A stretch of 32,803 bases of DNA, taken from Opitutales bacterium (lineage in GTDB: Bacteria > Verrucomicrobiota > Verrucomicrobiia > Opitutales > T3Sed10-336). Each line of letters starts with the position of its first letter. Within the stretch, counting starts at the first letter, position 1. Made by a program: the position numbers and the translations under genes. The notes under the pieces were generated by a model. It had not been told where the DNA came from and did not search any database. It worked only from the letters and a program-made list of their open reading frames with translations. Below, piece by piece: positions 1-32,803 of this stretch. The stretch lies in NCBI GenBank assembly GCA_022565335.1, contig JAIUMY010000033.1:1-32803 (forward strand). Direction: 5' to 3'.

Positions 1-210
1 GGACTTTCGTCCACGCCTACCCTCGGTCGGTCCCTACGGGACCTGGCATGTGGCTCCCTCCGGGATTTGTTGTGTCTGAGCCCCGCGGGGCGTTCGCATG
101 GTCCCTGCGGGATTTTGTTTTTGAGCCTCAGCGGGCGAATCGAGGGTAGCCGTGGAGGCAACTCCACGGACGTCGGTCGAGGTGATTAAGTCGCCTCGCA
201 GGGCGAGGCC
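1..210. repeat. Cluster of short palindromes (REP-like)
   Basis: Four short palindromes follow each other at roughly 21-26 base steps: gtccctacgggac (30-42), tccctccggga (55-65), ccccgcgggg (81-90) and tccctgcggga (102-112). They share a ccc-N-ggg core. They are flanked by an imperfect inverted pair, ctaccctcg near 18-26 and cgagggtag at 141-149. Two stronger hairpins follow: ccgtggag/ctccacgg with a gcaa loop (150-169) and gcctcgc/gcgaggc with a 3-base loop (193-209). No plausible gene covers this stretch. It looks like a non-coding, REP-type or decayed mobile repeat cluster. The window begins inside it, so its full extent is unknown. Confidence 0.55.
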
Positions 211-398
211 GGAACAGGGTTGCGACACTCTTCAGAAAGGAGTACGGTCGGATGTTTCCAAGGATCAAATTCAACCCACAGTTTTGTCAGAAGACCCAGT
301 GGAATTTATGAATGCCCCGGGCAGGGCAGCTTTCTATCTTCCGGAGAGGGAGATTCGTAGAAAAGGCTGATTAAAGTTGACGGAAAGGTCATTTAAGA
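211..398. other. Intergenic leader of the glutamate dehydrogenase gene
   Basis: This stretch between the palindrome cluster and the first gene has no convincing open frame. The short frames that cross it show no domain-like composition. It contains a candidate promoter (284-312) and a purine-rich ggaaagg at 382-388, about 10 bases before the TTG start at 399. I see nothing else in it. Confidence 0.4.
284..312 (+). promoter_or_regulatory. Candidate sigma-70-type promoter for gdhA
   Basis: TTGTCA (284-289) and TATGAA (307-312) are separated by 17 bases. They match the -35 consensus at 5 of 6 positions and the -10 consensus at 4 of 6. Initiation just downstream would give a leader of about 80 bases before the gdhA start. 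The call rests only on pattern match. Confidence 0.35.
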
Positions 399-1688
399 TT
401 GAAAGAGAACCTTAACCCACTGATTACCTTGACTCAAAATACTACCAATAATCCCTTCAAAATCGCCCAGTCTCAATTTGATGAGGCGGCGGAAATCCTT
501 GGTCTGGAGCCCGCGATGCGTGAATTGCTGCGCTGGCCCCAGCGTGAATACAGCTTTACTGTTCCGGTCCGCATGGACGATGGCTCCAGTAAAGTTTTCC
601 GGGCTTACCGGGTGCAATACAGTGATGCCCGGGGCCCCGGGAAAGGCGGTATCCGCTGGCATCCCGAGGAAACGGTCGATACGGTTCGCGCTTTGGCGGC
701 GTGGATGACCTGGAAGACCGCGGTGGTCGATATTCCGCTTGGCGGGGCCAAGGGAGGGATCGTCTGTAATCCCAAGGCCCTTTCCGAAGGAGAAAAAGAG
801 CGTTTGGCCCGGGGATGGATGCGGGTGATGGCCCGGGAATTGGGTTTTGACCGTGATGTTCCGGCTCCCGATGTCTATACCACGCCGCAAATCATGGCCT
901 GGATGATGGATGAGTATGAAACGATTGTGGGACACTCTCATCCGGCCGTTATCACCGGTAAACCTCTGCCTTTGGGAGGATCCCAAGGACGTAATGACGC
1001 CACCGCACGGGGTGGGGTGCTCTGCGTCGGGTATGCGGCCAAGAAGCTGGATATCGATCCCAACACCACCTATGCGGTGCAAGGTTTTGGCAATGCCGGG
1101 CAGTATGCGGCCTTGCTCCACCCCCAATTGTTGGGCGGAGGTAAGCTGGTTGCCGTCTCGGATACCAGTGGCGCGATATATTGTAAGGACGGATTGGATC
1201 CGGAAAAATTGGTTAAGCACAAGCTCAAGCACGGGCAGGTCGCCAGTTTTCCCGGAGCCGAGCAGATTGATCCCGAGACAATTTTGGAAACCGATGCTGA
1301 AATCATTTATCCGGCCGCGTTGGAAAATGTCATCACCCGGCAAAATGCCGATAAAATCAAGGCGAAGATCATCTGCGAATTGGCCAATGGCCCGACGACG
1401 CCTCATGCCGATACGATTCTTCACGACCGGGGCATTCATGTGATTCCGGATTTTCTGGCCAATGCGGGCGGGGTTACAGTCAGTTATTTTGAACAAGTGC
1501 AGGGCCAAATGAATTATTTCTGGCCGCTGGAGGAGATCCACCGGAAGCTGGACTATCACATGTCCCATGCCTATGACGCGGTTTTTGCGATGCATCGCGA
1601 CCAGGACGTGCATATGCGTATGGCCGCGTACTTGGTCTCGGTCAGTCGGGTTGCGGAGGCTGTTAAACTACGCGGCTGGGTCGGGTAG
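399..1688 (+). CDS. gdhA: Glutamate dehydrogenase (Glu/Leu/Phe/Val dehydrogenase family)
   Basis: The enzyme catalyses reversible oxidative deamination of glutamate to 2-oxoglutarate and ammonia with NAD(P) in the cytoplasm, linking nitrogen assimilation to the TCA cycle. The 429-residue product is the usual length for the hexameric class. Residues 81-86 (GKGGIR) and the active-site segment PLGGAKGGI (113-121, catalytic Lys118) are intact. A Rossmann motif GFGNAGQ lies at 229-235. The C-terminal NADGG-like segment is present as NAGG. The start is a TTG preceded by ggaaagg; it gives a normal N-terminus, and no ATG fits as well. Other amino-acid dehydrogenases of this superfamily are possible, but the length and motifs favour glutamate. 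It is the first gene of a same-strand run. Confidence 0.93.
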   Translation: MKENLNPLITLTQNTTNNPFKIAQSQFDEAAEILGLEPAMRELLRWPQREYSFTVPVRMDDGSSKVFRAYRVQYSDARGPGKGGIRWHPEETVDTVRALAAWMTWKTAVVDIPLGGAKGGIVCNPKALSEGEKERLARGWMRVMARELGFDRDVPAPDVYTTPQIMAWMMDEYETIVGHSHPAVITGKPLPLGGSQGRNDATARGGVLCVGYAAKKLDIDPNTTYAVQGFGNAGQYAALLHPQLLGGGKLVAVSDTSGAIYCKDGLDPEKLVKHKLKHGQVASFPGAEQIDPETILETDAEIIYPAALENVITRQNADKIKAKIICELANGPTTPHADTILHDRGIHVIPDFLANAGGVTVSYFEQVQGQMNYFWPLEEIHRKLDYHMSHAYDAVFAMHRDQDVHMRMAAYLVSVSRVAEAVKLRGWVG

Positions 1689-1727
1689 GGGTTGACGAGA
1701 TCCCCGCCAGCGAACAAAAGGGAGAGC

Positions 1728-2669
1728 GTGAAACGTCATTTTCTCTCTCTTCCCTTTTTTTTGGCGGCTAGCCTGGTTTTCCTGCTGACTCTTGCGCCAC
1801 CGCTGGCGGCGGCGGAGGGGGACGGCGGGGAACCGAGGCTTCGTATTGCCACTTTCAATCTTTACAATTATGGGGTAATGGACCGCGTGTTCGAGGGGCA
1901 GTGGCGTTCACAATATCCGAAGCCCGAAGAAGAAAAAACCGCCGTGCGGAATATCATCAGGGAAGTGCGACCGGAGGTTTTGGCGATTCAGGAAATTGGT
2001 GGCGAGGCGTTTTTGGAAGAGTTGCGTAAGGATCTTCGGCAAGAAGGCCTTGATTACCCGTTTGGGGAAGTGATTCAAGCGGTCGACGAAGTGCGTAAAA
2101 TCGGATTTCTGGCGAAAATTGAACCGGTGGAAGTTCGAGCCTGGACGGCGCTGGATTTCCCCTACTTTGGCGATCGCGAATTGGTCAAAAGGGGGCTTCT
2201 GGAGGTTGTTTTCCCGGCGGGGGAGAAACAAACCTGGTCGCTTTACGTGGTGCATTTGAAAAGTAAATGGACCGAGCGGGCGGATGACCCGCAGGCGGAG
2301 CAAAAACGGATCCGGGAGGCGGAAGCGGTGAGGAATCATATTCTGGCTTCCCGGAATCCCGCGGAGGATCCTTTTCTGATTGCCGGGGATGTGAACGATT
2401 TGCTCCATTCCAGTGCCCTGCGGCGACTGCGCATTCGCGGTGACGTGCAGATCAGCGTACCTTTGCCCGCCCGTGATCAGGATGGCCTGACCTGGACCCA
2501 GCGATGGGAGAAGGCCGGTTTGTATAGCCGGATTGATTATCTTTTGGTTTCCCCGGCGATGCGGCCGTGGTGGGAAAAAGATTCGGCGGTCGTTTATGAC
2601 GGGCCTTATTGGGCGAAAGCCTCTGATCACCGTATGGTTTATGCCGATTTCCTTCTGCCCTCCGAATGA
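1728..2669 (+). CDS. Secreted endonuclease/exonuclease/phosphatase-family protein
   Basis: This is a metal-dependent phosphoesterase of the EEP (DNase I-like) fold; the substrate could be nucleic acid or a phosphorylated lipid or sugar. I chose the GTG at 1728 because it follows a purine-rich ggagag and opens directly with a signal peptide (basic start, hydrophobic 4-25, Ala-rich cleavage site near 29). An in-frame TTG at 1692 would bury this. Family motifs appear in order: ATFNLYNY (41-48), the metal-binding QE (88-89), VVHLKSK with His176, AGDVND (219-224) and SDHR (299-302). The product of 313 residues is typical for the family. The stop overlaps the start of hemW (ATGA), so the two genes are coupled. 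Export suggests scavenging of extracellular nucleic acid or phosphate; this is inference. Confidence 0.82.
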   Translation: MKRHFLSLPFFLAASLVFLLTLAPPLAAAEGDGGEPRLRIATFNLYNYGVMDRVFEGQWRSQYPKPEEEKTAVRNIIREVRPEVLAIQEIGGEAFLEELRKDLRQEGLDYPFGEVIQAVDEVRKIGFLAKIEPVEVRAWTALDFPYFGDRELVKRGLLEVVFPAGEKQTWSLYVVHLKSKWTERADDPQAEQKRIREAEAVRNHILASRNPAEDPFLIAGDVNDLLHSSALRRLRIRGDVQISVPLPARDQDGLTWTQRWEKAGLYSRIDYLLVSPAMRPWWEKDSAVVYDGPYWAKASDHRMVYADFLLPSE

Positions 2670-3862
2670 AGACTTCCGGAACGTCACCTGCTTTATCGGT
2701 CCTGCCACCGCCTTTGGACGGAGAGCCTTTGGGGCTTTACGTACACGTGCCGTTTTGCGGAACCACTTGCGATTTTTGTGCGTTTCACCAGCAGACTCCG
2801 CAAAAAGGGGAAGTCCGGCAATATTTGGATCTTTTGGCGCGGGAAACTCTTTTGGCGCCGCTGGAACGACCTTTGGATACGATTTTCATCGGTGGGGGTA
2901 CTCCCGGATTGTTGTCACCGGGGCAAATCCGGGAACTCGGAAAAATTATACTAGAGGCTTACGGCGAGCCGCGGCAAGAATGGACGGTGGAAATGACTCC
3001 GGCTTCGGCCACTCCGGCAAGGTTGGCGGCTTGGCAGGAGATCGGGGTGAGCCGCCTATCGATAGGAGCGCAGAGTTTTCAACCAAACTATCTGGAAAAA
3101 CTCGGGCGAATGCATCCCCGGGAAAAGATTTTCGAGGCTTTTGCCACGGCCCGCCGAGCGGGGTTCGACAATATCAATCTGGACTTGATGTTTGCCTTGC
3201 CGGGGCAATCCTGGGATGAGTGGGAAGCGGATTTACGGGAGGTGGTGGCGCTTGCGCCGGAGCATGTTTCGACGTATTGCCTGACCTTCGAGGAGGACAC
3301 CACCTTGTGGTGGAAACTCAGCCGTGGAGAGATTCGACGGGACGAGGATCGGGAAATTGAGTTCTATCGGAAAACTCCGATGTGGCTGGCGAAAGAGGGG
3401 TATGATCGATACGAGGTCTCCAATTACGCGCGGGGGGGCTTTGCCTGTGTCCACAATGTAAACACTTGGAAAATGGGCGAATGGGTAGGGCTTGGCCCCT
3501 CGGCTTCCTCTCAACAAGGGGGGTGGCGGGGAACCAATCGTTCCGGTTTGGAGGCCTGGGGGCAAGATTTGGCGGCTGATCGGCGGGCGACGATCGATCG
3601 TCTTCCCGTGACTCCGCTAACGAGGGCGGTGGATCGGCTCATTTTTGGTTTACGGATGCCCGGGGGCGTGGAGGAGAAAGTCTTGGAGAAGGTCTTGCAG
3701 CAAACCTGCAATCCGGGATGGGAAAGCTTATGGGAAAAACTACAGGGGGAAGGATTGGTCATCCGAAAAAGGGGTAAGGGCCTAAGGTATCATCTTTCCG
3801 CGGAAGGGTTCCTTCTGGCCGATCGGATAGGCGCGGAGATTCTGGCGGCCGGAGAAGGGTAA
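2666..3862 (+). CDS. hemW: HemW-like radical SAM heme chaperone
   Basis: HemW binds heme and an iron-sulfur cluster and hands heme to respiratory membrane proteins; it was long misannotated as oxygen-independent coproporphyrinogen oxidase. The radical SAM motif is CGTTCDFC (Cys31, Cys35, Cys38), followed by GGGTP (76-80), the SAM-binding motif. A HemW signature HNxxYW is present in altered form as HNVNTW (263-268), with Thr in place of Tyr. The 398 residues are slightly longer than typical (about 380). There is no extended N-terminal region and no fourth Cys directly after the triad as in true HemN. It overlaps the upstream gene by 4 bases. A hemA/hemH cluster lies about 2 kb away on the other strand, consistent with heme metabolism. 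Confidence 0.85.
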   Translation: MKTSGTSPALSVLPPPLDGEPLGLYVHVPFCGTTCDFCAFHQQTPQKGEVRQYLDLLARETLLAPLERPLDTIFIGGGTPGLLSPGQIRELGKIILEAYGEPRQEWTVEMTPASATPARLAAWQEIGVSRLSIGAQSFQPNYLEKLGRMHPREKIFEAFATARRAGFDNINLDLMFALPGQSWDEWEADLREVVALAPEHVSTYCLTFEEDTTLWWKLSRGEIRRDEDREIEFYRKTPMWLAKEGYDRYEVSNYARGGFACVHNVNTWKMGEWVGLGPSASSQQGGWRGTNRSGLEAWGQDLAADRRATIDRLPVTPLTRAVDRLIFGLRMPGGVEEKVLEKVLQQTCNPGWESLWEKLQGEGLVIRKRGKGLRYHLSAEGFLLADRIGAEILAAGEG

Positions 3863-3945
3863 TGGGAAATTTGCACCTCAGCCCCGGAAGAGACTTTTCG
3901 GTGGGGAGTAGGATGAAAGGATTTAAGGAAAAGGGAAATTAAACG

Positions 3946-4575
3946 GTGGCCAAACGAGGCAAGAAGAGACATGATTTCGCCATGGATCAAAAATACCGAA
4001 CGATTTTGCTTTTTGGAGCTCCGGGCACGGGAAAGGGGACGCAGGGGCATGCCCTGGGTGAATTGCCCGGTTTTTATCACTGCGCTTGTGGTGATGTCTT
4101 TCGCTCCATCGATACGAGTACCGAACTCGGACAGGCTTTTTTGCAGTACTCCAGCAAGGGGCAATTGGTGCCGGATGAAATTACCCTGCGGTTGTGGAAA
4201 GCGCGGATCAAGCATCGGGTGAAATCCCGGGATTTTCGCCCTGAACAGGATATTTTGGTGCTCGACGGTATCCCCCGCGATGTCAACCAGGCGAGATTGA
4301 TGAAGGATATGATCGACGTCTTGAAAGTCTTCCATCTTACCTGTCCGGACCGGGAGCAACTCTTCAGCCGTCTGCGCAGTCGGGCCCTCCGTGATAACCG
4401 GATTGACGATGCCAGCAATACCGTCATTGAGAAACGTTTGGCGACCTACGACTCCATTTCCAAACCCTTGATGGGTTATTACGGGGAAGACCGGATTTGC
4501 CATATCAATGCCTTGCAACATCCGGCCAAGGTTATGCACGATCTCTTGCAAGAGGCGGTTCCTTTGCTAGATTAA
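3946..4575 (+). CDS. Adenylate kinase-like nucleoside monophosphate kinase (short-lid form)
   Basis: It probably transfers phosphate from ATP to a nucleoside monophosphate. It has a P-loop GAPGTGKGT (24-32), an NMP-binding GDVFRS segment, and LDGIPRDVNQ in place of the usual DGFPRTxxQ. The short lid carries RxxDD (NRIDD), followed by EKRLATY and a YYG segment. The zinc-type or long lid of most bacterial Adk proteins is absent, so it resembles the short-lid AK1/UMP-CMP kinase architecture. The GTG start has a purine-rich aaggaaaaggga upstream. An internal ATG at 3982 would remove 12 basic residues and is the alternative. It lies 83 bases after hemW and 4 bases before exbB. It could be the genome's main Adk or a paralogue; the Phe-to-Ile change in the NMP motif leaves specificity open. 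Confidence 0.8.
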   Translation: MAKRGKKRHDFAMDQKYRTILLFGAPGTGKGTQGHALGELPGFYHCACGDVFRSIDTSTELGQAFLQYSSKGQLVPDEITLRLWKARIKHRVKSRDFRPEQDILVLDGIPRDVNQARLMKDMIDVLKVFHLTCPDREQLFSRLRSRALRDNRIDDASNTVIEKRLATYDSISKPLMGYYGEDRICHINALQHPAKVMHDLLQEAVPLLD

Positions 4576-4579
4576 TCGT

Positions 4580-5146
4580 ATGCCTACACTCGCTGAAGGA
4601 ACAGGCCTGTTTCTGTATCCGTTGCTCTTCTGTGCCATCGTCGCTTTTTTCGTGGTGGTGGAGCGCCTCTTGGTTTTGTCCTCGGGACGGATCTGCCCGC
4701 CCGCATTGCTAAAGTCGCTGGCCAATGGGAAAGTGCCCGCCGATCCGGGCAAAAGTATGCTCGGGCGGATAGTCTCGATTTCCCGTGACTATGAAGGCGA
4801 CGATGAGGCGATTGGCGCTTTGGCCAGACTGGAGGCGAACCGCTTACAGCGCGGTTTGGTCGTGCTGGAAATTGTGATCGCCATCGCTCCCTTGATTGGT
4901 CTCCTGGGGACGGTAACTGGTTTGATTACGGTTTTTGGAAATATTTCGCCCGATACCGGAATGCCGGACCCCGGGATGTTCGTTGAAGGGGTGGCCCTGG
5001 CTCTCATGACGACAGGAGTGGGACTGGCCATTGCCATTCCGGGTCTGGTTTTCCATGGGTTTTTTCAACGAAAAGCCGAGACCTTCACCATTCAATTGGA
5101 GTCTGCGCTGGCCCTGGTGCGGGCGGCGGATAAAGAGGAGGACTAG
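4580..5146 (+). CDS. exbB: MotA/TolQ/ExbB proton channel family protein
   Basis: This is an inner-membrane subunit of a proton-motive-force motor that works with an ExbD/TolR partner. It has a hydrophobic segment at about 10-33, then a cytoplasmic loop, then a long hydrophobic segment containing IAPLIGLLGTVTGLI (the family's conserved PLLGLLGTVxGxI element), and a third segment near 137-161 (LMTTGVGLAIAIPGL). The product of 188 residues is near the short end of the family. The ExbD gene follows after 3 bases. No TonB or Tol-Pal genes are in the window, so whether the pair energises TonB-dependent uptake or envelope constriction cannot be decided here. Confidence 0.88.
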   Translation: MPTLAEGTGLFLYPLLFCAIVAFFVVVERLLVLSSGRICPPALLKSLANGKVPADPGKSMLGRIVSISRDYEGDDEAIGALARLEANRLQRGLVVLEIVIAIAPLIGLLGTVTGLITVFGNISPDTGMPDPGMFVEGVALALMTTGVGLAIAIPGLVFHGFFQRKAETFTIQLESALALVRAADKEED

Positions 5147-5149
5147 GAA

Positions 5150-5581
5150 ATGGCCGAAGTTTCAACGTCAGGAACGCCTCTTTTGACCCTTGGGCGGCAA
5201 AGGCGTAAACCGCGCATTGACATCATTCCGCTGGTGGATGTGTTGACCATTCTAATCTTCTTTTTTGTCACCAGCATGCAGTTTCACGATGTTCGTTCTC
5301 TGGATATCACGATGCCCCAAATGGACACCGCTGGAACGGGAACTCTGGAGGAGGGTTTATTGATTCGTTTGTCGGCGGACGGAGAGATCTTTTTGGGACG
5401 GGAAGGTCATTCAGTGGACCGGGATGGGCTGGTAAGTTTCCTCAGTCGTATGGAGGGGACCGGGCGTTATGTTTCGGTTCGCCTGATGGCGGACGAGGAG
5501 GCTCCGCTCCGGGAAGTGGCCTTCATTATGGACGAGTGCCGTCGGGTCGGCCTGGATCGTATACGGCTGCAAAGCCGCTGA
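5150..5581 (+). CDS. exbD: ExbD/TolR-family biopolymer transport protein
   Basis: This is the partner stator subunit of the adjacent ExbB-like channel. It has one membrane anchor (about residues 25-43) beginning DIIPLVDVLTILIFFF, which contains the conserved aspartate (Asp29) needed for proton coupling. A periplasmic domain follows and ends with the typical VxLxxD-like and helix-strand pattern (RYVSVRLMADEEAPL, then IMDECRRVGLDRIRL). The length of 143 residues is standard. A strong ribosome site (gaggaggactaggaa) precedes the ATG. It converges on hemA with only 21 bases between the stops, and no clear terminator is visible. Confidence 0.9.
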   Translation: MAEVSTSGTPLLTLGRQRRKPRIDIIPLVDVLTILIFFFVTSMQFHDVRSLDITMPQMDTAGTGTLEEGLLIRLSADGEIFLGREGHSVDRDGLVSFLSRMEGTGRYVSVRLMADEEAPLREVAFIMDECRRVGLDRIRLQSR

Positions 5582-5602
5582 CTTTACAAAGCCCGTGAAC
5601 GG

Positions 5603-6679
5603 TCAATCAGAGGAGGGGCCTTTCATTTGGGAATCAAGGCGTTCCCATAGGTGCGAAGCACGCAACGAAAGGCTTTGGCGACAGGCGTCAATTTCCTGAT
5701 GACGGGCTTTTAGGTTGTCTTGGGCCAGATTTCCCAGATCGTCGATGTTGTAGAGATAAACATTGGAGAGATTCTCGCAGGCTTGGTCAAAATTCCGCGG
5801 GACGGAGAGATCAATGAGGAAGAGGGGTTGCAACGGACGTCTGGCCAGGAGGGACTTTAAATCAGGGGCGGTAAGGATTGGTTCGGGAGCGGCGGTTGAA
5901 CCGATAATGATATCAGCTTCGCGGACCGCGGTGTTGATGTCCTCAAGGGGAATGGCGCGGCCATGGAAAATTCGGGCAGCTTCGCAGGCCTTGCTGTAGG
6001 TGCGGTTGGCGATGGTCACATTGGTGACCCCGCGGCTTTGCAGGGAAGTGAGCGTGCGTTCGGCAATTTCGCCGGCCCCGATAATCAGAATCCGGCAATC
6101 CGCAAGATCCCCAAAGACGTGTCCGGCCAATTCGACGGCTACCGAGCCAACGCTGACTTGCCCTTTGCCGATATCGGTATGAGTGCGCACCCATTTTGCG
6201 GCTTGGAAGGATTTTTGAAAAGTGCGGTTGAGGAGCGGGCCAATGGTATCCTCCGTACGCGCAGTGGCGTAGGCCGCTTTCACCTGGCCGAGGATTTCGG
6301 CCTCACCAACGACGAGGGAATCGATACCGGACGCGACCCTGAAGAGATGTTCAACCACGGGCTTGCCGACGGTGAACTGAAGACATTGGTCCAGTGTTTC
6401 GCGCGGCAGCGAGAGCGTGGCGGACAAGGAACCGCGTAGAATTTCTTTGCTGAAAAGAGCGCTCTGAGGAGCGACTCCGTAGATTTCCATGCGATTGCAG
6501 GTGTTGAGCAAAAGCAATTCTCCAAGATGGGGGTGCCCTTTGGTTTTCCGGTAGAAATCAACCAGCCGGTCCTCCGTGAAAGCCAGTTTTTCGCGTAAAT
6601 TGAGAGGAACTTCACGGTGGGTGGCACCGTAAAGAAAAAGGTTGTCGGGGGCATTAGTGATCGCGTTCTCTACTGGCAT
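5603..6679 (-). CDS. hemA: Glutamyl-tRNA reductase, short form
   Basis: The enzyme reduces glutamyl-tRNA to glutamate-1-semialdehyde with NADPH, the first committed step of C5-pathway heme synthesis. The catalytic cysteine lies in NTCNRMEIY (Cys61). A GVASGIDSLVVGE-like segment (here VASGIDSLVVGEAEILGQVK) and a Rossmann core (IIGAGEIAE, then NVTIANRT) are intact. At 358 residues it is about 60 shorter than the Escherichia coli enzyme. The missing part is most of the C-terminal helical dimerisation domain: only a short helix follows the NADPH domain. It is last in a pyrD-hemH-hemX-hemA run, 17 bases after hemX. Confidence 0.92.
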   Translation of the reverse strand: MPVENAITNAPDNLFLYGATHREVPLNLREKLAFTEDRLVDFYRKTKGHPHLGELLLLNTCNRMEIYGVAPQSALFSKEILRGSLSATLSLPRETLDQCLQFTVGKPVVEHLFRVASGIDSLVVGEAEILGQVKAAYATARTEDTIGPLLNRTFQKSFQAAKWVRTHTDIGKGQVSVGSVAVELAGHVFGDLADCRILIIGAGEIAERTLTSLQSRGVTNVTIANRTYSKACEAARIFHGRAIPLEDINTAVREADIIIGSTAAPEPILTAPDLKSLLARRPLQPLFLIDLSVPRNFDQACENLSNVYLYNIDDLGNLAQDNLKARHQEIDACRQSLSLRASHLWERLDSQMKGPSSD

Positions 6680-6696
6680 AACGGGAGAGCGCTGAA

Positions 6697-7608
6697 TCAG
6701 CGGGAAATCGTAAAATCGGGAGAGAGCGGTTCAGACGGGCTGGATCTTATTTCGCGAAGCGAGGAGGTATCACCATCATTGGGAACCGGGGCCAGGGCCC
6801 CACGGGAGGCATTGACGGGGCCCAGGGTGATCAGGGCGACGAAGAAAAGGATAATGGAAGCCCACGCCAGGGAGGCAGGACGCAGAGCCTGTCGCCAGCG
6901 AAGGATCAAAAGAACAAAGTAGCAAAGCCAGAGGGCCAGGGTCGGAAGAAACTTTTTGGGATAAAGAGTGCTATCCCCCTGGGACCAATTTACTGCGCCC
7001 AACAATAGAGATACCGATAGTATCAAAAGCCCGGTGACCAGGAGTCGGTATTTAATATCCTCGAGTTGTTTTATGGAGGGAAGAAAGTGAAAGACCCCGT
7101 GAAAGTTTTTCTTTTTCAAGCTGTAATCCCGAAGCAAGAACATGGCTGAAACGAGAGCTAAGATGGCAAAGACCCCGTAGCTGAAAAGAGCGAGAGCGGC
7201 GTGCAGCTCAACCCATACGGAAACGCCCTCCATCCATTCCCGTCGGGTTTGATCAAAGGCCGGAAGCAGCGAAAACAATCCCAGTAAAGCGGCCAGACCG
7301 GCGCTGAAAAATCCCAGAAGGCTTACGCGAAAGGAGCTGCCGACGACGAGATAGAGAAGGACCAGCGACCAAACGACGAATTGGAGGATCTCGAAGGCAT
7401 TGCCCAAGGGGCATCCCCCAACTTCCAATCCCCGTATATACATACCGGTGGTTTGCAAGATCCAGCCGACCAGAATAATCGCGTAGGTGATCGAGGGAGG
7501 ATGAGAGCGGTCTCTTCGGACAAAGAGAAGGACGTAAAGAAAGGCGATCCCATAGAGCAAGGCTCCGAGGGCCATGAGGATCCGGTCTTCGAGAAAGAAT
7601 CCAAGCAT
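6697..7608 (-). CDS. hemX: HemX/CcsA-like cytochrome c assembly family membrane protein
   Basis: This integral membrane protein has about eight hydrophobic segments and belongs to the CcsA/ResC/HemX family. The family includes heme-handling factors for cytochrome c maturation and the HemX proteins encoded beside hemA. Recognisable parts are GNAFEILQFVVW, a conserved ELHAALALFSYGVF segment with a likely heme-ligand His, and a late segment GAVNWSQGD. The tryptophan-rich WGxxWxWDxKE heme-binding motif of CcsA is not preserved; only the flanking Trp and an ALWLCYFVLLILRWR-like segment remain. That supports a HemX-type role, perhaps controlling GluTR level, rather than heme ligation to cytochrome c. 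It starts 2 bases after the hemH stop. Confidence 0.75.
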   Translation of the reverse strand: MLGFFLEDRILMALGALLYGIAFLYVLLFVRRDRSHPPSITYAIILVGWILQTTGMYIRGLEVGGCPLGNAFEILQFVVWSLVLLYLVVGSSFRVSLLGFFSAGLAALLGLFSLLPAFDQTRREWMEGVSVWVELHAALALFSYGVFAILALVSAMFLLRDYSLKKKNFHGVFHFLPSIKQLEDIKYRLLVTGLLILSVSLLLGAVNWSQGDSTLYPKKFLPTLALWLCYFVLLILRWRQALRPASLAWASIILFFVALITLGPVNASRGALAPVPNDGDTSSLREIRSSPSEPLSPDFTISR

Positions 7609-7610
7609 TT

Positions 7611-8660
7611 TCAGTATCCGCAGGCGGCTGGTTGAGGACGAGAGGAGTCTTGAAATTCACGGACTCTTTCCGCCAGAAAATGAATATAAGCCGGGTGTTC
7701 GTTTAGGCAGGGGACGAAGGTGAATTTTTCCCCGCCCGCTTCGAGAAAGCTTTCCTTGCCGCCCATGGAAATTTCTTCGAGTGTTTCCAGGCAGTCCGCG
7801 ACAAAAGCCGGGGTCATTACAAGGATTCGTTTCTTCCCCTTACGCGGTAATCTTTCGAATTCCTTGTCCGTGTAGGGTTCCAGCCAAGGCTCTTTGCCGA
7901 AACGGGATTGAAAGGAGACTGAATATTTGTCAGCGGGAAGCTTCAATTGACGGGCGACTTCGTCCACCGTTCGGTAGCACTGTGCGCGGTAGCAGACGCT
8001 GTGCACCGGACTGCAGGTCCGGCAGCAATCCTCAACTTTGGTACAATGAGCCTTGGAGGGGTCGCCTTTGCGGAGATGTCGCACCGGAATACCGTGGAAG
8101 CTGAACAGAACATGATCGTATTCCTCCTCCAGGTAGGGAGAGAGGCGTTGGCATAGAGCGTCGATGTACTGAGGATGCCGGAAAAAGGGTGGATAGGGGT
8201 GAAGCTTGATGTCCGGCGCCAAGGCCCGCAGGCGCTCCTGCACGTGAATGACCGCGGTTTCGTAACTGGACATGGCGTAATGCGGATACTGGGGAATTAG
8301 AAAAACCTCCTCAATGCCGTCGGCTTTCATCTGGCGAATGGCGTCGCTGGTGGTGGGCTTGCCATAGCGCATGGCAATGTGCACCGGTAGGTCGATCTCT
8401 TTGGTGAGGAGTTCCTGTACCTTGCGGGTCGTTTGAATAAGAGGAGCCTCCCCTTCCTTCCAGATAGAGGCATAGGCCTCGGCGGTGGCGGCCGGACGGG
8501 ACGGCAGGACGCGCCCGTAGAGAATAAGAGCTTTAATGGGTTGGGGGGCGTCGAATACCCGGTCGTCGGAAAGGAATTCCTTCAGGTATTTTCGAACATC
8601 GGGGACGGAAGTGGAATCGGGAGATCCGAGATTGGCAAGGAGAACAGCTTGTTTAGGCAT
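7611..8660 (-). CDS. hemH: Ferrochelatase with internal cysteine-rich segment
   Basis: Ferrochelatase inserts ferrous iron into protoporphyrin IX, the last step of protoheme synthesis, at the inner face of the membrane. The N-terminus VLLANLGSPDS is diagnostic. The catalytic histidine is in FSFHGIP (His189), and a conserved glutamate is in CLETLEEI (Glu294). The product is 349 residues. Between the GDP (199-201) and the following helix sits a segment with six cysteines (206, 212, 213, 216, 223, 228). Similar internal cysteines are known to bind a [2Fe-2S] cluster in some bacterial ferrochelatases; cluster binding here is inference. The gene sits between pyrD (120 bases upstream) and hemX (2 bases downstream). 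Confidence 0.93.
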   Translation of the reverse strand: MPKQAVLLANLGSPDSTSVPDVRKYLKEFLSDDRVFDAPQPIKALILYGRVLPSRPAATAEAYASIWKEGEAPLIQTTRKVQELLTKEIDLPVHIAMRYGKPTTSDAIRQMKADGIEEVFLIPQYPHYAMSSYETAVIHVQERLRALAPDIKLHPYPPFFRHPQYIDALCQRLSPYLEEEYDHVLFSFHGIPVRHLRKGDPSKAHCTKVEDCCRTCSPVHSVCYRAQCYRTVDEVARQLKLPADKYSVSFQSRFGKEPWLEPYTDKEFERLPRKGKKRILVMTPAFVADCLETLEEISMGGKESFLEAGGEKFTFVPCLNEHPAYIHFLAERVREFQDSSRPQPAACGY

Positions 8661-8780
8661 AATGGGAAAAGGGTTGGGTCATTGAAAATGGCATCGGCCG
8701 AAAAAAAGAGTCAATTCAGGAGATGCGTTTTGGCAAGAAATCGAGGGGGAAAGGGGTTCATCTTGCCACGATCAAGTTGC

Positions 8781-9848
8781 TCAATAAGCCCAAGGCTTCT
8801 GCCCGGCAGCCAGGGCACGGGCCAGCTCACGGGGGAAAAAGGGACCTTCGTAGATCATGCCTGTGTAGATTTGAATCAGAGTCGCCCCGGCATCCATTTT
8901 TTCTCCGGCGCTTACCGGATCAAGAATGCCTCCGGTGCCAATAATCGGAAGCGTCCCGTTGGTGGCTTGGTGAATGTAACGAATGACCTCGGTGGATTTT
9001 TGACGAAGAGGTTTGCCGCTCAATCCGCCCGCCTGGTTCTCTTGATTAAAAGGTGGTGGCCGTTGGATGGTCGTGTTGGTCGCGATAATACCGTCAAATT
9101 CAAAGGCAAAAACTTTTTCCAAAACCTGATCAATCATACGGTAGGTCAAATCGGGAGCAATTTTCAGGAGCAGGGGTTTGCGCGCTTTGCCGTCTTCCTT
9201 CTGGCGGCGACGATTGGCCTTTTGGAGAGTGCCGAGGAGAAGATCAAGATGGGTGTCTTCCTGCAATTTGCGCAGATCGGGGGTGTTGGGGGAACTTATG
9301 TTGATGGTGATGTAATCGGCATAATCGGCCAGGAGGTCGAAACTTTCCTCGTAGTCGCGGGCAGCGTGGTCAAGGGAGACCGTTTTGGTTTTGCCGATAT
9401 TCACCCCGACGGGAATGGTGCGGGAGGCAAAATCCTTCTGCAGCCGTTTGGCGATAACCTCGGCCCCGTCATTATTAAAGCCCATCCGGTTGATAACCGC
9501 CTGTTGTTTCGGATAGCGAAACATTCGGGGGGAAGGATTTCCCGGTTGGCCTTGGCGGGTGACCGTTCCCACTTCAACATGGCCAAAGCCCAGCGCGGCA
9601 GCGGCTTGCCAGCAGGTTGCGTTTTTGTCGAAACCGGGAGCGAGGCCAACCGCATTGGGAAATTTAAGACCAAAGGCGGAAATCGGTTGGCAGCGCTTGG
9701 GAGAGAGTTGGTTCCAGTGCTCCATGATTTTACGCACCGGGGTGGCTTTACCCAGAAGCTCCATCCCTTTTACCGCACGGTCATGGGCGGCCTCAGGGTC
9801 TAGACGAAAAAAATAAGGGCGAAGTAGATAGCGATAAAGTAATCCCAT
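8781..9848 (-). CDS. pyrD: Dihydroorotate dehydrogenase (quinone), class 2
   Basis: The enzyme oxidises dihydroorotate to orotate in pyrimidine synthesis and passes electrons to membrane quinone. The N-terminal helical extension (about residues 1-50, YRYLLRPYFFRLDPE) is the class 2 membrane-association element. An FMN-binding PGFDKNA occurs at 71-77. The active-site loop NISSPNTPDLR (183-193) has the class 2 catalytic serine (Ser186). The C-terminus has the phosphate-binding GTGGI. The 355 residues fit the class. The ATG lies directly after a small hairpin (9850-9869). It heads a run that continues into the heme genes; the 120-base gap before hemH may hold a separate start of transcription, but I see no clear promoter in it. 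Confidence 0.95.
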   Translation of the reverse strand: MGLLYRYLLRPYFFRLDPEAAHDRAVKGMELLGKATPVRKIMEHWNQLSPKRCQPISAFGLKFPNAVGLAPGFDKNATCWQAAAALGFGHVEVGTVTRQGQPGNPSPRMFRYPKQQAVINRMGFNNDGAEVIAKRLQKDFASRTIPVGVNIGKTKTVSLDHAARDYEESFDLLADYADYITINISSPNTPDLRKLQEDTHLDLLLGTLQKANRRRQKEDGKARKPLLLKIAPDLTYRMIDQVLEKVFAFEFDGIIATNTTIQRPPPFNQENQAGGLSGKPLRQKSTEVIRYIHQATNGTLPIIGTGGILDPVSAGEKMDAGATLIQIYTGMIYEGPFFPRELARALAAGQKPWAY

Positions 9849-9849
9849 G

Positions 9850-9869
9850 GGAAGATGAGTGAATCTTCC
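9850..9869 (-). promoter_or_regulatory. Hairpin overlapping the pyrD ribosome-binding region
   Basis: On the pyrD strand, ggaagat and atcttcc form a perfect 7-base stem around a 6-base loop, and the stem ends one base before the ATG. The only purine-rich ribosome site (aaaggaag) lies in the upstream arm. Folding would hide it or move it close to the start codon. A role in pyrimidine-responsive control is a guess. Confidence 0.35.
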
Positions 9870-9885
9870 TTTCTAAGGGCATAAA

Positions 9886-9903
9886 GAGGCAAAGTCCAGC
9901 CTC
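9886..9903 (-). terminator. Weak hairpin after the accessory operon
   Basis: Directly after the stop at 9913, the transcribed strand has gaggc and gcctc around an 8-base loop, followed by TTTAT. The stem is only 5 bases and the T run is short. It may be an inefficient terminator separating the 13-gene run from pyrD, or nothing. Confidence 0.22.
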
Positions 9904-9912
9904 GGTGAGTCC

Positions 9913-11010
9913 TCAGAGAAGTTCCTTTTGATCTCCGCGGATAGCGGGCAACCAATCGAGTAGTGGTTTGCGCCTTTTTCCAGGCCGGTTAAGATCGTTG
10001 ACCATGGTATTGAGACTTTCGCTCACAATTTCACCCATATTCTGGCATTCCAGAAAGCGATCATTCTGGTAATGCTCAGTGAGGGATTCGCCTAGCTGGG
10101 CTACTTTTTCGGGGGTGGAGATTTGATCTGCGGACATGGCCTGCAGAAGTGCGGCCAAGCGCTCCCGGATGATATTCATACGCTTGAAAATAAGCGTTTG
10201 CTCTTCCCTTTGATATTGGTAGGCGGTGGTGGGATTCAGGTGTTTTATGCAATAAAGCGCCAGTTTGTTGTTTTCCCGGAAAAATTGCGGCAGGTAAAAA
10301 TTCTTAATGCCACTGTAGGACTGTTGGTCGAAGTCCATGGGTCGGATGCGGATCTGGGTTTCCTCAAAATCCGGGGTTACGTCGACGACGAAATTGTAGG
10401 AACGCATATCGCCCAGCAGGCGGATGAAGCAACGTTCGTTGAATTTTACCAATTCCTTGGCGACCCGCACGGGTTTCAGTCGGTTGCTTTCCAGCCAGTT
10501 GCCGATGAAAATATCACCGGGGATCCCGACGACATGCTCTTCAATCAGAGTATCGCCCGAACTGAAATAGTTCATTCGGTTAGGGGAAAGGAGATGTTCC
10601 AACTCCAGACCGTAGATCCGGGAGGCGTCGGCTTTTTTGATATAATAGTAGTCCTGGTTATCGTTGTAGGAGTTGACGATGCGAATCCGGAAAGGACAGG
10701 AATTGCCAAAGGTACAGTAATCCACCCGGTCAACATAAAGGTGTTTCATCACCGAAAGATCACCATCCACCTTCAACAAAGCATAGATATAGGTTAGTGA
10801 TTCAAAAAGTTCGGGGCGAATGTTGTGGTCATAGAAGACGGTTTCCCACAAAGTTTCCCGCCCGTTGGCATCCAGAAGAGGGACCGAACCTTGAAAGCGC
10901 ATCAGGTCTTGATAAATTACCGGTAGGGCCAGTTCCCGCCGATGTTGCACCAGGTAGCGACGCAATTTATCGACAATCGGATAAGTCGGTTTTTTATTGG
11001 TTGCGAACAT
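9913..11010 (-). CDS. Protein of unknown function with kinase-like motifs
   Basis: This is a soluble protein of 365 residues with no signal peptide or membrane segment. I do not recognise a named family. Motifs in the right order suggest a protein-kinase or phosphotransferase-like fold: a lysine pair in YYYIKKADAS (125-126) as a possible nucleotide lysine, IEEHVVGIPGD (156-166), LLGDMRSYNFVV (198-209, resembling the catalytic loop D-x4-N, Asp201 and Asn206), and PMDFDQQ (224-230, resembling the metal-binding DFD). The C-terminal third is helical. It is last in the accessory operon, 14 bases after the ribbon-helix-helix gene. If it is active, it could modify a partner in the system; catalytic activity is inference. 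It could also be an unrelated conserved family. Confidence 0.6.
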   Translation of the reverse strand: MFATNKKPTYPIVDKLRRYLVQHRRELALPVIYQDLMRFQGSVPLLDANGRETLWETVFYDHNIRPELFESLTYIYALLKVDGDLSVMKHLYVDRVDYCTFGNSCPFRIRIVNSYNDNQDYYYIKKADASRIYGLELEHLLSPNRMNYFSSGDTLIEEHVVGIPGDIFIGNWLESNRLKPVRVAKELVKFNERCFIRLLGDMRSYNFVVDVTPDFEETQIRIRPMDFDQQSYSGIKNFYLPQFFRENNKLALYCIKHLNPTTAYQYQREEQTLIFKRMNIIRERLAALLQAMSADQISTPEKVAQLGESLTEHYQNDRFLECQNMGEIVSESLNTMVNDLNRPGKRRKPLLDWLPAIRGDQKELL

Positions 11011-11024
11011 GAGGAAACCCTGGA

Positions 11025-11285
11025 TTAAAGAAGATGGGGTGGCAAATCGTCCTGAATGGATCTTCGTGGTTCCTGTTTTTTGGGGGAAGGGTCTGCTGCG
11101 GTTGGGGTTGCTTTTGCGGGAAAACTCTTTGGATGACCCTCCGGATGTTCGGTCGGGAAATGATCGATAGCCTTGGCCAGAAGGGATATAACTTCTTTGT
11201 TCAAGCTCCGGTGTTCCTGTTTTGCGCGCTCCCGGAGGGCCTGATGCAAATGAGGAGGAATGTTTTTGAGAAGGATATCGGCCAT
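11025..11285 (-). CDS. Ribbon-helix-helix protein, FitA/Arc-like
   Basis: This is a small probable DNA-binding protein of 86 residues. The first 42 fit the ribbon-helix-helix pattern of FitA-like antitoxins: a beta strand ADILLKNIPP, then helix HLHQALRERAKQEHRS, a turn, and helix NKEVISLLAKAI. The rest is a Pro/Lys-rich, disordered-looking tail (45-86). Antitoxins of this type normally sit next to a PIN-domain VapC/FitB toxin. No such gene is adjacent; the neighbours are a tandem-GYF gene and the kinase-like gene. It may autoregulate the operon or act with the downstream gene. No operator repeat is evident upstream of it. Confidence 0.7.
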   Translation of the reverse strand: MADILLKNIPPHLHQALRERAKQEHRSLNKEVISLLAKAIDHFPTEHPEGHPKSFPAKATPTAADPSPKKQEPRRSIQDDLPPHLL

Positions 11286-11316
11286 GGCATTGTTTAAGGT
11301 GAATAAAAGTTATCGC

Positions 11317-11736
11317 TTACCAAGTGTTCGTTGGCAAAACCTCCTCAATCTTTCGCCAACTTTGGGAATGTTCAAGCCAAAGGAGATTTTGTCCACCCAG
11401 TTTGCCCGCTTCAAGCAAAGTCTGAATCTCCCTAAGAGTGAAAGGCCCTTGTTGTCGATCATTCACCCAAACCCAATGCCGGGGGCGGGGACTTTGAGAG
11501 GGCTGCTTTTCTTCCTGCGTCCTCTTGGCAAGGGCCAAAGAGGAATTTGCTTTTTGTTTCGGGGAATTTCCGAAAATACGGGACAAGGGGATTGATTCAT
11601 CCGCGGTAACCAAATAGTGAAGGCCACCGAATTCCCGACGCAGGTATTTTTTGCGGATCTCACGAAAAGGGAAGGGACCATCTCGCTGGCCTTTGAACTT
11701 TATGTAAAATAGCTTTTCCTCGGGAAAGGACCTCAT
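11317..11736 (-). CDS. Tandem GYF_2-domain protein
   Basis: This soluble protein of 139 residues is built of two GYF_2-like domains. The first is near residues 8-54, with FYIKFKGQRDGPFPFREI. The second is near 88-136, with WVWVNDRQQGPFTLREIQ, then LEAGKLGGQNLLW and SWRKI. Each has the aromatic-x-G-P-(F)-x-x-x-(E/R)-I pattern. They are joined by a Ser/Lys/Pro-rich linker. The ATG at 11736 overlaps the stop of the 996-codon gene (ATGA), so I prefer it to the in-frame start 27 bases upstream. GYF domains in eukaryotes bind proline-rich peptides; bacterial GYF_2 binding is less certain. It is the second GYF gene of this operon and may tether to the proline runs in its partners. Confidence 0.75.
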   Translation of the reverse strand: MRSFPEEKLFYIKFKGQRDGPFPFREIRKKYLRREFGGLHYLVTADESIPLSRIFGNSPKQKANSSLALAKRTQEEKQPSQSPRPRHWVWVNDRQQGPFTLREIQTLLEAGKLGGQNLLWLEHSQSWRKIEEVLPTNTW

Positions 11737-14723
11737 TCTGGAAGAGGAGCACGATTTTGCCATTGTTGGCGAACAAATTCTGAGGAGGTATCCAGTTCCG
11801 AAGCCGTTTCCGTGATCAACCGGGCTAAGTTCTCATCGGGCACAAGTATTGGAGAAAGGGGAAGAGCCCAACTGGCGGGGTCATCTTGGGGAGGGTGCAT
11901 ATCCCAATCCCGCGAGGATTGATTGAGCGCGAATAACGGTGGGCGGGCAACCCCGGCGGGCGTGTGGACTGCCTCATCCACACCGACGAAACCAGCCAAT
12001 TCGGTGGAGATGTCGGCAAATCTCTGATGTAGATGGAAGACCACTCTGGCTTCATTCAATACCTCTGGTGGAGTCTGGTACAGCGAACGGATTTGCCGGG
12101 TCCGAATGGGATCTGAATCCTCGGACGATAGAAAATCATATACGGTAGGCGTATGGTTCCCCAAAACCCGTTCAAAATTGAGGCGATGGCTGCGGTAGTT
12201 TTGACTGAAGGCAATGCCCCAATGCCAGGGACGATGGCGAAATACCCTATGAAAATGATAGTCGATAAACAGCTTAAACCGGGGGTCCAAATCCTCATCC
12301 AGGTAGATGCGTTGGAGTTCCGCCAGAAGTGGCCGCTCAATGGTGTTGCCAGGGGCATCGAAAATATTCTGTAGGGTTTGCAGAACCTGCAGTTCCGGGA
12401 TTCTCCGCGCTTCTTCGGATAGCCATTCTCCTTCCCAGGATAAACGTTGTCCATCCGGTCTTATGCGGCGGGACCGACGAAAATTGACTTCCTCCAGATT
12501 GCCCGAGCCGAGGTATTGCTGAAAGGTATATTCCTCGATTTCCCGTCCAACCGCGAAGCTGCTAATCGAAACATCGCCGTAGACAAATACCGGAAAGGTT
12601 TCGCTGTTTCCGCGCGCATCCCGGCGATAGCCTTGGTGTAAACGGAGGTTTTCCAGATTTTCGCTTTCGAAATCGCGCAGTATGGCTTGAAAGGCCCGGC
12701 GTTCCTCGCGTTCGAGGGAATTGGGGGTGAATTCTCTGTTTTGATCGAGCAATTCTCCCAGGGGAGAGCGCGTGAATGCAGGAAAGAGGCTGTCCAGGGC
12801 ATCGGGATTTTCCGTCCACGCCCGCAGGGCCTCACTGGCGGAAGAGACCAAGGGAAGAGAAAGCTCAAGGAACGCCAACTCGGTTAGTAGTCGCCGATAT
12901 CCCTCCTCATTGGTTGCGCGATGAAGATTCTGCTCATGGTTACGGTATTCAATAAATTCATTCTGCACCGTTAGCCATCGGCTTTGAATGGTGGAGAAGT
13001 TTTCCTGAAAGGCTTCCCGTAATTCCAAAAACCGTGGCATGTTATCAACCATCTCCTGCCAATCATCATTGATCCGGTTGAAAGCATTTAATTGCTCTTC
13101 AAGTTCCTCTGGATCACTGATCCTATTGGGGTCCAGGGCCAGTTGGCGAAGCTCGCTCAACAATTCCCGGGCTTGATTATTGATCGAAATTTCGCGGCGG
13201 TTGCCTTCGGCCAGCAAACGTTCGTGCATGGTCTCCACGAATCTTCGCTGCTCCGGTACTTCGCTGGCGGGAATATCCGCCAAATTCTCCTCAATAATCG
13301 TCAAGCGGTTGCCGATTTCGTTGAAATGCTCGGTATACTCAGCGGCTGGAATCGATTCAATGAAAGAGCGATTGCGTTCAATTCGCTCCAAAGACGCCAA
13401 TTGAGGACCTATGAGTTCTTCGGCCTGCCTTTTTCTTTCCTCAAAGGCCTCCTCGTAAAATCGAATTCGTGACGGCAATGAATCCTCCATGAAACTTTGC
13501 AATTGTAAAGCGTCTGCCTGAGCTAATCTCTCATCAAAATTTTCCAGGGCTCTTCTTTCCCGGAGAAGGGAGAAGACGTTGGTAAGAAGGAAGAGCAAAA
13601 GGATGACCGCGGCGGCACCAGCGGAAATTTGAATAATACGCAGGCGTTTCACGTAGCGATCCAGCATCGTTTGGACTTCCCCGAGAACTTCCTTTTTTCG
13701 TTTTTCAAGTTTGCCGGGTAAAAAGCCTTCCAGAGATGCCATTTCCTCCTCCATCTCCTCCAACGCGAGGCAGAAATCCTGAACCTCCTGGCGTCCGGCC
13801 ATTGTTTTGTATTGAGAGGGCGGAAGAAGGGCAATGCCTTCGATTTGATTTTCCGCTTGCTCCGCCAGTTCGCGAATCCGTTGGTGTCGTTTTATGGTAT
13901 CACTCATTTTTTCCAAATGAGTGGCCCTTTTGGTATTCAGGTAGTGAGTGCCTTTGGCCAAGCCTTCCTGCAGATCGGAAAGGCACTGATAAGCTTCCTC
14001 CCACTCCTTAGCAGCGTAGAATTGGCTTAATTGAAAATAAAGCGCTTCGCCAGCCTCTTCACGTTGTTGCTGGGCGCGCTCTTCGGAAAGTTCGGTAATA
14101 CGAGCAAAGACTTCTCCCTCGAAGGGAACCATCCACTCTTCTTCCTGGATTTCCAGCCAACGGTCGATGGCTTGATCGTTTTCTTCGCGGGCGAGGAGGT
14201 TTTGGATTTCCTGTTCGTAAATCTCCAGGGTCTTTTTTTCAAAAACCTTTCTCTGTTGTTCCAAGGACTCATCCTCGGGATAGTTATGGTGAAGTTCCCG
14301 CAGAACCGGCAGGGCTTTGGGGAATTCCTTTTTTAAAATAGCGCCTTGCAATTCGCGGTATAACTCGTGGTCAGCGTTAAGCGGTTTGGCGTAAAGCTCT
14401 TGCAGTTTTTCGATGGCGACGGGGTCGTAATCGTAAATTGGGAAAGGCCATCCCTTTTCTTCGCAGAGAGTTTTCCAATGCTCTAATTCGCCAAACGTTA
14501 AGGTGTCAAGTTCGTCGAGTAAGGGTGGGGGGGTCTCGGCGATTTGCACCGCAGTGTAATCGTCACCGTACTCCCGTAAACGATCACAATCCTCGAGGCG
14601 TTGGCAGGCGGTGTCCCAGCGGTTGGTGAACTCTCGCGCCAAACTCTCTCCATTCTTGAAAGCTTTGGGATTCTTCAGCAGTGTCTCTATACGATGAATT
14701 AGGTGGGATGGCTCTATGGGCAT
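11733..14723 (-). CDS. Large coiled-coil protein with one central membrane segment, unknown
   Basis: The product has 996 residues. Residues 1-360 are highly charged and helical (TPR- or coiled-coil-like, rich in E, Q, L and R). One hydrophobic segment, IIQISAGAAAVILLLFLLTN, lies at about 363-382 between KRLR and RERR. Residues 390-680 are again long acidic helices. The last 300 residues have mixed composition with aromatic-rich segments (FPVFVYGDVSISSF; FRHRPWHWGIAFSQNY), suggesting a folded domain. There is no catalytic motif that I recognise. Basic residues before the segment favour an N-in, C-out arrangement, but both flanks are charged. It follows the GAP1-like gene by 37 bases and overlaps the next gene by 4. 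It is probably the main membrane scaffold of the complex; function unknown. Confidence 0.8.
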   Translation of the reverse strand: MPIEPSHLIHRIETLLKNPKAFKNGESLAREFTNRWDTACQRLEDCDRLREYGDDYTAVQIAETPPPLLDELDTLTFGELEHWKTLCEEKGWPFPIYDYDPVAIEKLQELYAKPLNADHELYRELQGAILKKEFPKALPVLRELHHNYPEDESLEQQRKVFEKKTLEIYEQEIQNLLAREENDQAIDRWLEIQEEEWMVPFEGEVFARITELSEERAQQQREEAGEALYFQLSQFYAAKEWEEAYQCLSDLQEGLAKGTHYLNTKRATHLEKMSDTIKRHQRIRELAEQAENQIEGIALLPPSQYKTMAGRQEVQDFCLALEEMEEEMASLEGFLPGKLEKRKKEVLGEVQTMLDRYVKRLRIIQISAGAAAVILLLFLLTNVFSLLRERRALENFDERLAQADALQLQSFMEDSLPSRIRFYEEAFEERKRQAEELIGPQLASLERIERNRSFIESIPAAEYTEHFNEIGNRLTIIEENLADIPASEVPEQRRFVETMHERLLAEGNRREISINNQARELLSELRQLALDPNRISDPEELEEQLNAFNRINDDWQEMVDNMPRFLELREAFQENFSTIQSRWLTVQNEFIEYRNHEQNLHRATNEEGYRRLLTELAFLELSLPLVSSASEALRAWTENPDALDSLFPAFTRSPLGELLDQNREFTPNSLEREERRAFQAILRDFESENLENLRLHQGYRRDARGNSETFPVFVYGDVSISSFAVGREIEEYTFQQYLGSGNLEEVNFRRSRRIRPDGQRLSWEGEWLSEEARRIPELQVLQTLQNIFDAPGNTIERPLLAELQRIYLDEDLDPRFKLFIDYHFHRVFRHRPWHWGIAFSQNYRSHRLNFERVLGNHTPTVYDFLSSEDSDPIRTRQIRSLYQTPPEVLNEARVVFHLHQRFADISTELAGFVGVDEAVHTPAGVARPPLFALNQSSRDWDMHPPQDDPASWALPLSPILVPDENLARLITETASELDTSSEFVRQQWQNRAPLPE

Positions 14724-14760
14724 GGGATAGGATGTTGGGCTAGAAACATAGCCGGGGTGA

Positions 14761-17664
14761 TCATTCGAAACGTATCAATGGTCTTTCTTGGTGGGTTAGG
14801 CTCCAGGGAAAAAAGGGATGCTCTTCTGAAAATTGCTCTTCCAGGAAGGCTGCAAGATAGGTTATGCGGGCTTCTTGCAAAGTGTCGTTCAGCTGGTCCA
14901 GACGGTTTTGCAATTCATCTTGCCAAGCTCCACGGGACTGTTCCCAGACGGTTCGATAGGTTCCGCTCGTCTGGTTCAGGCGTTTGCGCAAGGGTGATTC
15001 CTCCTCTTCTTCAGGGTCTTGGGTATCCACGGCATCATCCTCTTCCTCATTAGTTTCGGGATCGCTTGTCACCGGATCACCCTCGGCCGTCGGTTCGGTT
15101 TCCTCATTTTCGGAGTCCGTGCCGTTCCCGTTGCCGTTCCCCTCCGTTCGTTCTTCCGATTCACCATTTTCCTCGAAGTCTTCTGGGGTATTTTCGGTAC
15201 TCTTCGGTTCATCGTGAAAGACCAGAAGTTGGTCGTCCTCCAACTGCCAGGCGGAGAGCAAAATGAAGTGGGCAAAGATTTCCTGAAGCCAGTCGCTTTG
15301 GGTCAAACCCTCGTGGTTGGGGCGCGGGGGCAGGGCGCTTTCCAATTCCTGCAAATTCGGCGGGTCATTCTCCCATAGATGACGGTTTTCTATGATAAGG
15401 GAATGTATCTCCTCATGATTTTGCGCCACCAGTAAGAGTTGCTTCTCCGTTCGCTCTCCGTGCCATCCTTCACCCCGGGTGTATCGGGACCAACGGTCCT
15501 GCAGGCCGTCTAAAGTGAATTCCGTCCGACTGAAGGCCAGAAGACTTTCGATTTCGGCTTTGGACGACAAAATACCGGCGAGTTCATTTTCTAATTCCTC
15601 CAAGCTGGTGTCAGTGGAAAGGGTTGCATGCTCAGGCCAGTCTATAGGAAACTCCTCACTCTTCGAAGGGAGGAGGTGGAACGCCGGGGCTTGCGCATCA
15701 GTATTGGCTGTTTCCAGAAGGATCTCGTGAGTGAGAATCATCTCTATCCAAGCTGAAATTTGGTCATCAGGGAAATGACTCGGTGAGGTTCCGGTTAGCC
15801 GGAAGTTTTGCGAGGGTCGGTTGTTCCCTAAAGCGGGCCTAAGCAGATCTTCTGGCCAATGGATTAAGGACAGTAGAGGAGGTTCTTCTGGTTCTATTTG
15901 CAAATGTTCCCGTGGTGCCTGTAGGGGCGCTTGCTCTTCTGGAACAAGGATATAAAGGCCAACCGGGGGGTGATTTTCACCGGAAAAATGCAATTCCAGG
16001 TAAAGTTTTCTTTGATCCCTTAGGATTTGTCCCAGGTCCTGTGGTAAAAAAAGTTCCCGTTCCTCTGCCTCTTCGGAGGTGAAAATAATTAAATCGTCCT
16101 GGGGAGGAGTCTGGCTGCCCTCACTCTCTTCGAAGGTGTATATTCTCCTCGAAGACCCCTCGGAAGCTTCCTGAATAGCCCAATTCCCTGAATCCGCTAG
16201 CTGCGGGACCATCCATTGGGTGCTTTGTTGGACCAGTTCGTATAACTCGTTACTCCAATCGGAGAAACTCGCGACTCCTTCGTTGCTTTGTAATTGCTCA
16301 GCTCTTTCAATGAAAAGAAAGTAATTTTGGTGTGTCCACGGGAGGCGATCCTGGATTTCCCTTATTTTCTCCGAAGGCGGCTCAGCTGATAAAAAACCCT
16401 GGTAAGAAATCAACGCTTCGGCCGAGGATAAGACGAAGGGAGCACGGGACGATTTCTCGCGCTCCAAGGCCTCGATGAGATCCGACAAATGAATTTCCCA
16501 AAGGGGGGGTGCGTCTTCTTCAATTTCTTCCAGAAGATCAGTTGCCTGGTCTTCTTCGCGCTCCGCGGTAAGGGAGGGTATTGTATCGTCTTCGCGCGGG
16601 CTGGCTTCCTCTACAGCGGAGGGGGGAAAGAGCCGGTCTCCATTTTGTGTGCCTGGAGGAGGTGGGGGTGGTGGACTGGAGAGGAAATGAATCAGAATAA
16701 AGCCCAAGGCCCCCAATACAACCAGAGCTGCCGCGCCTCCTGCCGCATAAAGGCGCAGGTTCTTTGTTTTTGTTCCAGAGGATGAAGCAGCGCTGCGCTG
16801 CGGCCCCTTTTTCTTTATCTGTTTGACCCGAACCTCTCCTGGTTTGGGGGCCCGACGAAAGTAATCACCCCGCAGTTGCCGGGCCCCGTCATGTTGTTTT
16901 TCCATGCGGAGCTTTTTCCCCTGACTCTCAGGTAGCTTCGGTGGATCTTGCGTAAAGTCGAAAAAGTGGGTCTCCGGAAAAGAAATCGTTTTCTCGGGAC
17001 TTACCTTGGGCACCAGGCAAAGCCATTCAAAATCCTCTGGCTTATCTTTGATCTGAAGGCAAGTTGTGAAGGGTTTTTTCCAGGCATCATCTTTGAGCAG
17101 GGCCCCGCTGTCGGCAAAGAGAGCCAGACCTTTCGTCAAGGAATCAGCCATTGGTAACTTCATCGCGACGGGGGTTTCGCGTTCGGAAATAAGGGCCCAG
17201 TGGGCGGCGTAATCAGCGTCCCCGGCAATGCTCGTCCAGGCTTTGCGATCGGGCTTTGTTTCCGGCCAATCGGGATAATCACTCTCCTCCAGGTAACGGG
17301 CGGGATCATTCCAGTTTTCCCGCCATCCGGCCCAGTCCCTTAATAGAATGGCCGGGCCGGGCAGACCGAAGGTTTCGGCTTTATCCAAAATCAAATGCTG
17401 CGCGAGAAAATTGCCCCGGCCACTATAATCGCTGCCCGCCTTGCGAATTCGGGATAAAATATAATAGGTTTCACCGTTGGTTTCGAAGATGCGAAAACTG
17501 GCCAGTCCTTCGGGGTTACGAAGACGCTGATCGAAATGGCTGAGACGGACCAAGTGTCTTTGCAGGCGGCCAGGGAATTCCCTTTCCCGCGCAACCACGG
17601 TGAAACCATAGGATCCTGACTCAAGACCCCGCCGGCTACTGGTATAGAACAATTGCCACTTCAT
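14761..17664 (-). CDS. GAP1-N-like GTPase-associated membrane protein with acidic exterior
   Basis: The product has 967 residues. The first 260 resemble the N-terminal domain of GTPase-associated protein 1 (GAP1): WQLFYTSSRRGL at the start, HLVRLSHFDQRL (37-48), then GRGNFLAQHLIL (82-93), close to the family's GRxGNYFAH element. A basic stretch (278-302) precedes one membrane segment (305-328). It is followed by a seven-proline run ending PPG (331-338). The rest is acidic and helical. Residues 824-889 are low complexity, almost all E/D/N/T/G. The start is 1 base after the stop of the GTPase gene, so the two are coupled, as GAP1 and its GTPase usually are. Positive charges place the GAP1 domain in the cytoplasm and the acidic part outside. 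GAP1 assignment is from motif memory and needs a profile search. Confidence 0.7.
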   Translation of the reverse strand: MKWQLFYTSSRRGLESGSYGFTVVAREREFPGRLQRHLVRLSHFDQRLRNPEGLASFRIFETNGETYYILSRIRKAGSDYSGRGNFLAQHLILDKAETFGLPGPAILLRDWAGWRENWNDPARYLEESDYPDWPETKPDRKAWTSIAGDADYAAHWALISERETPVAMKLPMADSLTKGLALFADSGALLKDDAWKKPFTTCLQIKDKPEDFEWLCLVPKVSPEKTISFPETHFFDFTQDPPKLPESQGKKLRMEKQHDGARQLRGDYFRRAPKPGEVRVKQIKKKGPQRSAASSSGTKTKNLRLYAAGGAAALVVLGALGFILIHFLSSPPPPPPPGTQNGDRLFPPSAVEEASPREDDTIPSLTAEREEDQATDLLEEIEEDAPPLWEIHLSDLIEALEREKSSRAPFVLSSAEALISYQGFLSAEPPSEKIREIQDRLPWTHQNYFLFIERAEQLQSNEGVASFSDWSNELYELVQQSTQWMVPQLADSGNWAIQEASEGSSRRIYTFEESEGSQTPPQDDLIIFTSEEAEERELFLPQDLGQILRDQRKLYLELHFSGENHPPVGLYILVPEEQAPLQAPREHLQIEPEEPPLLSLIHWPEDLLRPALGNNRPSQNFRLTGTSPSHFPDDQISAWIEMILTHEILLETANTDAQAPAFHLLPSKSEEFPIDWPEHATLSTDTSLEELENELAGILSSKAEIESLLAFSRTEFTLDGLQDRWSRYTRGEGWHGERTEKQLLLVAQNHEEIHSLIIENRHLWENDPPNLQELESALPPRPNHEGLTQSDWLQEIFAHFILLSAWQLEDDQLLVFHDEPKSTENTPEDFEENGESEERTEGNGNGNGTDSENEETEPTAEGDPVTSDPETNEEEDDAVDTQDPEEEEESPLRKRLNQTSGTYRTVWEQSRGAWQDELQNRLDQLNDTLQEARITYLAAFLEEQFSEEHPFFPWSLTHQERPLIRFE

Positions 17665-17665
17665 G

Positions 17666-19486
17666 TCAGGGTAGAGCGGGAAAGAGTTGCGAATGGATTT
17701 GATGCAACGCCCAAAGAACGGGCGTTTCCACTTCTATAGGAGCTAACTTATTAGGATCCGGGGCCAAGTAGACCGCATCGCTCTCAGGGTCCTTGAATTC
17801 CTTGGGGGAGTGGCCAAAGGAACTTGCGGCAAAATACCGGACTTGGGAGGAAAGGGCTTCGGCATTGGCCACCAAGGCAGGTTCGTATTCCATGAGGAAT
17901 TCGCGAACCAGATTGCTGTTGTGTTTGATGGCCGCATTGTCGAGACCATTTTTTGTTATGGTGGGCTGAAGCTTCTCGCGGGGCAGGAGCGACTGCCAGA
18001 TGTCGCATTTGTTGACAATAACCGCCAAAGGTTTATTGATCTTTTGGTGACTTCTTAATTGGAGAATTTGTTTAATTCGATTCTCCATCTCGGCCATAAT
18101 CACTTCCTGATTGTCCGGAACGTGTGCTTTCAGTTGAGGGTCTTCATGGTCCTCTAGCTTTTTGCGCAGATCTTGATTCGGGGTGGGATCATAAATAAAA
18201 AGGATCGCCGCGGAGACCGCCACATGGAGAGCCCCGGGAGAGTCTTCCAGGGGAATATTGGGCTGAAAATGCTCGCCTGCATTATCGTAAAAGATCAGTC
18301 CTTCGTTTTTGTCCTCATTCTTTTCCGAAGAGAGGATAAAAGAGAAGGGTCGGGGAAGGGAAACTTCCTGCCCAAAACGACGGAGGCGGGTATACATTTC
18401 CCCTTCCAACTGCGTTTTTAAAAGAAAGGTCTCCTCCGGAGTTAGGCCCTGAAAAAGCCGGTTCCGCATCTCGTGTAAGACGGCATTGGCTTGCGGATCC
18501 TCGTCCCGGAAAGAAATCTCGAATTGTTTAAAGAGAGTCTTTTGTAACAGTTTGCTGAGAACCGTAAAGTAGTAAGACTTGCCACTTTGCGAGGCACCGA
18601 CAATAGAGAAGATGTGGTGGGGAATTTCCAGAAAATCGCGGGGGATTCTACTCCGACAATGAGGACAAGCCAAACCGGAGGCCGGGACCCCCGTTGAGTC
18701 GATTGGGAGACCCTCAGGTGTATAGCGGGTCGGGTAAAAACGAAGCCTCGCGTTGTCGCCCATCACTGGATCCGTGAGATCTTCGTGCGCCGCGATCGCC
18801 ATAACCGTCGATTCATTGAAAGGAAGCCAACAGGAAGGACAGATTTTATCATTGGGATCGCGGTCAAAAATTGCATTTACGCCGTGCTGCAAAATTTTCT
18901 CGGCCTTTTTTCGCCTTTGCGCGAATTTGGCCTCGTGATCCTCCTCTTGCCCTCCATCGCTTTCACTCTGATAAGTAAGATTGGCGAATAAGGCGGCGCA
19001 GGGAAAGGGTTCAAACTCTTCCAGAGGAAAGATGTCCGGTAATGCCGATGTGACCTCCAAAGAGTAATTTTTGGCTTTGATTCGAGCGGCTAAATCCTCG
19101 AGTTCTGCAGGTTCCCCGAGTGACTCGCGTTCCTCTCCGTATAAATTCCACTTTAACGGCAATTCGGGGTTTTCCGGAGGTTTGGGGCGACGATCCGCAT
19201 CGGCTTTGAGAATATACGCTTTGTCACCAACCAGAATTGAATGGTAACGAGCCAAAACGATCTCGTAAGTAGTCGGCTCCTCGTCCCCCCAATCGCCATC
19301 GACGCATAAATAGGTGTCCGTTTTATGATGCGCTATCCCGATTTGCCCGTCCCGTGGCTCAAGCAGAGAAACCGGAGCTTCATCAATTTCGGCCTCTCGC
19401 GGAAGGGGGTAGGGGAATTTGCTGATGGTGCTCCATTGACCTTTTTGGCAATCGAACAGAAAGAGGGCTAATTTTGATCGTGGCAT
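17666..19486 (-). CDS. DO-GTPase-like GTPase with embedded zinc ribbon
   Basis: This is a cytoplasmic protein of 606 residues. Residues 1-200 are a beta-rich region of unknown fold. A split zinc site follows: CPSC (216-219) and CPHC (274-277). The GTPase core starts directly after it. The P-loop is GASQSGKS (297-304). The Walker B/G3 element is LIFYDNAGEHF (397-407), and the G4 motif is VNKCD (491-495), the guanine-specificity element. A zinc ribbon next to a TRAFAC-type domain, together with a GAP1-like partner one base downstream, matches the double-GTPase (DO-GTPase) class described computationally in NTP-dependent conflict systems. Only one P-loop is present. It is probably the switch that drives the complex; its trigger and output are unknown. 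Confidence 0.78.
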   Translation of the reverse strand: MPRSKLALFLFDCQKGQWSTISKFPYPLPREAEIDEAPVSLLEPRDGQIGIAHHKTDTYLCVDGDWGDEEPTTYEIVLARYHSILVGDKAYILKADADRRPKPPENPELPLKWNLYGEERESLGEPAELEDLAARIKAKNYSLEVTSALPDIFPLEEFEPFPCAALFANLTYQSESDGGQEEDHEAKFAQRRKKAEKILQHGVNAIFDRDPNDKICPSCWLPFNESTVMAIAAHEDLTDPVMGDNARLRFYPTRYTPEGLPIDSTGVPASGLACPHCRSRIPRDFLEIPHHIFSIVGASQSGKSYYFTVLSKLLQKTLFKQFEISFRDEDPQANAVLHEMRNRLFQGLTPEETFLLKTQLEGEMYTRLRRFGQEVSLPRPFSFILSSEKNEDKNEGLIFYDNAGEHFQPNIPLEDSPGALHVAVSAAILFIYDPTPNQDLRKKLEDHEDPQLKAHVPDNQEVIMAEMENRIKQILQLRSHQKINKPLAVIVNKCDIWQSLLPREKLQPTITKNGLDNAAIKHNSNLVREFLMEYEPALVANAEALSSQVRYFAASSFGHSPKEFKDPESDAVYLAPDPNKLAPIEVETPVLWALHQIHSQLFPALP

Positions 19487-19535
19487 CGGATTTTAGGACC
19501 TGGCATCGGGGTTATTGTCGGGGATTATGGGGTTC

Positions 19536-20360
19536 TCAAAGACTATCTTGAAGATAAGTTTCATAAGAAGCAAAAGAATTTTCCAACTTCCCGATTTTAT
19601 CAAGAATTTCTGCTCTTTGCATACGTTTGGCAAAAATATCACTTTGCTCCCTCTCCGCTTGGAGAGCGGTTTCTATTTCTCGCAAGGTCAGAAGTAACTT
19701 GTGGGCCATCGCAAGATCTTCGCTCAAGTTATTGTAAAAATCCAGGATTTCCGGCTCCGTAAAAAGATTCTCAGCCCGTACAACGTTTGCCTCCAGATGA
19801 CGAATTCTTTGCTCCTGAACTTCCCAGCGCAGATTGCGTAGATCTTGTAATGACTCCAGGATTCGCCGGGTTTGCGCTAAGTGGTTGACCTTTTGTTGGG
19901 ATTCAAGGTCTTCCAGGCTTCTTGCTCCCGCGGGTTTACTGGTTTGGTCTTCCGGAGGGGGCGGCGTTTTTTCCAGAAGAGCGGCCCCGATAAAGAGAAG
20001 CCCAACAAAAGCCGTCGCCAACCCTAAGGCAAAGATCCCACGGTAAACGAGAAAATTGCGGGAAGGTGAACCATGGTACCGGGGGACGTTCAACTCCGGC
20101 TGGTTTTTGACAGAAGTCTGACCATTAGGTGGAAAATCCTTGCCGCTTGGCGGTGGGGGGGGAGCATTCGGATCGGGTTCTTTTTCTTTAGGTTTATGGG
20201 GGAGAGATTGGTAGTTTGCCAGCCTCTCCCAGGTCTCCGCCGTTTCATGTCGAACGAGGGTCTTTTCAGTGAGTACTCCCTCTTTCCGAAGCTCTTCGAT
20301 GAACTCAAGCGGAATGGGTCCGTAGACTTTTTTCTGATGGCAATAGTAAAACTGCTCCAT
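19536..20360 (-). CDS. GYF_2-domain protein with one membrane segment
   Basis: The product has 274 residues. A GYF_2 domain fills the first 50: FYYCHQKKVYGPIPL, then LTEKTLVRHETAETW. It is followed by a proline-rich cytoplasmic linker (APPPPPSG), one membrane segment (GIFALGLATAFVGLLFIGAA, about 108-127), a second PPPP run, and a helical C-terminal domain of about 130 residues outside the membrane. The ATG at 20360 is 2 bases after the stop of the upstream gene; a TTG at 20366 is an alternative start two codons earlier. The layout (GYF inside, coiled coil outside) mirrors the two larger membrane proteins of the operon. The 49-base gap to the GTPase gene is one of the longest in the block. Confidence 0.78.
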   Translation of the reverse strand: MEQFYYCHQKKVYGPIPLEFIEELRKEGVLTEKTLVRHETAETWERLANYQSLPHKPKEKEPDPNAPPPPPSGKDFPPNGQTSVKNQPELNVPRYHGSPSRNFLVYRGIFALGLATAFVGLLFIGAALLEKTPPPPEDQTSKPAGARSLEDLESQQKVNHLAQTRRILESLQDLRNLRWEVQEQRIRHLEANVVRAENLFTEPEILDFYNNLSEDLAMAHKLLLTLREIETALQAEREQSDIFAKRMQRAEILDKIGKLENSFASYETYLQDSL

Positions 20361-20362
20361 GG

Positions 20363-22108
20363 TCAAGGGTCGCTATAGCGACGCTGAAATTCTTGTAGAA
20401 TAGCGTTGGCAAGACGTTGGCGGGTTAGCTGTAGAGTCGTTTCATCAAGGCCTGCCGCTTGGGCGTGACTTAAAGATACAATGATTTGCCCCTGTTGACT
20501 AAAAGATAGCATTTTCTCACGATGTAGTTCAATATCAATGGCTTTTTGCAAAAAGCGCTTCGCGCTGGCTAACTCTTCGGAATCGGAATAATTCTCCCCT
20601 AAAGAGTCCAGGATTTTTTGCGCGGCAAGGTAAGATCCCGCTTTGGTTTTTTGCCGGGCTATCGATAAGTCCCTTAGGAACTCTTGATACGGGATCATTT
20701 TTTGGTCCAGTTTGACGAGGATTTGTCTATATTGCTCTTCTAACTGAGGGTAAGGACGCAGTAGAGAGTAAATCAGTTGGCCCCGGCGATTGAGGATTTC
20801 CTGCAATTCATCTTGCTTTTGGTGGGGGCCTCCGGTTTCCCGCAAGTGCAGGACATAGCCTTGCAGGTGAAGAATCCATTTCTCCAATTGGTCTGGGAAC
20901 TCCGGGTTATGAGGCCAGAGATCCAGAGACTTTGCTTTTTTTCGTAATGCCTCTTCGTAATTTTCCCGCTTCAGGTCGATTTTGCCTTGCTCCAGAATGT
21001 CCACTGCTTTGTCCCGGACTTTTTCCGTGCTGGTTACGACCTGTTCCCATTCCTCTGTGGGGTGGCTTAACCAGGGTTCATTCCTCAGTTTTTCCAGAGA
21101 AACAGTCCAGTTTCTCTCCGTTAGATTTTGCCGTATTTGCTGGATTTCCCGATAGTAGGAATGCAGTTGATGACGAATTTCCGGGGGTAAATACGATTCT
21201 CCCAAATGGGGATGATAGGTTGCCAAAAAAAATAATTCACCCGCCCGTAAAAAGGCCTTGGGGGTGTCGCCCTTTTGCAGGGCTAATTTGATTTCCTGAT
21301 TGGTCGCGTCGATCTTGGCCAATATTTGCTCAGCGATATCCGCTTCGGCTCTGGCTGTTGCCGACAGGCTACTGCCAAATCTCTGCGTTTGCGGATGCAG
21401 ATAATCGATCAAACTATCGAGTAAGATAACGGTGGAATATTGTCGCTGACGGGCACTGAAAAGAACGATTTTGTTCCAATCGTCGATGGTTTTTCTTTCC
21501 TCGGCTTCCAGAATTGCCAGGTCTTCCCGAAGGGTTTCTTGCTGTTGCTCCAAAATTTCCTCCGCGCCAGAATCTGAAGTTCGCCGTTTAGCTTGCTCCA
21601 AGCTGTTTATTTGCGCTTGAATACGGCCTTCACTTTGCCGTCTTATTATATGTTCGTCTAAGAGTCGCAGGATTCCCTCGGTCATTTTTCCCCAAAGGGG
21701 GTCTCCCGCCGAATCGACTTTCTGAAGTTTATCTCGGAAACGGTGAATCCGTTGGCTGTTCCAGGGCTGGAAACTTTCATCCGGGGCAGCAGTTCCGGAG
21801 AACTCTTCCAGAATGCTTCGCCACACCCCGCTATTGGGGTGACTTACTTCTAGAGGGATTTTCCCGCGGTTAATAAAATCATACCAAAGTTTTCGGTCTT
21901 CTTCCTCCCACGGAAGGGTCACAGGATGGGAATTGAACAAACCTGACTCCATGGAAAAAGAAGGCGACCAAAGTGGGGACCAATGCTTCCAGGCCTGCTG
22001 GACCGCGCTCACGGATTCTCGCGGATTAAGAACCTGTCCCTCGGCCCTAAGGGAAAGGGGTAGAATCAAACTCGATAAAATTAAAACCCATATAGTCCAA
22101 ACTCCCAT
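20363..22108 (-). CDS. Exported helical repeat protein, unknown
   Basis: The product has 581 residues. I place the start at the ATG at 22108 because it opens directly with a signal peptide, MGVWTIWVLILSSLILPLSLRA. A longer frame starting at 22165 would begin inside a hairpin next to the xseA stop and bury the signal. The mature part is nearly all alpha helix, rich in Q, E, L and R, with TPR-like stretches (for example ENYEEALRKKAKSLDLWP and GSYLAAQKILDSLGENY). No catalytic motif is visible. The protein is probably periplasmic or surface-linked and could meet the external helical domains of its three membrane neighbours. It is the first gene of the accessory block, 57 bases after xseA. Confidence 0.72.
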   Translation of the reverse strand: MGVWTIWVLILSSLILPLSLRAEGQVLNPRESVSAVQQAWKHWSPLWSPSFSMESGLFNSHPVTLPWEEEDRKLWYDFINRGKIPLEVSHPNSGVWRSILEEFSGTAAPDESFQPWNSQRIHRFRDKLQKVDSAGDPLWGKMTEGILRLLDEHIIRRQSEGRIQAQINSLEQAKRRTSDSGAEEILEQQQETLREDLAILEAEERKTIDDWNKIVLFSARQRQYSTVILLDSLIDYLHPQTQRFGSSLSATARAEADIAEQILAKIDATNQEIKLALQKGDTPKAFLRAGELFFLATYHPHLGESYLPPEIRHQLHSYYREIQQIRQNLTERNWTVSLEKLRNEPWLSHPTEEWEQVVTSTEKVRDKAVDILEQGKIDLKRENYEEALRKKAKSLDLWPHNPEFPDQLEKWILHLQGYVLHLRETGGPHQKQDELQEILNRRGQLIYSLLRPYPQLEEQYRQILVKLDQKMIPYQEFLRDLSIARQKTKAGSYLAAQKILDSLGENYSDSEELASAKRFLQKAIDIELHREKMLSFSQQGQIIVSLSHAQAAGLDETTLQLTRQRLANAILQEFQRRYSDP

Positions 22109-22151
22109 TTTTTCCGCGGGGGGAATGGTTTCTAAAGATATTAAGGGGCAC

Positions 22152-22166
22152 AATGCCGTCGGCATT
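22152..22166. promoter_or_regulatory. Hairpin between xseA and the accessory operon
   Basis: A perfect 6-base stem (aatgcc/ggcatt) around a 3-base loop lies exactly at the xseA stop. Read on the minus strand it has no T tract after it, so it is a poor terminator in the direction of transcription. It could protect the xseA 3' end or reduce read-through into the accessory genes. Confidence 0.3.
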
Positions 22167-23560
22167 TATTTATTTTCAGGCAAAGGCTCTGTTTCGGCAA
22201 GTTCTTTAATTTCGGCACGGGCCTGGCCGTCTTGTAGCCGCAGGTTGACCAACTGCCCTTCGGACAAAGCCTTTGCTTTAGTCAGAATATTGCCTTCCAT
22301 ATCAGTGACCATGGAAAACCCTCGCCTCAGAATTTTCTTTATATCCATGGACTTGAGAGTCGAGCCTTTCTGCGTGAGTTGATCTCTTTTCTTCTCCAGG
22401 CGATACCGGAGCATGCGATCCAGCGTTTGCTGCAATTCCGGAAGGCGCCTCTTTTCGTAGGAAAGTAAAGCGCCAGGATTTTTTTGGCAAAGATCGTGAT
22501 AGCTTTGGTCAAGAGCCTGGTGGCGGGCCGTGAGGCAGTCATGAAGGGAGCGTTCCATCCGGTTTTGCAGATCGTCCAGTCGGAGAAAGGCATTTTCAAT
22601 TTTTTGTTCCGGAGAGTGGTTCTGTAAGTGAAGCCGAAGCGCCCTCAATGAACCAGTTAGCCGCTCCAGGTGATACTTGCTTTTTTCGGTCAGGCGATTT
22701 CCCGCTTCCACCACGGCTTTTTGCCATTCGAGGAAGAGGCTGCTGATCGTTTCGGCGGCACCGGAAGGAGTCTCGGCACGATAATCGGCCGCGAGATCCG
22801 CTAAGGTGGTATCGATTTCGTGGCCTACCGCACTGATGACGGGTAGTTCGCTGGCGGCAATGGCGCGGACGGTTTGTTCTTCATTAAAAGCCCACAGATC
22901 CTCCAAGCTACCCCCGCCGCGGGCAACCACCAGTAAATCGAATAGCCCCGATTGGTTGGCCCAGGCAATGGTCTCGGCAATGTCCGGGGCGGCACCTTTC
23001 CCTTGCACCAGAACGGGGAGAAGGGATACTTTCCCTTTCCAGTGCCGGCGTTTCAGAATTCTCAGGAAATCCTTGGCGGCCGCCCCGGCGGCGGAGGTTA
23101 TCAGCGCAATGTGCCCGGGGAGCTTGGGTAAGGACTTTTTACTTTCACGGTCGAAAAGACCTTCCCCGGCCAGTTGCTTTTTGAGGCGTTCATATTCGGC
23201 TTGCAACCGGCCTTGGCCCGACTCGATCGCATGGCGAACTATGATCTGATACGTTCCCCGCGGTTCGTAGACCGAGATCTCTCCCAAGGCGAGAACTTCC
23301 TGACCATCTTTCAGATCGATGTTTACTTGTTGTGCATTGCCCCGAAAAAGAACCGCCGAAATCTGCCCCCCATCGTCCTTTAAAGTAAAATAAGCATGGC
23401 CGCTGTGTTGGCGCCGGAAATTGGAAATTTCTCCGCGGATCCAGACCGGCGGAAATTCTCCTTCGAGAAGCGCTTTAATTTGACGGTTTAGCTCGGTGAC
23501 GGTGAAGATTTCCTCCGCGTCCGCTTCCTGTAAATGCCATCTTGAAGAGGAATAGGCCAT
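22166..23560 (-). CDS. xseA: Exodeoxyribonuclease VII large subunit
   Basis: This is the catalytic subunit of exonuclease VII, which degrades single-stranded DNA from both ends into oligonucleotides in repair. The N-terminal OB-fold carries VWIRGEISNFRRQHSGHAYF (39-58). The catalytic domain has ARGGGSLEDLWAFNEE (213-228) and GHEIDTTLADLAADYRAETP (246-265), the family hallmark. A long coiled-coil region (about 280-400) and a short C-terminal domain complete the 464 residues, the normal length. It follows sixA by 3 bases. The small subunit gene xseB is not in the window. It has no obvious functional tie to the downstream block beyond co-orientation. Confidence 0.95.
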   Translation of the reverse strand: MAYSSSRWHLQEADAEEIFTVTELNRQIKALLEGEFPPVWIRGEISNFRRQHSGHAYFTLKDDGGQISAVLFRGNAQQVNIDLKDGQEVLALGEISVYEPRGTYQIIVRHAIESGQGRLQAEYERLKKQLAGEGLFDRESKKSLPKLPGHIALITSAAGAAAKDFLRILKRRHWKGKVSLLPVLVQGKGAAPDIAETIAWANQSGLFDLLVVARGGGSLEDLWAFNEEQTVRAIAASELPVISAVGHEIDTTLADLAADYRAETPSGAAETISSLFLEWQKAVVEAGNRLTEKSKYHLERLTGSLRALRLHLQNHSPEQKIENAFLRLDDLQNRMERSLHDCLTARHQALDQSYHDLCQKNPGALLSYEKRRLPELQQTLDRMLRYRLEKKRDQLTQKGSTLKSMDIKKILRRGFSMVTDMEGNILTKAKALSEGQLVNLRLQDGQARAEIKELAETEPLPENK

Positions 23561-23563
23561 TGC

Positions 23564-24079
23564 TCAGATCTCCTTGGCTGGGAATGGGGCGCAAAGTTTG
23601 GGCAATAGCAACCACTTTACCGACCATCTTTGAAAGGGGCCCTGCTTGGGATGGGGGATAATCTGTTTCTCCAGGCAAAGAAAAGTGCCTTTGCGAAAGG
23701 TCACGGGTCCGGCAAAGGGGTCATTTCCCATCAGCCATCCGGCGAGTTGTTCCAAAAACGGATTATGCCCGATGATCATCGTGTGCTCCTTTCGTTCCCG
23801 CAGCCAGAGGAAGGTTTCATGAGGATTGTCTCCCGGGGTCAGGCCTTCTTTTTCAAGGAGGATCGGTTTTGGCTGGAGACCTTCGATCAGAAGCTCGCCG
23901 GTTTCACGGGCGCGAACCAGGGAACTGTGGAAAATTTTCAGCGGAAGGCTGGTCTGGGCGGCGACCAACTGTTGCCCTAAGGATGAGGCATCCTGTCGAC
24001 CTTTTCCGGAGAGTTTTCGACGCGCATCGGAAGAGCCGGGGAGGGCATCAGTATGGCGCAGTAAATAGATGCGGGTCAT
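23564..24079 (-). CDS. sixA: SixA-type phosphohistidine phosphatase
   Basis: This histidine phosphatase of the SixA branch removes phosphate from protein histidines, for example in phosphotransferase or phosphorelay proteins. The N-terminal IYLLRHTDA carries the phosphorylated histidine; the usual RHG is here RHT. Later elements are SSLVRARETGELL and IIGHNPFLEQL with the second catalytic histidine. The 171 residues fit the family. The ATG at 24079 has gaaagg 7 bases upstream; a GTG five codons earlier is less likely. It lies between clpX (25 bases) and xseA (3 bases). Confidence 0.85.
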   Translation of the reverse strand: MTRIYLLRHTDALPGSSDARRKLSGKGRQDASSLGQQLVAAQTSLPLKIFHSSLVRARETGELLIEGLQPKPILLEKEGLTPGDNPHETFLWLRERKEHTMIIGHNPFLEQLAGWLMGNDPFAGPVTFRKGTFLCLEKQIIPHPKQGPFQRWSVKWLLLPKLCAPFPAKEI

Positions 24080-24104
24080 CCGGAAGCCTTTCACTTGCGG
24101 TCAT

Positions 24105-25406
24105 TCAAGCCGCATTCTTATTCTTCTTTTCCTTGGAGACTTTTTGCATACGGGGCTTCTTGCGGCCCTCAACCACTGCGCGGTCTATATGCACTTTTTC
24201 AATATCGGACCGCTCCGGGATATCATACATGATTTCCAACATCAGTCTTTCCATAATGGAGCGAAGCCCCCGTGCCCCGGTCTTCAGAACCAAGGCTTTT
24301 TCGGCTATCGCCGTGATGGCATCCTTGGTGAAGTGCAACTCGACTCCGTCCATGGCAAAAAGTTTGGAGTACTGTTTGAGGAGAGAATTTTTCGTTTGTA
24401 GAAGAACTTTCTCCAAATCCTCACGGGAAAGGGGATCCAGTGCGGAAACCATGGGAAGTCGACCAATGAATTCCGGGATCATGCCGTATTTGACCAAATC
24501 CTCGGGCTCCAGGTTTTGCATAATCGATTTGGCGTCAATTTCCTTCGCTCCAGACCGCGTTTCCGCAGAATTGAAGCCCATCGTTTGTTGGCCCAGACGT
24601 TTGCCGATAATTTCATCGAGTCCTACGAAAGCGCCTCCGCAGACAAAGAGAATGTTCGAGGTGTCGATTTTAATGTATTCCTGATTGGGGTGTTTGCGCC
24701 CCCCTTGGGGGGGTACATTGCAAACCGTCCCTTCCAGAATTTTCAACAAAGCTTGCTGAACGCCTTCGCCGGAAACGTCCCGGGTTATGGAGACGTTGTC
24801 GGTTTTACGGCCGATCTTATCAATTTCGTCGACATAGATGATACCACTTTCCGCCCGCGCAACGTCGAATTCGGCGTTTTGCAAAAGACGCAGAATAATA
24901 TTCTCGACGTCCTCACCCACATATCCTGCTTCGGTAAGGGTGGTCGCATCGGCGATGGCAAAAGGAACATCCAGAAGATTGGCCAGGGTCCGGGCCAAAA
25001 GGGTTTTTCCGGAACCGGTCGGCCCCATCAGGAGGATGTTGCTCTTTTCGACTTCCACCTCGGAATATTCAGCCGACATATCAGGAGCTTTTTTGCCCGC
25101 TACCCGAGAACCGAATACCAGCCGTTTGTAATGGTTGTAGACGGCTACCGATAGAACTTTTTTGGCTTCCTCCTGACCTATTATGAACTTGTCCAGGGCC
25201 GCTTTGATAGCGGTCGGCTTTTGCAATTTAAAGGGCGCTTGTTTTTCTGCCTTCGTCGCTTCCGTTTCCCGCTCAATGATGGTCTGACAAACACCTACAC
25301 AGGAGTCGCAGATAAAGACCCCGGCTGGCCCGGCAATGAGTTTTTTTACTTCATTCTGCGATTTTCCGCAGAAGGAACACAGATTCAATTTAGTCGATTT
25401 AGCCAT
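24105..25406 (-). CDS. clpX: ATP-dependent Clp protease ATP-binding subunit ClpX
   Basis: This is the hexameric AAA+ unfoldase that recognises tagged substrates and feeds them to ClpP. The N-terminal zinc-binding domain has Cys10, Cys13, Cys33 and Cys36. The Walker A is GPTGSGKT (128-135), and the Walker B IIYVDEID is at 189-196. The pore loop GYVG is at 161-164. An MGF element near residue 268 stands in place of the IGF loop that docks into ClpP. It has 433 residues, standard. The stop lies 25 bases before sixA. It follows clpP with a short gap. Confidence 0.97.
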
Positions 25407-25424
25407 AGGATTTATATTCTTTAC

Positions 25425-26051
25425 TCAGCTTGCGCCGGCGACTTCTTTCACTTTCTCCGCAGCCTCGGAACGATGGGCGATCACTTCGTCGACAATGCCG
25501 TACTCTTTGGCTTCCTCGGCCGTCATGTAATAATCGCGGTCGGAATCGGTTTCGATTTGCTCAGGGCTCTTTCCGGTGTGGTCAGATAGAACCTTATCCA
25601 GGGTCTTGCGCCAGCGAATAACTTCCTTGGCTTGAATTGAAATGTCGGAGGTTTGCCCGGTCGCATACCCGGACGGCTGATGGATCATGATCCGGCTGTT
25701 GGGAAGGGCGAAACGCTTTCCCTTGGTGCCCGCCGCCAGGAGGACCGTGCCCATACTGGCGGCCATGCCGATGCAATAGGTGGTGATTTCGCAACTGAGG
25801 AAGCGTATGGTATCGTAGATAGCCATGCCACCGGTTACGACACCACCAGGCGAGTTGATGTAAATGTGGATGTCCTTTTTGGCATCTTCCATCTGCAGGA
25901 AGAGCAGTTGCGCAATTACGGCGTTGGCCACGTCGTCATTGATCGGGGTTCCGATGAAAATAATCCGGTCCTTCAGCAAACGGCTATAGATATCCATAGC
26001 CCGTTCCCCACGGCCGGTGTTTTCGATGATATTGGGAAGGTAGTAGCTCAC
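25425..26051 (-). CDS. clpP: ATP-dependent Clp protease proteolytic subunit ClpP
   Basis: This is a serine protease that forms a double-ring chamber working with ClpX. The catalytic triad is Ser99 ([14 protein letters not shown]), His124 (IMIHQPSGY) and Asp173 (SDRDYYM). The oxyanion-region INSPGG is at 65-70. The 208 residues are full length. The ATG overlaps the tig stop by 4 bases, so synthesis of trigger factor and ClpP is coupled. Confidence 0.97.
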
Positions 26052-27400
26052 GATGATTTGGTTTCGGCGGTTTCTTCGGGTGTCTCTTCACCTTTTTGGT
26101 CTTTCTTTAAGACACGGTCAACAAGGGTGTCGAGAGTCTTATCAAAAAGAACCTCTCTTTGAATATGACGCAACTGATCCTGGTCTTTTTGCCATTCTTT
26201 CACCAAGTCCTGCGGCTTTTTGCCAGAACGCATGGCCTCGTTGATAAGAACCCGCTGCATATCGTCCTGCGTCAGCTCGATCTTTTCCTTTTCGGCGATC
26301 TGGAAAATGATGTATTCCAATTTCACGCGCTTGAACGCCGTTTGGCGGGCGGATTCTGCCAGTTCCTCTTTCTTTTCTTCCAGCTTCTCGCGGGGCACGC
26401 CTTGTTGGGTGTTTTGCTCAACCAAGCGCCTGAGGTATTGCTCGGTGCGTGCTTCGATGGGAGATTCCGGAACGGCAAACTCCACTTTGTCAGCCAAATC
26501 GTCGGCTAATTTCTGACGGCGCTTGAAATGCTCTTCCTGCTGTTTGCGATTAAGGAGGTCCTGCTTCATTTTCTCCTTCAGCGCTTCCTCACTCTCGACT
26601 TGGAGCCCTTTGAGAAACTCTTCGTTGATCTCAGGCATCTTTCGCTCCCGTACTTCTTTAACCTCTACTTTATAGGTCGCTTTCTTGCCCGCCAGTTCGC
26701 TTTCCTTGAAATCGTCGGGAAACGCTACCTCAATTTCCTTCTCTTCCCCTGCCTTCATCCCGACCAGGGCTTCGGGTAAGCCCGGAACGCCGAATTCCGA
26801 GTTGCCCGCTTCTTCCCAGGTAGACGTCTGGTCTCCGTAGATCGGACGGTCCGGAAGAATTTCCGCGATGGGCTTATCCTCAATTTTTCCGCTATAGGTG
26901 ACCTGAACGTAATCTCCCGTTTCGGCGGCCCGCTCGACGACATTGAATTCCGCACGTTGTTTGCGCATTTCGTCGATTTGCTGGGTAACCTCCTCGTCGG
27001 TAACCTCAACTTTCAGTGGCTCCAATTCAATGCCGAGATAATCGGGCGTTTCAAATTCCGGATTCAGATCAAGTGTGTAAGTGACCGTTTGTTCGCCACC
27101 CTCGTCGAAGGACTCAGGTTGCTTAACATCGACGATCCCCAAAACCGACAATTTCTCTTCCTTGATGGCCTCCTGCAGCTTGCTGTTCAGCAATTTGCGG
27201 TTGAGCTCATCCTTTATCTGGCGGCGGAATTTTTTCTCGATCAGGTCGAGGGGAGCCCGGCCTGGACGGAACCCGGGCATCTGCGCGGTTTTCGCAACTT
27301 CCTTGACGATGCCGCCGCGAGCTTCGTTGATTTCTTCCTCGGAGAGAGTCAGAATCAGGTTTTTCCTGGAGGGAGTGATTTCTTCAATGGTTGTTTTCAC
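26048..27400 (-). CDS. tig: Trigger factor
   Basis: This is the ribosome-bound chaperone with prolyl isomerase activity that meets nascent chains at the exit tunnel. The ribosome-docking signature GFRPGRAP is at 43-50. An FKBP-like domain lies near 155-250 ([16 protein letters not shown]). The C-terminal helical arms complete a 450-residue product and end in a highly charged tail. The start is GTG, with no clear ribosome site in the preceding 20 bases. It is first in the tig-clpP-clpX order common to many bacteria and heads the thirteen-gene run. Confidence 0.96.
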
Positions 27401-27439
27401 AGTAATAGTCGTGGATCAAGTTTTTCGATAAAACCAATG

Positions 27440-27468
27440 AGTAAAAGGGAAAGGGGAAGCGGCGTCAA
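27440..27468 (-). promoter_or_regulatory. Candidate promoter of the tig-clpP-clpX run
   Basis: On the minus strand TTGACG (27468-27463) and TTTACT (27445-27440) are 17 bases apart, matching the consensus at 5 of 6 and 4 of 6 positions. This would give a leader of about 30 bases before the tig GTG. Confidence 0.4.
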
Positions 27469-27555
27469 TGATCCCTTTTTTTGAAACAAATTTTGCGCCG
27501 CGTGTTCTTAGGGCTTGGCTTTTGCCGAAAAATTCCCAACCCGATAACCCTCATT

Positions 27556-29439
27556 ATGAAAAAAAATCTATTCGCTTATTTAGCGGGATCTTTATCTCTT
27601 TCCTTTGCCAGCGTCTCCCTGCCCGCAAATGACTGGAATATCCCAGACCCTTTTACAACCGATCACCCCGGTGCCGAAGAGGCCCCCGCCAGTTCTCCGG
27701 AAACCTTTCCCGATGAAGAAGGTTTTCAGGAAAGAGGACGCATTATCCTTGAAGGCGTGGCCCGCCAGGATTTACAGGCCTACCGCCGGGGGTATTTTAC
27801 CGGTGGTGATCCAGGCAAATATCTGCCCGGTCATGCGATGGCCAAATTACTCATGGGGGTCGAGGATTCTGATATCGAGCGCCTTATGAATGACAATCGC
27901 AGCTACCGGGAGCATTATCATTTCGCTTCAATGAATTGGGGGCGTTTCCTGCCTTTGTTCGGTGAAGCGATCCTTACTGAGGAAACCAAGGAAAAATTGG
28001 CCGAGCGAGCGTTTCGTTACACTGCTTACCTGCAAGGAGGAGGAACGGAAAACCATGTGACGCAATGGCGTACCTCCGCTCCGGTTTTGCCTCATTACCT
28101 TCCCGGGGACCGGGGATTGTCCCACCAAAGCAAGGAAGCAACGCTTGACCAAGGCAAGGAATGGCTGCGCGGCTACGTGAAAGGACTTTATGCTGCCGGT
28201 CAGGGTGAATGGGACTCCAGTACCTATAAAATTTACACTTTCAACGGCCTGCTAAATATTTACGATTTTGCCAAAGATGAGGAAACCCGTTTGCTCGCCC
28301 GCGCCGGTTTGGAATTTCTGGCCACGCAGTATGCCCTTAAATATCGCGATGGAGTCTTCACCGCTCCGAATCAGCGGGGGTTCCCGTATGCCTCGCACGC
28401 GAGCGATACCGATGAAGTGGGCTACCTTTGGTATGGTTCCAGTAAAGAGGTGACTTCTGATATGACCCGCGGCTGGAGAAACACCAATCACGCCTTTACT
28501 TCATCCTGGCGCCCCACCGAGGTGCTGTTCAACATTGCCACGAAAAACCTCCCGGACCTTCCGGTTACCTTTCAAAACAGTAAACCAAACTATTGGGGCA
28601 CCACCGGTGAGCCCCGGCCAAGCGTGCGTCACGAAACGCTTTTTCTTTCGCAGTATTATTCTTTGGGTAGCCTTTGGAATGGTCATGGCTCCCAGCATAC
28701 CCGTATGCAATTGGTCGCCGAGGGAGATGACGGAGCCTTTGTCTTCTCCGGTGGACATCCCCGGGCGTCCAACCACGAAGGACGGATCGAAGGTATCCGT
28801 TATCGTGATGGGGCTGGCCGCTATGAGCAAATGGGGCAGGTCGACGGGACTCTGGTCCTTTTTGCCCGGTCACCGGAAAAAGAGGAAAATCCCCACGTCT
28901 TTTTTACCCTCGCCGAAGGTACCGAAGTCAACGAAGTGGAAGAAGGCTGGCACTTTATCGAGGCCGGAAACACCTTCCTTGCCTTGTACCCCTTGGGGGA
29001 AGAGGTTCGCCAGGAGGAAATTACCGTCCGCCGAAGGGTTGAACGCGACGTCTTGTTGATCGATGGAGCCAATGCGGGTTGGGTTTTGGAAACTTCTGAT
29101 CGCGCCCGCCATGACGATCTGGCCTCCTTTAAGACCGATGTTCTGGAGAACTTTGAACTGAACGTGGAAGATGCCGAAACCGGAGTGATCCGTCTGCGCA
29201 ACTTGCAGGGTCGGGTGATGGAGTATGCCTTCAATCCCCGCGATGACGACTACCAACATGCCAACAATACCGCCAATGTTTCCATTGATGGCGAGAAAAT
29301 CACCTTCGGCGACTGGCCGGTTTACAACGGTCCTTTCGTTCATCAGGCCGATGGCGTCTTGCGGGTCAATGACGGCCGCCGCGGATACGAGATCGACTTC
29401 TCCGGCGACCTCCCGGTTTTCCGTGACTACACTCCCTAA
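27556..29439 (+). CDS. Secreted toroid-fold protein, probable polysaccharide lyase-like
   Basis: The product has 627 residues. The ATG at 27556 opens with a signal peptide (MKKNLFAYLAGSLSLSFASV, cleavage near 24); an in-frame start at 27481 would hide it. Residues 60-380 are helix-rich with motifs GGTENHVTQWRTSAP (162-176) and GEWDSSTY (217-224), then YDFAKDEETRLLARAGLEFL, a pattern I associate with alpha/alpha-toroid lyases and their relatives. Residues 380-627 look like beta sandwich. The ENH element suggests a catalytic Asn-His pair, as in chondroitin AC/alginate lyase superfamily enzymes. Substrate is unknown. Glycoside hydrolase or non-enzymatic roles are not excluded. It is transcribed away from tig, with 155 bases between the two starts and no convincing promoter of its own. 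Confidence 0.6.
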   Translation: MKKNLFAYLAGSLSLSFASVSLPANDWNIPDPFTTDHPGAEEAPASSPETFPDEEGFQERGRIILEGVARQDLQAYRRGYFTGGDPGKYLPGHAMAKLLMGVEDSDIERLMNDNRSYREHYHFASMNWGRFLPLFGEAILTEETKEKLAERAFRYTAYLQGGGTENHVTQWRTSAPVLPHYLPGDRGLSHQSKEATLDQGKEWLRGYVKGLYAAGQGEWDSSTYKIYTFNGLLNIYDFAKDEETRLLARAGLEFLATQYALKYRDGVFTAPNQRGFPYASHASDTDEVGYLWYGSSKEVTSDMTRGWRNTNHAFTSSWRPTEVLFNIATKNLPDLPVTFQNSKPNYWGTTGEPRPSVRHETLFLSQYYSLGSLWNGHGSQHTRMQLVAEGDDGAFVFSGGHPRASNHEGRIEGIRYRDGAGRYEQMGQVDGTLVLFARSPEKEENPHVFFTLAEGTEVNEVEEGWHFIEAGNTFLALYPLGEEVRQEEITVRRRVERDVLLIDGANAGWVLETSDRARHDDLASFKTDVLENFELNVEDAETGVIRLRNLQGRVMEYAFNPRDDDYQHANNTANVSIDGEKITFGDWPVYNGPFVHQADGVLRVNDGRRGYEIDFSGDLPVFRDYTP

Positions 29440-29463
29440 GGAAAGAAGTTACGGTAGAGCGAA

Positions 29464-30210
29464 GTGTTTGCCGATCTGATTCAACGATGGGAGGAACTTT
29501 TAGCCTCAGGCCCCCTTCCGGTAATCCGCCAAGTGGATTTGCCGGGGGAGGGGCCCTTGGTCGTTTTGCGTCAAGCCGCCGCCCGCGTAGGAGCTCCGAG
29601 GATTCTCCTCAGCGCGGGCATTCACGGTGACGAACCAGCGGGGACCGAATGCCTCTATGAGAAAATCAAACAAGACCGCCTTTCGCCTGCAGTGGAATGG
29701 ATCATTGTTCCTTTTCTCAACCCCGGTGGGCTGCGGATGGGGACCCGGGAAAATCCCCGTGGGTTGGACTTGAATCGCGAATTCTTGCGCGATCAGACGG
29801 TAGAAATTGGCTTTTACAAAGAGACTATTCCCGCTCAGGGTCCCTATGATCTAATGCTTTCCTTGCACGAGGATTGGGAATTTCAAGGCTCTTACTTATA
29901 TGAGATAAATACTGGTAAGAGACCCAGTATGGCCGAAGGTATTCTAAACCTCTTGGCTGCAGAGACCGGCCTCGCGGAAGCCGAAGTGATCGATGACCAC
30001 AAACCCATTCTGCCTGGGTTGATTGTGCACGACCCGGTGGCCGATGAACCGGAAAATTGGCCGGAGGCAATCTTTATGATCCATCAGCAACCGCTGCTTT
30101 CCTATACCCTCGAAACTCCCAGTCAGGCCCCTTTGCCAAAACGGGTTCAGTGTATGCACGGAGTGATCGACTATTGTGCGGAAAGGTTGGTTTGCGAAAC
30201 TGGTCGGTAG
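29464..30210 (+). CDS. Aspartoacylase/succinylglutamate desuccinylase-like zinc enzyme
   Basis: This is an M14-type zinc amidohydrolase or carboxypeptidase of 248 residues. Zinc ligands are in SAGIHGDEPAG (His54, Glu57) and LSLHEDW (His135). Substrate-binding NPGGLRMGTRENPRGLDLNREF includes Asn104-Arg105. The probable catalytic glutamate is Glu217 in TLETPS. The start is GTG at 29464, 25 bases after the toroid gene, so both may share a transcript. No signal peptide is visible. Substrate could be an N-acyl amino acid or a peptide; the family does not settle it. Its end overlaps the end of the next, convergent gene by 40 bases. Confidence 0.8.
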   Translation: MFADLIQRWEELLASGPLPVIRQVDLPGEGPLVVLRQAAARVGAPRILLSAGIHGDEPAGTECLYEKIKQDRLSPAVEWIIVPFLNPGGLRMGTRENPRGLDLNREFLRDQTVEIGFYKETIPAQGPYDLMLSLHEDWEFQGSYLYEINTGKRPSMAEGILNLLAAETGLAEAEVIDDHKPILPGLIVHDPVADEPENWPEAIFMIHQQPLLSYTLETPSQAPLPKRVQCMHGVIDYCAERLVCETGR

Positions 30211-30965
30211 TTTGTCAGGATTTCATCGCACCCAACGCTTACCGCTTTGGCGGTTTCTTGCCCGGCCCTTGGTAAAAAGGCGACCACTTTTGCATCGCGC
30301 CGTTGATAACGCTGAACGATTTTTTTTCGAAAAAGGGGAATCCCCGCCAGATGCGGCGGTAGGGCATAGACTCTCCCGGGTATTATCCGGGCCAATCGGG
30401 TTAACCCACAGAGACAGGCCAAACCTGCGCGATAACATTCAATCCGTCTTGCATAGCATTGAGCATAAGGGATTTGCGCCAGCAAAGCCTGCTCATGGAT
30501 TCGGGACCAGCAAACAAACCGGACTTTTTCCCGGAAAAAGTCCTCGGCCCCCTCGCGTTCAATCCATTTTTTTAAAAACGCCATCACTGCCAAGGCGCTC
30601 TCTTTCTTGAGATCAAAAGTCCAACCCGTTTTATCGTAATCTTTCACCCATTCCTCCCAGAATAGAAGTTGGTTTCCATCTGGAAAGCGAATCTTTTCCA
30701 AGGTTTCCCGAGTGCTTTCAGCCACCCGAATGTCTTTCCCCGCCAGACGCCGGAGATCGCGGTCATGAGAAAAAACAATGTGTCCGTCCCGGGTCATTCG
30801 GAGATCTGCTTCCAAATGGGTAAAGCCCGCCTCCCGGGCTCTTTGAAAGGCCTCTTTGGTGTTTTCCGTAGCCTCTTTGCAGAGGCCGCGGTGACTGATC
30901 CAGAGCGGTTGGTTCATGAGGGGGATTTTTCTATAAAAAGAATTTTTTGGCGATAGTTTCTTCAT
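30171..30965 (-). CDS. Glycerophosphodiester phosphodiesterase
   Basis: The enzyme hydrolyses glycerophosphodiesters to glycerol-3-phosphate and an alcohol. The signature is at the N-terminus: ISHRGLCKEATENTKEAF (His25, Arg26 and the ENT element), then HLEADLRMTRDGHIVFSHD (Glu52, Asp54, His67), the metal and catalytic residues. The 264 residues fit the family, but the C-terminal half is divergent. An internal ATG at 30917 would remove 16 residues and bring the motif to its usual place at the N-terminus; neither start has a strong ribosome site. It is divergent from the purine permease gene. Confidence 0.85.
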   Translation of the reverse strand: MKKLSPKNSFYRKIPLMNQPLWISHRGLCKEATENTKEAFQRAREAGFTHLEADLRMTRDGHIVFSHDRDLRRLAGKDIRVAESTRETLEKIRFPDGNQLLFWEEWVKDYDKTGWTFDLKKESALAVMAFLKKWIEREGAEDFFREKVRFVCWSRIHEQALLAQIPYAQCYARRIECYRAGLACLCGLTRLARIIPGRVYALPPHLAGIPLFRKKIVQRYQRRDAKVVAFLPRAGQETAKAVSVGCDEILTNYRPVSQTNLSAQ

Positions 30966-31011
30966 CGGTGGTGCGATTTCCTTGAGGACTTGACTTTCCG
31001 CCAGGAAGAAA

Positions 31012-31029
31012 ATGATGTGTTTTGAGTGA
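31012..31029 (+). CDS. Possible 5-codon leader peptide upstream of the permease
   Basis: A very short frame encodes MMCFE. It has the best ribosome site here: aggaag at 31003-31008, close to its ATG at 31012. Its TGA overlaps the GTG start of the permease (GTGA). Ribosomes could terminate and restart on the permease. It could equally be chance. Confidence 0.25.
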   Translation: MMCFE

Positions 31030-32369
31030 ATAAATCAGCTTTTCATGGCTATCTGAATAAAGTTTTTAGGCTGGAAACGCATTCCACGACGGTAAGTCGG
31101 GAGATCGTGGCCGGATTTACCACCTTTGCCGCCATGTCTTACATATTGGCGGTGAACCCCATGATCCTTGGGGCCACTGGGATGGATCCCGCAGGACTGA
31201 TTACGGTGACTGCCCTCGCCGCCTGTGTCGGTTCTCTCTTGATGGCGGGGTTGACTAACTACCCCTTGGCCCTCGCTCCGGGAATGGGCCTGAACGCTTT
31301 TTTTGCTTTCACCGTGGTCAGCGGGATGGGGTTGCCCTGGGAAGCCGCTTTGGGATTGGTTTTTTGGAACGGGATACTCTTCTTGCTCCTCTCGGTCAGC
31401 GGCGTCCGAGGGAAAATTGCCGATGCGATTCCAGGCTGTCTAAAACTGGGGATTCAGTGTGGCATCGGCTTTTTCATTGCCTTTATTGGCTTTAAAAATG
31501 GCGGGGTCATCGAAGCCCGGGAGGCCACTTTCGTTGGCTTGGGTGATTTTCAGGAGGCCGGGCCATGGTTGGTTTTAGGAGGACTCATCGTCATGGCCGC
31601 CTGGCATATTCGAAAATTTCCGGCGGCTATACTGGGAGGGATTCTTCTGATTACCCTGGTTGGTTTGTTCCTGCCCGCAGGAGCGGGAATGGTGACTGCC
31701 CGACCCGAAGGCCTTATCGGTCGACCCACTGGTATTGGGGAGACTTTTCTGGCTTTGGATTTCGGTTATGCCTTTCGCCATTTCGGCGAAATCTATCCTA
31801 TCCTCATCGCGCTGTTATTAGTCGATATGTTTGATACTGTGGGCACTTTGATCGGAGTAAGTCGGCGTGCTGGTCTCCTTACCCAGGAAGGTCGCTTGCC
31901 AAAGATTGGAAGGGCTCTCAGTGCCGATGCCTCGGCGACCATTCTAGGGGCTCTCTTCGGGACTTCGACCACCACCGCTTATGTTGAATCAGCCGCCGGT
32001 GTGGAGGCTGGGGGTCGCACCGGATTGACCGCTGTGGTGGTCGGGCTTTTATTTCTACTCGCCTTGTTTTTCACGCCCCTGATTCTGGTAATTCCTCCCG
32101 AAGCGACCGCACCCGCGCTGATTCTAGTGGGCGTTTTCATGGCTCAGGGCTTACGCTATTTAGCGTACGATGATTTGACCGAGTTTCTTCCCGCCCTCGT
32201 CACAATCCTCGCCATGCCTTTAACTTTCAGCATCAGCAACGGGATCGCCTTGGGCTTTCTCAGCTACGCCCTGTTAAAAGTCGCGACCGGTCAAACCCGG
32301 CAGGTACACTGGTTGGTCTATCTTCTCGCCGCGGTTTTTCTTCTACATTTCCTCTTCTTTGCCGAGTAA
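31026..32369 (+). CDS. NCS2-family purine permease (AzgA-like)
   Basis: This is a proton-coupled uptake protein for adenine, guanine or hypoxanthine in the inner membrane. The 447 residues hold about 12-14 hydrophobic segments. Motifs include EIVAGFTTFAAMSYILAVNP near the start, ALAPGMGLNAFFAF (about 80-93), and GTSTTTAYVESAAGVEAGGR in the second half, which marks the AzgA subgroup rather than xanthine/uracil carriers. The GTG start gives the usual N-terminal length. No purine riboswitch is visible in the 60-base space before it. Substrate preference cannot be read from the sequence. Confidence 0.9.
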   Translation: MNKSAFHGYLNKVFRLETHSTTVSREIVAGFTTFAAMSYILAVNPMILGATGMDPAGLITVTALAACVGSLLMAGLTNYPLALAPGMGLNAFFAFTVVSGMGLPWEAALGLVFWNGILFLLLSVSGVRGKIADAIPGCLKLGIQCGIGFFIAFIGFKNGGVIEAREATFVGLGDFQEAGPWLVLGGLIVMAAWHIRKFPAAILGGILLITLVGLFLPAGAGMVTARPEGLIGRPTGIGETFLALDFGYAFRHFGEIYPILIALLLVDMFDTVGTLIGVSRRAGLLTQEGRLPKIGRALSADASATILGALFGTSTTTAYVESAAGVEAGGRTGLTAVVVGLLFLLALFFTPLILVIPPEATAPALILVGVFMAQGLRYLAYDDLTEFLPALVTILAMPLTFSISNGIALGFLSYALLKVATGQTRQVHWLVYLLAAVFLLHFLFFAE

Positions 32370-32392
32370 AGCAGGGTGGGGCTTGGACCTTT

Positions 32393-32599
32393 TTACCGAA
32401 ACTGTTCCTGTTCCGGAAGATATTCGTAACCTTCGGCGCTCAACCGAGCCTCCAAATGTTCTCGGCAAATTTGGTGCGTTTGGCACAGTTCCTCCAAAGA
32501 AATGCCCTGATTGCGCAGATAAGTATTCACCAATCCAACCAACAAATGCGGATCCATACGACTATAAGAAGACCAATCCATACCCATAAACAAAAACAT
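32393..32599 (-). CDS. DUF4250-like small protein
   Basis: This protein of 68 residues matches the DUF4250 pattern: MDPHLLVGLVNTYLRNQ, then SLEELCQTHQICREHLEARL, and a terminal YEYLPEQEQFR. Function is unknown; the pattern is helical and may bind a partner. The chosen ATG at 32599 has gga about 6 bases upstream. ATGs at 32587 and 32581 are alternatives, and the family N-terminus may be nearer MDPH. It converges on the permease with 23 bases between the ends. Confidence 0.7.
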   Translation of the reverse strand: MFLFMGMDWSSYSRMDPHLLVGLVNTYLRNQGISLEELCQTHQICREHLEARLSAEGYEYLPEQEQFR

Positions 32600-32681
32600 A
32601 TTATTCCAGAAGAAAAGCCTTTTTTTTAAGATTCTGCAACTTAAATATTGACGATGGGAGGGATTTTGCTTTATTTGGGGT

Positions 32682-32803
32682 ATGCAACGAAAACGCTTAC
32701 ATTTTACGGACTGTCCGGCGGTTTATCATGTGATGTCGCGGACGGTGAATGGAGAAAAGATTTTTGGGGAGAAGGAGAAAGCCGTTCTCGCCAAAATGTT
32801 ACA
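32682..32803 (+). CDS. REP-associated tyrosine transposase, N-terminal fragment cut by the window end
   Basis: Forty codons are visible, starting MQRKRLHFTDCPAVYHVMSR and continuing TVNGEKIFGEKEKAVL. The YHVMSRTVNGEKIF segment is characteristic of RAYT/IS200-like Y1 transposases. The HUH and catalytic tyrosine motifs would lie beyond 32803. RAYTs mobilise or maintain REP palindromes. It is divergent from the DUF4250 gene, with 82 bases between. Whether it is intact is unknown. Confidence 0.78.
   Translation, partial: MQRKRLHFTDCPAVYHVMSRTVNGEKIFGEKEKAVLAKML

Follow-up and report, generated by a model that had tools for sequence, protein, structure and literature searches.

Eight same-strand genes and the limits of the system

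Eight open reading frames lie on the minus strand of the window, which is the whole 32,803-nucleotide stretch of an Opitutales bacterium genome analysed here (contig JAIUMY010000033.1; the assembly is 91.7% complete and comprises 196 contigs). They run from position 22165 down to 9913 with gaps of -31 to 49 bases, in the strand, order and tight spacing described by an earlier, sequence-only reading of the same DNA. That reading also took the eight genes for one unit. Short gaps fail to delimit such a unit, because xseA abuts the first cassette gene and tig-clpP-clpX upstream and pyrD-hemH downstream share the strand, with gaps that are equally short beyond both ends. The flanks that were looked at are housekeeping genes, recognised by sequence (tig-clpP-clpX-xseA and pyrD-hemH) or by Pfam (rnpA and a nucleotidyltransferase gene), and in other genera of the window's family xseA, pyrD and the last of the eight genes occupy different contigs.

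This last gene (9913..11010, minus strand) encodes a conserved protein that had been called kinase-like, a label for which no profile support was found: the protein has no family match at cut-off in Pfam or NCBIfam, no significant one in PADLOC and no match in the PDB. It is 52-68% identical to its homologues outside the genus and carries invariant PGD, GDMR.YN and DFDQQ-type motifs. The gene is present in 30 of the 53 sampled genomes of the order, including all but one sampled member of the family, compared with 13 of 53 for the GTPase gene, which the remaining genera of the window's family lack. Fourteen kinase-like loci read outside the genus have no cassette gene nearby, and their neighbours differ. 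Membership in the system was rejected on this distribution and linkage, and because the gene is order-wide and unaccompanied by cassette genes in the loci read outside the genus it is best regarded as a conserved gene of its own. A single phospho-regulated operon of all eight genes would fit the short gaps and the identical gene order in a sister species of the same genus (locus L015), but it is very improbable in view of the separate distribution of the kinase-like gene, the lack of support for its kinase identity and the equally short gaps beyond both ends.

The ribbon-helix-helix (RHH) gene (11025..11285, minus strand), an antitoxin gene that separates the cassette from the kinase-like gene, was correctly named from its sequence and matches a FitA-like family (Pfam 40.9 bits against a cut-off of 27). 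It has no adjacent toxin gene, recurs only in L015 of the same genus, and is probably an orphan FitA-like antitoxin outside the system.

The two upstream genes are specific to the genus. The first (EXP600; 20363..22165, minus strand) encodes an exported helical protein of 600 residues, weakly TPR-like, with a signal peptide-like start near residues 20-42. The second (GYFTM; 19536..20366, minus strand) encodes a 276-residue protein with an N-terminal GYF-like domain, a proline-rich linker, one transmembrane (TM) segment (near residue 111) and a C-terminal coiled coil. Its GYF_2 score of 23.6 bits is below the Pfam cut-off of 25.8, and an independent GYF profile also matches. Full-length homologues of EXP600 and GYFTM occur only in L015, where they are 59% and 54% identical to the window's proteins as against 88% for the GTPase; no full-length counterpart was found in distant loci, and the other GYFTM matches are weak and fall on the GYF parts of relatives.

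The system thus comprises six genes: a four-gene core that is conserved across phyla (DO-GTPase2, a single-TM GAP1-N2 protein, a 996-residue protein and a GYF protein) and two genus-specific partners. Joint conservation in relatives, on which the earlier reading was made to depend, holds for this core; it does not extend to the kinase-like gene, is doubtful for the RHH gene, and reaches no further than the genus for the two upstream genes. With the core conserved together and the GTPase and GAP1 assignments upheld by profile searches (below), the earlier identification of a GTPase system stands.

The four-gene core

The GTPase gene (17666..19486, minus strand) was assigned by Pfam to DO-GTPase2 (PF19993) at 27.0 bits, exactly at the cut-off of 27; the GTPases of relatives score from 23.6 to 31.4 bits. 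Its N-terminal beta sandwich covers residues 7-96 and a GYF-like segment residues 112-170; the zinc ribbon (C216/C219...C274/C277) and a Ras-like GTPase domain make up the other parts. All four are also seen in its AlphaFold model (pLDDT 82.6). A weak GYF_2 match (Pfam) at the N-terminus of the GTPase of one relative (L075) was recorded as well. The GTPase domain has the P-loop GASQSGKS and the motifs YDNAGEHF and NKCD; P-loop, Walker B and NKCD are intact in the alignment, and the glutamate of YDNAGEHF is invariant in 27 of 27 aligned rows. Foldseek matches of the model are to Ras, EF-Tu and YcjX, and a sequence search of the PDB returned nothing meaningful.

One base downstream lies the gene of the GAP1-N2 protein (14761..17664, minus strand), an assignment that is supported by the Pfam profile (67.3 bits against a cut-off of 24); the profile also matches in relatives. 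A conserved N-terminal domain (residues 1-215) is followed by one TM segment (about 310-330) and a fast-evolving C-terminal part that is predicted to be non-cytoplasmic. GAP1-M and GAP1-C domains have no match in the window copy, and GAP1-M is recognised in L075. The three membrane partners that had been proposed proved to be the GAP1, 996-residue and GYF-TM proteins, with one TM segment each, as judged from the sister-species orthologues in L015; the 600-residue protein has the signal peptide-like start noted above.

The 996-residue protein (CC996; 11733..14723, minus strand) is built of a helical N-terminal domain (residues 1-360), a TM segment (near 368), a helical bundle, a beta domain (690-775) and a C-terminal domain, with the part beyond the TM segment predicted to be external. 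Its AlphaFold model (pLDDT 81.6) shows a helical head, the TM segment, the helical bundle and the beta domain. A structural search gave no match at E<=0.001, and scattered weak NTF2-like matches were set aside. Neither CC996 nor EXP600 nor the kinase-like protein has a family at cut-off in Pfam or NCBIfam or a significant match in PADLOC. A profile of the CC996 N-terminal domain finds 39 matches in 289 genomes of the phylum: 35 are no more than 15 kb away from a GTPase gene and share its strand, and the remaining four are either second copies or located on a different contig. This linkage identifies CC996 as a conserved third core component, one without recognised relatives.

The tandem-GYF gene (11317..11736, minus strand) is translationally coupled to CC996 through an ATGA overlap and encodes a 148-residue protein with a GYF_2 match of 45 bits (Pfam) and a second GYF repeat that is supported by an independent profile. 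Of the two GYF genes that had been reported, this one is therefore clear by Pfam score and the 276-residue GYFTM is weak. At the tandem-GYF position the GYF domain of relatives is part of a larger protein with RDD, PrsW, ABC-transporter or further TM domains; for example, the fusion partner is a PrsW-type intramembrane protease in L067 and an ABC transporter in L071, and both genes are cassette-linked. Distant loci in Opitutia, Verrucomicrobiaceae, Lentisphaerae, Planctomycetota and other groups show a recurring order of GTPase, GAP1 with a TM segment, a CC996-like protein with a TM segment near residue 360, and GYF with TM segments.

The two faces of the membrane proteins appear to evolve at different rates. 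Between the window and L015 the cytoplasmic heads are 91-93% identical, as against 61.5% for the external part of GAP1 and 73-83% for the external parts of CC996; for the pair L016/L017 the values are 78-88% for the heads and mostly 26-59% for the external parts. These comparisons suggest an external face that evolves fast and a switch that does not. The N-in, C-out topology is predicted from charge distribution.

Stator and other envelope genes in related loci

In many related loci the core is followed by genes for an ion-channel stator. A profile of the linked MotA/TolQ/ExbB family gives 23 strong matches (>=313 bits) in the 289 genomes of the phylum; 22 of these adjoin a GTPase or CC996-like gene and the 23rd is at a contig edge, compared with none of the 24 next-best MotA/ExbB matches (220 bits or less). 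The order in many loci is GTPase, GAP1, CC996-like, GYF, MotA/ExbB, ExbD-like A and ExbD-like B; the genes are permuted in L067 and L097 and divergent in L058 but remain linked. The channel protein scores above cut-off for PF01618 and is usually accompanied by two differing single-TM, coiled-coil ExbD-like subunits. Both carry an aspartate where the TM segment begins, which is the hallmark position in ExbD, TolR and MotB. By pattern it appears in the A type as FQD in 25 of 26 proteins, the 26th being a mis-called start, and in the B type as LLLD in 21 of 24, plus one read by eye.

The window has no such stator. The PF01618 channel is absent from its operon, the linked family has no match anywhere in the assembly (91.7% complete), and profiles of the two ExbD-like partners find no match among the window's proteins. 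An ordinary exbB-exbD pair near the cassette (4580-5581) was considered as the missing stator and rejected: its ExbB is plain and short, aligns with the linked family over the channel region only, and the pair gives no match to the family's profiles at the thresholds used. The relevance of the stator to the window copy is by descent, since the window's genome lacks it. A quick, midpoint-rooted GTPase tree places stator-bearing copies on both sides of its deepest fork, with at least nine changes of state, one locus (L110) being scored as stator-less only through the picking of open reading frames. On this rooting, loss of the stator in the window's lineage would be likelier than late gain. The earlier description of an envelope-spanning machine gains support from relatives, whose cassette carries the channel, two ExbD-like subunits and, in one family, PilM- and PilO-like genes.

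The PilM- and PilO-like genes belong to a family, f54 (L119-L128), whose cassette is joined to another type of envelope machine. Its loci carry the GTPase and CC996, several of them with a short GAP1, and next come PilM-like genes (PilM_2, up to 6e-16) and PilO/T2SSM-like ones, the latter with weak matches. This arrangement directly after CC996, together with the GYF-ABC transporter fusion in L071, could indicate an export or assembly platform in which the cassette regulates or scaffolds a secretion or pilus-like machinery, with EXP600 and GYFTM as substrate-side parts. Such a platform is improbable for the window, in that the features are confined to f54 and one further locus and nothing alike occurs here.

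In the sister stator-less clade, a divergent ECF sigma factor gene stands beside the GTPase in five loci (L018, L020, L022, L062 and L063), and in four of them a putative TM anti-sigma factor accompanies it; no such sigma gene occurs in the window. The placement suggests envelope-stress-type control in that clade, the only one in which the sigma pair was found.

Proposed role and relation to known systems

Systems of DO-GTPase and GAP1-N2 were described by Kaur et al. (2020, eLife 9:e52696; PMC7159879), who proposed a role in conflict or defence. The GTPase/GAP1-N2 pair, which the sequence-only reading had already related to surveys of conflict systems, and the links to GYF proteins are known from that survey: a zinc-ribbon DO-GTPase2 followed by a GAP1-N2 with a TM segment is reported from verrucomicrobia, and GYF proteins from planctomycete versions. 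The survey describes an FNIII-repeat component for N2 systems and variable effectors (SLATT, trypsin, tubulin, HSP70 and others). Within the window's eight proteins there is no FNIII match at E<=0.1 (Pfam) and none of these effectors in Pfam, NCBIfam and PADLOC scans, in agreement with the earlier statement that an effector is not recognisable, and the cassette is thus a DO-GTPase/GAP1-N2 system without the FNIII component or a known effector. It differs from the described systems in having CC996 as a third component and, in relatives, a linked stator trio; the main text of Kaur et al. mentions neither MotA, ExbB, TolQ, RDD, PrsW nor any stator. The literature searched, that main text included, yielded no earlier description of a GTPase with a stator, nor of CC996 as a core component, the two-B-subunit stator, the sigma link or the stator-less lineage.

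Three other groups of proteins invite comparison. The relatives' channel resembles the ExbB-ExbD, TolQ-TolR and MotA-MotB stators in pairing PF01618 with a single-TM partner that has an aspartate at the TM start, and differs from them in forming a family of its own, in which 22 of 23 genes adjoin that of the GTPase or CC996, and in having two dissimilar B subunits with long coiled coils. The stress GTPase YcjX, which is linked to Psp, shares a Ras-like GTPase tied to membrane stress and gives the longest Foldseek alignment among the matches listed; it is not known to have a zinc ribbon or GAP1, GYF or TM partners. In Zorya a MotA/TolQ/ExbB channel can serve phage defence. Relatives of the cassette likewise pair an inner-membrane channel of this type with single-TM partners; the cassette differs in its GTPase core, in the two differing ExbD-like subunits of relatives and in the absence of the channel from the window. 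PADLOC searches for Zorya genes yielded, in relatives only, ZorA matches at the level of the domain and a single weak match to ZorC (0.004), and no convincing ZorB, ZorC, ZorD or ZorE.

An anti-phage or conflict system, in which the external parts would detect an invader, the GTPase would act as the threshold, and components in the membrane would kill or contain (by stator leak in relatives and through the helical proteins in the window), is consistent with family membership and what Kaur et al. proposed (PMC7159879), with the patchy presence of the GTPase (13 of 53 genomes of the order) and with the fast-evolving external parts. The precedent of Zorya and the weak match of the relatives' channel to ZorA profiles over the shared channel domain also point this way. 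However, no defence family was recognised among the window's eight proteins, a nuclease, peptidase or pore effector is likewise missing, and housekeeping genes make up the flanks that were inspected. None of the present tests supports defence specifically; it is less probable than the reading given next, yet a serious rival to it.

The reading favoured here, with a probability of roughly 0.45, is that of a GTP-switched inner-membrane complex that senses or maintains the envelope and is stator-less in this lineage. The cytoplasmic DO-GTPase2 would form a complex at the inner membrane with GAP1-N2, CC996 and the GYF adaptor. GAP1-N2 and CC996 would each cross the membrane once, with a conserved head on the cytoplasmic side and a large, variable, putatively external part. 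Binding to these external parts, or mechanical strain on them, would be relayed through GAP1 to the GTPase, which would set the assembly state, and GYF-peptide contacts would hold the assembly together; this direction of signalling, like the function of the stator and the role in the envelope, is inferred. In stator-bearing relatives the output may be the MotA/TolQ/ExbB-type channel with its two ExbD-like subunits, a presumptive proton- or sodium-driven motor that would be driven or gated by the complex. Candidates for the output in the window are the exported helical protein and the GYF-TM protein. With no motor in the window's lineage and EXP600 and GYFTM in its place, the complex would most likely be an envelope sensor or scaffold with a role in envelope stress or maintenance. 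A more specific proposal, to which somewhat less weight is given, is that DO-GTPase and GAP1-N2 are the switch of a GTP-gated, ion-driven envelope motor with a five-plus-two stator, and that the window's lineage lost the motor and kept the switch.

We know of no output for DO-GTPase/GAP1 systems, and the strictly linked ion channel with two aspartate-bearing subunits offers one that is concrete and testable. Natural stator-less copies such as the window's are ready-made comparisons, and CC996 adds a conserved third component without recognised relatives. As the same genes stand beside a dedicated ion-driven motor in relatives, this family of GTPases could be the control element of an envelope machine that consumes energy.
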